A DNA stretch of 64,000 bases from Comamonas sp. BIGb0124. Its GTDB lineage: Bacteria; Pseudomonadota; Gammaproteobacteria; Burkholderiales; Burkholderiaceae_C. A model generated the notes under the pieces. The model ran no database searches and had not been told where the DNA came from. It saw nothing but the letters and a program-made list of their open reading frames with translations. The stretch lies in assembly GCF_003752175.1 (NCBI RefSeq), contig NZ_RJVF01000013.1:310001-374000 (forward strand), read 5' to 3'. This document shows, piece by piece, positions 1 to 64,000 of the stretch; position 1 is the first letter of the stretch, and each line of letters begins with the position of its first letter. Position numbers and translations under genes: made by a program.

Positions 1-60
1 CACCAAGCCGGTGATCAGCATGATGGCCAGACCGGCCAACACTCTGAACAGATGCTGCAT
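1..60 (-). CDS. N-terminal fragment of an unknown membrane or exported protein (cut by window edge)
   Basis: On the minus strand an ATG at 60-58 opens 20 codons that run off the left edge. The residues are mostly hydrophobic after a short polar start (MQHLFRVLAG, then LAIMLITGLV), as in a signal peptide or first membrane segment. An AAGGAG Shine-Dalgarno sequence lies 7 nt before the ATG and supports the start. No function can be given from 20 residues. Confidence 0.5.
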   Translation of the reverse strand, partial: MQHLFRVLAGLAIMLITGLV

Positions 61-540
61 ATTCAAGCTCCTTCTTGCCTGCTGCGAGGCTTTCGTACGC
101 CAGATCACGACGACGCCAGCACGTGTGCCCAAGGCATCACGCAGGGCCGGTGACTGATGCAGTGTGAGCCCTGGGCTTGACCCTGGCGATCAGGACTGAA
201 CCGGTCCTTTTGTAGGACATGAAGTTATCCCCAAAAACTGGGGGCAAGTCGGCGTCGATTTCGCGATTTCTCTAGTATTTCCGGGCACTTTCCCGGCCTG
301 CCTTCGAATTAAGCAGGCCCTGGGGGATCTCCTCGGGCGTCGTTCGGATGCCAATCCGTTAACACCTTGCGGCCAGCAGGCACGGCGTCAGGCTGCTACA
401 TTCGATGCACACACAACAATGAGCCGCACGTCGTCGGCTCCAAGAATTCCCGCCCTGCCCCGCTGGCAGGCGACGTGGCGCCTCCGGCCGCCGCGCCGAG
501 TTTGAACCTCACACCCGTTCGTCAAACTGGAGAATACGCA
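61..540. other. Intergenic region between divergent genes
   Basis: No convincing gene is seen in these 480 bases. They separate the leftward gene at the edge from the rightward methyltransferase gene, so both promoters should lie here. Two short hairpins are visible: CCCC/GGGG around an A-rich loop at 229-243, and a 7-bp stem GGCCTGC/GCAGGCC at 295-319. Neither is followed by a T-run, so neither looks like an intrinsic terminator. The open frame that begins at 367 is not used as the gene start, because the Shine-Dalgarno site and the signal peptide both favour 541. Confidence 0.5.
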
Positions 541-1389
541 ATGACTCGATTGAGCAGACTGGCCTTGGCCTGCGCGGCCTGCGTGCTGTCGCTGAACACC
601 GCCCTGGCACAGACCCCGTCCGCCGCCCCGGCCACGCCGCCGGAGGCTGCGACCCCCGAATACGTGCCCAAGCAGGGCCAGCAGGGCAAGGATGTGATCT
701 GGGTGCCCACGCAGCAGGCGCTGATCGACCGCATGCTGGAGATGGCCGGCTTGACCGAGCAGGACTACCTGGTCGACCTCGGTTCGGGCGACGGCCGTAC
801 CGTCATCACCGCAGCCAAGCGCGGGGCACGCGCCCATGGCATCGAATACAACGCCGATCTGGTGGCGCTTTCGCAGCGCACCGCTCGTGCAGAAGGCGTG
901 AGCGACAAGGCGACCTTCGAGAAGGCGGATATCTTTGCCTCGGATTTCTCGAAGGCCACGGTGGTGACGCTGTTTCTGCTGCCCGAGCTGAACATCAAGC
1001 TGCGCCCGATCCTGCTGGACATGGCACCCGGAACCCGGGTGGTGTCGAACTCGTTCACCATGGACGAGTGGGAACCCGACCAGAGCGCGGGCGGCGGGCC
1101 GGAATGCTCGAGCTACTACTGCCAGGCCCATGCCTGGGTGGTACCCGCCAAGCTGCACGGCAACTGGCGGCTGGCCAACGGCGAACTGCGCCTCGAGCAG
1201 ACCTACCAAAAGCTCGAGGGCACGCTGCTGCGCGACGGCCAGCAGCATGCCTTGAGCGAGGCCCGCATCGACGGCCGCAAGGTCGCCTTCACGGCCGGCG
1301 GCCAGCGCTACGAGGGCGAACTGCGCGACGGCCGCCTGGTCGGGCGTGTGGATGGCGGCGGCGAGTGGTCGGCCCAGCGCGCCTCATGA
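541..1389 (+). CDS. Exported class I SAM-dependent methyltransferase-like protein
   Basis: The 282-residue protein starts at ATG 541, eight bases after a GGAG site at 529-532. Residues 1-23 form a typical signal peptide (MTRLSRLALACAACVLSLNT, cut after ALA). A proline/alanine-rich stretch follows. Next comes a Rossmann-type methyltransferase core with the SAM-binding motif VDLGSGDGRT and an acidic residue at the second strand (GIEYNADL). The last 75 residues, after the core, are glycine-rich and beta-like (NWRLANGELRL, GQRYEGELRDGRLVG) and may be a small separate domain. The fold assignment is from visible motifs; substrate and product are unknown. A secreted SAM enzyme is odd because SAM is cytoplasmic. 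The protein might act without methyl transfer or be anchored and active elsewhere. Confidence 0.75.
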   Translation: MTRLSRLALACAACVLSLNTALAQTPSAAPATPPEAATPEYVPKQGQQGKDVIWVPTQQALIDRMLEMAGLTEQDYLVDLGSGDGRTVITAAKRGARAHGIEYNADLVALSQRTARAEGVSDKATFEKADIFASDFSKATVVTLFLLPELNIKLRPILLDMAPGTRVVSNSFTMDEWEPDQSAGGGPECSSYYCQAHAWVVPAKLHGNWRLANGELRLEQTYQKLEGTLLRDGQQHALSEARIDGRKVAFTAGGQRYEGELRDGRLVGRVDGGGEWSAQRAS

Positions 1390-1409
1390 CCGTATCCTGA
1401 GCGCCTTCG

Positions 1410-1427
1410 GAGCACCGTGCGCGGTGC

Positions 1428-1429
<2 letters not shown>
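1410..1429. terminator. Hairpin between convergent genes (possible bidirectional terminator)
   Basis: A perfect 8-bp stem GAGCACCG/CGGTGCTC with a TGCG loop lies between the methyltransferase gene and aceA and overlaps the aceA stop codon. There is no T-run on either side, so intrinsic termination is only a possibility. Confidence 0.4.
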
Positions 1430-2732
<1,303 letters not shown>

Positions 2733-2833
2733 GCTGTTGCTCCAAGGGGGTGTGGTTGACAGTGCAGGCTTTGAAATCGCCTGTCCTTGGAAACAACTTT
2801 AAAAGACCCTCGCTGTCGCCGATCAGTCTTATG

Positions 2834-2866
2834 TCTTATGTAAGAGTTATTTTTTAATATTAAAAA
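2834..2866. promoter_or_regulatory. AT-rich promoter/operator region of aceA with two dyads
   Basis: About 100 bases upstream of aceA the DNA becomes AT-rich, in contrast to its surroundings. It holds the dyad TCTTA-TG-TAAGA at 2834-2845, preceded by a second direct copy of TCTTATG, and a perfect 16-base palindrome TTTTTAATATTAAAAA at 2851-2866. Palindromes of this kind are typical operators for dimeric regulators. The regulator is not identified here. Confidence 0.45.
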
Positions 2867-2982
2867 TCAACATCTTGCAAAAACAATACCGTATCGCGAA
2901 ATCATTTATCTTGATTCGGTAAAGATTGCGGCGGCGCAGCATGGTCGTTTTCCACCATGCGAAAAGCTTTTTCAGGCTGCGC

Positions 2983-3519
2983 TCAGGTCAACGCGCGGGT
3001 CGAGACGACGATGCCGTCCTCGTCGGCATACAGCCATTCGCCGGGCCGTATCCAGACCCCTTGGATACGCACGCCGACGTCGCGCAATCCGGGCACCCGG
3101 CGTTCGGTGGGCAGCGGCATCAGGGCCAGCGCACGGATGCCGATGGGCGTGGCGCGCAGTTCGGCGATGTCGCGCACGGCACCGTCGACCACCACGCCGG
3201 CCCACCCCTGGCGGGCGGCCGATGCGGCGATGTTGCCGCCGACCAGTGCACGCCGCAGGCTGGCGCCGCCATCGACCACGAGCACGCGGCCATGACCCGG
3301 CGACTCGAGCACGGCCTTGACGGGCGTGTTGTCTTCGTAGCATTGCACCGTGACCACCTGGCCGTGAAACCGGACCACGCCGCCATAGCTGTTGAACAGC
3401 GGCGGCAGCACACGGAATTCGCCGCTGTGATCGGCCTTGTGGGCATCGCCGAAATCGCAGGTCGAGAAGCCCGTGCCGGGGGTCTGCACGGCGGACGGGA
3501 CTGTGGAATCAGCACTCAT
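2983..3519 (-). CDS. RraA-like / 4-hydroxy-4-methyl-2-oxoglutarate aldolase family protein
   Basis: The start is placed at ATG 3519 because GGAG lies 8 bases upstream; the frame is open further but has no better start. The 178-residue product matches the RraA fold: TCDFGDAH near the N-terminus, GRVLVVDGGASLRRALVGGN (a nucleotide/substrate-loop-like glycine stretch), GVVVDGAVRD, and the C-terminal signature IRPGEWLYADEDGIVVS. RraA in E. coli binds RNase E and restrains RNA decay. Close relatives in proteobacteria are divalent-metal HMG/CHA aldolases. The G-x-R-D (AVRD) metal-site pattern fits the aldolase branch too, so the two roles cannot be separated from sequence alone. It lies upstream of aceA in the same direction, but the 250-base AT-rich gap argues for separate transcription. 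Confidence 0.8.
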   Translation of the reverse strand: MSADSTVPSAVQTPGTGFSTCDFGDAHKADHSGEFRVLPPLFNSYGGVVRFHGQVVTVQCYEDNTPVKAVLESPGHGRVLVVDGGASLRRALVGGNIAASAARQGWAGVVVDGAVRDIAELRATPIGIRALALMPLPTERRVPGLRDVGVRIQGVWIRPGEWLYADEDGIVVSTRALT

Positions 3520-3693
3520 GTTAGGGTCTCCGGTCGGTTCGGTTGGGGTCGAGCCGAGAGCATGCCACGGCGCGATGGAGGTTGCAGTCTGACCTCGATT
3601 CGACCTCGGCCAAAAGCAAGCCCCGGCACCGTTCCAGGGTTTCTCCCCAGGGAGGCCATGCAACATTTGCTTAGAAAAAACTTGGCCGATTGC

Positions 3694-3722
3694 TTGGAAA
3701 GGCGGTTTTTCTCCAGTAGCAT
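3694..3722 (+). promoter_or_regulatory. Candidate sigma70 promoter of the SWIB gene
   Basis: TTGGAA at 3694-3699 and TAGCAT at 3717-3722 are separated by exactly 17 bases, about 60 bases before the SWIB start codon. The match is reasonable but not consensus. Confidence 0.4.
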
Positions 3723-3782
3723 GCGGCCTTGCTCCGGGCTTGCCCCGGACGGTTCCAATACCCAACAAGGACTGAAAAGATC

Positions 3783-4064
3783 ATGGCAACTGCTAAAACC
3801 GCTCCTGCTAAGAAACGCACGCCCAACGCTGCCTTTCTGAAGGAACTGACGCCCAGCGCCGAATTGGCCGCGATTGTTGGCAGCACTCCCCTGCCCCGCA
3901 CGGAAGTCACCAAGAAGATCTGGGAATACATCAAGGCCAACAACCTGCAGGATGCCGCCCAACGCCGCGTGATCGTGGCCGACACCAAGCTCAAGGCCGT
4001 GATCGGCAAGGACAAGGTCGACATGTTCGAGCTGACCAAGCTGGTGAACCAACACCTGAAGTAA
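3783..4064 (+). CDS. Stand-alone SWIB/MDM2-domain protein
   Basis: A 93-residue protein beginning at ATG 3783 after an AAGGA site. A lysine/alanine-rich N-terminal tail (about residues 1-18) precedes a SWIB/MDM2 fold covering the rest: LTPSAELAAIVG, LPRTEVTKKIWEYIK, NNLQD, RRVIVADTKLKAVIG and VDMFELTKLVNQHL. The domain is best known in eukaryotic SWI/SNF remodelling subunits and in Chlamydia, where it is fused to topoisomerase or free-standing. Free-standing copies also occur in Burkholderiales. The basic tail suggests nucleic-acid or nucleoid association, which is inference. The gene is monocistronic, with its own promoter and a strong terminator immediately downstream. Confidence 0.9.
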   Translation: MATAKTAPAKKRTPNAAFLKELTPSAELAAIVGSTPLPRTEVTKKIWEYIKANNLQDAAQRRVIVADTKLKAVIGKDKVDMFELTKLVNQHLK

Positions 4065-4112
4065 AAAGCGGATGGCCCGGCGCGGCTGGTTCCGCGCCTT
4101 GCTTCCCCCAGA

Positions 4113-4140
4113 AACCCGGCTTGCATGCCGGGTTTTTTAT
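4113..4140 (+). terminator. Rho-independent terminator after the SWIB gene
   Basis: Stem AACCCGGC/GCCGGGTT (4113-4120 with 4127-4134), a 6-base loop, then a T-rich run to 4140. It lies 49 bases after the SWIB stop codon. Confidence 0.85.
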
Positions 4141-4239
4141 TGGGCGCACGGGTTGCGGGGTTTTGCCGGTTTGCCTCTGAAGCATGCCGTGGTAACGTGA
4201 ATCGGCAAGCCCTCGCCGCCACGCTGAAGGAGACACCGG

Positions 4240-6429
4240 TTGCCCACATCCCACCCGTCGCCCACGACCACGGCCTGGCCCCGCACGCTCGAGGCCCCGC
4301 AGGCGGTGCTGGCCGCAGCGCACCGGCGCTCGCTGCAGTTCGGGCTCGACGACCGGGCCCAACCCGACCCCGATGCCCAGCCCAGGGCCGGCCTGGCCGA
4401 GCTGCTGGCGCGCAACGAAGCCTTGTGGACCCACGCCAGACCGGTGATGGAAACGCTGCGCGAGCAGATCGCCGGCACCGACAGCATGGTGCTCTTGACC
4501 GACAGCGCGGGCACGGTGCTGCACACGCTGGGCGACGACGAATTCCTCTCCAAGGCCGAGCGCGTGGCGCTGCGGCCCGGCGTGCTCTGGTCGGAGCAGC
4601 GGCGCGGCACCAATGCCATCGGCACGGCCCTGGCCGAACGCAGCGCGGTGCAGATTCATGGCCACGAGCATTACCTGCGCGCCAACCACATCCTCACCTG
4701 CTCGTGCGCCCCGATCCGCGACCCCATGGGCCAGGTGATCGGTGCGCTGGATGTGAGCGGAGACCATCGCGCCCCGCACAAACACACGCTGGCGCTGGTG
4801 CGCATGTCGGCACAGATGGTCGAGAACCATCTGTTCGCCAAACGCTTCGCACACAGCGTGCTGCTGCATTTCCACACGCGCGGCGAATTCATCGACACCC
4901 TGGTCGAAGGCCTGGCCGCTTTCGAGCCCGATGGACGTTTTCTGTCGGCCAACCAGAGCGGGCAGTTCCAGCTCGGCCTGCCCTTGAGCGGCTTGCAGTC
5001 GCACACCTTCGGTTCGCTGTTTGGCGTGGCGATGCCCGAACTTCTCGAACACTCGCGGCGGCATGGCACCAGCCGCCTCAGGCTGCAGATGCACAACGGC
5101 GTGGCCGTGCAGGCCCGTGTGGCCCACGAGCGATCTGCGGCCCGCATCGCCTGGGCCGATTCGGGGTGGGACGAGCCCGGTGCGGCAGCCACCGCCGACC
5201 GTCAGGGCACGGACACCGGCATCCGGTCGGTGGCACCTCGCGCCGAATCGCGTCGTTCGGGCCTGGCCTTGGCGCCGGCCAATCGCACCGTGGCGGGCGA
5301 TCCGTTGCACCGTCCCCCATCCACGGCCAGCCACAGCCTGTCGACGCTGGACACCGGAGATGCACAGATGGCGCAGTGCCTGGCACGCGCCCGCAAGGTG
5401 CTCGACCAGCAGGATGTCAATGTCTTGATTCTGGGCGAGACCGGCACGGGCAAGGAGCTACTGGCCCATGCGCTGCACGCGGCGGGCGCTCGGCGGCAAG
5501 GGCCTTTCGTGGCGGTGAACTGCGCGTCCATCCCTGAAACGTTGATCGAATCGGAGCTGTTCGGCTACGAGGACGGCGCCTTCACGGGGGCGCGGCGCAA
5601 GGGGCATGCGGGCAAGATCCTGCAGGCCCAGGGCGGCACGCTGTTTCTGGACGAGATCGGCGACATGCCGCTGGCCATGCAGGCGCGGCTGCTGCGCGTG
5701 CTGCAAGAGCAATCGGTGACCCCGCTGGGCGGCTCGCGCGATGTGGCGCTCGATGTGCGGGTGCTGAGCGCCACGCACCGCAATCTCAAGAGCCTGATGG
5801 CCCAGGGCCTGTTCCGCGAAGACCTGTATTACCGCCTCAACGGCCTGACCCTGAAGCTGCCCGCCCTGCGCGAGCGCAGCGATCTGCAGGCGCTGATCGA
5901 CGCGCTGCTGGCCCAGCACGGCGCTGCGGGTACGCGCCCGCCCCGGCTGGCGCCCGACGTGGCGCGGCTGCTGCTCGGCCATGCCTGGCCGGGCAACATC
6001 CGGCAACTGGCCAACGTGCTGCGGTCTGCCACGCTGATGGCCGACGCGCAGGGGTGGATCGAACGCGGGCACCTGCCGGACGATTTTCTCGAGGAACTGC
6101 AAGACGGCGCGCCACCGGGCACACAGGCCCATGGGCAACCCGCCCATCCGGCTCTCGCACGGCCGGGCCGTGAACGCCCGGGGGATGCAGCACGGGCGCT
6201 GGATTCGGGCCGATGGGGCGCCGCCGCATGGGCAATGGATGACGTGTACGGCCGGGCCGAGGACGGTGCAGCCGGCGAACCCATGGGGTGGCAGCCTGCC
6301 GTCCGCATGCGGCAGATCACCCATGCCGCGGTGCACGAGGCGCTGGCGCGCAACGACCACAATGTGTCGGCGGCCGCACGCGAGCTGGGCGTGTCGCGCA
6401 ACACGGTGTACCGTTACAGCCGCAACTGA
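4240..6429 (+). CDS. Sigma54-dependent transcriptional activator, AcoR type
   Basis: A 729-residue enhancer-binding protein. The start is TTG at 4240, chosen because AAGGAG at 4227-4232 sits 7 bases before it. The N-terminal third is a GAF-type sensor like that of AcoR ([17 protein letters not shown] near residue 110, then [20 protein letters not shown]). A variable linker follows. The AAA+ domain then has Walker A GETGTGKE near residue 400, the sigma54-contacting GAFTGA loop near 446 and Walker B LFLDEIGD near 470. The C-terminus is a Fis-type helix-turn-helix ([19 protein letters not shown]). The alanine/glycine-rich stretch between AAA+ and HTH is long. AcoR itself switches on acetoin catabolism, but no acetoin genes are nearby, so the regulated genes are unknown. 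Confidence 0.9.
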
Positions 6430-6471
6430 GCACAGGGCGGCATCGCGGGCTTCGGGAGGAGCGGCGTTGTG

Positions 6472-6531
6472 GCGGATGCGGATGCGGATGCGGATGCGGA
6501 TGTGGATGCCGAGCCGATGCCGATGCCGATG
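6472..6531 (+). repeat. Hexanucleotide tandem repeat, GCGGAT then CCGATG
   Basis: Five exact GCGGAT units (6472-6501) and one GTGGAT variant are followed, after six bases, by three CCGATG units (6514-6531). The array sits in the gap between the convergent AcoR-type gene and the pxp operon. Units of six would not shift a reading frame. Confidence 0.85.
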
Positions 6532-6578
6532 CCGACGTCGACGCCCTCGCCTTGGCGGTCGCTGCGGGCGCTTCGACG

Positions 6579-6596
6579 GGCTGAGTCAGCTCAGCC
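6579..6596. terminator. Hairpin at the 3' end of the pxp operon
   Basis: A perfect inverted repeat GGCTGAG/CTCAGCC with a TCAG loop overlaps the stop codon of the last leftward gene. No T-run follows, so it may only mark the transcript end or slow decay. Confidence 0.4.
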
Positions 6597-7077
6597 GGTA
6601 GAGCACATCGCCCCGATCCACACGGGCACCACTCTCGACCGTCCAGGCCAGCAGCACGCCATCGCGCGGTGCACGCAAGGCCTGCAGCACGGGCCCCACG
6701 GCCAGATACGCCACTGTCTGCCCCAGGGCGACACGGCTGCCGGGTGCCAGCGCCGTATCGGGGCGCAACGGGTGCGCCGCCTGGAACACACCGAAAGCCG
6801 GAGCCTTCACGGGCTCGCCGCCGGCAGACTCTGCCGGTGGCGTCGGGGCCGCGACGCGTGCAGGGCCTGCAGCGCCTGCGGGCTCGGCGGCCGGGTCCGC
6901 CAGACGAGGCACAGCGCTGCACGGCGGATCGGCCGCAGCCTCCGTGCCGAACGCCAGCACGAGCGACTGTCCCGGCGCCTGGTAGTGCAGCCGTACGGGG
7001 CCCAGAGGGGCCAGGGCGGTCAGCCATTTTTCGACGCGTTCGATGCGGTCCATGCGTTCGAGGGGTTCGGGGGTCAT
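6586..7077 (-). CDS. Biotinyl-domain-like protein lacking the biotinylated lysine
   Basis: The 163-residue product starts at ATG 7077, overlapping the biotin carboxylase stop codon by four bases (ATGA). A first part (about 1-60) is followed by an Ala/Pro-rich linker. The C-terminal part has the shape of a biotinyl/lipoyl domain: [21 protein letters not shown], then [34 protein letters not shown]. Where carrier domains have E-A-M-K followed by a hydrophobic residue, this protein reads VGPVLQAL, with no lysine in the hairpin turn. It therefore cannot be biotinylated in the usual way and is more likely structural or regulatory. It is the last gene of the pxp/biotin-carboxylase operon. The alternative is a degenerating carrier copy. 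Confidence 0.65.
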
Positions 7078-8441
7078 GCCTTGGCTCCAGTGGGTGGCGC
7101 CCAGCGCGGCAGGGCCGATTCGAGGTAGTGGATGTCGGTGCCGCCGGCCAGAAATCCGGCGTCGTCCAGAATCGCCTGCTGCAGCGCGACGGTGCTGGCG
7201 ACGCCTTCGACCACGGCCTCGCCCAGTGCGGCACGCATGCGGGCAATGGCCTCGTGGCGGGTACTGCCATGGGCAATGAACTTGGCCATCAGCGAATCGT
7301 AGTAAGGCGGTACGGCGGTGCCGGCATCGACATGCGAATCGACGCGGATGCCGGCACCGCCCGGCACGCGCCACTGCGCCACGCGGCCGGGCGAAGGCAC
7401 GAAGGTCCAGGGATGCTCGGCATTGATGCGGCATTCGATGGCATGGCCGCTGAAGACGATGTCCTCTTGCCGGATGCGCAGCGGCTGGCCCTGGGCAATG
7501 CGCAGTTGCTCGGCCACGATGTCCACGCCGGTCACCATCTCGGTGACGGGGTGTTCGACCTGCACCCGCGTGTTCATCTCGATGAAGTAGAAACCGCCGG
7601 ATTCATAGAGGAACTCGAAGGTGCCGGCCCCGCGGTAACCCATGTCGATGCAGGCGCTGGCGCACAGGCGGCCGATACGGGCGATCTGCTCGCGCGGAAT
7701 GCCGGGGGCCGGCGATTCCTCGAGCACCTTCTGGTGACGACGCTGCATGGAACAGTCGCGTTCGCCCAGCCACACGGCGTGGCCCTGGCCATCGGCCAAT
7801 ACCTGGATCTCGACATGGCGCGGGTGTTCGAGGAATTTTTCGAGATAGACCGAGGCATCGCCAAAGGCCCGCTGCGCTTCCTCGCGGGTGAGCTTGAGTG
7901 CACCGTCCAGGGCTGCGGGCTCGCGCACCACACGCATGCCCCGCCCGCCTCCGCCGGCCGCGGCCTTGGCGATGACGGGGTAGCCGATGACCAGCGCCTG
8001 TTCGGCCGCCTCGGCTTCGCCGCCGGGCCGGATGGCTTCGGTGCCGGGCACGCAAGGCACGCCGGCGGCCAGCATGGCCCGTTTGGCCTCGATCTTGTCG
8101 CCCATCTGGCGGATGGTGCGGGATTCGGGGCCGATGAAGACCAGACCGGCCTGTTCGACCCGTTCGGCAAACGCCGCGTTCTCCGACAGAAAACCGTAGC
8201 CGGGATGGATCGCCCCGGCCCCGGTATGCCATGCGGCGAGGATCAGCTGATCCATGTCGAGATAGCTCTGCGCGGCCGGGGCGGGCCCGATGCACACGGC
8301 CTGGTCGGCCAGGTGCACATGGCGCTGGTCCGCATCGGGCTCGGCGTAGACGGCGACCGTCTTGAGGCCCAGGGTGCGGCAGGCCCGCAGAATGCGCAGG
8401 GCGATCTCGCCCCGGTTGGCGATCAGTACGGTGTCGAACAT
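7074..8441 (-). CDS. Biotin carboxylase subunit (AccC family)
   Basis: A 455-residue ATP-grasp biotin carboxylase that should carboxylate biotin on a carrier protein using ATP and bicarbonate. Visible landmarks are the N-terminal [34 protein letters not shown], the glycine-rich ATP loop [11 protein letters not shown], and [18 protein letters not shown] in the active site. Length and motif order fit AccC. Its ATG overlaps the carrier stop codon by one base. Its own stop overlaps the next start, so translation is probably coupled. Placement among pxp genes suggests a dedicated copy rather than the acetyl-CoA carboxylase subunit. Confidence 0.9.
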
Positions 8442-8893
8442 CAGGCGCTGCCCTCCAGGGCCTCGATCATGACCAGCGGCATGCCGGCTTCGACCGCATC
8501 GCCATTGCCGACGCAGAAGCCGGCAATGCGGCCGGCTCGATCGGCTTCCACTTCGTTGAGCAGTTTCATGGCCTCGATCAGGCCCAGCACCTGCCCTTCT
8601 TCCACCACGTCGCCGACGGCGGCATAGGGCGACTCGTGCGGCGCGCTGGCGCGGTAGAACATGCCCGACAGACCGGCGACCAGCGCGTGGGGCTGGCCGC
8701 CGGCGGGCCGAGCCGGCGCGCTGTCAGGCTGGGCGCGGGGATGGGCGGGTTCGGCCGGGAGCGCGGCGGCAACGCCCTGCCCTGCGGCCCTGCGGGTGAG
8801 CTGCAGGCTGCTGTCGCCGTCGTTGAATTGCAGTTCACTGGCGCCGCTGCGGCCAAACAGCTCGATCAGGCGTTCGACGAATTCTTCTCGCAT
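8441..8893 (-). CDS. Biotin carboxyl carrier protein (AccB family)
   Basis: A 150-residue carrier. The start is at 8893, behind GAGGA. An N-terminal helix region ([16 protein letters not shown]) and an Ala/Pro linker lead to the C-terminal biotinyl domain with the intact biotinylation motif [13 protein letters not shown]. The family thumb-like segment [17 protein letters not shown] precedes it. It lies 10 bases after pxpA and overlaps the biotin carboxylase gene. It should be the swinging arm between the carboxylase and the PxpB/PxpC pair, or another carboxyltransferase. Confidence 0.9.
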
Positions 8894-8903
8894 GCAGGGC
8901 TCC

Positions 8904-9680
8904 TCAAGCAAAAGCGCGCAGGGTCAGGCCGGCTTTTTCGAGCAGGGTGCGGACCTGCGAGGCCATCTCGACGGCACCGGGCGTGTCGCTGTGCACGCAT
9001 ACCGATTCGACGCGTGCGGGCAGGTAGGCACCGCTGGTGGTTTCGATGGCCCCTTCGCGCACCATGCGCACGATGCGCTCGGCGGCTTGCACCGGATCCT
9101 TGAGCAAGGCGCCGGGCAGTTTGCGCGAGACCAGGAATCCGGTTTCGTCGTAGCCGCGATCGGCGTAGATCTCGGATTTGGTGATCAGGCCCATCTCTGC
9201 AGCGATGCGGTCCTGCTGGCCGCGCGCGATCGACAGCATCACCAGCGAGGGATCGACGGCCTTGACGGCACGGCACACGGCGGTGGCGATCTCGGCGCTG
9301 TGGTAGGTCTGCTGACCGAGCGCGCCGTGGCACTTCACATACCGGATGGGATGACCCGCGTAAGTGGACACGGCCAAGGCGGCGCCGATCTGGTAGGCCA
9401 CCAGGCGTTCGAGTTCGCCCAGGCTGAAGGCCATGTCGCGGCGGCCGAAACCCCACAGGTCGGGGTAACCGGGATGCGCACCGACCGTGACGCCCTTGGC
9501 CTTGGCCAGCGTGTAGGTGCGGGCCATGATTTCCGGATCGCCGCCATGGAAACCGCAGGCCACGTTGGCCGAGGTCACCGAGTCCAGGATGGCTTCGTCG
9601 TCGCCCATGCGGTAGGCGCCGAAGCCCTCCCCCATGTCCGAGTTGAGGTCGATGGCGATGTTGGGGGGCAAGGCAGGCAT
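8904..9680 (-). CDS. pxpA: 5-oxoprolinase subunit A (LamB/YcsF family)
   Basis: A 258-residue LamB/YcsF protein with the family start IDLNSDMGEGFGAYRMGDD, the metal/substrate segment ANVACGFHGGDP, VGAHPGYPDLWGFGRR and RYVKCHGALG, and a C-terminal CVHSDTPGA. With PxpB and PxpC it forms the widespread prokaryotic ATP-dependent 5-oxoprolinase, which opens pyroglutamate to glutamate. The ATG at 9680 has a GGAGAG site upstream. It is separated from pxpC by 34 bases, the largest gap in the operon. Confidence 0.92.
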   Translation of the reverse strand: MPALPPNIAIDLNSDMGEGFGAYRMGDDEAILDSVTSANVACGFHGGDPEIMARTYTLAKAKGVTVGAHPGYPDLWGFGRRDMAFSLGELERLVAYQIGAALAVSTYAGHPIRYVKCHGALGQQTYHSAEIATAVCRAVKAVDPSLVMLSIARGQQDRIAAEMGLITKSEIYADRGYDETGFLVSRKLPGALLKDPVQAAERIVRMVREGAIETTSGAYLPARVESVCVHSDTPGAVEMASQVRTLLEKAGLTLRAFA

Positions 9681-9714
9681 GGTGTTGATCTCTCCGTGGT
9701 GGGGGAATGACGGT

Positions 9715-10701
9715 TCAGGCGGCGCGGCGCGCCATGGGGGCGATGCATTGCGCCAGGCGGGCCAGTTCGGCGTCCTGTGCACGCCAGATGGATTCGGCGG
9801 TTTCGGCCGTGACGGGCTCGAAACGCACGGCGCAGCCGCTGGGCACCTGGCCCAGGCGCCACAGGTCGGGCTCGATGACGGTGGCGATCTTGGGGTAGCC
9901 GCCGCAGGTGTTGGCTTCGGCGAGCTGGATGATGGGCTGGCCGGCGGGCGGAACCTGCACGGTGCCCGGCACGATGCCGTGCGACAGCAGTTCGAGCGGC
10001 TCGGCCAGGCGCAGCGCTTCGCTGCCCGCCAGGCGATAGCCTTGACGGCTGACATCGCGCGTGACCTGCCAGGCGGCCTCGACCAGGATGCGGCGCGATT
10101 CGGCGGTGAACTGCGCGTACTGCGCGGCCGGCAGCACCCGCAGCGTCACGCAGCCCGAGGCCAGCTCGCGCCAGAAGGCGGGCAGCCCGGCGGGCACGCA
10201 GCCCACGTCGCCGCCGGGGATGGCGGGGCCCTCGCCTGCAGCCTCGAGCGAAAGGCGGTCGAGGCGCTTGAGCCCGCGTCCGGCCAGGCCGCCAAAACCG
10301 GTCTTGTGATCGGTGGCGCGTGCGCCCAGCACCACGGGGACGTCGATGCCCCCGGCAAAGGCCAGGTAGGCCCGTGCCCCGGTGCGCGGCAGGCCCAGGG
10401 TCAGCACCTGCCCGTTGTGCGCCTGCCCGCTCCACCAGGGCGGCAGCACCTCGCCGTCGAGGCGCAGTTCGGCATCGGCACCCGTGCATGCGAATCGCAC
10501 ATCGCCCAGGAAACGCAGCTTGAACGGGAACATCGCGATCTCGAGACCGGCTGCATCGGCCGGATTGCCGGCGAGCAGGTTGGCGCAGCTCAGCGCCAGC
10601 CCGTCCATCGCCCCGCTGCGGCTGATGCCCAGGTGCAGCAGGCCGCTGCGGCCCTGGTCCTGCACCAGATTGGCGGCACCCGAGGAAAGAATCTCGATCA
10701 T
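9715..10701 (-). CDS. pxpC: 5-oxoprolinase subunit C / biotin-dependent carboxyltransferase-like (KipA family)
   Basis: A 328-residue KipA/AHS2-family protein: MIEILSSGAANLVQDQGRSG at the start, then GISRSGAMDGLALSCANLL, and PAGQPIIQLAEANTCGGYPKIA near the end. The start at 10701 overlaps the pxpB stop as ATGA. The much longer open frame extending upstream to about 12 kb is chance readthrough over pxpB and the LysR gene. The family is homologous to half of the carboxyltransferase domain of urea carboxylase, which matters because biotin carboxylase genes follow here. Confidence 0.92.
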   Translation of the reverse strand: MIEILSSGAANLVQDQGRSGLLHLGISRSGAMDGLALSCANLLAGNPADAAGLEIAMFPFKLRFLGDVRFACTGADAELRLDGEVLPPWWSGQAHNGQVLTLGLPRTGARAYLAFAGGIDVPVVLGARATDHKTGFGGLAGRGLKRLDRLSLEAAGEGPAIPGGDVGCVPAGLPAFWRELASGCVTLRVLPAAQYAQFTAESRRILVEAAWQVTRDVSRQGYRLAGSEALRLAEPLELLSHGIVPGTVQVPPAGQPIIQLAEANTCGGYPKIATVIEPDLWRLGQVPSGCAVRFEPVTAETAESIWRAQDAELARLAQCIAPMARRAA

Positions 10702-11408
10702 GCCTGCACCTCCAGCGCCTTGAAGCGCACGAGATCGCCCGGCAGGAGCAGGCAAGGCGCCTCGCGGTGGGGATCGAAGAGCTGCAGTTCGGTGCGGCCC
10801 AGCACATGCCAGCCCGAGGGTGCGGGCATGGGCATGATGCCGGCCTGGACGCCGCCGATCATCACGGCGCCCGGCGGCACGCGCAGCCGCGGCACGGCAC
10901 GGCGGGGGGTGGCCATGGGCAGCGGCAGTCCGGCCAGATAGACGAAGCCGGGCATGGAGCCCACGCAGGCCACGCGGTAGTCGATCGAGGTGTGCAGCTC
11001 GACATAGTCGGCGATGCTCAGTCCCTGCGCGCGGGCGAGATCGGGCAGATCCTCGCCGGACGCGCCGCCGTAGGTGACCGGCACTTCGACCCGCCGGCCT
11101 TCGTCGGTGCCCTCGCTGGAGGCGTCCTGCCACAGCGCCAGCAATCGGTCGCGGGCCTTTGCCGGCGCCAGCCTCAGGGGGTCGAACAGAAGCAGCAGGT
11201 TGTTGACGCCGGGCACGATCTCGCGCACGCCGGGCAGGCCTGCACGGCGCAGCGATTCGGCCAGTGCCCACACGCGCCGCTGCAGCGGCAGGCTGAAATG
11301 CGCGCCGCCGCCATCGAGCAGCAGGCCACCCAATCCGGCCATGTGGATGCGCGGCTCCGCGTCGTGCGGCGATGCCGTGCCCGGCTCTGCGGGCAAGCCT
11401 TTGCTCAT
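10698..11408 (-). CDS. pxpB: 5-oxoprolinase subunit B (KipI/AHS1 family)
   Basis: A 236-residue KipI-family protein, first gene of the leftward operon. The ATG at 11408 has AGGAG upstream. Landmarks are VREIVPGVNNLLLLFDP near the middle, then VPVTYGGASGEDL, and the conserved VGSMPGFVYLAGLP with RLRVPPGAVMIGGVQAGIMP. It pairs with PxpC. Together they resemble the two halves of the urea-carboxylase carboxyltransferase fold. About 30 N-terminal residues precede the conserved core. Confidence 0.92.
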   Translation of the reverse strand: MSKGLPAEPGTASPHDAEPRIHMAGLGGLLLDGGGAHFSLPLQRRVWALAESLRRAGLPGVREIVPGVNNLLLLFDPLRLAPAKARDRLLALWQDASSEGTDEGRRVEVPVTYGGASGEDLPDLARAQGLSIADYVELHTSIDYRVACVGSMPGFVYLAGLPLPMATPRRAVPRLRVPPGAVMIGGVQAGIMPMPAPSGWHVLGRTELQLFDPHREAPCLLLPGDLVRFKALEVQA

Positions 11409-11495
11409 CTTGAAAACTCCTGTGGTTGCAAGCCCTGCACGGTTCTTGCAGGCCATGCCGTGATGATCGGACGGGCCGGCCCGCCTTGGCAAACG

Positions 11496-11540
11496 AGTTT
11501 TTCTGGAGCCCGCCGAACAGTTTTTCTTGGTGTTCGCCGA
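11496..11540. promoter_or_regulatory. Tandem direct repeat / LysR-type operator candidate between pxpB and its LysR gene
   Basis: AGTTTTTCT occurs at 11496-11504 and 11519-11527, and CGCCGA at 11511-11516 and 11535-11540, giving two copies of a roughly 23-base unit. Inside it, GAACA-N11-TGTTC at 11515-11535 is an interrupted dyad with the T-N11-A spacing typical of LysR boxes. It lies in the 185-base divergent gap and is a likely regulator-binding site. Confidence 0.5.
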
Positions 11541-11593
11541 CGGTGCCGCACAGGTGCCGGCGGACACGTTCCTCACTTTTTCCGTATCGACTC

Positions 11594-12541
11594 TTGAATA
11601 CCCGTTTCCTCGAAACCCTGGTCGTCCTGACCCGCGTCGGCAGCTTCCGTGAAACCGCCGAGGCGCTGCACGTCACGCAGACCGCCGTGTCGCAGCGCAT
11701 TGCCAGCCTCGAAGACCTGATCGGCCTCGAGCTGATCGATCGCAGCTCGCGCAAGCTGGCGCTGACGCCGCAGGGCGAGTACATCGTCACGCAGGCCAAG
11801 CGCATGCTGAAGCTCGAAAAGGAGATGCTGCAGTACGCGCGCTCGGACACGCCGCCCAGCGGCAAGGTCGGCATCGGCGCGACCGAGACCGTGGTCAAGA
11901 CCTGGCTGTCGCCGCTGATCCTCGAGCTCAACCAGACGCTGCCGCTGATCGACCCGGAAATCACGGTCGATACCTCGGCCAACCTCAAGGACCTGTTCCG
12001 CCGCAAAAAAATCGACGTGCTGATCCAGGACACGCCTTTTCCCGAAGCCACGGGCACGTCCGACTTTTTAGTGAGGCCGATCTGCGACTACGTGGTGCAC
12101 TGGGTGGCGAGCCCGAAGCTGGTGCCGCACACGCAGCGCATGAGCCTGCAGGAGCTGGCCGAGTACCGTCTGCTCACGTTCTCGCGCCAGTCGCTGCCGC
12201 GTGCGCATCTGCAGAATCTGTTCATGGACCGCGAGCTCGAGCCCACGATCTGCAGTTTTCCATCGGTTGAATCGATCCTGCAGCTGGTGCTCGACGGCTA
12301 CGGCGTGGCTGCGATTCCCGGGGCGTTCGTGGTCAAGGAGCTCGAGGCCGGCACGCTGGTGCGCCTGGCAGGCCCGGCGCTGCCGACCATCAACACCACG
12401 GCCATCACGCGGCGCGGCGAGACGGCGGCCATCCGCGAGACCGCCAAGCTGGCCGTGCACATGGCCGCGCAGCTCGCACAGCGCCTGCATGAACGCACGG
12501 GGCAGGCCTGGATGCATGCGGCACGCGAATCGGCCGACTGA
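11594..12541 (+). CDS. LysR-family transcriptional regulator of the pxp/carboxylase operon
   Basis: A 315-residue LysR protein. The winged helix-turn-helix occupies residues 1-60 (TRFLETLVVLTRVGSFRETA, then LHVTQTAVSQRIASLE). The inducer-binding domain follows (GKVGIGATETVVKTWL, SVESILQLVLDGYGVAAIPG). The start is TTG at 11594, chosen because homologues begin with N-T-R-F-L-E-T just before the first helix. No good Shine-Dalgarno sequence is visible, so the start is moderately sure. It is divergent from pxpB, the usual arrangement for a LysR protein controlling its neighbour operon. Confidence 0.9.
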   Translation: MNTRFLETLVVLTRVGSFRETAEALHVTQTAVSQRIASLEDLIGLELIDRSSRKLALTPQGEYIVTQAKRMLKLEKEMLQYARSDTPPSGKVGIGATETVVKTWLSPLILELNQTLPLIDPEITVDTSANLKDLFRRKKIDVLIQDTPFPEATGTSDFLVRPICDYVVHWVASPKLVPHTQRMSLQELAEYRLLTFSRQSLPRAHLQNLFMDRELEPTICSFPSVESILQLVLDGYGVAAIPGAFVVKELEAGTLVRLAGPALPTINTTAITRRGETAAIRETAKLAVHMAAQLAQRLHERTGQAWMHAARESAD

Positions 12542-12634
12542 GCGCTGCGCAACCGATCGGGACCGTTCAGCCGACGCGGCTTCCAGGGCCCGATCGAGGA
12601 CGCCGGTCCTGCGCCGCGGCCGCGCTGATTCACC

Positions 12635-13939
12635 TCAAGGCCGGGCCATGGCGTCCGGCAGCACCATCACGATGTCCGGGAACACGGTCACCACGCCGGT
12701 GGCCGCCACCAGGATCAGGAAGAAGGGAAACGACTTCTTGATCAGGTACCAGAGGTTGTGCCGGGTGATGTTCTGGATGACGAACAGGTTGAAGCCGACG
12801 GGCGGCGTGATCTGCGCCATCTCGACCACCAGGATGAGGTAGATGCCGAACCAGATGGGATCGATCTGCGCCTGCTGGATGGCGGGCATCAGCACGGCGG
12901 TGGTGAGCACCACGATGGAGATGCCGTCGAGGAAGGCGCCGAGCACGATGAAGAACAGCGTCAGCACAAAGATCAGTTCGTACTGGCTCAGCCCCATGGA
13001 CGAGATCCAGGCGGCGAGATTGCCCGGCAGACCGGTGAAGCTCATGGCCGCCGTGAGGTAGCCTGCACCCAGGATGATGAACGAGATCATGCACGAGGTC
13101 TTGACCGCGCCCATCAGGCTGGCGACGAACGATGCGCGGTCGAGCGAGCGGCTCCACAGCGCGATGCCGAGCGAGCCCAGCACACCCACGGCGGCCGATT
13201 CGGTCGCCGTGGCGACGCCGGTGTAGATGGAGCCGATGACGGCCATGATCAGCAGCATCACGGGCAGCAGCAGCTTGAGCCGGGAAAAGATCACCCGCCA
13301 GGGCAAGGGCGCATCGGCCGGCGGCACCTTGTCGGGATGGCGCCAGGACCACAGGGCGATGTAGCTCGAGAACATGAACATGAGCAGGATGCCGGGCAGG
13401 ATGCCGGCGACGAACAGCTTCACGATCGAGGTCTGCGCAGCCACGCCGTAGACGATCATCACGATGGACGGCGGGATCAGCAGCCCCAGCGTGCCGGCGC
13501 CGGCGAGCGAGCCCACGCTCAAGCCCTCGTCGTAGCCGCGTGCCTTGAGTTCCGGCAGCGAGATCTTGCCGATGGTGGCGGCGGTAGCGGCCGACGAGCC
13601 GCTGACGGCCGCGAAGATGCCGCAGCCCAGCACGTTGACATGCACCAGCCGGCCGGGCAGTCTGCGCATCAAGGGGGCCAGACCGCTGAACATGTCCTGC
13701 GACAGGCGGGTGCGGAAAAGGATCTCTCCCATCCAGATGAACATCGGCAGCGCCACCAGGCTCCAGTTCGCGGCCGAATCCCAGGCCTTGGTGGCGAACA
13801 CCAGGTCGGCGGGCACTTCGGTGAACATCACCAGACTCACGACACCGCAAGCGATGAGCGCCAGCGCCACCCACAGGCCGCCGGCCAAGAGCAGCAGCAG
13901 TGTGCCGATGAGCACTGCGCTCTGCATCCATTCATTCAT
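12635..13939 (-). CDS. dctM: TRAP transporter large permease (DctM)
   Basis: A 434-residue, strongly hydrophobic protein with about 12 membrane segments. It is the channel-forming large subunit of a tripartite ATP-independent periplasmic transporter, driven by an ion gradient. Family motifs include VNVLGCGIFAAVSGSSAATA, GSLAGAGTLGLLIPPSIVM, GAFLDGISIVVLTTAVLMP and VEMAQITPPVGFNLFVIQ. It overlaps dctQ by 8 bases and is the last gene of dctP-dctQ-dctM. The substrate cannot be read from the permease. Confidence 0.93.
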   Translation of the reverse strand: MNEWMQSAVLIGTLLLLLAGGLWVALALIACGVVSLVMFTEVPADLVFATKAWDSAANWSLVALPMFIWMGEILFRTRLSQDMFSGLAPLMRRLPGRLVHVNVLGCGIFAAVSGSSAATAATIGKISLPELKARGYDEGLSVGSLAGAGTLGLLIPPSIVMIVYGVAAQTSIVKLFVAGILPGILLMFMFSSYIALWSWRHPDKVPPADAPLPWRVIFSRLKLLLPVMLLIMAVIGSIYTGVATATESAAVGVLGSLGIALWSRSLDRASFVASLMGAVKTSCMISFIILGAGYLTAAMSFTGLPGNLAAWISSMGLSQYELIFVLTLFFIVLGAFLDGISIVVLTTAVLMPAIQQAQIDPIWFGIYLILVVEMAQITPPVGFNLFVIQNITRHNLWYLIKKSFPFFLILVAATGVVTVFPDIVMVLPDAMARP

Positions 13940-14504
13940 TTTCGTCTTCCTTCCAGGGCTTGCCGCGCAGGATGGCCACCAGGCGCCCCACCAGCATCAG
14001 GGCCAGGCCCAGCAGTCCGAGCGGCATGCTCAGTTGCGGGATCCACAGCGGCGCGGCCACCATGCCCTGTGCCACTTCATTGCTGAGGTAGGCGTCGTGC
14101 ACGTACAGGGCCGAATGCCAGCCGCCCCAGGCCACCAGGGCCAGGGCCACGCCGGTCGACAGAAGCTCGAATCCCAGCGCGAGGCGTTGCGGCAGCACAT
14201 GCAGCAGCAGCGTGACGCGGATATGGCCGCCCTGCCGCAGCGTGTAGGGCAGCGCCAGGAACAGCGAGGCGGCCATGGCCCAGGCGCTGAAGTCGTCGGT
14301 CGCCGGGATCTGCGAGCCCACTAGGCGGGCGGCGATCTGCGCCGTGACGATCATGCCCGTGGCCAGCAGGGCCGCGCCGCCGCACACGCCCGAGACACGC
14401 GAGAGACCGTCGAGCAGGGCGTCGAAGCGGTCCAGCCAGAGCGACAGGCCCGAGGCCACGGCCTGCGCCTGCGGCGTGCCGGAATCACTGGCCACGGAAT
14501 GCAC
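13932..14504 (-). CDS. dctQ: TRAP transporter small permease (DctQ)
   Basis: A 190-residue protein with four predicted membrane helices (GGAALLATGMIVTAQIAARL, AWAMAASLFLALPYTLRQGG, LGFELLSTGVALALVAWGG and MPLGLLGLALMLVGRLVAIL). The central LRQGGHIRVTLLL is typical of DctQ. It overlaps both neighbours: 20 bases with dctP and 8 with dctM. It forms the membrane complex with DctM. Confidence 0.9.
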   Translation of the reverse strand: MHSVASDSGTPQAQAVASGLSLWLDRFDALLDGLSRVSGVCGGAALLATGMIVTAQIAARLVGSQIPATDDFSAWAMAASLFLALPYTLRQGGHIRVTLLLHVLPQRLALGFELLSTGVALALVAWGGWHSALYVHDAYLSNEVAQGMVAAPLWIPQLSMPLGLLGLALMLVGRLVAILRGKPWKEDENE

Positions 14505-15465
14505 GGAGCACCTCCAGGGCCTGCGGATCGGCTTTCTTGCCCCATTCTTCGGCCATGGTCTGCGCGATGGACTTCATCTGCTCGGCCAGGCGCGGGGGGG
14601 TCTGCTCGACCTGGATGCCCTTGTCCGACAGCACCTTGACGAAGCTGGCGTTCTGCTCGCGCGCCATCGCCCAGCCACGGGTCTCGGCACGGGCGCCGGC
14701 ATCCATCACGGCCTTGCGCTGCTCGGGGGTCAGGCCGTCGAGGGCGCGCTTGTTGGCGATGGTGATGGAATACGGCAGGCTGGCCTGGACGTCGTAGTAG
14801 AAGCGGGTGTAGTCCCACGCCGAGGTGTCGACGCCGGTGGCCGACGACGTCATCATCATGTCGATGACGTTGGTGGAGAAGGCCTGCGGCACTTCGGCCA
14901 CCTGCACGGTCGCGGGCACCGCACCCATCAGCGTGGCCATGCGGGCCACGGCGACGTTGACCGCGCGCAGCTTGGCGCCCTTGAAGTCGTCGAGCGACTG
15001 CACCGGCTTCTTGGTGTAGATGCCCTGCGGCGGCCAGGGCGTGCCGTAGACCAGTACCAGGCCCTGCTTGTCGAGCCGCTCGGCGATCAGCGGCCGCGCG
15101 AGTTTCCACAGCCGCTCGCTGGCATCGAACGAGGGCGCGAGGAAGGGAATGTTGTCGATCTCGAAGATCGGATCGTCGTTGGCCATGGCGGCCATCAGCA
15201 CGTCGGCGATCGGCACGATGCCCTGCTGCACGCCGCGCTTGACCTCGGGGCGCTTGAGCAGGATGCCGTTGGACTGGATCTTGAACTCCAGCTCGTTGCC
15301 GGTGGCCTTCTGCACGTCTTCGGCAAACAGGCGGATGTTCTTGGTGTGGTAGTTGCTGTCGGGCTGCTCGGCCGACAGGTTCCAGCTCTTGGCGAACGCC
15401 GTGCCCCCAGCCATGGCGGCGACGGTGAGGGCAGCCGCGAGAACGCGGCGGATGGGGTGCTTCAT
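14485..15465 (-). CDS. dctP: TRAP transporter periplasmic substrate-binding protein (DctP)
   Basis: A 326-residue protein with a signal peptide (MKHPIRRVLAAALTVAAMAG, cleaved after AFA near residue 25). The mature part has DctP landmarks: PDSNYHTKNIRLFAEDVQKA, the carboxylate-binding GAKLRAV stretch with its conserved arginine (near residue 168), and MMTSSATGVD. That arginine usually binds an organic acid, so a carboxylate ligand is likely. The GGAGA site upstream of 15465 supports the start. The neighbouring pxp/carboxylase operon and the acid-binding fold make a shared substrate conceivable, but this is inference. Confidence 0.92.
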   Translation of the reverse strand: MKHPIRRVLAAALTVAAMAGGTAFAKSWNLSAEQPDSNYHTKNIRLFAEDVQKATGNELEFKIQSNGILLKRPEVKRGVQQGIVPIADVLMAAMANDDPIFEIDNIPFLAPSFDASERLWKLARPLIAERLDKQGLVLVYGTPWPPQGIYTKKPVQSLDDFKGAKLRAVNVAVARMATLMGAVPATVQVAEVPQAFSTNVIDMMMTSSATGVDTSAWDYTRFYYDVQASLPYSITIANKRALDGLTPEQRKAVMDAGARAETRGWAMAREQNASFVKVLSDKGIQVEQTPPRLAEQMKSIAQTMAEEWGKKADPQALEVLRAFRGQ

Positions 15466-16047
15466 TTCGACATCTCCAGATAGGCAATGAACGGTTTCGA
15501 TGGACGGATCGAACGGCTGCGCCGCACAGCGCCGGAAGGCGCCCGCAGCGGCATCGACCGGCTCACTTTGCCGCGCTGCAGCAAAAAGTGTCAAAGCACT
15601 TTTTCTGCAGATCGAAGTCAACTTTTTCTTGGCATGCCCCATCGGCAGGCGGGCGCACCACAAGGGCCGTCTTTGCCTGGAATTGGTCACCTCGCCGCAC
15701 CGCCGGCGTGCATGCCGCCCAATGCAGAGGCACCGCGTGCGCCCGGGATGGGCATGGTGTACAGGCATGGCGCACGGCCCGGGTGAGGCGGGTGAACAAC
15801 ACCCGGGGCCCCGGCCCCCGCCATGGACAACCACCGGCCCGCCCACCCCAAAAACAGAAGCGCCCGGGGGGCCTCCAGCGCCACCCTAATCAGAACGACC
15901 TACATCCATGGGAAAATCTCGATCGCAAAAGGAATTCGCGCCGCTACCATCGCGCTTCCTGCAGCTAAATCATGCAGACGACGAGAGCCGCGGCGGAAGA
16001 GGGTCCGCCCGGCGTCACTCTTCGCTTTCCTCCCGGAGCTTTTTTTC
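15466..16047. other. Intergenic region between dctP and mprF with a long hairpin
   Basis: No gene is supported in these 582 bases between divergent genes. A near-perfect hairpin lies at 15576-15610: CTGCAGCAAAAAGTG pairs with CACTTTTTCTGCAG around a 6-base loop, with one bulged C. It is about 110 bases upstream of dctP. Further right the sequence becomes C/G-homopolymer-rich (about 15800-15870), with no clear motif. The mprF Shine-Dalgarno (GGAG at 16035-16038) lies at the right end. Confidence 0.5.
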
Positions 16048-18711
16048 ATGTCGCTCGCGATGCCCGCCTTACTGGGCAAACTGATCAAGCTGCTGGATCG
16101 GACCTGGTTGCGCGCCCTGCTGCTGATCGCAGCCGCCGCACTGGTCGGCACGTTGGTGTTCGAATCGCTGCAGCACCTGTTGGCCGAGGTGAAGTACCGC
16201 AAGATCGCCGCGCTGGTCGATGCCATGCCGATGCACTTGCTGGTGCTGGCCACGGCCTCGACGGCCCTGAGCTACATCTGCCTGATGGGCTACGACTTTG
16301 CCTCGCTGCGTTATCTGGGGCTGGCAGGCAAGCTGCGCAAGGTCACGATCGCCCTCACCTCGTTCATCGCCTTTGCCCTCGGCAACACCGTGGGACTGGG
16401 GGCGCTGGCCGGCGGCGCGGTGCGCATGCGCCTGTTCACCGCCGCCGGGCTCGAGCCGATGCAGGTGGCGCGCGCGGCCACGTTCAATGCCCTGGCCTTC
16501 GGCGTGGGCACGGCCACCTTCGGGGCCTGTGCGTTGCTGTGGGGCGCCCCGGCCATTGCCAGCCTGGTGGGCTGGCCGCCGGTCACGCTGCGGCTGGTCG
16601 CCCTTCTGCTGCTGGGAGCCGTAGGCTGGCTGTTCTACCGTTGCGCCACACGGCCCACGCTGCACGTCGGCAACTGGCAGTTCCAGTTGCCCGAGCTCAA
16701 GCTGGCGCTGCAACAGCTGGTCATCACGGCCCTGGACCTGACCTTTGCCGCCCTCACCCTGTGGCTGCTGCTGCCCACCGACCATCTTTCGTGGTGGAAC
16801 TACCTCACCTTCTACCTGCTGGCGCTGGCCGTGGGCGTGATCAGCCATGTGCCGGCCGGACTGGGCGTGTTCGAAGCGGTGATGCTGCTGGGCATCGGCA
16901 GCCAGGTGCCGCCGGCCGATCTGGCTGCGGCGCTGGTGCTCTACCGCATGATCTATTTCCTGCTGCCGCTGGCCGTGGCCACCACCTTGCTGGTCGGCTA
17001 CGAGGCGCGCATGCAGGGCCGCATCGTCAAGGGCAAGGCGGTGCTCGGCGCCAGCCTGCCGCTGGCGCGCGCCGCCGCCCGCCTGAGCCCGATGCTGCTG
17101 GCGGCCATGACCTTCATCGCGGGCATCGTGCTGCTGGTCTCCGGCGTCACGCCGGCCAGCCACAGCGCGGCCGAGCTGCTGTCCGTCAACGTGCCCCTGG
17201 TGGTGGTGGAGTCTGCCCACATGATCGGCAGCATCTGCGGCCTGTTGCTGCTGGTGCTGGCGCGTGGGCTGCTGCACCGGCTGGACGCGGCCTGGTGGGG
17301 GGCGCTGCTGGCCACGGGGGCCAACTTCTGGCTGTCGCTGCCCAAGGGCCTGGCCGTGCACGAAATGATGCTGCTGGGTTTCCTTTTCCTGCTGCTGGTG
17401 GTGTCGCGGCGGCAGTTCAACCGGCGCTCTTCGCTGTTTTCGCTGCGTTTCGACGTCTACTGGCTGATCTGCCTGGGCGCCACGCTGGCCGCAGTGGCCT
17501 GGATCCTGTTCTTCACCTACCGCAACGTGGCCTACACGCACGAGCTGTGGTGGCGCTTCGAGTTCAACGCCAATGCACCGCGTTCGCTGCGCGCGGCACT
17601 GGCGGTGGCGCTGGTCACGCTGGTGTTCGCGGCCTGGCAGCTGATGCGCCGGCCGTCGGGCGTGCCGGCCACGGCCAGCGCGGCCGAGATCGAGCGTGCG
17701 CAGGCCATCATCGCCACCCAGCCGTCGGCCTCGGCCAACCTGATGCTGGCGGGCGACAAGAGCGTGCTGTTCTCGACATCGGGCAAATCCTTTCTGATGT
17801 ACGGCAAGCAGGGCCGCTCGTGGATCGGACTGTTCGACCCGGTCGGCCCCACCGACGAATGGCCTGAACTGATCTGGAACTTCATCGAGACCGCCCACGC
17901 CCACGGCGGCCGCGCCGGCTTCTACCAGGTGCGGCCGGACAAGCTGGGCATGTACCTCGACGCCGGCATGCAGGCCCGCAAGCTGGGCGAGTTCGCCTGG
18001 GTGCCGCTGGGCGAGTTCACGCTCAAGGGCGGCAAACGCGCCAATCTGCGCACGTCGGTCAACCGCGCCGAGCGCGAGGGCCTGCGTTTCCAGGTGGTCG
18101 GTGCGGCCGATGTGAAGCCGCTGCTGCCCCGTCTGCGCGACATCTCCGACAACTGGCTCGTCAAGAACCGCGCACGCGAAAAAGGCTACTCGCTGGGTTC
18201 GTTCTCGGAAGCCTATGTGGCGCGCGGCCCCATCGCCCTGATCACCCTGAACGACGAGCCGGTGGCCTTTGCCACGCTGATGGAGACCGGCAAACGGCTC
18301 GAGGCCAGCATCGACCTGATGCGGCAGACCGACGATGCGCCGCCCGGCACCATGGACTACCTGTTCGTGCAGCTCATCCTGCACTACCAGGCCCACGGTT
18401 TCGAGCGTTTTGGCCTGGGCATGGCACCGCTTTCGGGCATGGCGAACCACGAGCTGGCCTCGAACTGGCACCGTCTGGCACGGCTGATGTTCGGTCACGG
18501 TGAACGTTTCTACCATTTCAGGGGTCTGAGGTCGTTCAAGGAAAAATTCGATCCCCACTGGGAAGCCCGCTACCTGATCGCCCCCAGCGCCGGCTCGGCC
18601 CTGCTCATCCTCATGGATACGGCAGCGCTGATCAGCCGGCTGGGCGCGCGCTTCGCCCGTTCGCAGGCGCTTCCCAAACCCGCTGTCGTTGTCGCGCATG
18701 ACCCATCCTGA
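16048..18711 (+). CDS. mprF: Bifunctional aminoacyl-phosphatidylglycerol synthase/flippase (MprF/LpiA)
   Basis: An 887-residue protein starting at ATG 16048, nine bases after GGAG. The N-terminal ~550 residues are membrane-spanning, about 13-14 helices, including the conserved GNTVGLGALAGGAVRMRLF flippase segment and SHVPAGLGVFEAVMLLG. The C-terminal ~320 residues are the cytoplasmic DUF2156 aminoacyl transferase: MLAGDKSVLFS, FYQVRPDKLGMYLDAG, KGGKRANLRTSVNRAEREGL and TMDYLFVQLILHYQ. The family transfers lysine or alanine from aminoacyl-tRNA to phosphatidylglycerol and flips the lipid, lowering the membrane's negative charge and protecting against cationic peptides. The aminoacyl specificity is not readable. 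It overlaps the AcvB-family gene, consistent with one operon. Confidence 0.93.
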   Translation: MSLAMPALLGKLIKLLDRTWLRALLLIAAAALVGTLVFESLQHLLAEVKYRKIAALVDAMPMHLLVLATASTALSYICLMGYDFASLRYLGLAGKLRKVTIALTSFIAFALGNTVGLGALAGGAVRMRLFTAAGLEPMQVARAATFNALAFGVGTATFGACALLWGAPAIASLVGWPPVTLRLVALLLLGAVGWLFYRCATRPTLHVGNWQFQLPELKLALQQLVITALDLTFAALTLWLLLPTDHLSWWNYLTFYLLALAVGVISHVPAGLGVFEAVMLLGIGSQVPPADLAAALVLYRMIYFLLPLAVATTLLVGYEARMQGRIVKGKAVLGASLPLARAAARLSPMLLAAMTFIAGIVLLVSGVTPASHSAAELLSVNVPLVVVESAHMIGSICGLLLLVLARGLLHRLDAAWWGALLATGANFWLSLPKGLAVHEMMLLGFLFLLLVVSRRQFNRRSSLFSLRFDVYWLICLGATLAAVAWILFFTYRNVAYTHELWWRFEFNANAPRSLRAALAVALVTLVFAAWQLMRRPSGVPATASAAEIERAQAIIATQPSASANLMLAGDKSVLFSTSGKSFLMYGKQGRSWIGLFDPVGPTDEWPELIWNFIETAHAHGGRAGFYQVRPDKLGMYLDAGMQARKLGEFAWVPLGEFTLKGGKRANLRTSVNRAEREGLRFQVVGAADVKPLLPRLRDISDNWLVKNRAREKGYSLGSFSEAYVARGPIALITLNDEPVAFATLMETGKRLEASIDLMRQTDDAPPGTMDYLFVQLILHYQAHGFERFGLGMAPLSGMANHELASNWHRLARLMFGHGERFYHFRGLRSFKEKFDPHWEARYLIAPSAGSALLILMDTAALISRLGARFARSQALPKPAVVVAHDPS

Positions 18712-20338
18712 TTCGTTGTACCGCCGGACCCCGGCACCTGCTCCCGCCTGCATGGAAACGGCTAGGCTGCCGATGGCGGCCCCTTCTGCCGGACTGGGCT
18801 GCGCGCTGCTGCTGGCGCTGGGCCTGGCCGCCAGTCCGGCCCTGGCCGCCTCGGCCCCTGCCGCCGGAACGCCCGCCGCAGACCGTCCGGCAGCTGCGGC
18901 CGGGGCCGGCCACGCATCGCCCCGGCCGTCTCAAGCGTCTTCAGCGTCTGCTGCAGCGGCCTCGCCGGGCGAGACCTTCAGCCACGGTTACTTCGACAAG
19001 GCCCCGGTCTATCGACCTGCGGGCGATCCGCGGGGCGTGGCCCTGGTGCTCTCGGGCCTCGACGGCTGGACGGCGCAGGACCAGGCCCTGGCCGAATCGC
19101 TGCGGACGCAGGGACTTCTGGCCGCCGGCATTGACGTCAAGAAGATGATCGCCAGCATGCGCCGCGACGGCGCGGACTGCCTGGGGCCGCAGGGCGATTT
19201 CGACAATTTCAGCCGTTTCCTGCAGGCCCGCTACCAGCTCAACGGCTATCACCAGCCGGTGCTGGTGGGCAGCGGCCCGGTGGGAGCCGCCCTCGCCTAC
19301 GGCGCCGCGGCGACGGCGCCGGCCGATACGTTCAGCGGTGCGATTTCGTGGGGCCTGGTCTCGACCGATCTCAAGTTGCCGCTCAAGCTGTGCCGCGACC
19401 ATGCGCCCATTGCCAAAGCGCAGCCCGGGCAGGGTCACGTCTACAGCCTGCTGCCGGCCGCCAAGCTCGCCGATCCATGGCTGGTGTTTCCGCAAGCCGG
19501 CGGCGACGCCGCCACCACGGCCCTGGTGCAATCGGTGCCGGGTGCCACGCTCATGCCCGCGGTGGACGGCAACCGCATCGATGCCCTGCTGGCCGACGCC
19601 TACACACGCCTGAGCCCCCATCAGCAAAGCACGGCCGCGCCGCCCGCAGCCGTGAAGGATCTGCCGCTGGTCGAAGAACCGGCCAAGGCGCCCCAGGGCG
19701 AGCACGATCTGCTGGCCATCATGCTCAGCGGCGACGGCGGCTGGGCGGGCATCGACCGCGATCTCTCGGATGCGATGAACCGCGCAGGCATCCCCGTGGT
19801 GGGCTTCGATTCGCTGCGTTATTTCTGGAAGGCCCGAACGCCCGATTCCACCGCGCAGGACGTGGTGCGCGTGATGCGGTATTACCAGTCCCAGCCGCAG
19901 TGGAAACGCAGCCGCATCCTGCTGATCGGCTACTCGCAGGGCGCCGACGTGATGCCCTTCGTGCTCAACCGCCTGCCCGCCGATCTGCGGGCGCAGGTCG
20001 CCACCGCACTGCTCATCGGCATGGGCGACAAGGCCTCGTTCGAGTTCCACGTCACCAACTGGATCAAGAGCAACGACAAGGGGCTGCCCACGCTGCCCGA
20101 GGCCGAGAAGCTGCCGCGCGGCCTGGCCTTGTGCGTCTACGGTGTCGAAGACAAGGAAGCCGTCTGCCCGAAGCTCAACAAGGCGGGCTCGCCCGTGCGC
20201 ATCCTGGCGCTCAAGGGCGGCCATCATTTCGACGGCGACTACGACAAGCTGGCCGGCGTGCTGCTCAAGGCCACCGCCGCACCGCCCATGCTGCCGCAGA
20301 GCCCGGCGGCAGCGGCCGGCGGCTCCACGCCGCCCTGA
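18698..20338 (+). CDS. acvB: VirJ/AcvB-family alpha/beta hydrolase, probable aminoacyl-phosphatidylglycerol hydrolase
   Basis: About 546 residues if started at ATG 18698, which overlaps mprF by 14 bases; ATG 18751 is an alternative with a cleaner signal peptide. A hydrophobic stretch (GLGCALLLALGLAASPALAA) is followed by an Ala/Pro-rich linker. Two VirJ-like regions come next; the second has the catalytic elbow GYSQGAD near residue 411, LSGDGGWAGIDR before it and GGHHFDGDY at the end. In Agrobacterium the lpiA-acvB pair makes and hydrolyses lysyl-phosphatidylglycerol, with AcvB periplasmic. The same order here supports that role. Symbol by family and context; the exact substrate is inferred. 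Confidence 0.82.
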   Translation: MTHPDSLYRRTPAPAPACMETARLPMAAPSAGLGCALLLALGLAASPALAASAPAAGTPAADRPAAAAGAGHASPRPSQASSASAAAASPGETFSHGYFDKAPVYRPAGDPRGVALVLSGLDGWTAQDQALAESLRTQGLLAAGIDVKKMIASMRRDGADCLGPQGDFDNFSRFLQARYQLNGYHQPVLVGSGPVGAALAYGAAATAPADTFSGAISWGLVSTDLKLPLKLCRDHAPIAKAQPGQGHVYSLLPAAKLADPWLVFPQAGGDAATTALVQSVPGATLMPAVDGNRIDALLADAYTRLSPHQQSTAAPPAAVKDLPLVEEPAKAPQGEHDLLAIMLSGDGGWAGIDRDLSDAMNRAGIPVVGFDSLRYFWKARTPDSTAQDVVRVMRYYQSQPQWKRSRILLIGYSQGADVMPFVLNRLPADLRAQVATALLIGMGDKASFEFHVTNWIKSNDKGLPTLPEAEKLPRGLALCVYGVEDKEAVCPKLNKAGSPVRILALKGGHHFDGDYDKLAGVLLKATAAPPMLPQSPAAAAGGSTPP

Positions 20339-20363
20339 CAGCCACCGGCAGGCTGCCCGGCCG

Positions 20364-21713
20364 TCAAGCGCCGGCGCCGAAGCGCGCCGCCCGGTAGGGC
20401 TGGATGTCGATGGCGGGCGAACGGCCGGCCACCAGATCGGCGACGACACGCGCGGTCATGGGCGCCTGGGTCAGTCCCAGGTGGCCGTGGCCAAATGCGT
20501 AGATCACGCGTGCACCGGCCTTCGAGGGGCCGATCACCGGCAGCGAGTCGGGCAGGCAGGGCCGGCAGCCCATCCATGTGCTGCGCGTGGCGGCATCGCC
20601 CACACGCAGGCCGGGGAACAGGGCCTGGCTGTGCTTCAGCAGCGCCTGGGTGCGCCGCGGACTGGGCGGCGCGTCGAGACGGCCGAACTCGACTGTGCCG
20701 GCCACGCGCAGGCCCATGTCCATCGGCGTGGCAAAACACTTGGCTTCGGCCGCCACGACCGGCCGCTTGAGCGCCACGCCACTGTCTTCGAACACGACGT
20801 GGTAGCCGCGCTGGGGCTGCAGGGGCACCCGGTCGCCCAGCTGCGCGGCGAGTCGATGCGACCACGCCCCGGCGGCCACGACGACGTGCTGCACGGTGCG
20901 CGGCCCGTGCGTGGTTTCCACCCGCATCCCCTGATCGGCCTGCGGCTGCAGGCCTTGCACGCGGGCCTGCAGCAGCTCGCCGCCGGCCTGGACCACGGCC
21001 TGGCGCAGGCGCTGGAGCAGGCCGCGGGGATCGGTCACCATGCCTTCGTCCGGCAGAAACATGCCGTGCGTGTATTGCGCACCGACAGCCGGTTCCAGCG
21101 CCTGGATATCGGCCCGCTCGACCGGCTGCATGGCCACGCCGTGGGCCTGCCTCAGGCGCCAGCCGCCGGCGTCCTTCTGTCGCGCCTGCTCGCTGGTATA
21201 GACCTGCAGTTGACCGGTGGCCTGGAACAGCGTGGAAGCGCCCAGCGCATCGGCCAGCTCGCGGTACAGCGCGATCGACGGCGCATTGAGGGCGTGCAGC
21301 GCCGGTGCGATCCGGGCCACCCGATCGGGCGTCGAGGCCTGCAGAAAACGCAGCAGCCAGGGGGCGATGCGCCCTGCGTACTCGGGGCGGATGCTGAGCG
21401 GCCCATCGGGATCGATCAGCCAGCGCGGCACCTGTTTCCACAGGCCGGGCATGCCCAGCGGCACCACCGACCCGGCGCTCACGCTGCCCGCATTGCCGGT
21501 CGAGCAGCACAGGGCCTCGAAATCGGAATCGACCAGGCAGACGGCATGCCCTTGCTGCAGCAGCCGCAAGGCCGAAAGCGTGCCGACGATGCCGGCGCCG
21601 ACCACCAGACAGGTCGCGCGCGGGATGCCTGCCGCAGCAGGCGGATGGCCCGGAGCGGGCGCGGGGGCAACCGACGGCCCGGGAACGGCGGAAAAGCCAG
21701 GAGAGTCTTGCAT
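20364..21713 (-). CDS. FAD-dependent D-amino-acid dehydrogenase-like oxidoreductase (DadA family)
   Basis: A 449-residue DAO-fold flavoprotein. About 30 Pro/Ala-rich residues precede the FAD-binding motif CLVVGAGIVGTLSALRL. Other landmarks are CCSTGNAGSVSAGSVVPL, GMVTDPRGLLQRLR, VVVAAGAWSHRLA and the C-terminal GCRPCLPDSLPVIG with FGHGHLGLT. DadA oxidises D-amino acids to 2-oxo acids and passes electrons to the respiratory chain. The start at 21713 is the first ATG with a plausible length; its Shine-Dalgarno is weak. No alanine racemase is nearby, so substrate preference is uncertain. It converges with acvB across 25 bases. Confidence 0.82.
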   Translation of the reverse strand: MQDSPGFSAVPGPSVAPAPAPGHPPAAAGIPRATCLVVGAGIVGTLSALRLLQQGHAVCLVDSDFEALCCSTGNAGSVSAGSVVPLGMPGLWKQVPRWLIDPDGPLSIRPEYAGRIAPWLLRFLQASTPDRVARIAPALHALNAPSIALYRELADALGASTLFQATGQLQVYTSEQARQKDAGGWRLRQAHGVAMQPVERADIQALEPAVGAQYTHGMFLPDEGMVTDPRGLLQRLRQAVVQAGGELLQARVQGLQPQADQGMRVETTHGPRTVQHVVVAAGAWSHRLAAQLGDRVPLQPQRGYHVVFEDSGVALKRPVVAAEAKCFATPMDMGLRVAGTVEFGRLDAPPSPRRTQALLKHSQALFPGLRVGDAATRSTWMGCRPCLPDSLPVIGPSKAGARVIYAFGHGHLGLTQAPMTARVVADLVAGRSPAIDIQPYRAARFGAGA

Positions 21714-21808
21714 ACGACCGTCACCATACACGCAGCCGGGGTATGCGGCAGGCCTCGACCACGCGAAGGGGATTCGGATCACCATACTTTCGTACTCGCC
21801 ATGGCGAT

Positions 21809-21837
21809 TTGTGGCACCGGGCAAAAGGTGCTAATTT
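21809..21837 (+). promoter_or_regulatory. Candidate sigma70 promoter for the 79-residue protein gene
   Basis: TTGTGG at 21809-21814 and TAATTT at 21832-21837 with a 17-base spacer, ending 21 bases before the start codon. Confidence 0.4.
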
Positions 21838-21858
21838 GGGGCTGAGAGGTGCACGCTT

Positions 21859-22098
21859 ATGACTATTGACTACCGTTCCGGCCGCTTCGACGTGGTCACG
21901 GCCGATGCCCAGCAAGCGCCCATCGGGCTGATCGACCACGACACCTTCATCCGGGCACGACAGGGCAGCCAGCCGATGTTCCGGCTCGATGGCGACGAAG
22001 TGTATTCACTGGCGGGTGCCCTGCTGGGCTTCGCCGACGACGATGGACTGGTGCTCGACGCCAAAGGGCGCAGGCTGTTCCTGATCCGCATCAAGTAA
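21859..22098 (+). CDS. Conserved-looking small protein of unknown function (79 residues)
   Basis: Starts at ATG 21859 after an AGAGG-like site. The 79-residue product has no membrane segment or signal peptide. The second half alternates short beta-like strands with Asp/Gly turns (FRLDGDEVYSLAGALLGFAD, then DDGLVLDAKGRRLFLIR). This resembles small repeated-strand beta domains, in which a strand of the type D-G-x-x-V-Y is followed by a second such turn. It has its own candidate promoter and a terminator about 120 bases downstream, so it seems to be a single-gene unit. Function unknown. Confidence 0.6.
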   Translation: MTIDYRSGRFDVVTADAQQAPIGLIDHDTFIRARQGSQPMFRLDGDEVYSLAGALLGFADDDGLVLDAKGRRLFLIRIK

Positions 22099-22215
22099 GG
22101 GGTCGACTCCGATCGTCCAGGCCGATTGGGCGGCCGGGCATCGCCGTGTTTTCGGCGCCCGTTCATTCTTCTTGTTCGCGACTTCGTTTTTTAATCCGGC
22201 ATTCACGCCGACGAC

Positions 22216-22251
22216 GGCCCGGGAGTTTCAGCTCGCCGGGCCATTCTTTTT
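22216..22251 (+). terminator. Candidate rho-independent terminator
   Basis: Stem GGCCCGG/CCGGGCC (22216-22222 with 22236-22242), a 13-base loop and the T-rich tail ATTCTTTTT. It would end rightward transcription from the 79-residue gene before the kdp promoter. It overlaps the end of the small leftward gene proposed next. Confidence 0.5.
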
Positions 22252-22338
22252 CCGGGTGAAATACCGAAGCGCCTGGACCAAAACAAAAAACACCACCGCG
22301 ACAAATACGATATCCCACACGACGTGCATCATGGCCAT
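22228..22338 (-). CDS. Possible 36-residue single-pass membrane protein, divergent from kdpA
   Basis: On the minus strand ATG 22338 opens 36 codons and ends at TGA 22228. GGAGA lies 5 bases upstream in a good position. The product has one hydrophobic helix (VVWDIVFVAVVFFVLVQAL) followed by a basic tail (RYFTRKKN), the positive-inside layout of small inner-membrane proteins. It is divergent from the kdp operon, with the candidate KdpE operator between them. It is not KdpF by position, since KdpF is encoded just before kdpA on the same strand. A chance frame cannot be excluded at this length. Confidence 0.45.
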   Translation of the reverse strand: MAMMHVVWDIVFVAVVFFVLVQALRYFTRKKNGPAS

Positions 22339-22413
22339 TCTTCTCCGAGACAAGGCCCCACCGGGCGTCCGGAAGGCATGCCGTCATTCTCCTCAAGCGC
22401 CTTGCCGGCCGGC

Positions 22414-22468
22414 GTAAAAAGTGCGTAAAAAACGCGTGCCCTGAAACCACCTTTTACGCACTTTTTAC
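22414..22468. promoter_or_regulatory. Perfect 17-bp inverted repeat, candidate KdpE operator
   Basis: GTAAAAAGTGCGTAAAA (22414-22430) and its exact reverse complement (22452-22468) are separated by 21 bases. Each arm contains two direct TTTTAC-type half-sites 11 bases apart on one strand. This resembles the T-rich, directly repeated site that KdpE binds in E. coli, which is likewise followed by a GC-rich stretch. It lies 147 bases before kdpA and 76 bases before the small divergent gene, so one element could control both. The KdpE assignment is inference from position and sequence type. Confidence 0.6.
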
Positions 22469-22505
22469 GACGCGCCAGCGTCCCCCGCAGCACACTGCCT
22501 CCGCT

Positions 22506-22547
22506 GGCCGATATCGGCCGGAAACAAGGCCCGGGTTTCAAAACCCG
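22506..22547. promoter_or_regulatory. Two palindromes in the kdpA leader
   Basis: GGCCGATATCGGCC at 22506-22519 is a perfect 14-base palindrome. CGGGTTT/AAACCCG at 22532-22547 is a 7-bp dyad with a 2-base centre. They lie between the candidate KdpE site and the kdpA start and may be further binding sites or leader structure. Confidence 0.3.
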
Positions 22548-22614
22548 TTCGCCCTGTCCCCGACAAAAGGGTATGGGCCGGCCTTGTATTCATTGATTTC
22601 AATGGAGTGGCGTG

Positions 22615-24408
22615 ATGCTGCAGTTTATTTTCTTGATGGGGGCGATTCTGTTGCTCTCATGGCCGCTGGGCCGCTATATGGCGGCGGTGATGCGGGGCGG
22701 GCCGATGCGGTCCGATTGTCTGTTCCGATGGATCGAGCAGCCGGCCTACCGGCTGATGGGCGTGCGGCCCGGCTCCGGCATGAGCTGGCGCGGTTACGCC
22801 TTGGCTTTCGGGCTCAGCAACGCCGTGCTGCTGGGCCTGGTCTGGGCGCTCTTCATGCTCCAGGCCGGGCTGCCGCTCAATCCCGACAACGCGCCGGACA
22901 TGCGCTGGGACCTTGCGCTGCACACGGTGATTTCGTTCCTGACCAACACCAACCAGCAGCACTACTCGGGGCAGGCCCAGTTGTCCTACCTCTCGCAGAT
23001 GGTGGGCATCGTGACGCTGCAGTTCCTCACCCCCGTGATGGGCCTGGCCATGGTCGCCGCCACGCTGCGCGCGCTGTTCGGCGGCCGGGCGCGCATGCAG
23101 GCCGACCCGATGCCGGAGAGCGGCACGCGGGACGCGGCCGGCGAGCAGGCCCGCCCCGCCGCAGCGGTCGAGGCCGATGTGGGCAACTACTGGGTCGACG
23201 TGGTGCGCGCCACCGGCCGCATCATGATCCCGCTGGCACTGGTGGGCTCGGTGCTGCTGACCGCGCAAGGCGTGCCGGCGACGCTCGAGGCCGGCCCCAC
23301 CGTCCAGACGCTGGACCCGTCGGCGCAGGTCGGCGCCACACCGGCTGCCGCCCAGAAGATTCCGCTGGGCCCCGTGGCACCCATGGTGGCGATCAAACAA
23401 CTGGGCAGCAACGGCGGCGGCTGGTACGGCCCCAACAGCGCGGTGGCCCTCGAGAATCCGACACCGGCCTCGAATTTTCTCGAGCTGCTGGCCATCGCCC
23501 TGGTCCCGGTCGCCGTGATCATGATGATCGGCCCGTTCACCGGCCGCCGGCGCTTCGGCCTGATGGTGCTGGGCACCATGCTGTGCATGTCGGTCGTCTC
23601 CGCTGCGGCCACGTTGTGGACCGAGTCGTACGCGGCTGCCGGCCAGTCGGTGCTGGCCATGGAGGGCAAGGAGGTACGGCTGGGCGTGGAGAGTTCGGCC
23701 ATTTGGGCCTCGCTGACGACCCAGGTCAACAACGGCTCGGTCAACATGATGCACGACTCTGCGGCCCCGCTGACGGGCCTGACGACCCTGGCCAACATGC
23801 TGATCAACGCGATCTGGGGCGGCGTGGGCTGCGGGCTGCAGCAGTTTCTGGTCTACCTGCTGCTGGCGGTTTTCATTGCAGGCCTGATGACCGGTCGCAC
23901 GCCCGAGCTGTTCGGCCGCAAGATCGAGGCACCCGAGGTGCGGCTGCTGGCAGTGCTGGTGCTGCTGCAGCCATTCGTGGTTCTGGGGCTGACGGCACTG
24001 GCACTGGCCGTGCCGGGACTCGCCGGCAACTCCAATCCGGGCTTTCACGGCATCAGCCAGGTGCTCTACGAGTACACCTCGGCGTTTTCCAACAACGGCT
24101 CGGGCTTCGAGGGCCTGGGCGATGCCACGCCGTGGTGGAACCTGTCCGCATCGGCCGCACTGCTGCTGGGCCGCTACCCCGCCCTGGTGCTGCCGCTGGC
24201 CATCGCCGCGTTGCTGGCACGCAAGCGGCAAGCCCCCGAAGGCCCCGGCACGCTGCACATCGAAACCCCGACGTTTGCGCTCACGCTGATCGGCATCGTG
24301 GTCATCCTGACCCTGCTGCAGTTCATGCCGGTGCTGGCCCTGGGCCCGATCGCCGAACACCTGTCGCTGGCCCATCCGGCCTCGACGCAGCCCTTGGCTC
24401 AACCTTGA
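22615..24408 (+). CDS. kdpA: Potassium-transporting ATPase subunit A (K+-selective pore)
   Basis: A 597-residue, K+-channel-like subunit of the Kdp P-type ATPase. Start ATG 22615 with GGAG at 22604-22607; a GTG one codon earlier is possible. The four selectivity-filter-like repeats are visible: [10 protein letters not shown] (110-119), [24 protein letters not shown] and [12 protein letters not shown]. It is about 40 residues longer than the E. coli protein, mainly in the loop after the third helix (residues ~150-190, Ala/Glu-rich). No kdpF-like frame was found immediately upstream. Confidence 0.97.
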
Positions 24409-24421
24409 GGAGCCCCGAATC

Positions 24422-26461
24422 ATGGAACACAACACTTCCGTCGTCGAACGTCCGGCTGCCCGGCGGGCCGAGCCCTCGCCGTGGGGCAGCGCCCTGCGCG
24501 ACGCCGTGCGCAAACTGTCGCCCCGGCACATGGCCAGGAACCCGGTCATGGCGGTGGTCTGGCTGGGCACGCTGGTCACCGGCGCCGCCACGGCGGCCGG
24601 CCTCGCCACGCCGGGCTTTGGCTGGAGCGTGACCTTCACCTTGCTGGCCACGGTGCTGTTCGGCAACTTCGCCGAGGCGCTGGCCGAATCGCGCGGCCGG
24701 GGCCAGGCGGCTTCGCTCCGCCGCGCCCGCCGCGACCTCATAGCCCGCCGCCGCATCGGGGCCGGACAGGAGGAAAGCGTGTCGGCCGCCCTGCTGCGCC
24801 CCGGCGACGAAGTGCTCGTCGACGCCGGCGAGACCATTCCCGCCGACGGCGAGATCGTCGAAGGACTGGCCAGCATCAACGAATCGGCCGTCACCGGCGA
24901 ATCGGCCCCCGTGCTGCGCGAGGCCGGCACCGACCGCTCGGGCGTCATCGGCGGCACCCAGGTGCTGTCCGACCGCATCGTGGTGCGGGTGACGGCCGAG
25001 CCGGGACAGAGTTTCCTCGATCGCATGATCGCGCTGGTCGAAGGCTCGAACCGGCAGAAGACGCCCAACGAGATCGCGCTGGGCCTGCTGTTGATGGTCA
25101 TGACGGCGACCTTCCTCATCGTGGTGGTGACGCTGCCTTTCATCGGCGCCTTTGTCGGCGTGAAGGTGAACGTGGTGATTCTGGTGGCGCTGCTGGTCTG
25201 CCTGATCCCGACGACCATCGGCGGACTGCTGCCGGCCATCGGCATCGCCGGCATGAACCGGGCGCTGCAGGCCAACGTGCTGGCCAAGTCGGGCAAGGCG
25301 GTCGAGGTCGCAGGCGACATCGACGTGCTGCTGCTCGACAAGACGGGCACCATCACCCATGGCGACCGTCAGGCCACGGCCTTCCATGCCCTGCCCGGCG
25401 TGGACCCGGCCATGCTGGCGCAGGCCGCGCTGCTGTCGTCGCTGGCCGACCCCACGCCCGAGGGCAAGTCCATCGTGCGGCTGGCCCGTGAACAGGGGCA
25501 TGACCTGCAGGAGCCGGCCGGGGCCGACTTCGTGCCGTTCACGGCGGCCACGCGCATGTCGGGCGTCGACCTGGCCGGCGGCGAGGCCATCCGCAAGGGC
25601 TCGGTCGATGCCATGACCGACTGGCTCGCCGCGCAGGGCATCGCGGTGCCCGCCGATCTGCGCGCCTGCGCCGACCGGGTGGCGCGCCAGGGCGCAACGC
25701 CGCTGGTGGTGGCGCGCAACCGGCAGGCGCTCGGGGTGGTCGAGCTCTCGGACGTGGTCAAGCACGGCATCCGTGAACGTTTTGCACGGCTGCGCGAAAT
25801 GGGCGTGAGGACGGTGATGATCACGGGCGACAACCCGCTCACGGCAGCGGCCATTGCGGCCGACGCCGGTGTCGACGACTTCGTCGCGCAGGCCCGCCCC
25901 GAAGACAAGCTGGCCCGCATCCGCGCCGAGCAGGCCGGCGGGCGGCTGGTGGCCATGGTGGGCGACGGCACCAACGACGCGCCCGCGCTGGCCCAGGCCG
26001 ACGTGGGGCTGGCCATGAACACCGGCACGCAGGCCGCCAAGGAGGCGGGCAACATGGTGGATCTCGACAGCGATCCGGCCAAGCTGCTGGCGGTGGTCGA
26101 GATCGGCAAGCAGCAGCTCATCACGCGCGGCGCGCTGACCACGTTCTCGCTGGCCAACGACGTCTCGAAGTACTTCGCCATCCTGCCGGCGCTGTTCGCC
26201 GCCGCGATTCCGCAGATGGCGGCGCTCAATGTGATGCAGTTGCACAGTCCGGCCAGCGCCGTCATGGCCGCACTGGTCTTCAATGCCCTCGTCATCCCGC
26301 TGCTGATTCCGCTGGCGTTGCGCGGCGTGCGCTTCAAGCCGGCCTCGGCCACCGCACTGCTGCGCAACAACATGCTGGTCTACGGCGTGGGCGGCGTGCT
26401 GCTGCCCTTCGTTGCCATCAAGCTGCTCGACATGGCGCTGGTGGCGCTGTTCGGTCTCTGA
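24422..26461 (+). CDS. kdpB: Potassium-transporting ATPase subunit B (P-type ATPase)
   Basis: The 679-residue catalytic subunit that hydrolyses ATP to drive K+ uptake. It has the actuator motif [11 protein letters not shown], the phosphorylated aspartate Asp306 in DKTGTITHG, and the hinge [20 protein letters not shown] polar 30-residue N-terminal tail precedes the first helix, and the C-terminal helices end in [20 protein letters not shown]. It lies 13 bases after kdpA. Confidence 0.97.
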
Positions 26462-26487
26462 CCGCCCATGAACAGGAGATCCCCATC

Positions 26488-27189
26488 ATGACTCTGCCGA
26501 TTTCAAAGACGATCCCGATGCCCGAGGCACTGTCCTCGGTGCAACCCACGACCCCGCCCGCGACCGCCCCGTCTGCCCCGGGCCTGCACGACGGCGGTGC
26601 CCTGCGTGCCTCTGCCGTGCTGGCCGTGCTGTCGCTGGCCCTGATCGGCCTGGGCTACAACCTGGCCGGTGTCGGCCTGGGCCAGTGGCTGTTCCCGCAC
26701 CAGGCCAACGGCAGCCTGGTGCAGGCCGCCGACGGCCGGGTGATCGGGTCGGCCCTGGTGGCCCAGCCTTTTGCCGATGCGCGTTATTTCATGCCCCGCC
26801 CATCGGCCGCAGCCTTCGACCCGATGGCGGCGGCGGGCAGCAACCAGGCCCGCAGCAACCCCGACCTGCCGGCGCGTGTGCAACTGGAGACCGACACCGT
26901 GGCCCGGCGCGAGAACATCGCCCCCGCTCAGGTGCCGCGCGATCTGGTCACTCAGTCCGGAAGCGGCCTGGACCCGCACATCGGCCCCGAAGCCGCCGAG
27001 ATCCAGGTCGAACGTGTGGCCCGCGCCCGCGCCGTGCCGCCGGCGCGGATCCGCGAGCTGCTTGCGCAGCACATCGAACGGCCCTGGCCGCTCTCGCCGG
27101 GCGCGGCACGCGTCAACGTGCTGTTGCTCAACGCGGCGCTCGACCAGCACCTGGCACCCTCGCCTTCTGCGGCCGGCGCGAGCCGGTGA
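26488..27189 (+). CDS. kdpC: Potassium-transporting ATPase subunit C
   Basis: A 233-residue KdpC, the periplasmic-facing subunit that stabilises the complex and raises K+ affinity. A Pro-rich ~35-residue N-terminal extension comes before the single membrane helix (VLAVLSLALIGLGYNLAGVG). The conserved segments are VIGSALVAQPFADARYFMPR, SNQARSNPDLPARV, and DLVTQSGSGLDPHIGPEAAE, with VNVLLLNAALD at the end. E. coli KdpC is about 190 residues, so both ends are longer here. Confidence 0.95.
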   Translation: MTLPISKTIPMPEALSSVQPTTPPATAPSAPGLHDGGALRASAVLAVLSLALIGLGYNLAGVGLGQWLFPHQANGSLVQAADGRVIGSALVAQPFADARYFMPRPSAAAFDPMAAAGSNQARSNPDLPARVQLETDTVARRENIAPAQVPRDLVTQSGSGLDPHIGPEAAEIQVERVARARAVPPARIRELLAQHIERPWPLSPGAARVNVLLLNAALDQHLAPSPSAAGASR

Positions 27190-27196
27190 GCCAGAC

Positions 27197-27700
27197 ATGA
27201 ATCCAGACATCCGCCATTTCCTGGCACCCGAAGATGTGCTGCTCGACATCGACGCACCGCACTTCGATGCCTTGCTCGGTGTGCTCGGGGCACACATCGA
27301 ATCCCGCCACGGCGTCGCGGCACAGCACGGCCACGCCATCCTGGCCCGTCGCGAAGCCCTGTCGTCCACTGCCATCGGCGCCGGGGTGGCGATTCCTCAC
27401 GCACGGCTCGACGGACTCGCCCGATCCAGCGCGATCTACGCGCGGCTGACCCGACCGCTGCCGACTTCGAGCTACGCCACGCCCGACGGCATCGCGCTGC
27501 GCCATGCGATGGTGCTGCTGGTGCCGCAACCCAAGAATCAGCAGCACCTCGACTTGCTGGCCACCATCTGCCGGCTGTTTTCCAGCCGTCGGCTGCCCGA
27601 CGCCCTGCTCGCCTGCAACGGCCCCGCCCAGGTCCTGGCCTTGCTCGGCCACTGGCATGTCCAGTCCGATCCATTCTTACTCGGGGGGACCATGCCATGA
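27197..27700 (+). CDS. PtsN-like EIIA protein encoded inside the kdp operon
   Basis: A 167-residue PTS EIIA domain of the nitrogen-type (PtsN) family. The phosphorylatable histidine is His68 in GAGVAIPHARL, matching the active-site context of PtsN. The start at 27197 is 7 bases after kdpC. In E. coli, unphosphorylated PtsN binds KdpD and raises kdp expression and also inhibits TrkA, so a dedicated copy here probably links PTS phosphorylation to potassium control. This role is inferred from location. The last ~15 residues (VQSDPFLLGGTMP) extend beyond the family core. Confidence 0.85.
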   Translation: MNPDIRHFLAPEDVLLDIDAPHFDALLGVLGAHIESRHGVAAQHGHAILARREALSSTAIGAGVAIPHARLDGLARSSAIYARLTRPLPTSSYATPDGIALRHAMVLLVPQPKNQQHLDLLATICRLFSSRRLPDALLACNGPAQVLALLGHWHVQSDPFLLGGTMP

Positions 27701-28005
27701 GATCGGCACATGACATCTGCGCCGGCCTGTTCGTCGATGCGCAGCAGATGACGTTTGCGGCCACCACCGAACAGGGTGCAATGGCAGAGGCCGGTTTTCC
27801 CGTCACGCCGGTGGGCATCGCGGCGCTGCGGGCGTGCCTGCAGCACGAACGGCCTCAGGTGCGCCTCGCCGTCGCGGGCCGCGACGCCGTCGAGATCGCA
27901 CTGGCGCTGTGCCGCGGCGAGGACTGGCATGTCTATGTGCTGGCGCCGCCGGGCCGGCAACCTTCTGCAGCCGAACTCGCACGGTTTGCACGGAGCGCGG
28001 ATTGA
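27697..28005 (+). CDS. Unknown 102-residue protein of the kdp operon
   Basis: The ATG overlaps the PtsN-like stop codon (ATGA), a sign of translational coupling. The product is a soluble alpha/beta-like protein with no signal peptide or membrane helix: GLFVDAQQMTFAATTEQG, VTPVGIAALRACLQHERPQV and ALALCRGEDWHVYVLAPPG. The first strand ending in Asp, and a second D-W-H-V-Y-V strand, suggest a small nucleotide- or ligand-binding fold, without a recognisable motif. Function unknown; operon membership suggests a part in Kdp control. Confidence 0.65.
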   Translation: MRSAHDICAGLFVDAQQMTFAATTEQGAMAEAGFPVTPVGIAALRACLQHERPQVRLAVAGRDAVEIALALCRGEDWHVYVLAPPGRQPSAAELARFARSAD

Positions 28006-28217
28006 AGCCCGAGCGAGCCCCCGGCAGCCCGTTCGAGATCCATGCCTGTCCGGTCTGCGGTCTGCGCCATGCCGTGCATCCGGTGCTGCACGCGCTGGCC
28101 TACGGTCGCCAGTTGACGTGTTCGCCGGGCTGCAAGCTGGCCTGGCGGCATGCGCTGCTGCGCGGCACCACTACACTGTCTCCACCCTCCGTACCCCGCC
28201 GCATCCGCCATGACTGA
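28002..28217 (+). CDS. Small four-cysteine (zinc-ribbon-like) protein of the kdp operon
   Basis: A 71-residue frame starting at TTG 28002, overlapping the previous stop as TTGA and preceded by GGAG at 27992-27995 with 6-base spacing. It ends inside kdpD (8-base overlap). It contains CPVCG (Cys16, Cys19) and CSPGC (Cys40, Cys44), a C-x2-C...C-x3-C arrangement likely to hold one zinc ion, plus His and basic residues nearby. The tight overlaps on both sides and the Shine-Dalgarno support a real gene despite the unusual start codon. Function unknown. Confidence 0.6.
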   Translation: MKPERAPGSPFEIHACPVCGLRHAVHPVLHALAYGRQLTCSPGCKLAWRHALLRGTTTLSPPSVPRRIRHD

Positions 28218-30951
28218 CGACAATCCAGACAAGCGCCAGCAGGCCGATGCCCTGGTCGAGGAACTGCAGCGCGAATCGGCCGGCCGCCTCACCGTGTTTC
28301 TGGGCGCGGCACCCGGCGTGGGCAAGACCTACGCCATGCTGGTGCGCGCCCACGAACTTCGCCGGCAGGGCCGCGACATCGCGGTCGGCATCGTCGAGAC
28401 CCATGGCCGGGAAGACACGGCACGGCAGCTCCAGGGACTGGAGGTGGTCGCGCGCCGGACGCTCTTGCACAAGGGCCGCACGCTCGAGGAAATGGATCTC
28501 GATGCGGTGCTGGCGCGGCGCCCCGCCATCGTGCTGGTCGACGAGTTGGCGCATCGCAACATGCCCGGCAGCCGGCACGAACGGCGCTGGCAGGACGTTG
28601 AGGAACTGCTCGACGCCGGCATCGATGTCTACACCACCGTGAATGTGCAGCACCTCGAGAGCCTCAACGACGTGGTGTTCCAGATCACCGGCGTGCGGGT
28701 CGCCGAGACCGTGCCCGACAAGGTCCTCGACCGGCTGCGCGACATCCGCCTGGTCGACCTGCCCGCCCGTGAGCTCATCGAGCGGCTCAATCAAGGCAAG
28801 GTCTACGTCCCCGAGGCGGCCGAGCGGGCGCTGGCGAGCTTCTTTTCACCGAGCAATCTCACCGCCCTGCGCGAGCTGGCCATGCAGACGGTGGCCAGCC
28901 ATGTGGACGCCGATCTGCGCGAGCACAACGCCGCGCGAGGCCAACGCACGGTCGCGGGCATCCGCCGGCACGTGCTGATTGCCATCGACGGCCATGGCCA
29001 GTCGCAGGATCTCGTGCGTGCCGGCAGCCGCATGGCCGAGCGGCGCGGCGCCACCTGGTCGGTGGTGGCCGTGCAGCGGGCACACGCAGGCGCAGCCGAG
29101 CGGGCCGGGCCCGGCATACCCGGAAAGGGCATCGACCGCCGGCAGGTCCAGCGCGTCCTGGAAATCGACCGCGCCTTTGCCCTGGCCCGCAGGCTGGGCG
29201 GCGACACCGCGCTGCTGCACGGAGACGATATCGCCTCGGCCCTGCTCGACGCGGCACAGGCCCATGGTGCCACCGCCATCGTGCTGGGCCGAACCCGCGT
29301 GCGGCCGGTCGCCCGCCTGTTCAACCGCACCATCAGCCAGCAGTTGCTGCGCCGCGGTGCCCAGTACGAAATCACCATCATCGGCTCGGCCGCCCATCCG
29401 CCACGCAGCCGGCATGCGCCGGTGCTGCCGCGTCTGCCATCGGGCTGGGCCGATCTCGGGATCGTGCTGCCCTACACCGCCGGCGCCATCCTGACGGCTT
29501 GGCTGGCCGACCGGCTGCTGGGCCTGCAGGACGTGTCGATGATCTTCATGCTGGCCGTGCTGATGGTGGGTGCGCGCAGCCGCATGGCCGGCGCGGTGAT
29601 CACGGCGCTGCTGTGTTTCAGTGCCTACGATTTCCTGTTCATCGAGCCCCGGCTGACCTTCCACATCGCTGCCAATCAAGGCGTGGCGACGGTCGGGTTG
29701 TTCCTGGCCGCCGCGCTGATCGCCGGCCAGTTGGCATCGCGGTTGCGCGCGCAGGTGCTGGCGCTGCGGGCCGCCAACTCGCATGCCACGCTGATCCAGG
29801 ACCTGGCCCGCAAGCTCTCGATTGCCGCCGACCTGGGCCAGGTGCTGCAGGTCGGGCGTGGCGCCATGCAAGAAGCGCTGGGTGCCATGGCTTGGATCGC
29901 CTACGACGGCATCGACGTGCCGCCCAGCGCGGGCGAAGCCCCGGGCGCCAAGGACCAGGGCGCCATGGCGTGGACGCGCCGCCATGGCCAGCCCAGCGGG
30001 CGCTACACCGACACCCTGTCGTCCTCCTCCTGGTGGTTTCTGCCCATCAACGCGGGCGAGGATTCCAGCGGCGTCGTCGGTCTGCGTTTTGCGGCCGGTG
30101 TGCGCAGCCTGTCCATCGAGCAGCGCCGGCTGGCCGAATCGATGGCCGAGGACATCGGGCAGGCGGCGCTGCGCACCACGCTGGTCTCCGACCTCGAAGC
30201 CGCACGGGTGGCTGGCGAGACCGAGCGCCTGCGCACGGCGCTGCTGAGCTCGGTTTCGCACGATCTGCGTTCGCCTCTGGCCTCGATGATCGGTGCGGCC
30301 GACAGTCTGGCGGCCTACGCGGACGACATGAGCCGCGAGGACCGCGCCGCCCTGCTCGCCTCCATCACCCAGGAGGGCCAGCGGCTGGACCGCTACATCC
30401 AGAATCTGCTGGACATGACGCGCCTGGGCCAGCAGGGCCTCAAGCTCGAACGCGACTGGATCGGCGTGGACGAACTGATCGCCTCGGCCACGCGCCGCCT
30501 GCAGCGCTACGTGCCGCAGCTGAGCTTCGAGATCGACCTGCCGCCCGACCTGCCGGCACTGCACGTGCATCCGGCACTGATCGAGCAGGCGCTGTTCAAC
30601 GTGCTGGAGAATGCCGCGAAGTTCTCGCCTCCCGGCGCACCGGTGCGCATCGTGGCCCGGGCCGATGCGGCGGCAGGCCTGTCGCTGGACATCGTCGATC
30701 GCGGCCCGGGCATTCCGGCCGACGAACGCCGCCGGGTCTTCGACATGTTCTACAGTGTGGAACGGGGCGACCGCGGCGGCCAGGGCACGGGATTGGGCCT
30801 GGCCATCGTGCAAGCCATCGTCGGCGCCCACATGGGCCGCACCGAGGCCTATGCCGGGCCGGACGGCCAGGGCACCCTGGTGCGCATCACGCTGCCGCCC
30901 GATGTGCTGCGGCGCGAAGCCGATCCGCCCCATGCGCTCGATTCCCTCTAG
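28210..30951 (+). CDS. kdpD: Sensor histidine kinase KdpD
   Basis: A 913-residue osmosensitive K+ sensor. Order of parts: KdpD N-terminal domain with Walker A GAAPGVGKT (32-40) and MPGSRHERRWQDVEELLDAG; a universal-stress-protein-like domain; four membrane helices (from LPYTAGAILTAWLADRLLG to VATVGLFLAAALIAGQLA); a GAF-like region; a HisKA domain with the autophosphorylated His684 in SSVSHDLRSP; and a HATPase with NVLENAAKFSP and GTGLGLAIVQAIV. It phosphorylates KdpE when K+ is limiting. Start ATG 28210 is supported by homologous N-termini. The upstream extension of the frame is not used. Confidence 0.96.
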   Translation: MTDDNPDKRQQADALVEELQRESAGRLTVFLGAAPGVGKTYAMLVRAHELRRQGRDIAVGIVETHGREDTARQLQGLEVVARRTLLHKGRTLEEMDLDAVLARRPAIVLVDELAHRNMPGSRHERRWQDVEELLDAGIDVYTTVNVQHLESLNDVVFQITGVRVAETVPDKVLDRLRDIRLVDLPARELIERLNQGKVYVPEAAERALASFFSPSNLTALRELAMQTVASHVDADLREHNAARGQRTVAGIRRHVLIAIDGHGQSQDLVRAGSRMAERRGATWSVVAVQRAHAGAAERAGPGIPGKGIDRRQVQRVLEIDRAFALARRLGGDTALLHGDDIASALLDAAQAHGATAIVLGRTRVRPVARLFNRTISQQLLRRGAQYEITIIGSAAHPPRSRHAPVLPRLPSGWADLGIVLPYTAGAILTAWLADRLLGLQDVSMIFMLAVLMVGARSRMAGAVITALLCFSAYDFLFIEPRLTFHIAANQGVATVGLFLAAALIAGQLASRLRAQVLALRAANSHATLIQDLARKLSIAADLGQVLQVGRGAMQEALGAMAWIAYDGIDVPPSAGEAPGAKDQGAMAWTRRHGQPSGRYTDTLSSSSWWFLPINAGEDSSGVVGLRFAAGVRSLSIEQRRLAESMAEDIGQAALRTTLVSDLEAARVAGETERLRTALLSSVSHDLRSPLASMIGAADSLAAYADDMSREDRAALLASITQEGQRLDRYIQNLLDMTRLGQQGLKLERDWIGVDELIASATRRLQRYVPQLSFEIDLPPDLPALHVHPALIEQALFNVLENAAKFSPPGAPVRIVARADAAAGLSLDIVDRGPGIPADERRRVFDMFYSVERGDRGGQGTGLGLAIVQAIVGAHMGRTEAYAGPDGQGTLVRITLPPDVLRREADPPHALDSL

Positions 30952-30981
30952 CCCGATCCTCGCTCAAGCCATCCGCCCGAC

Positions 30982-31680
30982 ATGACGTCCGCCCGCATTC
31001 TCGTGATCGACGACGAACCTGAAATCCGCAAGTTCCTGGAGATCAGCCTGCGCTCGCAGGGCTATGCCGTCACCCTGGCGCCGACCGCGCGCGCGGGCCT
31101 GGCCGAGTTCTCGGCCCTGCACCCCGACCTCGTCGTGCTCGATCTGGGCTTGCCCGATCTCGACGGTGCCGAAGTGCTGGAGCGGCTGCGCGCGGTCTCC
31201 GAGGTGCCGGTGATCGTGCTGACGGTGCGGTCCGGCGAGACCCAGAAAGTCGCACTGCTCGACGCCGGGGCCAACGACTACGTCACCAAGCCCTTCGGCA
31301 TCCAGGAGCTGATGGCGCGCATCCGGCTGGCGCTGCGGCAACGTGCACGCCCCCAGGACGAGGCCGTCACGGTGTTCGACGACGGCGTGCTGCACATCGA
31401 CCTGGTCCGCCATAGCGTGACGCTGCGCGGCCAGACACTGGCCCTGACCCGCAAGGAATTCGCCGTGCTGGATCTGCTCGCGCGCACGCCCGGCCAACTG
31501 GTGAGCCAGAAACGCCTGCTGCGGGAAGTCTGGGGGCCGTCGCACGAGGACGATGCCCACTACCTGCGCATCGTCGTCGCGCGGCTGCGCAAGAAACTCG
31601 AGGACGACGCACTCTCGCCGCGTTACCTCGTCACCGAGCCCGGTGTGGGCATCCGTTTCGGATGGGGCACCGAGGGCTGA
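30982..31680 (+). CDS. kdpE: Response regulator KdpE
   Basis: A 232-residue OmpR-type regulator. The receiver domain has the acidic pair DDE at 10-12, phosphoacceptor Asp54 in LDLGLPDLDG and the conserved lysine in DYVTKPFG. The C-terminal winged helix contains LTRKEFAVLDLLARTPGQLV and HYLRIVVARLRKKLE. It should activate kdpA transcription from the operator proposed at 22414-22468. It lies 30 bases after kdpD and converges with dxs. Confidence 0.96.
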   Translation: MTSARILVIDDEPEIRKFLEISLRSQGYAVTLAPTARAGLAEFSALHPDLVVLDLGLPDLDGAEVLERLRAVSEVPVIVLTVRSGETQKVALLDAGANDYVTKPFGIQELMARIRLALRQRARPQDEAVTVFDDGVLHIDLVRHSVTLRGQTLALTRKEFAVLDLLARTPGQLVSQKRLLREVWGPSHEDDAHYLRIVVARLRKKLEDDALSPRYLVTEPGVGIRFGWGTEG

Positions 31681-31758
31681 ACGAGGCCCCCGTTTCGCGA
31701 GGCATCGAGATGTCGCGAGACACGGCGAGGCTTTCGCGCACAGCGCGGAAGAAGCCGC

Positions 31759-33630
31759 TCAGCCGAGCTCGGGCCAGCGTGCCCGCAGGCTGGCTTCGAT
31801 CCCGGCGGCATCGAGCCCCACGCCGGCCAGCAGCTTGACCGGGTCGCCATGCTCGATGAACACGTCGGGCAGGCCCAGGTTGAGCACCGGCAGAGAAATG
31901 CCAGCGGCTTGCAGCGCTTCGAGCACCGCGCTGCCCGCACCTCCGGCGACGGCCCCTTCTTCGACCGTGACCAGCATGTCGTGGCGGCCGGCCAGATCCA
32001 GCAGCAGTGCGGTATCGAGCGGCTTGACCCAGCGCATGTTCGCCACGCTGGCGTCGACCGACTCGGCGGCCTGCAGGGCCGGATAGAGCAGCGTGCCGAA
32101 AGCCAGGATGGCCACGCGTGCCGTGGTCCGTGTCGTCTCGCGGCGGATCTCGCCACGGCCGATGGGCAAGGCGTCGAGGCCCGCGTCGGGGGTTGCGCCC
32201 ACACCGGCGCCGCGGGGATAACGCACGGCCACCGGATGATCCTGCGCAAAGGCCGAACTCAGCAACTGGCGGCATTCGCGCTCGTCGGCCGGCGTGGCCA
32301 CGCTCACGTTGGGCACGCAGCGCAGGAAGGGAATGTCGAAGGCCCCCGCATGGGTGGCGCCGTCGGCACCGACCAGACCGGCGCGGTCCAGGGCAAACAC
32401 CACCGGCAGGTTCTGGATCGCCACATCGTGGATGAGTTGATCGTAGGCGCGCTGCAGGAAGGTCGAGTAGATGGCGACCACCGGCTTGAGACCCTCGCAG
32501 GCCAGGCCGGCGGCAAAGGTGACCGCATGCTGCTCGGCGATGCCGACGTCGTGGTAACGGTCGGGAAAACGCCGTTCGAACTCGACCATGCCCGAGCCCT
32601 CGCGCATGGCCGGCGTGATGCCCACCAGGCGCGCGTCCTGCGCAGCCATGTCGCACAGCCACTGGCCGAAGACCTGGGTGAAGGTCGGCTTGGAGGGCGT
32701 GGCAGGCTTCTGCAGGCCCACCGCAGGATCGAACTTGCCCGGGCCGTGGTAGGCCACCGGATCGGCCTCGGCGAGCTTGTAGCCCTGGCCTTTCTTGGTG
32801 ACCACATGCAGAAACTGAGGGCCCTGCAGATGCTTGAGGTTTTCCAGCGTGGGGATGAGCGATTCGAGATCGTGCCCGTCGATCGGTCCGACATAGTTGA
32901 AACCGAAGGTCTCGAACAGCGTGGCCGGCACCACCATGCCCTTGGCGTTCTGCTCGAAGCGCTTGGCCAGCTCCAGCAGCGGCGGCGCCACGCCCAGCAC
33001 CTTCTTGCCGACCTGGCGTGCAGCCGCATAGAAGCGGCCGCTCATGAGCTGCGCCAGATAGCGGTTGAGCGCGCCCACCGGCGGGCTGATACTCATGTCG
33101 TTGTCGTTGAGGATGACCAGCAGGCGCGCGTTGTCGTGCACTCCGCCGTTGTTCAGGGCCTCGAAGGCCATGCCGGCCGTCATGGCGCCGTCGCCGATCA
33201 CCGCGATCGCATGCCGCTGCTCGCCCTTGAGCTGTGCACCCAGGGTCATGCCCAGTGCGGCCGAGATGCTGGTCGACGAGTGCGCCGTGCCGAAGGTGTC
33301 GTAGGGGCTCTCGTCGCGGCGGGGAAAGCCCGAAAGGCCGCCGGCCTGGCGCAGCGTCGACATGCGGTCGCGGCGGCCGGTCAGGATCTTGTGCGGATAG
33401 CTCTGGTGGCCGACGTCCCACACGATGCGGTCTTCGGGGGTATTGAAGACATAGTGCAGCGCCAGCGTCAGCTCGACGGTGCCCAGGTTCGAGCTGAGGT
33501 GGCCGCCGGTGCGGGAAACGCTTTCGAGCACGTAGGCGCGCAATTCGTCGGCCAGCAGCTGAAGGCGCTCGCGTGGCACGGCGCGCAGGTCCGCCGGGTC
33601 GTTGATGGTCTGCAGCAGTGGATAGGACAT
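31759..33630 (-). CDS. dxs: 1-deoxy-D-xylulose-5-phosphate synthase
   Basis: A 623-residue thiamine-diphosphate enzyme joining pyruvate and glyceraldehyde-3-phosphate, the first step of the MEP isoprenoid pathway. Landmarks are [35 protein letters not shown], the cofactor motif [20 protein letters not shown], and [11 protein letters not shown] (read as [11 protein letters not shown]). The C-terminal third carries [18 protein letters not shown]. It is last in the leftward xseB-ispA-dxs set, 87 bases after ispA. Confidence 0.97.
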
Positions 33631-33717
33631 CCCAGGTAACCTCTAGATCAATTCTTCATGTGTGCAAGCCCCAGAGGGCCTCCGCACGTATCAGCACAAT
33701 TCCGGCTTGCCACCCGT

Positions 33718-34731
33718 TCAGTGGCTGCGGCCGACCACGGAAGTGGCCAGCGCACGCAGGGCATCGATGCGTGGCAGTCCGCTGCCGTCGAGCGCGGCCA
33801 GCGCCTGCGCCAGCAGCTCGCCGGCATAGGCCCGGGCCGGCGCCAGGCCCATCATCGAAACATAGGTCGGCTTGTCGTTGGCCTGGTCCTTGCCGGCCGT
33901 CTTGCCGAGCGTCTGGGTATCGGCGGTGACATCCAGGATGTCGTCGACGACCTGGAAGGCCAGCCCGATGGCCGCGCCGTATTCGGCAAGGGCCCGCCAG
34001 GCCGCCGGCGCGGGCTTGCCGCATGCGGCTCCGAGCAGCACGCTGGCCTGGAGCAAGGCCCCGGTCTTGAGCCTGTGCATCTGCGACAGCGACGCATCGT
34101 CCAGTTGCCGGCCCACGCTGGCCAGGTCGATCGCCTGTCCGCCCGCCATGCCGCGGCCGCCCGCGGCCTGCGCCAGCAATCTGCACAGGCGCGCCTGCGT
34201 GGCCGCATCGGCATCGGCGTGGTCGGACTGGCCCGGCACCCCCTGCGCGTGGGCCAGATTGCTCAGCCCGTCAGACAGGTCGTCGGCAGGCGAAGCCGGC
34301 GTCAGCAGTTCGAATGCAAGAGCCTGCAGGGCATCGCCGGCCAGCAGGGCCTGCGCCTGCCCGAACTGCACATGCACCGTGGGTTTGCCCCGGCGCAGCA
34401 CGTCGTTGTCCATGCACGGCATGTCGTCGTGCACCAGTGAATAGGCGTGGATGAGCTCGACGGCGCAAGCGGCCCGCAAGGCCGCACCGGGCATGCCGTC
34501 GACGGCTTCGGCAGCGGCCAGCGCCAGCAGGGGCCGCAGGCGTTTGCCGCCATCGAGCACGGCGTAACGCATCGCATCGCCCAGGCCGGCCGGAACGCCC
34601 GCGCCGACCCACGTCGACAGGACCGACTCGACGCGATCGCGCGCCTGCGTGCTCCATGCGTCGAAATCGAAACCCCGCTCGGCCGCCGGGGCCGGATCGC
34701 GTCCGCTCGCCTGGCGTTCGAGGGCGCTCAT
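33718..34731 (-). CDS. ispA: Farnesyl diphosphate synthase (polyprenyl synthetase)
   Basis: A 337-residue head-to-tail prenyl transferase producing farnesyl diphosphate from DMAPP/GPP and IPP. Both aspartate-rich motifs are present: [12 protein letters not shown] and [20 protein letters not shown]. The substrate-binding [12 protein letters not shown] is near residue 60. The N-terminus is about 30 residues longer than E. coli IspA. The ATG at 34731 overlaps the xseB stop codon by four bases. Confidence 0.96.
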
Positions 34732-35039
34732 GCCGCGCCGTCCCGCGTCCCGCTCCAGGGCGTCAGTTCGCCGCCATCGAGCACACGAATCTGCTCCTCG
34801 ACGGCCTCGAGCCGCGAGCGGCAAAACGCCAGCAACTGTGCGCCGCGCCGATAACCGGCCAGCAATTGGTCGAGCGGCAGTTGGCCCGACTCGATGCGCG
34901 CGATCAGGCTCTCGAGCTCCTGCACACCCGCCTCGTAGCTTTCCGGCAGGGGCGGCAAGGCAGGCTGGGGCGGCTGCGAGCCGAACAGGCCGGCCGCAGG
35001 GGTTGTGTCGTCGTCGGCGGTGAGGGTCTTCTTGGGCAT
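34728..35039 (-). CDS. xseB: Exodeoxyribonuclease VII small subunit
   Basis: A 103-residue XseB: a variable Pro/Ala-rich N-terminus, then the conserved helical core [40 protein letters not shown] and [11 protein letters not shown]. The core is helical and matches the family. The start is set at ATG 35039; a GTG at 35075 would add 12 residues. It pairs with the large subunit XseA, encoded elsewhere. Co-transcription with ispA and dxs is common in proteobacteria. Confidence 0.92.
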
Positions 35040-35374
35040 CAATGGGGGCTCGTCTGGATCGGCCTGGATCCGCACGATCCACAGCCGCGCGGCGCCACGC
35101 CACGATAACCGCTCATTTTAAGCCGGGGCGGCCTGGGCCTGCCGCAGTTGAGCCATAGTCGGACAAATCGGCATGGCCAGGGCATGCCGGTTCTCCCGTG
35201 CTGCCCAAGCGCGTGGCGGCAGGCCGAGGCGTCGGCGGCAACCCGGCGTCTGCCGTTCGGCGCCGCCGCTCCGGCATGCACGGTCGCGCCGAATGATGAC
35301 AGAAATATGACAATCATCGATCAAGCCCTTTATCGGCTTGCATCTCACGCTATCAAATCAAGAATTTCTCCGAC

Positions 35375-35418
35375 TGCCGCACTGCGGCAATTGCCCCACG
35401 TTTTATGTCGGGTACAAT
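35375..35418 (+). promoter_or_regulatory. Promoter and dyad upstream of the Rieske oxygenase gene
   Basis: TTGCCC (35391-35396) and TACAAT (35413-35418) with a 16-base spacer form a good sigma70 promoter 116 bases before the Rieske start. Directly upstream, TGCCGCA-C-TGCGGCA (35375-35389) is a perfect 7-bp dyad touching the -35 box, as an operator would. The rest of the 35040-35533 gap holds the leftward xseB promoter region and no supported gene. Confidence 0.5.
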
Positions 35419-35533
35419 CGCCCCCTTCACTCTTTTCGCACGCGCCGGGCACCTGCTGCCCACCGTCCTGAACAGCGCGTATCCCTTTTATCTTTGTGTT
35501 CCCCCTGTGGGGAGTCTTTAGGTCAGGTCATCC

Positions 35534-36655
35534 ATGTCTGATTTAAGTCTTCAACTGCAGCAGGCGACTAGCCAACTTCCAGTTACCAGTTATTTCGACG
35601 AAGCGCTTTTTGCGCGCGAACTGGAGACCATCTTTCAAGCTGGGCCCCGTTATGTGGGGCATGAGCTGGCAGTGCCCGAAGTGGGCGATTTCTACACCCT
35701 CGCCCACGAAGGCGACGGGCGCGCATTGGTGCGCACGCCGACCGGCATCGAGCTGATCTCGAATGTCTGCCGCCATCGCCAGGCCGTGATCCTCAAGGGC
35801 CGGGGCAATACCGGCAGCAACATCGTGTGCCCGCTGCACCGCTGGACGTACGACACCAAGGGCGAACTGGTGGGGGCACCGCATTTTGCGCAAGACCCCT
35901 GCCTCAACCTCAAGCGTTACCCGCTGCGCAACTGGAACGGCATGCTGTTCGAGGACAACGGCCGCGACATCCATGCCGACCTCGCCAACATGGGGCCCCG
36001 CGCCGAGCTCGATTTCTCGGGGTTTGTGCTCGACTCGGTGCGCATGCACGAGTGCGACTACAACTGGAAGACCTTCATCGAGGTCTATCTCGAGGACTAC
36101 CATGTCGGCCCCTTCCACCCGGGGCTGGGCCGCTTCGTGACGTGCGACGACCTGAGCTGGGAGTTCAAGCCCGAGTATTCGGTGCAGACCGTGGGCGTCT
36201 CGAACGAACTCGCCAAGCCCGGCAGCGACACCTACTCCCGCTGGCACGACGCCGTGCTCAGCCAGGACAGCGGCCGCGTGCCCAAGCACGGCGCGATCTG
36301 GCTGACCTACTACCCGCACATCATGGTCGAGTGGTATCCCAATTCGCTGGTGGTCTCGACGCTGGTGCCGATCAGCCCGCAGAAGACGCTCAACGTGGTC
36401 GAGTTCTACTACCCCGAGGAAATCGCCGCTTTCGAGCGCGAGTACATCGAGGCCCAGCAGGCCGCCTACATGGAGACCTGCGAGGAAGACGACGAGATCG
36501 GACTGCGCATGGATGCGGGCCGCAAGGCGCTGATGATGCGCGGCGACAACGAGGTCGGCCCCTACCAGAGCCCCATGGAAGACGGCATGCAGCACTTCCA
36601 CGAGTGGTATCGGCGCACGATGGCCGACGCCGTGCCGGGCTCGGCCGCGCGCTGA
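35534..36655 (+). CDS. Rieske-type aromatic-ring-hydroxylating oxygenase, alpha subunit
   Basis: A 373-residue non-haem iron oxygenase. The Rieske [2Fe-2S] ligands are Cys79-Arg-His81 and Cys99-x2-His102. The mononuclear iron site is in NWKTFIEVYLEDYHVGPFHP with His190 and His195. No beta subunit or reductase is adjacent, so electron partners are elsewhere. The gene is divergent from xseB-ispA-dxs. The following CMD-like and amidohydrolase genes, 130 bases on, hint at degradation of an aromatic or quaternary-amine compound, but substrate type cannot be decided. Confidence 0.9.
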   Translation: MSDLSLQLQQATSQLPVTSYFDEALFARELETIFQAGPRYVGHELAVPEVGDFYTLAHEGDGRALVRTPTGIELISNVCRHRQAVILKGRGNTGSNIVCPLHRWTYDTKGELVGAPHFAQDPCLNLKRYPLRNWNGMLFEDNGRDIHADLANMGPRAELDFSGFVLDSVRMHECDYNWKTFIEVYLEDYHVGPFHPGLGRFVTCDDLSWEFKPEYSVQTVGVSNELAKPGSDTYSRWHDAVLSQDSGRVPKHGAIWLTYYPHIMVEWYPNSLVVSTLVPISPQKTLNVVEFYYPEEIAAFEREYIEAQQAAYMETCEEDDEIGLRMDAGRKALMMRGDNEVGPYQSPMEDGMQHFHEWYRRTMADAVPGSAAR

Positions 36656-36787
36656 ACCGGCGGCTGCGGCCCCTGCCATGCGGCAACACGCAAGGCAGGC
36701 TTGCCGCTGCAGGCCTTCCCGGCGGGCGAGGCCTGCTTATGATTTCCCGGATCACATCAACGAACTCCATCCATCCGGGAACTCGCC

Positions 36788-37360
36788 ATGCCTCGCATTT
36801 CCTTGCCCACGCCCGAAACGATGAACGCGGACCAGAAAGCGGTCTACGACAAGATCGTCTCGGGGCCCCGGGGCAAAATCCAGGGGCCGCTGCGCGCCGC
36901 CCTGCACAACGCCGAACTGGCCGACAAGTGGCAGGCCCTCGGCGCGCTGCTGCGCTACGGCACGTCGCTGCCGCCCCGCCTGTCCGAGCTGGCCATCCTG
37001 GTCACCGGCCGTGCCTGCAATTCGCCTTTCGAATGGCACGCGCACCGCATCGAGGGTGAAAAAGCCGGCATCGAGCCGGCCATCATCGAGGCCCTGCTGG
37101 CGCAGACCGAGCCGCCCGGCCTGTCGGTCTCCGACGCGCTGGTGTGGCGTTACGCCGTCGAGCTCAATGCCCACAAGTCGGTCTCGGACGCGACCTACCG
37201 CGCAGCCGTGGCGCATTTCGGCGAACGCACGGTGGTCGAACTCACGGCACTGATCGGCTACTACACCCTGGTGGCGATGACCCTCAACTGCCACGAAATC
37301 CCGCTGCCCGAAGGCGCGCAGCCGGCTTTTGCCCTGCCCCAGCACGGAGAGCTCGCATGA
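36788..37360 (+). CDS. Carboxymuconolactone decarboxylase (CMD/AhpD-like) family protein
   Basis: A 190-residue CMD-fold protein. The CMD core includes LRYGTSLPPRLSELAILVTG, NSPFEWHAHRIEGEKAGI and VVELTALIGYYTLVAMTL. The family includes 4-carboxymuconolactone decarboxylase and thiol-dependent AhpD peroxidases. Here the core has WHAHR but lacks the CxxC pair of AhpD, so the decarboxylase-like branch is more likely. It overlaps the downstream amidohydrolase by four bases, showing a shared transcript and probably a shared pathway. Confidence 0.85.
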   Translation: MPRISLPTPETMNADQKAVYDKIVSGPRGKIQGPLRAALHNAELADKWQALGALLRYGTSLPPRLSELAILVTGRACNSPFEWHAHRIEGEKAGIEPAIIEALLAQTEPPGLSVSDALVWRYAVELNAHKSVSDATYRAAVAHFGERTVVELTALIGYYTLVAMTLNCHEIPLPEGAQPAFALPQHGELA

Positions 37361-38184
37361 CCGCATCCGACGACCTGGTCCTGGGGGGCTGGGACTGCCA
37401 TGCCCACCTGTTCGGACCCTACCGGCGCTTTCCATTGGCCGCAGACCGCAGCTACACGCCGCCCGAAGCACTCGAGCCGCAGTACATGGCGCTGCTGCGC
37501 CGCCTGGGACTGGGCCACGGGGTGCTGGTGCATCCCAGCGCCTATGGCGACGACCACTCGCTGCTGCTGCATGCGCTGGCCGCACAACCCGATCTGCGCG
37601 GCGTGGTGGTGATCCGCCAGGACACCGCGCTGCCGCTGGCCGCACTGCGCAGCCGGGGCGTACGCGGTGCGCGCTTCAGCCACCGCAGCGCTGCCGGCGG
37701 CAACTTCGCGGGCAGCGCCGCGCTGAGCGATCTGCAGGCCCTGGCCCCTGCTCTGGCCGACGCCGGCCTGCACGCCGAACTGTGGACCGACTGCGTGGCG
37801 CTCCCCGATGCGGCAGAGGCCATCCGGCGCCTGCCGGTGCCGGTGGTGATCGATCACATGGGCGGTTTCGACGCCGCCTCGGGGGTGGATCAGCCGGGCT
37901 TCCGCACCCTGCTCGACCTGCTCGAGACCGGTCAGGTCTGGGTCAAGCTCTGCGCCTACCGCAACCTGCTGCAATCGCCCGACTGGGAAGTGGGCCGGGC
38001 ATTCCAGCAGAAACTGCTGCAGGCGCGCCCCGACCGCCTGCTCTGGGGCAGCGACTGGCCCCATCTGCGGGTCACGCCCACGCCGGACCCGGTCCAGTTG
38101 CTCGACATGTTCATGGACTGGACGGGTGACGAGGCCCTGGTGCGCGAGGTGCTGGTGAGCAATCCCGAGAGCCTCTACCGTTAA
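37357..38184 (+). CDS. Amidohydrolase-2 family hydrolase (LigI-like)
   Basis: A 275-residue TIM-barrel metal-dependent hydrolase of the 2-pyrone-4,6-dicarboxylate lactonase type. Motifs: WDCHAHLFGPYRRFPL near the start (first metal-ligand pair D-x-H-x-H replaced by D-C-H-A-H), GARFSHRSAAGG, VVIDHMGGFD, VWVKLCAYRN, and the C-terminal LLWGSDWPHLRV with the catalytic aspartate. LigI opens the pyrone ring formed in protocatechuate-type meta cleavage. Whether this copy is LigI cannot be settled. The stop codon shares bases with the convergent enoyl-CoA hydratase stop. Confidence 0.85.
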   Translation: MTASDDLVLGGWDCHAHLFGPYRRFPLAADRSYTPPEALEPQYMALLRRLGLGHGVLVHPSAYGDDHSLLLHALAAQPDLRGVVVIRQDTALPLAALRSRGVRGARFSHRSAAGGNFAGSAALSDLQALAPALADAGLHAELWTDCVALPDAAEAIRRLPVPVVIDHMGGFDAASGVDQPGFRTLLDLLETGQVWVKLCAYRNLLQSPDWEVGRAFQQKLLQARPDRLLWGSDWPHLRVTPTPDPVQLLDMFMDWTGDEALVREVLVSNPESLYR

Positions 38185-39026
38185 CGCCCCTTGTACTGCG
38201 GGCGGCGTTTCTCGAGGAAGGCCTGCATGCCTTCCTTCTGGTCCTCGCTGGCAAACAGGCGTTCGAAATAACGCCGCTCCAGCGCCAGCGCGGTCTCCAG
38301 CGGCACGTCGCCTCCCAGGCGCACGGCTTCGCGGATGGCTTGCACGGCCAGGGGCGGCATGCCGGCCAGCCGGGTGGCGATCGCCACGGCCCGCTCCAGC
38401 GCCTGGCCGGGTGCGACCAGCTCGCTCACCAGATTGGCCACATAGGCTTCGCGCGCGGGAATGTTCTCGCCCAGCAGGGTCCACAGCAGGGCCTTGTAGC
38501 GCCCGGCACTGCGCAGCAGGCGTTGCGTGCCGCCGGCCCCGGGCATGATGCCGACCCGGATCTCGGGCTGACCGAACTGCGCATCGTCGGCCGCGACGAT
38601 CATGTCGCACGCCAGGGCGAGTTCGCATCCTCCGCCCAGCGCATAACCTTCCACTGCGGCGATCGTCGGCTTGGCCAGACCGCGCACCACCTCGAACAGG
38701 CGGCCGGTCTCCAGGCGAACATGGTCGGCGGGGCTCATGCCGGCCATCTCGGCGATGTCGGTGCCCGCCACAAAGTAGCCCTCGCTGCCGGTCAGCACCA
38801 CGGCCGATACGGCCGGGTCGTCTTCGGCCGCCTGCAGGGCCTCGACCAGCGCCTGCTTGATGCGCATGTTGAGCGCATTGCGGCGCTCGGGCCGGTGGAT
38901 GGAGATCACGGCGACCGGCCCGCTGCGCTGCGTGCGCACCACGTCCGGGCTCGCTTCGGCAGGCGTCGCAGGCGTGTTCGGCGGGGCCGCCGGCGTCGTC
39001 GCTTCGATGGCGGGGTTCATGCTCAT
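38181..39026 (-). CDS. Enoyl-CoA hydratase/isomerase family protein
   Basis: A 281-residue crotonase-fold enzyme. After a ~30-residue Pro/Thr-rich head come HRPERRNALNMRIKQALVEA, the first oxyanion-hole part GYFVAGTDIAEM, the second IAAVEGYALGGGCELALACD and VGIMPGAGGTQRLLR with the catalytic glutamate context. Of three in-frame ATGs, 39026 has the best Shine-Dalgarno spacing (AAGGAG); the ATG at 39032 would give an ATGA overlap but sits too close to the site. It is the final gene of the nine-gene operon. Confidence 0.92.
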   Translation of the reverse strand: MSMNPAIEATTPAAPPNTPATPAEASPDVVRTQRSGPVAVISIHRPERRNALNMRIKQALVEALQAAEDDPAVSAVVLTGSEGYFVAGTDIAEMAGMSPADHVRLETGRLFEVVRGLAKPTIAAVEGYALGGGCELALACDMIVAADDAQFGQPEIRVGIMPGAGGTQRLLRSAGRYKALLWTLLGENIPAREAYVANLVSELVAPGQALERAVAIATRLAGMPPLAVQAIREAVRLGGDVPLETALALERRYFERLFASEDQKEGMQAFLEKRRPQYKGR

Positions 39027-39028
39027 GT

Positions 39029-40597
39029 TCATGCTCCTTGCCGGACGGCCTGCCGATCCACTTCGCGCCGCAGCCACACCGATGCACGGTAACGGTCTTC
39101 GCCATAAGCGGCACGCAGGTTCTCGAGCACCCGCAGCACATTCGGCAGCCCGATCGTCCGGCCCCAGGCCAGCGGCCCGACGGGGTAATTCACCCCCAGC
39201 CGCATGGCGACATCCACCCCGGCCTCGTCCGAGATGCCGTGCAACACCGCCTCGGCGCCTTCGTTGACCAGCATGGCCACGGTGCGCATCACGGCCAGCC
39301 CGGGCAGGTCGGCCAGCACCGAGGCCGGCTTGCCCAGCGCGGCGAACAGGCCCAGCGCCGCACGCAAGCCCCGTTCATCGTCCGCATCCGAGGCCGCCAC
39401 GGCCACCCGCGTGCAGCGGGCGTAGTCCAGCGCCAGATCGAACAGCACCACGGGTTCGCCGAGCTCGCGTGCCAGCGCCGCCGCCGTGCGGCCGTCGGTC
39501 AACGCCAGCACATGGCCGTCGACACGCAGCAGGCCCCGACCGGCTGGGGCATCCGGCGACGGGGTCGATGTCACGGTCACGCCCGCCAGCCCGCCCAGCA
39601 GCGCGACCAGCCCCTGCGCCGCACCCAGGTCGCCCTTGATGTGCACCGTACGGGGCGACGGCAACCCGGCCCCCGCGTCGTCGGGCTGCACACGGATCGC
39701 GTCCGGCCCGTAGTCGAAGAATCCGCGCCCCGATTTGCGGCCCAGCCAGCCGGCGTCGACCAGTTCGCGCTGGACCAGCGAAGGCCGGTAGCGCGGATCG
39801 CCGTCGAATGCCGCGTAGACCGATCGGGTCACGGCCAGGTTGACGTCCTGCCCGATCAGGTCGGTCAGCTCGCAAGGCCCCATGCGAAAACCGCCGGACT
39901 CGCGCAGCACGGCGTCGAGTGCCGCCGGCGTGCAGGCCTGTTCCTGCAGCAGACGCAATGCCTCGCCATAGAAAGGCCGGGCCACACGATTGACGATGAA
40001 GCCCGGCGTGGACCGGCAGCGCACCGGCGTCTTGCCCCAGGCCTGCGCCGTGGCGGCCACGGTGTCGGCCACGATCGGGTCGGTGGCATGGCCGCTGACC
40101 ACCTCCACCAGCGGCAGCGCAGGCGCCGGATTGAAGAAATGCATGCCCACCACACGGCCGGGCCGGGCCAGCCGCCCGGCCAGCGCCGTCACGGACAGGG
40201 AAGAGGTGTTGGTGGCCAGGATGGCATCTGCCGGCAACATGGCCTCCACGGCCTCGAAGGCATCGACCTTGGCCTGCAGATCCTCGTAGATCGCCTCGAT
40301 CGCCAGACCCAGGCCGGCCGGCAGTTCGGGGGGTGCAGGCATCACGCGTGCCAGGATGGCATCGCGCTCGGCCGCATCGAGCCGGCCCTTGGCGACCCGC
40401 CGCTCCAGGCTGGCGCGGATCAGGCCCAGGCCGCGTTCGACGGCCGCATCGCTGGCATCGCGCAGATAGACGGGATGGCCGGCGGCGGCGGCCACTTCGG
40501 CAATGCCGCTGCCCATGGTGCCCGCGCCGATCACCAGAACACCGCGTTCGCGAGGCAGTGCGGCGGCGGTCGTGAATGTGCGTTGTTCTTCAGCCAT
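39029..40597 (-). CDS. 3-hydroxyacyl-CoA dehydrogenase (PaaH/PaaC-like)
   Basis: A 522-residue enzyme with a Rossmann NAD-binding domain (VIGAGTMGSGIAEVAAAAGH, residues 22-41), the catalytic segment VGMHFFNPAPALPLVEVVSG, and PGFIVNRVARPFYGEALRLL. A second C-terminal half repeats the dehydrogenase tail (from about residue 380), as in PaaH of phenylacetate degradation. It oxidises a 3-hydroxyacyl-CoA to 3-oxoacyl-CoA. It overlaps the GST gene by 8 bases upstream and the hydratase downstream. Confidence 0.92.
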   Translation of the reverse strand: MAEEQRTFTTAAALPRERGVLVIGAGTMGSGIAEVAAAAGHPVYLRDASDAAVERGLGLIRASLERRVAKGRLDAAERDAILARVMPAPPELPAGLGLAIEAIYEDLQAKVDAFEAVEAMLPADAILATNTSSLSVTALAGRLARPGRVVGMHFFNPAPALPLVEVVSGHATDPIVADTVAATAQAWGKTPVRCRSTPGFIVNRVARPFYGEALRLLQEQACTPAALDAVLRESGGFRMGPCELTDLIGQDVNLAVTRSVYAAFDGDPRYRPSLVQRELVDAGWLGRKSGRGFFDYGPDAIRVQPDDAGAGLPSPRTVHIKGDLGAAQGLVALLGGLAGVTVTSTPSPDAPAGRGLLRVDGHVLALTDGRTAAALARELGEPVVLFDLALDYARCTRVAVAASDADDERGLRAALGLFAALGKPASVLADLPGLAVMRTVAMLVNEGAEAVLHGISDEAGVDVAMRLGVNYPVGPLAWGRTIGLPNVLRVLENLRAAYGEDRYRASVWLRREVDRQAVRQGA

Positions 40598-41207
40598 CGA
40601 TCGGCTCCGTGGCCTTGAAGGACGGCCGCTGGCTCAGTTCGGCCAGCCATCCGGCCAGACGCGGCGCGCGGCTGCGCCAGCCCAACGTGTCGAAGCGGTA
40701 GTCCATGTAGCCCAGCGCGCAGGCGACGGTGATCTGGCCGATGCACAGCGGAGCCGCCGCCAGTGCGGGCGTTTCGTGCTCCAGCACGGCCAGGGCCTTG
40801 TCGGCCTTGAGCGCGAAGGCATCGAGCAGTTGCTCGACCGGCACGCCACGCTCGCGTTCGTTGCGCCACAGGATGAGCGCGTCGAGCAGGCCGTCGCCCA
40901 GCGCGTGCCAGCGCAGCGACTGCCAGCGGGCATCGCCCGTGGCCGGGAACAGCGTGCCGCCCGCCAGGTGGTCGAGGTACTCGCAGATCACCACCGAGTC
41001 GTACAGCACGCGGCCGTCCGGCAACACGAGCGTGGGGATCTTGGAGAGCGGATTGACCTCCATCAAGGCCGCATTGGGCCTGAGCATGGCGGCCACCGAG
41101 CGCACGAGTTCGAGCTGCGGCACCAGCCCCAGCTCGTGGGCGCAGACCATGACCTTGCGCACGTAGGGCGACTTGGGCGACCAGTGCAGCGTGAGTTGCC
41201 GGGCCAT
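40590..41207 (-). CDS. Glutathione S-transferase family protein
   Basis: A 205-residue cytosolic-type GST. N-terminal thioredoxin fold LTLHWSPKSPYVRKVMVCAH with the likely glutathione-activating serine in SPKSPY; cis-proline segment NPLSKIPTLVLPDGRVLYDS; C-terminal helical domain with the DYRFDTLGW region. Start 41207 overlaps the CoA-transferase stop by one base. In a catabolic operon it may isomerise or dehalogenate an intermediate, or protect against electrophiles. The precise role is unknown. Confidence 0.9.
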   Translation of the reverse strand: MARQLTLHWSPKSPYVRKVMVCAHELGLVPQLELVRSVAAMLRPNAALMEVNPLSKIPTLVLPDGRVLYDSVVICEYLDHLAGGTLFPATGDARWQSLRWHALGDGLLDALILWRNERERGVPVEQLLDAFALKADKALAVLEHETPALAAAPLCIGQITVACALGYMDYRFDTLGWRSRAPRLAGWLAELSQRPSFKATEPIDG

Positions 41208-42436
41208 CAGATCACTCCCTTCTCGCGCAGGGCGCGGATGTCGGCGGCTCCGTAGCCCAGCGACGACAGGATGTCCTCGCTGTGCTGCCCCAGCAACGGC
41301 GGCGGATCGCGATCGACCGGCGCCTGGCCGCCGAAGCGCAGCGGGCTGGCGACCTGAGGCACCTCCACGCCGCTGGGATGCGGCACGCGGCGCAGCATGC
41401 CGCGCGCCTGCACCTGCGGGTCCTCGAACACATCGGCCACCGAATTGATGGGGCCGCAGGGCACGCCGGCGGCATCGAGCGCGGCGATGAGCCGCTCGCG
41501 CGGCCAGGCCCCGAACAAGTCGCGCAGCGTAGCCGACAGCTCGGCGATGTGCCGCACACGCTGCGCGTTGGTGGCGTATCGCGCATCGGTGGCCAGCTCG
41601 GGGCGGCCGAGCGCCTCGCACAGCTTCGCGTACTGGCCGTCGTTGCCGACCACCAGGATCACATCGCCGTCGGCGCACGAATACACATCCTGCGGCTGGA
41701 TGTTGGGATGGGCATTGCCGTTGCGGCGGGGCACCTTGCCGGAGACGAGATAGTTCATGGCCTGGTTGGCCAGCGAGGCCACCTGCACGTCCAGCATGGC
41801 GACGTCGATGAACTCGCCCTGGCCCGTGCGCTCGCGCTGCGCCAGCGCGCCCAGCACGGCCACGGCGGTGTACATGCCCGTCATCAGATCGACGATGGGC
41901 ACGCCCACCTTCTGCGGTCCGGCACCCGGCAGGCCGTCGCGCTCGCCGGTCACGCTCATGAGGCCGCCCATGGCCTGGATCAGAAAATCGTAGGCCGGCT
42001 GATCGCGGCGCGGGCCGGTCTGTCCGAAGCCCGTGACCGAGCAATACACGAGGCGCGGATTGAGCTTGCGCAGCGACGCTTCGTCCAGTCCGTAGCGCGC
42101 CAGGGTGCCGACCTTGTAGTTCTCGAGCACGACATCGGCCTGCAGGGCCAGCTCGCGGATGATCTGCTGCCCCTCGGGTTTTTCCAGGCTCACCGTGATG
42201 GAGCGTTTGCCGCGGTTCACGGCCAGGTAATAACCGGCCTCGCGGGTGTCCTGGCCGTGCGCGTCCTTGAGGAAGGGAGGGCCCCAACTGCGGGTGTCGT
42301 CGCCCGCCCCGGGGCGCTCGACCTTGATCACCTCGGCGCCCATGTCGGCCAGGACTTGACCGGCCCAGGGCGCGGCGAGAATTCGGCTGAGGTCCAGGAC
42401 CTTGATATGCGATAGCGGACCGTGTGCGGTGCTCAT
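41207..42436 (-). CDS. CaiB/BaiF family CoA-transferase (class III)
   Basis: A 409-residue class III CoA-transferase: PLSHIKVLDLSRILAAPWAG, GAEVIKVERPGAGDDTRSWG, VNRGKRSITVSL, YDFLIQAMGGLMSVTGERDG and the nucleophile-aspartate region FIDVAMLDVQVASL. The family moves CoA from one acyl donor, often succinyl- or acetyl-CoA, to another acid. It is the only obvious activating step in the operon, so it probably makes the CoA thioester that the dehydrogenase and hydratases then process. An AAGGAGA site precedes 42436. Confidence 0.9.
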   Translation of the reverse strand: MSTAHGPLSHIKVLDLSRILAAPWAGQVLADMGAEVIKVERPGAGDDTRSWGPPFLKDAHGQDTREAGYYLAVNRGKRSITVSLEKPEGQQIIRELALQADVVLENYKVGTLARYGLDEASLRKLNPRLVYCSVTGFGQTGPRRDQPAYDFLIQAMGGLMSVTGERDGLPGAGPQKVGVPIVDLMTGMYTAVAVLGALAQRERTGQGEFIDVAMLDVQVASLANQAMNYLVSGKVPRRNGNAHPNIQPQDVYSCADGDVILVVGNDGQYAKLCEALGRPELATDARYATNAQRVRHIAELSATLRDLFGAWPRERLIAALDAAGVPCGPINSVADVFEDPQVQARGMLRRVPHPSGVEVPQVASPLRFGGQAPVDRDPPPLLGQHSEDILSSLGYGAADIRALREKGVI

Positions 42437-42501
42437 GTAACGGGTCTCCTTTATGCCTGGCATTATGGAAACCCGCTGCGCTCTCGCCTACGCGAGCGGC
42501 G

Positions 42502-43752
42502 TCAATCCTGGGATGCGGTGCCAGACATACCGGCCTGCGCACGCCGGGCCAGCTCGATCCTGGCGATGGCGTTGCGGTGCACCTCGTCGGGCCCGTCGAC
42601 GATGCGCACGGTGCGCTGCAGCGCATAGGCCTCGGCCAGCCAGAAGTCCTGGCTCACCCCGGCCGCACCATGCGCCTGGATGGCCCAGTCCACCACGCGG
42701 CAGGCCATGTTCGGCGCCACCACCTTGATCATGGCGATCTCGGCCCGGGCGGCCTTGTTGCCCACGGTGTCCATCTTCCACGCCGCCTGCAGCGTCAGCA
42801 GGCGCGCCTGGTCGATCAGGCAACGCGATTCGGCAATGCGTTCGTGCCACACCGACTGCTCGGCCAGCGGGCGCCCGAAAGCCACGCGGGCCAGCAGGCG
42901 ATCGCACATCGCTTCGAGTGCGCGTTCGGCCGCACCGATCGAGCGCATGCAGTGGTGGATGCGCCCCGGCCCCAGCCGCCCCTGCGCGATCTCGAAACCA
43001 CGGCCTTCCCCCAGCAGCATGTGATCCACCGGCACACGCACGTTGTCGAGCACGACCTCCATGTGCCCGTGCGGCGCATCGTCGTAGCCGAAGACCGAGA
43101 GGTGCCGCAGCACCGTCACCCCAGGCGTATCGCGCGGCACCAGCACCATCGACTGCTGCGCGTGTCGGGGCGCGTCCGGGTCGGTCTTGCCCATCACGAT
43201 GAAGAGCCGGCAGTGCGGACTGCCGGCGCCGGAAGAGAACCACTTGCGCCCGTCGAGCACATAGTGGTCGCCGTCGCGCCGGATGGTGCACTGGATGTTG
43301 GTGGCGTCCGACGACGCCACGGCCGGTTCGGTCATGAGGAAAGCCGATCGGATCTCGCCCTGCAGCAAAGGCTCCAGCCACTGCTGTTTCTGCACCGGCG
43401 TGCCGTAGCGCGCCAGCGTCTCCATGTTGCCGGTATCGGGCGCCGAGCAGTTGAACACTTCGGCCGACCACGACACGCGGCCCATCACTTCGCACAGCGG
43501 CGCATAGTCGAGGTTGGAGATGCCGCCCTGCCCCTCGTGGGCATGCGGCAAGAACAAATTCCACAGCCCGGCTTCGCGTGCCAGCGGCTTGAGCGATTCG
43601 ATCAGCCCCACGGTCTGCCACGGATCGCCACTGCGGCGCAGGGCATCCGTCTCTTCTCGATAGCGCCCCTCGTTGGGGTAGATGTGCGCCTCGAAGAACT
43701 GCAGCAGGCGCTCGCGCAGCGCCTGGGCATTGGCGGACAGGTCAGAGAACAT
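42502..43752 (-). CDS. Acyl-CoA dehydrogenase
   Basis: A 416-residue flavoprotein of the ACAD family that introduces a double bond into an acyl-CoA. Landmarks are [38 protein letters not shown], the FAD/adenine region [20 protein letters not shown] and C-terminal [20 protein letters not shown]. The N-terminal ~30 residues look like the ACAD10/11-like bacterial subgroup. The start at 43752 follows AAGGAG; an upstream in-frame extension lacks such a site. Confidence 0.92.
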
Positions 43753-43853
43753 GGGGCGGGCTCCTTGGGTATCTGCCCGGATTAGGCCCCCCGGCCCGCG
43801 CCCTGCCAATCACCAGAGAGACAGCGGCATGTGCCGCCCACCCGGCTCGGCGC

Positions 43854-44630
43854 TCAGCGTCCCACGAATACGGGCGCGCGTTTCTCGGCAAAGGCCCGCT
43901 GCGCCTCGCGCGCATCCTCGGTCCGGCCGATCTGCGCGGTCATGTCCTGCTCATAACGGTAGCCGTCGCGCAGGCTCATGTCCTCGATCACGTTCAGGGT
44001 GTGCTTGCCCATGCGGGTCGAGACCGGGCTCTTGGCGGCAATGCTTTGCGCGATCTCCATGGCCAGCGGCAGCAGCTCGGGCCCCGGCACGCAGGCCTCG
44101 GCCACGCCCAGGCGATAGAGCTCCTCGCCGCCCACGCGAAATCCGGTGAGCGCCATGCGCCGCAGGCGCGAATGGCCGAACAGCCGCATCGCATGGCTGC
44201 AGCCGCCCAGCAACCCGACATCGACCTCGGGCAGGCCCAGTTGCGCCTTGTCCGAGACCACGACGATGTCGCTCGACGCCACCATGGCCAGGCCCGAACC
44301 CAGCGCCGCCCCGTTGACCGCACACACCACGGGCTTGGCGCATTCCCGGATCGCGTGAAAACATTCGCGTGTGCGCCGCGAATGGGCCGGCAGGTCGCCC
44401 GGTGCCTTGATCACCGAGGCCCGGCCCTTGAGATCGGCCCCCGCGCAGAACACTCGGCCGGCACCGGTCAGCACCACGGCCCGGATCTCGTCGAGCTCCG
44501 AAATGCGGTCGAGCGCCAGCGTGAGCTCGTCGTTGAGGGTGCGGGTCAGGGCATTGACCGGCGGGGCGTCCAGCGTGAGCGTGGCGACATGCCCGTCGAG
44601 TTCAAAACGGAGTTGCGTGTAATCGTGCAT
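43854..44630 (-). CDS. Enoyl-CoA hydratase/isomerase family protein (second copy)
   Basis: A 258-residue crotonase-fold protein: ATLTLDAPPVNALTRTLNDE, oxyanion-hole parts GRVFCAGADLKGRA and CAVNGAALGSGLAMVASSD, and VDVGLLGGCSHAMRLFGH. It differs clearly from the other copy at 38-39 kb (different N-terminus and G-G-C-S instead of G-A-G-G-T in the catalytic loop). The two probably act at different steps, such as isomerase and hydratase, like PaaG and PaaF. The Shine-Dalgarno is weak. Confidence 0.9.
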   Translation of the reverse strand: MHDYTQLRFELDGHVATLTLDAPPVNALTRTLNDELTLALDRISELDEIRAVVLTGAGRVFCAGADLKGRASVIKAPGDLPAHSRRTRECFHAIRECAKPVVCAVNGAALGSGLAMVASSDIVVVSDKAQLGLPEVDVGLLGGCSHAMRLFGHSRLRRMALTGFRVGGEELYRLGVAEACVPGPELLPLAMEIAQSIAAKSPVSTRMGKHTLNVIEDMSLRDGYRYEQDMTAQIGRTEDAREAQRAFAEKRAPVFVGR

Positions 44631-44650
44631 GGTGTGAGCAAAAAACAGAG

Positions 44651-45856
<1,206 letters not shown>

Positions 45857-45872
45857 GCAAATACTCCAGGGG

Positions 45873-46955
45873 TCAGCCGGTGGTGGCGCGGAAGGTCACG
45901 CCGCAGCCCGCGCCGGCCGGCAGCGCCAGATGCCCGTCGGTCACGGGCAAGGGGGTGAAGGGGTCGTCCAGAAGATGCAGGTGTTCGGACAGCTCGCAGC
46001 CGTAAGGCAGCCGCCGCACCGTGCAGGCCGCCTGCAGCGCCATGCCCTGCATCAGGGCCGGGCCGAAGGCGGCACCCACGCGCACCGCCACCTCGCCCGC
46101 CTCGCAGATGCGCACGGCCTGCAGAAAGCGCCGCAGCCCTCCCAGGTTGGTGGCCTTGAGGTTGATGACGTCGACCGCACGCTCGGAAACCAGGCGAAAC
46201 ACGTCGCGCACGCTCTGCGCGGCTTCGTCGGCCTCGATGGCCACGGGCAAGGCCTGCGTCAGCAGCTTGAGCCCGGCGAAATCGGCCGCCGGCACCGGCT
46301 GCTCGATCAGCGCGACGGCATGACGCTCCATCCGCGAAAAAGCCGAGATCAGTTGCTTGGGGCTGTACGACTGGTTCGGATCCAGCGTCAGCACCACATC
46401 GGGCCCCACCGCTTCGCGAACGGCGGCCAGGCGCTGGATGTCCAGGTCGGTATCGCCCGACAGCTTGAGTTTCAGTTGCCCATAACCCTGCCCGGCAAGC
46501 TGGCGTGCCAATGCGCCCATTTCGTCCGGCGCCTTGATGGGCAGGATGCGCGAGAGCGCCACCCGCTCGCGTTGCCGCCCGCCCAGCAGCACGTGCACGG
46601 GCACGTCCATCGCACGCGCCAGCAGGTCGTGCAGCGCCATGTCGATGGCGGCCTTGACGGTCGGCTGGTAGGCCAGCGTGGCGTCGAGCTCGTCGAGCAC
46701 CGCCCCCAGTTCATCCAGGCTGCGGCCGACCAGCATCGGCACCAGGAAAGCCAGTCCGGCCCGCGCGCCCTCGCCGTGGGTGGAGATCGCCGGGATGGCA
46801 TGGCAGTAGCCCAGGCCTTCGTGCCCTTCGTCGTCGCGCACCCGCACCACCCAGCCCTCGAGCCGGGGCACCTGGGCCCGCGCAAACTTCCACTGGGGAT
46901 CGGCCAGGCCCTGCACGCAAGGCTCGAAAGAGGCAGAAACAATCGTCCGGGTCAC
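45873..46955 (-). CDS. Enolase-superfamily enzyme, muconate-lactonizing-enzyme subgroup
   Basis: A 360-residue mandelate racemase/muconate lactonizing enzyme-like protein. The MLE-subgroup catalytic set is visible: Lys162-x-Lys164 in LKLKLSG; metal ligands Asp192 (LDPNQ), Glu218 (LIEQP) and the E-A-D-E group 241-244; and Lys267 at the end of the sixth strand. The subgroup covers cycloisomerases, dehydratases (OSBS) and dipeptide epimerases. GTG 46955 is the start, with GGAG overlapping the preceding Bug stop codon. Being second in a catabolic operon, it may act on a free acid before CoA activation. The substrate is unknown. Confidence 0.88.
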   Translation of the reverse strand: MTRTIVSASFEPCVQGLADPQWKFARAQVPRLEGWVVRVRDDEGHEGLGYCHAIPAISTHGEGARAGLAFLVPMLVGRSLDELGAVLDELDATLAYQPTVKAAIDMALHDLLARAMDVPVHVLLGGRQRERVALSRILPIKAPDEMGALARQLAGQGYGQLKLKLSGDTDLDIQRLAAVREAVGPDVVLTLDPNQSYSPKQLISAFSRMERHAVALIEQPVPAADFAGLKLLTQALPVAIEADEAAQSVRDVFRLVSERAVDVINLKATNLGGLRRFLQAVRICEAGEVAVRVGAAFGPALMQGMALQAACTVRRLPYGCELSEHLHLLDDPFTPLPVTDGHLALPAGAGCGVTFRATTG

Positions 46956-46961
46956 GGCGGC

Positions 46962-47942
46962 TTACTCCAGCGTGATCTTGGACTTGGTGATGATGCCCTT
47001 CCACTTCTGCGACTCGGCGGCCATCAACTGGCGGTACTCGTCGGACGTGGAAGTGGCAGGAATCGCCCCCTGCTTGAGGAAGGTCTGCTTCATCTCCGGG
47101 GCATTGACCGCAGCCACGGCGGCCTCGCGCACCTTGTTGGCAATCGCGGCGGGCAGGCCCTTGGGCGCGATCAGGCCATACGTGGTCTCCATCGACACAC
47201 CCTTCAGTCCCTGCTCGTGGGTGGTGGGCACATGGGGCAGTTGCGGCGCCCGTTCGGGGCCGGCCACGGCCAGCACCGTGAAGGCGCCGCTGCCGACGTG
47301 CGGCAGCACGGGCAGCAAATCGACCATGGTGGCGTCGACCTCGCCGGCCAGCAGCGCCGTCACCGCGGGCGCCGCGCCCTTGTAGGGCACATGCAGCAGA
47401 TCCACGGCGGCCTGGTCCTTGAACAGCTCCATGCCGATGTGCGGCGTGGTGCCCGGACCGGCCGAACTGTAGGCCAGCTTGCCCGGAGCGGCCTTGGCCT
47501 TCTTGATCAGATCGTCCAGGGTGTGCATGCCCGACTTGCTGTTGACCACGATCACGCTGGGAATGCGTGCGACCACCGTCAGGTACTGCACGTCGTCGAG
47601 CGTGTACGGCGCTTTCATCAGATTGGGCATGCCGGCCAGCGGGCCCGGCGCGATCAGTGCCAGGGTATAGCCGTCGGGCTGGGCCTTGGCGGTCGCCTCC
47701 ACGCCGATGATGCCGCCGGCACCCGCGCGGTTGTCCACCACCACCGGCTTGCCCAGCGACTCGCCGAGCTTGGTCGCCAGCAGGCGCGCGATCGCATCGG
47801 TCGGGCCGCCTGCGGCATAGGGCACGACCAGCTTGATCGGCTGGTTGGGCCAGTCCTGTGCGTGGGCCGAGGGCAGGGCCAAGGTGGCAGCGGCGGTCAG
47901 CAGCGCCATGGCTGCGCCCCAGATGCGGCGGTTCGTTTTCAT
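46962..47942 (-). CDS. TctC/Bug-family periplasmic solute-binding protein
   Basis: A 326-residue Bug (Bordetella uptake gene) protein, first gene of the nine-gene operon. Signal peptide MKTNRRIWGAAMALLTAAAT ending ...SAHA. Mature domain: DWPNQPIKLVVPYAAGGPTD, VVVDNRAGAGGIIGVEATAK, YSSAGPGTTPHIGMELF and DLLHVPYKGAAPAVTALLAG. Such proteins bind amides, carboxylates or aromatic acids, often without a partner permease in the operon, as here. The GGAGA site supports the start. It most likely senses or delivers the operon substrate. Confidence 0.92.
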   Translation of the reverse strand: MKTNRRIWGAAMALLTAAATLALPSAHAQDWPNQPIKLVVPYAAGGPTDAIARLLATKLGESLGKPVVVDNRAGAGGIIGVEATAKAQPDGYTLALIAPGPLAGMPNLMKAPYTLDDVQYLTVVARIPSVIVVNSKSGMHTLDDLIKKAKAAPGKLAYSSAGPGTTPHIGMELFKDQAAVDLLHVPYKGAAPAVTALLAGEVDATMVDLLPVLPHVGSGAFTVLAVAGPERAPQLPHVPTTHEQGLKGVSMETTYGLIAPKGLPAAIANKVREAAVAAVNAPEMKQTFLKQGAIPATSTSDEYRQLMAAESQKWKGIITKSKITLE

Positions 47943-47991
47943 GTCTTGTCTCCGGTTGCGAATGGAAGGCCGGCCTGGCGCCGACCCTTGT

Positions 47992-48056
47992 TTGCACAAA
48001 GTTTAGGACTCGCCTGCCGCCTCGCCTTGCACCAAACCGGCAAGGCTGCTTTGCAC
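47992..48056. promoter_or_regulatory. Three TTGCAC direct repeats in the divergent control region
   Basis: TTGCAC occurs at 47992-47997, 48027-48032 and 48051-48056 in the 219-base gap between the two divergent Bug genes. The middle copy is part of a dyad CCTTGC-N9-GCAAGG (48025-48045). This is the likely binding region for the LysR regulator encoded at 49978-50934. Confidence 0.45.
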
Positions 48057-48161
48057 GCCGTCGTGCCGCAGCCCGCAACCCAGCCATGCGCGGATCGGCA
48101 TAGGCGCGGGGCCGGCTCGCCGCTAGAGTGCAACGCACAACAAGCATTCAGGAGACAAACC

Positions 48162-49181
48162 GTGACCCCTCTGCCCCGCCCGCGCCCTGCAGGCGCCGCC
48201 CGCCGTCGCCGCGGCGTGCTGCGCATCCTCGCCGCCTTGCCCCTGGCCTCCGTGGCCATGGTGCCCCTCGGGGCGATGGCGGCGTTTTCGGACCGCCCCA
48301 TCACGCTGGTCGTGCCCTTCCCCGCAGGCGGCGCCGCCGACATCATGGCCCGCACCCTGGCGCTGCAACTGGGCGCTGTACTGGGCCAGCAAGTCATCGT
48401 CGACAACCGGGGCGGCGGAGGCGGCAGCCTGGCTGCCGAATTCGTGGCCCGCGCCAAACCCGACGGCCTGACGCTCATGCTCGGCACCATGGGCACGCAT
48501 GCGATCAACCCCGCGCTGTACCCGCGCCTGCGCTACGACCCGGTGGCCGACTTCACGCCCATCTCGCTCACCCACATCACGCCGCGCGTGCTGCTGGTCC
48601 ACGCCGATGTGCCCGCACGCAGCGTGGCCGAGTTCAAGGCGCTGGCGCAGGCCCAGCCCGGCAAGCTCACCTACGGATCGGCAGGCAACGGCAGCTCGAG
48701 CCACCTGTCGGGCGCCCTGTTCGAAAGCCTGGCGAACGTCGATCTCACGCACGTGCCGTATCGCGGCAGTGCCCCGCTGGTGACCGACCTGCTGGCCGGC
48801 CGCATCGACTGCACCTTCGACTCCTACTCGGTCTACGAGGAACACATCCGCAACGGCCGCGTGCGGGCGCTGGCCGTCACCTCGCGCACGCGCATGGCGG
48901 CATTGCCGCAGATTCCCACGCTGGCCGAATCGGGCTTGGCGGGCTACGAAGTCTCCAACTGGCTGGGCGTCTTTGCCCCCGCCGGCACGCCGCCCGCGCT
49001 GGTCCGCACGCTCAACGAAGCCACCCGCCAGGCCATGCGTCACGAAGACACGCGCCGCCAGTTGCTGGCCCTGGGCATCGAACCCACCACCTCCACGCCC
49101 GAAGCCTTTGCGGCGCTGCTGCGTGACGACATCCCGCGCTGGGCCCAATTGGTAAAAACCTCGGGCGCCCAGATCGAATGA
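48162..49181 (+). CDS. TctC/Bug-family periplasmic solute-binding protein (second copy)
   Basis: A 339-residue Bug protein started at GTG 48162, with AGGAG at 48150-48154. The arginine-rich signal peptide (ARRRRGVLRILAALPLASVA) may be a Tat-type signal. Mature landmarks: FSDRPITLVVPFPAGGAADI, VIVDNRGGGGGSLAAEF, MLGTMGTHAINPALYPRLRY and THVPYRGSAPLVTDLLAG. It differs in sequence from the divergent copy, so the two are paralogues rather than a recent duplication. It overlaps the hydrolase gene by four bases. Confidence 0.92.
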   Translation: MTPLPRPRPAGAARRRRGVLRILAALPLASVAMVPLGAMAAFSDRPITLVVPFPAGGAADIMARTLALQLGAVLGQQVIVDNRGGGGGSLAAEFVARAKPDGLTLMLGTMGTHAINPALYPRLRYDPVADFTPISLTHITPRVLLVHADVPARSVAEFKALAQAQPGKLTYGSAGNGSSSHLSGALFESLANVDLTHVPYRGSAPLVTDLLAGRIDCTFDSYSVYEEHIRNGRVRALAVTSRTRMAALPQIPTLAESGLAGYEVSNWLGVFAPAGTPPALVRTLNEATRQAMRHEDTRRQLLALGIEPTTSTPEAFAALLRDDIPRWAQLVKTSGAQIE

Positions 49182-49978
49182 CACGCCCGGCCTCACCCCG
49201 TCGCCGGCTGCTGCTCTCGCATGGCGACGCCCGGATCGACGTCGTCACCGAGGGCAGCGGCCCGGCCCTCGTGCTCCTGCCCTCCTCGCTGCGCGATTCG
49301 CTGGATTTCGACGACCTGGCCGAGCTGCTGGCCCTGCGCGGCTTCCAGGTGCTGCGGCCACAGCCCCGCGGCATGGGCCGCAGCAGTCCGCCGCCGCCCG
49401 ACATGACGCTGGACACCCTGGCCGGCGACGTCGCCGCCGTCGTCGCGCAACTCGTCCACGGCCCCGCGCTGGTGGCCGGCCATGCCTACGGCCACTGGGT
49501 GGCGCGCGTCGCGGCCTGGCGCCATCCCGCCCAGGTGCGCGGACTGGTGCTGATGGCCGCCGCCGCACGCACGTTTCCCGACGGCATGGCCCAGGCCCTG
49601 GCCGTGGCCTCCGACCCCGCCCAGCCCGAAGCGGCTCGCCTCGAAGCCCTGCGACTCTGCATGTTTGCCCCGGGCAACGATCCCCGGCCCTGGCTCGACG
49701 GCTGGCATCCGCAATGGCGGGCCGCCTACCGGGCCGCCGCCCAGCAGCCGCCACGCACCGAATGGCAACACCCGTCGCAGATTCCCGTGCTCGACCTGCA
49801 AGGCAGCGACGACGCCTGGCGTCCGCCGTCGAGCCGCGACGAGTTCTCGGCCCTGCTCGGCACCGGGGTCACCGTGCGCAGCATCCCGGGCGCCGGCCAT
49901 GCCATGGTGCCCGAGCAGCCCCTGGCGGTGGCCGATGCCATTGCCGACTGGGCGCATGTCATGAATAATCCCCGCTGA
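49178..49978 (+). CDS. Alpha/beta-hydrolase-fold protein with alanine at the nucleophile position
   Basis: A 266-residue alpha/beta hydrolase fold: VVTEGSGPALVLLPSSLRDS with a possible oxyanion hole, LRPQPRGMGRSSPPPP, nucleophile elbow LVAGHAYGHWVARVAA, acidic segment VLDLQGSDDAW and the catalytic histidine in GAGHAMVPEQ. The elbow has Ala103 in place of the catalytic Ser/Asp/Cys, so classical ester hydrolysis is unlikely. Related G-H-A-[FY]-G elbows exist in other family members, and non-hydrolytic functions are known in the superfamily. It is translationally coupled to both neighbours. Confidence 0.85.
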   Translation: MTRPASPRRRLLLSHGDARIDVVTEGSGPALVLLPSSLRDSLDFDDLAELLALRGFQVLRPQPRGMGRSSPPPPDMTLDTLAGDVAAVVAQLVHGPALVAGHAYGHWVARVAAWRHPAQVRGLVLMAAAARTFPDGMAQALAVASDPAQPEAARLEALRLCMFAPGNDPRPWLDGWHPQWRAAYRAAAQQPPRTEWQHPSQIPVLDLQGSDDAWRPPSSRDEFSALLGTGVTVRSIPGAGHAMVPEQPLAVADAIADWAHVMNNPR

Positions 49979-50934
49979 TGTACCGCGCCAAGGCTTCCGA
50001 CTTCCGTCTCGACATCACCGCCGATTTGCAGAAATGGCGGTCCTTCGTCGCCATCGGCGAACTGGGCAGCCTCACACGTGCCGCGCTGTTCCTCGACAGC
50101 AGCCAGTCTTTCCTGAGCCGCCAGATCAACGCCCTGGAGCGCGAGTGCGGTGCCCGCCTCTTCACGCGCACCGGGCGGGGCGTCGAGCTCTCCGAGACCG
50201 GCTTGCGTCTGTTCCCGCAGGTCAAGGAACTGCTCGAACGTGCGCGCTCGCTCGAACAGGACATCCGGGCCGACCTGCACGAGCCCGTCGGCACCGTCAC
50301 CATCGCTTCGCTGCCGTCCATCGGCACCATCCTAATCGGCCGGCTCTTCGAGCGCATCCACACCCTGCACCCCGGTGTCAGCCTCAAGGTGCTCGAAGGC
50401 TCCAGCGGCCAGGTCGAGGAATGGCTGACCGAGGCCCGTGTGGACATCGCCATCCTCTACCGCTACGGCAGCAGCCTGCCCGAAGGCGAAGAAGCCCTGG
50501 CCACCGTCGACAGTTGCCTCATCGGCTGCAGCGGCGACCGGCTCACCGCACAGGGCCAGGTGCCTTTCGCGCGGCTCGACGGCCTGCCCTTCATTCTGCC
50601 CAGCGCACCCAACGGCCTGCGCACGGCACTCGACGCCGGCGCCCGCCAGGCCCGCATCACGCTGGCACCGGCCATCGAGGCCGATTCGCTGCCGCTGCAG
50701 AAGCAGCTCACGGCCGAGGCCCGCCTCTACACCGTGTTGCCGCTGCATGCCGTCTGGGACGAAGTGCAGCAGAACCGGCTGCAGGCCGCTCGCATCGTCG
50801 AACCGTCGTTCCAGCGCACGGTGGCCATGGCGTTTTCCAAATCCAAGGGCCCCTCGCTGGCCGTCAAGGCCGTCTCCGACCACCTGGTACGCATCGTCGC
50901 CGACATGGCCGCCCAGGGCATGTGGCGCACCTGA
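49978..50934 (+). CDS. LysR-family transcriptional regulator
   Basis: A 318-residue LysR protein. HTH region: RSFVAIGELGSLTRAALFLD, SSQSFLSRQINALERECGAR, LFTRTGRGVELSETG. Inducer domain: GTVTIASLPSIGTILIGRLF, VDIAILYRYGSSLPEGEEAL. Its ATG shares one base with the hydrolase stop (TGATG). Being last in the Bug2-hydrolase-LysR operon, opposite the Bug1-led catabolic operon, it is the obvious candidate to control both from the repeats at 47992-48056. Confidence 0.92.
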   Translation: MYRAKASDFRLDITADLQKWRSFVAIGELGSLTRAALFLDSSQSFLSRQINALERECGARLFTRTGRGVELSETGLRLFPQVKELLERARSLEQDIRADLHEPVGTVTIASLPSIGTILIGRLFERIHTLHPGVSLKVLEGSSGQVEEWLTEARVDIAILYRYGSSLPEGEEALATVDSCLIGCSGDRLTAQGQVPFARLDGLPFILPSAPNGLRTALDAGARQARITLAPAIEADSLPLQKQLTAEARLYTVLPLHAVWDEVQQNRLQAARIVEPSFQRTVAMAFSKSKGPSLAVKAVSDHLVRIVADMAAQGMWRT

Positions 50935-51010
50935 GCCCGCGAAGCCCCGCCCTCCCGGCCGGCGAAGCGGCCTACAATCGACGGCTTTCGCATTCTGGAA
51001 TACCGATCCC

Positions 51011-51922
51011 ATGCAAGCCCTCTGGATGCTGCTGGCCACCCTGTTGTTTGCGTTCATGGGGGTCTGCGTCAAGCTGGCGTCGGCGTACTACTCGGCCGCC
51101 GAACTGATCTTCTACCGCGGGCTGATCGGGGCCGTCTGCCTGGGCCTGCTGGCCCGCTCGCAAGGCGTGACGCTCAAGACCCGGTATCCGGGCATGCACG
51201 CCTGGCGCAGCCTGATCGGCGTCATCTCGATGGGCGGCTGGTTCTACGCCATCGGTTTCCTGCCGCTGGCCACGGCGGTCACGCTCAACTACATGAGCAG
51301 CATCTGGATCGCCACCTTCATCGTCGGCGGCTCGCTGCTCGCCTGGCGCCCGCTGCGCCCGGGCCCCTCGCCGCTGGCACAGGGCCCGCTGAGCCTGACC
51401 GTGCTGATCGGCTTCGCCGGCGTGCTCATGATCATGCGGCCCTCGATCGACAACAGCCAGATGTTCGCCGGCCTCATCGGCCTGCTTTCCGGCATGCTGG
51501 CGGCCTTCGCCTACATGCAGGTCGTGGCCCTGGCCCGGGTGGGCGAATCCGAAACCCGCACCGTCTTCTACTTCGCCGTGGGCTGCTGCCTGGCCGGCGG
51601 CCTGGTCGCGCTGGCCACCGGTCTGTCGCCCTGGAACTGGCAGGGCGCGATCTGGCTGCTGCCCGTGGGCATCCTCGCGGCCATGGCCCAACTCTGCATG
51701 ACCCGCGCCTACTCCCGCAGTCAGGGTCACATGGGCACGCTGCTGGTCGCCAACCTGCAGTACTCGGGCATCATCTTCTCGTCCATCCTGGGCATGCTGG
51801 TCTTTGCCGAACACATTCCGCCCATCGGCTGGGCCGGCATGGGGCTCATCATCCTCAGCGGCGTGCTGGCCAGCATCCTGCGTGCCCGCGTGGCCCCCCA
51901 GGTCCCCGCCGAAGACCGCTGA
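51011..51922 (+). CDS. EamA/DMT-superfamily permease
   Basis: A 303-residue membrane protein with ten predicted helices in two EamA halves: MLLATLLFAFMGVCVKLASA, ELIFYRGLIGAVCLGLLARS, then GLIGLLSGMLAAFAYMQVVA, TRAYSRSQGHMGTLLVANLQ and YSGIIFSSILGMLVFAE. EamA proteins move amino acids, nucleotide sugars or other small metabolites. Start ATG 51011; a TACAAT-like -10 lies about 35 bases upstream (near 50971). Nothing ties it firmly to the catabolic operon before it. Confidence 0.9.
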   Translation: MQALWMLLATLLFAFMGVCVKLASAYYSAAELIFYRGLIGAVCLGLLARSQGVTLKTRYPGMHAWRSLIGVISMGGWFYAIGFLPLATAVTLNYMSSIWIATFIVGGSLLAWRPLRPGPSPLAQGPLSLTVLIGFAGVLMIMRPSIDNSQMFAGLIGLLSGMLAAFAYMQVVALARVGESETRTVFYFAVGCCLAGGLVALATGLSPWNWQGAIWLLPVGILAAMAQLCMTRAYSRSQGHMGTLLVANLQYSGIIFSSILGMLVFAEHIPPIGWAGMGLIILSGVLASILRARVAPQVPAEDR

Positions 51923-52156
51923 GCGCCGCCGAGTCCGCCAGCCACCGGCCTCAGGGACAAAGCGGCGCGTGGCCATGGCCCCGTCGATTAAGATGACTCC
52001 CCGAACCGCACCGGTCGCGACATCTGTCGCCTCCTGCGGCCACTGCTGCAGCCCTCGCGCCGCTCCGCATCGCGGCCTCTGCAACCTTCCGGGCCGGCCG
52101 ACAGGGCCCCGTGCAGCCCGCTGTTTTCACCCGTTTGACCTGAACGACGATCCGAT

Positions 52157-53038
52157 ATGGCATCCACCTCTTCATCCGCGCCCTACACCACCCTGATTTC
52201 GGCCGAGCAGTTGCAGGCCCTTCAGGCCAGCGGCAAGCCCCTGCTGGTCTTCGACGTGAGCTTCGACCTGATGAAGCCGCAGGCCGGTGCGGCCCAGTTC
52301 ACCGAAGGCCACATTCCCGGCGCCGTCTTCGCCGACCTCGACCTGTCGCTCAGCGACAAGAGCGGCAGCGGCCAGGCGGCCTCGGGCGGCCGTCACCCCC
52401 TGCCCAGCCGCGAGCACTTCGCCGCCTGGCTGGCCAAGGCCGGCCTGCAGCACGGCATGCAGGTGGTGGTCTACGATCGCCAGCAGTGCAACTACTGCGT
52501 CCGCCTGTGGTGGATGCTCAAGTGGGTGGGCTTCGATGCCGTCGCCGTGCTCGACGGCGGCCTGCAGGCCTGGCAAGCTGCCGGCGGCGCACTCGAAACC
52601 GAAGCCCAGGTGCATGCCGAAGGCGACTTCCAGTTGTCCGTGGCCCTGACCGACCTGGTCGATGCCCAGGACGTGCTCGCCAAGCTGGGTTCGCCCGTCC
52701 AGACCGTCATCGACGCCCGGGGCGCACCGCGTTACCGGGGTGAAGTCGAGCCGCTGGATCCGGTCGCCGGCCACATTCCCGGAGCCCTCAACCGGCCGTT
52801 CACCAGCAACTTCGGCGCCGACGGCAAGTTCAAGCCTGCCGCCGTGCTTCGAGCCGAGTTCGACGAACTGCTGGCCGGCCACGACGTGGCAGGCGTCGTC
52901 CACCAGTGCGGCAGCGGCGTCAGTGCCACGCCCAACCTGCTCGCCATGGAAATCGCCGGCCTGGGCCGCGCCCGCCTGTATGCCGGAAGCTGGAGCGACT
53001 GGTGCAGCGATCCGGCGCGGCCGGTCGCCCAGGGCTGA
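52157..53038 (+). CDS. sseA: Two-domain rhodanese sulfurtransferase (SseA-type)
   Basis: A 293-residue tandem rhodanese. The inactive N-terminal domain carries LISAEQLQALQASGKPLLVF and GHIPGAVFADLDLSLSD. The catalytic C-terminal domain has GHIPGALNRPF and the active loop HQCGSGVSATPNLLAME with the persulfide cysteine followed by G-S-G-V-S. The C-G-S-G-[VT] loop type points to 3-mercaptopyruvate rather than thiosulfate as donor. The start at 52157 gives the usual length. It converges with the ZIP gene across only 10 bases. Confidence 0.9.
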   Translation: MASTSSSAPYTTLISAEQLQALQASGKPLLVFDVSFDLMKPQAGAAQFTEGHIPGAVFADLDLSLSDKSGSGQAASGGRHPLPSREHFAAWLAKAGLQHGMQVVVYDRQQCNYCVRLWWMLKWVGFDAVAVLDGGLQAWQAAGGALETEAQVHAEGDFQLSVALTDLVDAQDVLAKLGSPVQTVIDARGAPRYRGEVEPLDPVAGHIPGALNRPFTSNFGADGKFKPAAVLRAEFDELLAGHDVAGVVHQCGSGVSATPNLLAMEIAGLGRARLYAGSWSDWCSDPARPVAQG

Positions 53039-53048
53039 GAGTCCAGAC

Positions 53049-54125
53049 TCAGGGGGCCGACTTCCCCTGATCGCGACCCCCACCCTCGTGGTCGTGGTGG
53101 TGGTCATGGTCTTCGTCGGCGTGCTGCCCCTCGCCCGGCAGCGCTGCCCCGCGATGATCGTGGGCCTGCGTGCCCGGCTCGCTCTGTCCGTGGGCATGAT
53201 CATGCCCGCCATGGCTGTGCGCCAGCCCGCTGGCCAGCGTGACGATGACGATGCCGGCCGCCAGCCAGGCCACCTGCGCCGTCGTCTGCCGGGCGGACAG
53301 GCGTTTCTGCAATTGGGGAATCAGATCGGCCAGCGCCACATAGGCAAAGCTGCTCGACGCCACGACCAGAAAATACGGCAGCCAGTCATGGAGCTGGTCG
53401 ACCAGCACATAACCGATGACCCCACCGGCCGCCGTCATCGCGCCGGCCATCGAAACCTTCACCAGAGCCTTGCGCTGGTTGTTTCCGCTGCTCTGGCGCA
53501 GCACCACGATGTCGCCCATGTGATGAGGCACCTCATGCGCCAGCACGGCCAGCGCCGCCACGATGCCCAGGTGCATGTCCGCCAGGAAAGCCGAGGCGAT
53601 CAGGATGCCGTCGCCGAAGGCGTGCAGGCCGTCGCCGAACAGCACGGCCCAGCCCCCGCTCCGGTGCGTGTGGGCATGCCCATGGCTGTGGCCATGCGGG
53701 CGATGGTGATCGTGGGCATGCGCACCGTGGTCGTGTCCATGGTGAGCATGCGCGCCGTCCGCATGGGCGGCCGCGTGGGCACCGGGCACCTGCTCGCGGG
53801 CCTGTTCGAGCGACTCGGCTTCCGCCTGCAGCACCTCGTCGAGCTGGCCGTGCTCGTGCGAGTGATGCCACAGCTCGGCCTTGTCCAGCAGAAAAAAGAA
53901 CACCAGCCCCAGCAGGAACACCGTGAACAGCCGGTGCACGGCTTCGCCGCTCTCGAAGGCCTCGGGCAGCAGATGCATGAAAGCGGTCGCCAGCAGGGCC
54001 CCGGCCGCCAGACTCAGCATGTGCTGGGCGTAACGCGCCAGCACGCCGAAGCTCAGAAACGAGGCCAGCCAGACGCTGCCGATGCCCGCCAGCAGCGTGG
54101 CGGCGATAATGCTCAGGAAAATCAT
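53049..54125 (-). CDS. ZIP-family metal transporter with histidine-rich loop and tail
   Basis: A 358-residue ZIP transporter. Helices 4 and 5 carry the metal-site motifs GDGLHAFGDGILIASAFLAD and VLAHEVPHHMGD. The cytoplasmic loop after helix 3 (residues ~85-154) is crowded with histidines in H-x-H runs. A second His/Asp-rich tail follows the last helix (from about residue 300). Such regions bind Zn2+ or related ions and regulate transport. Start ATG 54125; no clear Shine-Dalgarno. The AT-rich sequence just upstream contains a T8 run. Zinc is the likely substrate; iron or manganese is possible. Confidence 0.92.
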   Translation of the reverse strand: MIFLSIIAATLLAGIGSVWLASFLSFGVLARYAQHMLSLAAGALLATAFMHLLPEAFESGEAVHRLFTVFLLGLVFFFLLDKAELWHHSHEHGQLDEVLQAEAESLEQAREQVPGAHAAAHADGAHAHHGHDHGAHAHDHHRPHGHSHGHAHTHRSGGWAVLFGDGLHAFGDGILIASAFLADMHLGIVAALAVLAHEVPHHMGDIVVLRQSSGNNQRKALVKVSMAGAMTAAGGVIGYVLVDQLHDWLPYFLVVASSSFAYVALADLIPQLQKRLSARQTTAQVAWLAAGIVIVTLASGLAHSHGGHDHAHGQSEPGTQAHDHRGAALPGEGQHADEDHDHHHDHEGGGRDQGKSAP

Positions 54126-54287
54126 TGAAAGTATCGTTTTTTTTAATGCACTGTCAGCGTAACGCGGGCCCACGCATGGCGCCACGTGCACACGGGGAAC
54201 CGGCCGGGAGCGGACCAGGTCGACCTGCGCGCCCGAACTTCACGGACGCCAGGCACTCTGACCGGACGAGGAATGCCATCTCGAGAT

Positions 54288-54890
54288 ATGAGCTTGAACA
54301 AACACATCACTTTGCTGTGCCTGACCGGCGTCACCCTGGTTGCCGCCTTCCTGGTCGGCATCTACTGGAACGACAAGCTGCACAGCCTCAACGAGGCTCG
54401 CCAGCAGGCTGCGGCTCTGCAGGCGCGGCCTATTGAGAAAGCATTCCTACCCTGCACGCCGCAGGATTATGCCCAACGTCTGAACATCCTGATGGAAGAG
54501 GCGACCTTACCCTACCGTCTGCCGGCCCAACCCGAGGTCGAGATCGGCGAAATCCATGACTCGATGACTCTGGCGCTCGACAACCACAACACGCTGATCG
54601 TGCTGGTCGACAAGAACAGCCTGCGCGTGGCGTCCATCACCCTCATCGTCAACGGCGACCAATCGGCCGACTCCGACGCCAGTGTGCTGCTGACCACTGC
54701 GGCCGTGGCGGCTGCGGCCATGCCGGACAAATCCCTCTCCACGCTGACCCCGCTGGTCGCCCGTCTGGTCGCCAGCTACCAGGGCGGGGCCCAGTCGGCC
54801 GAGCAGACCCTCGACGGCGTGCGCATCCGCTACGACCGGGTGCCGTCGCAGGCCGCAGCCTGGTTCTGGATCGAACCCGCCAACAGTTGA
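54288..54890 (+). CDS. Membrane-anchored protein of unknown function
   Basis: A 200-residue protein; ATG 54288 is used, but ATG 54273 (five codons earlier) is equally possible, as neither has a good Shine-Dalgarno. An N-terminal hydrophobic segment (HITLLCLTGVTLVAAFLVGI) is a signal anchor. The exterior part (from about residue 50) has beta-like strands VEIGEIHDSMTLALDNHNTL, IVLVDKNSLRVASITLIVNG and a region rich in short Ala/Ser stretches. No family recognised. It stands alone between the ZIP gene and the next protein. Confidence 0.6.
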   Translation: MSLNKHITLLCLTGVTLVAAFLVGIYWNDKLHSLNEARQQAAALQARPIEKAFLPCTPQDYAQRLNILMEEATLPYRLPAQPEVEIGEIHDSMTLALDNHNTLIVLVDKNSLRVASITLIVNGDQSADSDASVLLTTAAVAAAAMPDKSLSTLTPLVARLVASYQGGAQSAEQTLDGVRIRYDRVPSQAAAWFWIEPANS

Positions 54891-55026
54891 GCTCTCCCGG
54901 GGGGCCGTCACCTGTGCCGGACAAGGCCGCACGCCGTTTCTCGAATGTCCGATTTGCCCCGATAATGCCAAGCGCCGGCGACGCGCGCCGGCGACCCTCA
55001 ACGCAAAAAATCCAGAGGCCCAGCCT

Positions 55027-56028
55027 GTGAAAGACTTATTGGTCTTGCGTGCGGATCATTATTCGCGTGCCAGCCATCAGACCCTGATCGAAGCCGACCG
55101 CACCGGTCGCTTCGAAATCGTCGTGGTGGCCGATCGTCGCAAACGGCATTTCGAGTACAGCGGTTTCCGCCATGTCGCCTTCGACACCCGCACCGTTCGT
55201 TCGCTCGGATTGCCCACGCGGCGGGACATGCAATGGCGCTGCGGCGACTACGCGTATTACCTGGCGGCCCAGGCGGTTCCGGATTTTCGTCACCTGTGGC
55301 TGCTCGAAACCGATCTGCGCATCGGCTTCGACCGGCTCGAGGATTTTTTCCGGCTGTTCGACGACTGCCCTGCCGACTTCCTGGCGTCCGACCTGCGTCC
55401 CGCCGATCTGGGCTGGTCCTGGCGAGTGCATGTGGCTGCGCTGCGTCAGGAGGCCTACCGCTGTTTTTTCCCGCTCACCCGCGTCAGCCGCGCCGCCTGC
55501 ACCCATCTGCGGCATCAGCGCGCCGCCAGCACCGACGCGCTGGCCAACGACGAGAGTTTTGCGGCCACCATCCTCGTCAACGACGGCTACGACTGCCGCG
55601 AGCTCGAAGCGGTTGTCCCCGGTCTCTATGCCCGTCCCGGTTTTTCGTTCGACTACCCGGTGCTCGACCGGGCCTACGAACGCGCGCCCCGCGACAACCG
55701 CATCTATCACCCGGTGCTGCGCGACCGCCTCTACCTCAAGCGACTGCGCCGCTACCACGGTTTCCCCAAGGCCTGGCGCACCATCTACCACGAAGCCTGC
55801 ACCGCCTACGGCTGGCAACCGCCCGTGCTGGCCCAACGGCTGCCGCCGGTCGGACTGACCCTCGGTGCCGCCCTCACGCTGCTGGTCGTGATCCTGTTCG
55901 ACAACCCCGAGGCCATCGAATCCCTGATGCAGGCCGTGGCCGTGCTGATGTGCGTGGCCGCCGCCGCGCTGGCACTGCGCAGCACGGGCAACGACGACGG
56001 CGGCACCCGCAACCGCGTCGACCGCTGA
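55027..56028 (+). CDS. Putative glycosyltransferase-like protein with C-terminal membrane segments
   Basis: A 333-residue protein started at GTG 55027. The first ~270 residues have an alpha/beta character, with LWLLETDLRIGF near residue 95 resembling the acidic D-x-D-type site of GT-A enzymes (here E-T-D). Further aromatic/arginine-rich stretches follow (DLGWSWRVHVAALRQEAYRC). Two hydrophobic segments near the C-terminus (LTLGAALTLLVVILF and AVAVLMCVAAAALAL) would anchor it in the membrane. The glycosyltransferase idea rests only on the acidic motif and fold impression. The family is not recognised. Confidence 0.5.
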   Translation: MKDLLVLRADHYSRASHQTLIEADRTGRFEIVVVADRRKRHFEYSGFRHVAFDTRTVRSLGLPTRRDMQWRCGDYAYYLAAQAVPDFRHLWLLETDLRIGFDRLEDFFRLFDDCPADFLASDLRPADLGWSWRVHVAALRQEAYRCFFPLTRVSRAACTHLRHQRAASTDALANDESFAATILVNDGYDCRELEAVVPGLYARPGFSFDYPVLDRAYERAPRDNRIYHPVLRDRLYLKRLRRYHGFPKAWRTIYHEACTAYGWQPPVLAQRLPPVGLTLGAALTLLVVILFDNPEAIESLMQAVAVLMCVAAAALALRSTGNDDGGTRNRVDR

Positions 56029-56063
56029 TCCACCCGCCCCGGCGACGGGGCGAGGCCATCCCT

Positions 56064-58325
<2,262 letters not shown>

Positions 58326-58326
58326 T

Positions 58327-58358
58327 CAGCCTTCGCCAGCCATTGCGGACGAAGGCTG
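58327..58358. terminator. Hairpin in the zipA-ligA gap
   Basis: A perfect 9-bp inverted repeat CAGCCTTCG/CGAAGGCTG with a 14-base loop lies between zipA and ligA. There is no strong T-run; it may attenuate or punctuate the transcript rather than end it. Confidence 0.35.
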
Positions 58359-58419
58359 CGAAGGCATCCATAACGGCCGGCAGCGGCCTGGCCCGCCAAC
58401 CGCCAGCGACTGTTGTCGT

Positions 58420-59712
58420 TCAGGAAAACAGGCGACGCGCCTGCGGAGAGCCTGCCGAGAGGTCGTACGCATCGAGCGTATCGTACAACTGCGACAGATC
58501 CTGCGCGATCGAATCCATGGCTTCGAGGTAGATCGGCGTGCCGTTGTCGTCGGTGATGAGCCCGTCCATGGCGGTCGCCAGCTCATGGGCGGCTTCGCGC
58601 AGGCGCTCGAAGGGCTGTTCGTCGCGGCTGACCTGCGGCACGTCGAGCGACAGCGCGATCTCGTGCAACGCCGCCTGGGCCAGATCCTCGGCCAGCGCAG
58701 CCTGGGTGTCGAAACTCAACACCAGCACCGGCGGCAGGCCGGGAGACGATGCCGGCAGCACCATGCGGCCGGGAATCGCACCGGCAATGAAACCGAGCTT
58801 GCCCGCCTGCTGCTGCACATAACCCGGACTCCAGGCCGTGGTGCGAGCCCGCAGCGAAAAGCCCAGTTGGGCATCGTGTGCCCCGGCGAACTGGTCGAGC
58901 TCGCGCGCCCGGGCCACCTGCTCGATCATGTCGGGAAAATCGGGCGCCCCGCCCACGGCGTCGGCAAAGGCCTGGGCCTTCATCACGAACTCGGAAAACT
59001 CGATCTCGTTGAGCGCACCGTTGCGGTTGGCCAGTTGCACGCCGGCCTGGAACGCCGTGTAGCGGCGGCCCAGATGCGGCGGTTCCCAGCTCGATGAAAT
59101 CTGATTGAGCCCTTCGATCAGGAAAGGCTTGCTGCCCGCACGCCGCGTGCCCGGCAGCGCCGCAATCGCGGCATCGCCGGAAACCACGCCGTCGAGCGCA
59201 ATCGGCGCGATGACATCGATCAGCGCGTCGAGCTGCCCGGTACGGCGCTCGGACGGTCCGACGGCCGAGAACTCGGGGGCCAGTCCCACCGGTGCCGCAA
59301 CTGCGGAAGGGCCCGAGGTCTGTCCCGTCCATCCCGCAGATGACACCGACCCGGAAGATGCCGGTGCCGCCCGGCCATTGCCCGATGCCGAGCCACGCCG
59401 GTCCTCGTCGGCAGGTCCGTCGAACTCGGCAAAGCCCACCGGCTCGGCCTCGTCGCGCCGGGCCTGGAAGTCGTGGTCGCCGCCATAAAGGCCGGGCTCG
59501 CGCCGATCGGCTCGGGCAGAACCGTCGTCGGTGTCGCCGCCGTTGCCGTAACCAGGGCCGTCGCCGTCGCCGAGCTCGGGGTCATGTCCCTCCTCGGACG
59601 GGCGGGCCTGCCGGGGCATGTGACGGCGTGAATTCCAGGCGTTGTACGCCACCACGCCGGCCAGCACCAGGCCGCCGACGATGGCCAGACCGACCTGCAG
59701 TGAACTCTCCAT
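58420..59712 (-). CDS. zipA: Cell-division protein ZipA-like
   Basis: A 430-residue protein with an N-terminal membrane anchor (LQVGLAIVGGLVLAGVVAYN), a long acidic and Pro/Ala/Gly-rich linker (residues ~35-160), and a C-terminal FtsZ-binding-type domain (about 220-430; FLIEGLNQISSSWEPP, MKAQAFADAVGGAPDFPDM, FDTQAALAEDLAQAALHEIA). It is expected to tether FtsZ to the membrane. Position between smc and ligA is the conserved arrangement in betaproteobacteria and supports the name more than the weakly conserved sequence does. The ATG directly abuts the smc stop codon. Confidence 0.8.
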   Translation of the reverse strand: MESSLQVGLAIVGGLVLAGVVAYNAWNSRRHMPRQARPSEEGHDPELGDGDGPGYGNGGDTDDGSARADRREPGLYGGDHDFQARRDEAEPVGFAEFDGPADEDRRGSASGNGRAAPASSGSVSSAGWTGQTSGPSAVAAPVGLAPEFSAVGPSERRTGQLDALIDVIAPIALDGVVSGDAAIAALPGTRRAGSKPFLIEGLNQISSSWEPPHLGRRYTAFQAGVQLANRNGALNEIEFSEFVMKAQAFADAVGGAPDFPDMIEQVARARELDQFAGAHDAQLGFSLRARTTAWSPGYVQQQAGKLGFIAGAIPGRMVLPASSPGLPPVLVLSFDTQAALAEDLAQAALHEIALSLDVPQVSRDEQPFERLREAAHELATAMDGLITDDNGTPIYLEAMDSIAQDLSQLYDTLDAYDLSAGSPQARRLFS

Positions 59713-62700
59713 TTATGCAGCCTCCATCAGGGTGTTGGCAGCTTCCATGTCGACCGCCACGATGCGCGATACGCCCTGCTCCTGCATGGTCACGCCGATC
59801 AGCTGTTTGGCCATCTCCATGGCGATCTTGTTGTGGCTGATGAATAGGAATTGTGTTTCGTCGCTCATGTGCGCCACCAGTTTGGCATACCGTTCGGTAT
59901 TGGCATCGTCCAGCGGTGCATCGACCTCGTCGAGCAGGCAGAACGGTGCCGGGTTGAGTTGGAAAATCGCGAACACCAGTGCAATGGCCGTCAGCGCCTT
60001 TTCGCCGCCCGACAGCAGATGGATGGTCTGGTTCTTCTTGCCCGGCGGCTGGGCGATCACCTGCACGCCCGCATCCAGGATTTCCTCGCCCGTCATCACC
60101 AGGCGGGCCTGACCGCCGCCGAACAGCTCGGGGAACATCCGTCCGAAATGTTCGTTCACCGTCGTGAAGGTGCTGCCCAGCAGTTCGCGCGTTTCGCCGT
60201 CGATGCGGCGGATCGCGTCCTCGAGCGTGTTCATGGCGTCGAGCAGGTCGGCCATCTGCGAATCCAGGAACTGCTTGCGCTCGCGGGCCGCGGTCAGCTC
60301 GTCGAGCGCGGCCAGATTGACGGCGCCCAGTGCGGCGATCTCGCGGTTGTAGCGGTCGATCTCGCCCTGCAGTCCCGTCAGCCGGACCTGTCCGTCGGCC
60401 ACCGAACGGGCCAGGGCCTCGAGATCGGCCTCGGCCTCGGCCAGCATCTGGCTGTATTGCTCCAGGCCCAGGCGCGCGGCCTGCTCCTTGAGCTGGAATT
60501 CGGTGATGCGCTGGCGCAGCGGATCGAGTTCACGCTCGAGCTGCAGGCGGCGCTCGTCGCTGGCCCGCAGCTTGGCCGTGAGATCGTCGTACTCGCTGCG
60601 CAGTGCGGCCAGTGCCTGTTCGCGCGCCATCTTGGCGGCCAGCGCCTCTTGCAGGCCGCCCTGCGCCGCGGCGTCGTTGAACCGCGTCAGTTCGTCGTTC
60701 ACCCGCTGCCGCTCGGCATCGATCGACTGCAACTGCTGCGCTGCGGTCTCCATCGAGCGGTTGAGTTCGCCCAGGCGCTGCGTCAGGCTGCGCTGGGCGT
60801 AGCCGGATTCCTGCGACTGACGTTCGAGCGCGCGCAGTTGCTCGCGCGCCTCGGCCAGCTTGCGTTCGTTCTCGATCACCCGGTCGTCGAGCTGGGCGTG
60901 GCGCTCCTGCGTATCGGCCAGTTGCATGTCCAGTTCCTCGAAGCGCGCCTCGGCGGTCACACGCCGCTCCTGCAGGGCCTCGAGCTGTTCGTCGACCTCG
61001 GCCAGATCGCCCGCGATCTGCTGGCTGCGCGCTCGGGCCTGCTCGGCCAACTGGCCCAGACGCAGGGTCTCGACCTGCAGGTCGTGCAGCCGGCCCTGGC
61101 CTTCGGATTGTTCGCGCCGGGCCTGGACCTGGCGCTGCGTGGCGTCGGTATACGCGGCATCGGCCCGCACCAGCGCCGTACGGGATTCCTCGGCGATGAA
61201 GTTGTGCGCCCGGATTTCCTTTTCCAGGTTCTCGATGTCCTGGGCCCGTGCCAGCATGCCGGCCTGTTCGCTGTCCTGGGCATAGAAGCTCACGCTGTGC
61301 GCGCTGACCGCATGCCCGTCGGGCAGGTAGATCACCTCGCCGGCCTGCAGTTGGGCACGGCGCGCCAGTGCATCGTCGATCTGCTGGGCGGTGTAGCAAC
61401 CCTGCAGCCAGTCGCCCAGCAGCGCCCGCAGGCCGGCGTCGTGCACACGCAACTTGTCGGCCAGACGCGGCAGGCCGTGACCTGCGGCCGGGGCCACACC
61501 GGCCACCGGCGGCGTATAGAAAGCCAGCTTGGCCGGCGGCGCATCCGTGGCAAACGCGCGCACGGTCTCGAGGCGGCCGATCTCCAGCGCCCCCATGCGT
61601 TCGCGCAACGCGGCTTCCAGCGCATTTTCCCAGCCCTGCTCGATGCCCAGCCGGCTCCACAGGCCTTGCAGGCTGTCGAGTCCGTGCCGGGCCAGCCAGG
61701 GCTGGAGCTTGCCGTCCGTCTTGACCTTGTCCTGCAGCGTGCGCAGCGCCTCCAGCCGGGCCGACAGGTCGGCCTGCCGAGCCGACTCGCGGTTCACCGC
61801 CTGCTGCCGGTCGCGACGGGCCTCGTCGAGTTCGGGAACCAGATCCTGCAGTTCCGCCAGGCGGGCGTTGGCCAGTTCCTGGCTCTCCTGGAGCTCGGCC
61901 AGTTGTTCCTGCAGGTTGAGCAGCCGCTGCTCGTCGGGCGCGGCCAAGGCCTGGCGGTCGGCCTGCAGCCGTTCGCGGCGCACGTTGAACTGCCGGCTCT
62001 GGTCGTCGATGTTGCGCTGGTCGGCTGCCAGCACCTGAATCTGCTGCTGCACCGCGTGCACGGCACCCCGCTGGTCGTTGGCCTGCTGCTGGGCGCGGCG
62101 CAGCGCGTCCTCGAGCTCGGGCAGGCGCATGCTCTGCTCCTCGACCTGGGCGGCCAGCGTCTCGGCCTGCTCCTCGGCCCCCACCGTCTGCTCCGACAGT
62201 TGTTCGAGTTCGACCGCGGCGTCTTCCTGCCGCTGGCTCCACTGGGCGTGCTGCTCCTTGAGCTGCACCAGGCGCTGCTCGGCGCGCTGGCGGCCATCGA
62301 CCACAAAACGGATCTCGGCCTCGAGCTTGCCGACCTCGGCACTGGCCTCGTACAGCTGGCCCTGGGCCTGGTTGACCTTGTCGCCGGCACCGTAGTGCGC
62401 CTGCCGGATGGTCTCGAGCTCGGCCTCGATGCGGCGCAGGTCGGCCATGCGCGACTCCAGGTCGTTGACCGCCTGCAGGCCTTCGGTCTGGATCTTGGCC
62501 TGATCGGCCTCGGCCTCGCTGCGCTTGAGGAACCACAGCTGCTGCTGCCGCAGCGCCACCTGCGACTGCAGGGTGTTGTAGCGGCTGGCCACTTCGGCCT
62601 GCTTTTCCAGCTTGTCGAGATTGGCGTTGAGCTCGCGCAGGATGTCTTCCACCCGCGTCAGGTTCTCGCGTGTGTCCGACAGGCGGTTCTCGGTTTCACG

Positions 62701-63231
62701 CCGCCGCTCCTTGTACTTGGAGACCCCCGCGGCCTCCTCCAGAAACAGCCGCAGCTCCTCGGGCTTGGATTCGATGATGCGGCTGATCGTGCCCTGCCCG
62801 ATGATGGCGTAGGCGCGCGGGCCCAGGCCGGTGCCCAGGAACACGTCCTGCACGTCGCGCCGGCGCACCACCTGGTTGTTGATGTAGTAGCTCGAGTTGC
62901 CCTCGCGCGTGAGCACCCGCTTGACCGCGATTTCCGGGAACTGGTTCCACTGGCCGCCCGCGCGGTGGTCGCTGTTGTCGAACACCAGTTCGACGCTGGC
63001 CCGGCTGGCCGGCTTGCGGGTCGTCGTGCCGTTGAAGATCACGTCCTGCATGGACTCGCCGCGCAGCTCGCTCGCCTTGCTTTCGCCCAGCACCCAGCGC
63101 ACGGCATCCATGATGTTGGACTTGCCGCAACCATTGGGGCCGACCACGCCGACGAGTTGCCCCGGCAGCAGGAAATTGGTCGGCTCGGCGAACGATTTGA
63201 AGCCAGCGAGCTTGATGGAATTGAGACGCAC
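59713..63231 (-). CDS. smc: Chromosome segregation SMC protein
   Basis: A 1172-residue SMC ATPase that compacts and separates chromosomes. The N-terminal head has RLNSIKLAGFKSFAEP and Walker A GPNGCGKSN. Long heptad coiled coils (~170-500 and ~680-1000) flank a hinge near residues 520-640. The C-terminal head has LLSGGEKALTAIALVFAIF with Walker B FCLLDEVDAPLDD. GTG 63231 is taken as start because SMC proteins begin with R-L-x-x-I/L-K-L; a TTG 27 bases upstream is less likely. No Shine-Dalgarno is obvious. Confidence 0.96.
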   Translation of the reverse strand: MRLNSIKLAGFKSFAEPTNFLLPGQLVGVVGPNGCGKSNIMDAVRWVLGESKASELRGESMQDVIFNGTTTRKPASRASVELVFDNSDHRAGGQWNQFPEIAVKRVLTREGNSSYYINNQVVRRRDVQDVFLGTGLGPRAYAIIGQGTISRIIESKPEELRLFLEEAAGVSKYKERRRETENRLSDTRENLTRVEDILRELNANLDKLEKQAEVASRYNTLQSQVALRQQQLWFLKRSEAEADQAKIQTEGLQAVNDLESRMADLRRIEAELETIRQAHYGAGDKVNQAQGQLYEASAEVGKLEAEIRFVVDGRQRAEQRLVQLKEQHAQWSQRQEDAAVELEQLSEQTVGAEEQAETLAAQVEEQSMRLPELEDALRRAQQQANDQRGAVHAVQQQIQVLAADQRNIDDQSRQFNVRRERLQADRQALAAPDEQRLLNLQEQLAELQESQELANARLAELQDLVPELDEARRDRQQAVNRESARQADLSARLEALRTLQDKVKTDGKLQPWLARHGLDSLQGLWSRLGIEQGWENALEAALRERMGALEIGRLETVRAFATDAPPAKLAFYTPPVAGVAPAAGHGLPRLADKLRVHDAGLRALLGDWLQGCYTAQQIDDALARRAQLQAGEVIYLPDGHAVSAHSVSFYAQDSEQAGMLARAQDIENLEKEIRAHNFIAEESRTALVRADAAYTDATQRQVQARREQSEGQGRLHDLQVETLRLGQLAEQARARSQQIAGDLAEVDEQLEALQERRVTAEARFEELDMQLADTQERHAQLDDRVIENERKLAEAREQLRALERQSQESGYAQRSLTQRLGELNRSMETAAQQLQSIDAERQRVNDELTRFNDAAAQGGLQEALAAKMAREQALAALRSEYDDLTAKLRASDERRLQLERELDPLRQRITEFQLKEQAARLGLEQYSQMLAEAEADLEALARSVADGQVRLTGLQGEIDRYNREIAALGAVNLAALDELTAARERKQFLDSQMADLLDAMNTLEDAIRRIDGETRELLGSTFTTVNEHFGRMFPELFGGGQARLVMTGEEILDAGVQVIAQPPGKKNQTIHLLSGGEKALTAIALVFAIFQLNPAPFCLLDEVDAPLDDANTERYAKLVAHMSDETQFLFISHNKIAMEMAKQLIGVTMQEQGVSRIVAVDMEAANTLMEAA

Positions 63232-63436
63232 GGCGAACCCGGTCGAAAAAACAGACAAAAACGGCTAGGCCGCCAGAGGGGGAACTACGGTTCGAGCCCG
63301 GCCGGACGGCCGCCATGCCAGCCAGGGGAACGATGCGGCGATGATAACGCCTGGCATGCACTCATAAATGAAGAGCTTCCCCCCCTGAACAGGTTGGTCG
63401 CATGATGGGCCGACCGATGCAGATGCGCAATGAAGT

Positions 63437-63590
63437 GGCGCAGCACCGGCGACAAGGCCGCTTCGCCCCGCAGAATGGCCCCGACCGCCAGCGGCATCAG
63501 GACGATGTAGTCGCCCGTGGCGACCCGCATCAGCGCCAGCGTCGAGTTGACCACGGCCCCTACGGCCGGCGGCGTCAGGCCGGTGCGCTG
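63437..63590 (-). pseudogene. Possible remnant of a LysR-type inducer-binding domain
   Basis: On the minus strand a 50-residue stretch (AVGAVVNSTLALMRVATGDY, then IVLMPLAVGAILRGEAALSP) resembles the late part of LysR inducer domains, where N-S-x-x-L-x-R-x-A-A-G-D-Y-x-x-L-x-P is common. The frame shows no HTH or other LysR part on either side, so it looks like a fragment. Similarity is judged by eye and could be chance. Confidence 0.35.
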
Positions 63591-63655
63591 GTGCAAGGAA
63601 GTCTGCTCGTGGCCAAGCCCGTCGCCATGTCCGCCACCCAGCGCTCGCTCTCGGG

Positions 63656-63928
63656 CGCCCCGATCACGATCGCCACAACCCCATGCGCTACATCGGCACC
63701 ACCGCCACCACGGCCCCCTACTGGTATGTCCGCCATGGCACACGCGACCGCGATACGGCCTTCACCGTGTCGATCAACCTCAACCGCGCCCTGGCCGCCG
63801 ACGCCGATGTGCTCGACCTGAACGATCGCCTGGCATGGGACCAGCCGCATGCCGGCAACTACGATGTCCCCGAAGCCATGGCCTGGGTGGCCCGGACACT
63901 GGCCGCGGCCACGCAGAAGGGCCTGTGA
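63656..63928 (+). pseudogene. C-terminal fragment of a tannase/feruloyl-esterase-like alpha/beta hydrolase
   Basis: About 90 codons ending at TGA 63926-63928 read DHDRHNPMRYIGTTA, PYWYVRHGTRDRDTAFTVSI, and AWDQPHAGNYDVPEAMAWVA. This matches the C-terminal end of tannase-type serine esterases, including the catalytic Asp region (HGTRDRDT) and the final His region (PHAGNYD). The catalytic serine and two thirds of the protein are missing upstream; the same frame before residue DHD is not esterase-like. The gene is therefore truncated rather than cut by the window. Confidence 0.6.
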
Positions 63929-64000
63929 GGGCGAGCCTTGACGGCCAACTGGGCTCCGCCCGTTTCGCGAGCAGGCCTAGACCTGCAGCAGCCCCTGCTG

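Follow-up and report, generated by a model that had tools for sequence, protein, structure and literature searches.

The window analysed here, a stretch of 64,000 nucleotides of Comamonas sp. BIGb0124 DNA, contains kdpA, kdpB and kdpC, followed on the same strand by genes for a KdpD-like sensor kinase and a KdpE-like response regulator (Table 1). The KdpE-like product is 46% identical to KdpE of E. coli, and the three DNA contacts examined in the E. coli protein, R193, R200 and T215, are kept. Between kdpC and kdpD, at about 27190-27700 (+), a PTS EIIA-2 domain protein is encoded (PF00359, E = 2.4e-18), which possibly ties phosphotransferase state to Kdp control. ORF inspection found no kdpF-like ORF upstream of kdpA in the window. 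A perfect inverted repeat precedes kdpA, and beyond it, on the minus strand, lies an unannotated ORF whose translation has one strong hydrophobic segment.

Table 1. Coordinates of the features discussed (window positions, unless another locus is named)
Feature	Position	Strand	Remarks
Unannotated small ORF, 36 aa, predicted single-pass membrane protein MAMMHVVWDIVFVAVVFFVLVQALRYFTRKKNGPAS	22228..22338	-	translation
Predicted -10 GAGAAT	22386..22391	-	21 bp downstream of minus box
Predicted KdpE box facing small divergent gene	22413..22430	-	identical sequence, opposite strand
Spacer between the two boxes	22431..22451		21 bp
Predicted KdpE box facing kdpA	22452..22469	+	exact TTTACG-N5-TTTACG (TTTTACGCACTTTTTACG)
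Predicted -10 CACACT, kdpA promoter	22491..22496	+	21 bp downstream of plus box
kdpA	22615..24408	+	TIGR00680 E=2e-158; PF03814 2.5e-203
kdpB	24422..26461	+	TIGR01497 E=1e-284
kdpC	26488..27189	+	NF001454 / TIGR00681 above cut-off
kdpD-like sensor kinase	28207..30951	+	best NCBIfam KdpD PRK10490 E=1.5e-188, below model cut-off
kdpE-like response regulator	30982..31680	+	best NCBIfam KdpE PRK10529 E=1.9e-64, below cut-off
GNAT/RimK-like neighbours of small gene	L169:5095-7338, L168:3827-6614

The inverted repeat upstream of kdpA

A repeat search confirmed the exact inverted repeat and the 21-bp gap described in the sequence-only reading, but the perfect arms are 18 bp long and not 17 bp, and they grow to 21 bp if one mismatch is allowed. 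Among perfect inverted repeats with a gap of up to 60 bp, this is the longest in the window (the runner-up has 15-bp arms), and when the window was simulated six times with a first-order Markov model, no arm exceeded 13 bp. Elsewhere in the window, at 7314-7361, there is a GC-rich perfect inverted repeat with 15-bp arms and an 18-bp gap.

Both arms carry TTTTACGCACTTTTTACG, that is, TTTACG-CACTT-TTTACG, in which the half-site TTTACG recurs with an 11-bp period. The KdpE site of E. coli is TTTATA-N5-TTTACA (PMC3264566). The arms thus match a KdpE box in half-site and period, and also in lying upstream of kdpA, and the earlier description of doubled, KdpE-like half-sites holds. Only two exact copies of TTTACG-N5-TTTACG exist in the 4.96-Mb genome, both of them in this repeat. 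Sites with one mismatch are about as numerous genome-wide as those of the control pattern, and the idea that KdpE controls further genes here was rejected, near-matches to the box being at or below the control level.

In a sample of 80 named kdpA loci and 16 genomes of the family, a box in the plus orientation was recognized upstream of kdpA in most Burkholderiales, many Acinetobacter and some Stenotrophomonas, with the consensus (A/T)TTTACG-N4-(A/T)TTTACG; at up to one mismatch, 151 kb of kdpA coding DNA gave no match to this consensus. One box is therefore the norm, and a second, opposing box the exception. Strictly mirrored boxes with a gap of 14-44 bp were found in this genome alone among 399 genomes of the order scanned, so the tight symmetry is not a conserved trait. 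The N5 spacers are identical in the two arms of the window, whereas those of the relatives differ; the match could have arisen if one box was recently converted or duplicated in inverted orientation, although this is a guess.

A predicted small membrane protein gene beside kdp

The sequence-only reading held that the mirrored site suits a divergent pair. This proved apt, the partner being the small ORF, which that reading did not name. Homologues divergent from kdpA were found at nine Burkholderiales loci: the window, its sister species (L026), Pseudorhodoferax (L055 and L060), Ottowia thiooxydans (L058), Acidovorax (L054), a Burkholderiaceae metagenome-assembled genome (L059) and two further genomes (L025 and L137). 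The family alignment begins at Met3 of the window ORF (22332), and a motif before the helix, M-x-Q-x-x-Q-D-x-x-F, is present in most members, with the Met and the Asp invariant. Profile A2 matched the window ORF with E = 2.2e-12, its sole match in that genome at E <= 1e-4. Differences at the three codon positions of the small ORF number 145/93/229, and this third-position excess suggests constraint at the level of the protein; in the close Pseudorhodoferax pair, five changes were counted, too few for the codon analysis to be informative. Another short hydrophobic ORF in that genus (L055:2310-2570, minus strand) overlaps the divergent small gene at its end.

A profile built from the nine members and run on 398 genomes of the family gave matches in 11, ten of them beside kdp genes and six divergent from a kdpA of the window's clade. 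In G623 and G646, the small gene is divergent from a porin-kdpA unit with a KdpA of another clade, and opposed boxes are present; in G192 and G775, it lies on the same strand directly before kdpA, and in G775 a KdpF-like ORF precedes it, so both genes co-exist there. In G530, the small gene has opposed boxes, and no kdp genes were recognized within 18 kb. No additional members were found in 369 sampled genomes of the class. In G623/G646 and G530, the small gene is followed on the same strand by genes for a GNAT acetyltransferase and a RimK-like ATP-grasp protein (RLAN and RimK domains). The kdp gene order of G623, read from ORFs by eye, is kdpA-kdpC-kdpB rather than kdpA-kdpB-kdpC (L169:1-3657). 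Between the KdpE box and kdpA, a gene for a TorF/Gcw_chp-type outer-membrane porin is found at L054:1261-1965 and L169:3919-4617, so that low K+ may induce the porin as well.

None of the members scanned matched a Pfam or NCBIfam family above cut-off. The KdpF family PF09604 was unmatched by three small-protein members, although KdpF scanned alongside them was matched. Like KdpF, the small protein is a predicted single-pass membrane peptide with a genetic tie to KdpABC; unlike KdpF, it has no PF09604 match. A likeness is also seen in an unnamed peptide of 27-42 aa, beginning MDxx(F/W), that is encoded beside kdpF in many kdp operons of Burkholderiales (just before or after kdpF in L029, L030, L031, L032, L041, L045, L046, L050 and L051). 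It is likewise short, with one membrane helix and an invariant N-terminal Asp, and its gene adjoins kdpF or kdpA, but on the kdp strand, whereas the small gene is divergent. Comparison of the two profiles gave E = 1.5e-4, or 1.1e-5 with the bridging sequence of G192, which is suggestive of homology between the two peptides, although it is not proof. In the open-access literature, we found neither this small protein nor paired KdpE boxes described.

Boxes and predicted promoters among the relatives

The presence of the opposing box was compared with that of the small gene at 30 deduplicated kdpA loci of the clade, nine with the small gene and 21 without. At up to three mismatches, the opposing box was found in 9/9 of the former and 2/21 of the latter; at up to one mismatch, in 6/9 and 0/21, respectively. 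Fisher p-values range from 1e-4 to about 4e-6 (the latter at up to three mismatches, with the loci counted as independent) and are nominal because the loci are related. The minus boxes of the two Pseudorhodoferax loci have three mismatches each. In contrast to the opposing box, the plus box is common to both groups, in 9/9 small-gene loci at up to three mismatches and, among the others, in 18/21 at up to two and 20/21 at up to three. At L025 and L137, the small gene was recognized first, from the protein profile, and an opposing box with one mismatch was then seen at each; the prediction was thus borne out.

Downstream of the minus box, a sequence of the form xAxxxT, which is the core of a -10 element, begins exactly 21 bp past the box at all nine loci, the next best offset being shared by three; the letters in common are A (+22) and T (+26). 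When eight loci were shuffled 100,000 times, no offset exceeded 5/8. The same offset holds on the plus side of the sister species, with a CACACT identical to that of the window, and in G623 and G646, where TATAGT stands 21 bp from the box in spite of the different KdpA clade; in G530, a -10-like sequence stands at offset 20. Plus-side promoters of the relatives are of two sorts, one with AATACT 21 bp after the box and one with AATACT about 43 bp past it, GAATGGAGA-TTTACGG intervening. The predicted -10 elements match TATAAT poorly, and a scan with the sigma-70 consensus found no promoter, a result to be expected only where activation takes the place of the -35 element. With 21 bp from its end to the -10 element, the box overlaps the -35 position, an arrangement that suits an activator of the OmpR/PhoB family.

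From start to start, the two boxes are 39 bp apart in the window and in its sister species, and 59, 59, 70, 96, 117, 119 and 127 bp apart at the other seven loci. In the sister species, both boxes and both -10 elements are retained while the symmetry is lost. What the relatives retain is one box for each predicted promoter. Conservation of the repeat upstream of related kdp operons, which the sequence-only reading had made the touchstone of its proposal, thus applies to the two opposed boxes and not to the repeat as such.

These results bear on a reading in which the palindrome is a composite operator, two KdpE dimers in contact working as a unit (a switch or a loop) on kdpA only, with the small ORF spurious. 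The perfect symmetry, extending even into 5-bp spacers that KdpE should not read, and the 39-bp spacing shared by the sister species are what such an operator might show. However, the wide range of spacings at the seven other loci, the broken symmetry of the sister species, and a minus box that tracks the small gene with its -10 element conserved at 21 bp make it unlikely. The earlier notion of one special mirrored operator was not upheld: perfect symmetry was seen in this genome only, and the boxes of relatives persist independently at different spacings. Less probable still is that the minus box is a functionless remnant of an inverted duplication, for example by gene conversion; the identical N5 spacers of the window arms would fit this, but several genera have opposing boxes of independent sequence, together with the conserved -10 spacing and the small gene. 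We give the least weight of all to an RNA hairpin (terminator, attenuator or leader structure common to both strands). A stem of 18 bp could form from the arms, with z about -5.6 for each strand, but it is gone from the sister species together with the symmetry (z +0.7), even though boxes and -10 elements are kept there. There is no terminator-like or Rfam match at the repeat, and the predicted start sites, near 22379 (minus) and 22503 (plus), lie outside it, so that neither transcript would contain it.

Proposed divergent promoters and a putative Kdp companion

We consider it probable (roughly 0.8) that the repeat consists of two back-to-back KdpE boxes, from which phosphorylated KdpE activates kdpABC and a Kdp-companion peptide from divergent promoters. 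When K+ is limiting, the KdpE of this kdp cluster would be phosphorylated and would occupy each box as a head-to-tail dimer; either box would overlap the -35 position of the promoter that it serves. The plus box would activate kdpABC and probably the downstream kdpDE genes too, whereas the minus box would activate a monocistronic gene for the 36-aa single-pass membrane protein. If translated, this protein would be the counterpart of a companion peptide that other genomes encode within the kdp operon or adjoining it, and may act on the pump as a stabiliser or modulator, as KdpF does.

The regulator and its box are known; the divergent arrangement and the target are new. In E. coli, kdpFABC is likewise preceded by two 6-bp direct half-sites 11 bp apart, and the kdpF-ybfA intergenic region likewise divides kdp from a small divergent gene. 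However, the single box of E. coli is oriented towards kdpF, and an opposing box is absent from the intergenic region at up to two mismatches; ybfA (DUF2517, 68 aa) and the small gene of the window also encode different proteins by annotation.

More tentatively, and with somewhat more doubt than confidence, we suggest that, in many proteobacteria, KdpF may not be the only small membrane protein of the Kdp system, and that a second, unrecognised one may serve either the pump or KdpD as subunit or modulator. Usually its gene would share a transcript with the neighbouring kdpF, but in some Burkholderiales it would stand apart as a divergent unit under a KdpE box of its own. Such a peptide is easily missed because genes so short are often unannotated.

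In E. coli, KdpE is considered to control hardly more than one target (PMC8249747, PMC7657598). The box pattern described here predicts a second, conserved KdpE target, a membrane peptide without a Pfam or NCBIfam family name, and the fixed distance from box to -10 element would provide a simple promoter rule for KdpE in Burkholderiales. If the peptide joins or modulates KdpABC, it would be an overlooked component of a pump that has been studied for decades.
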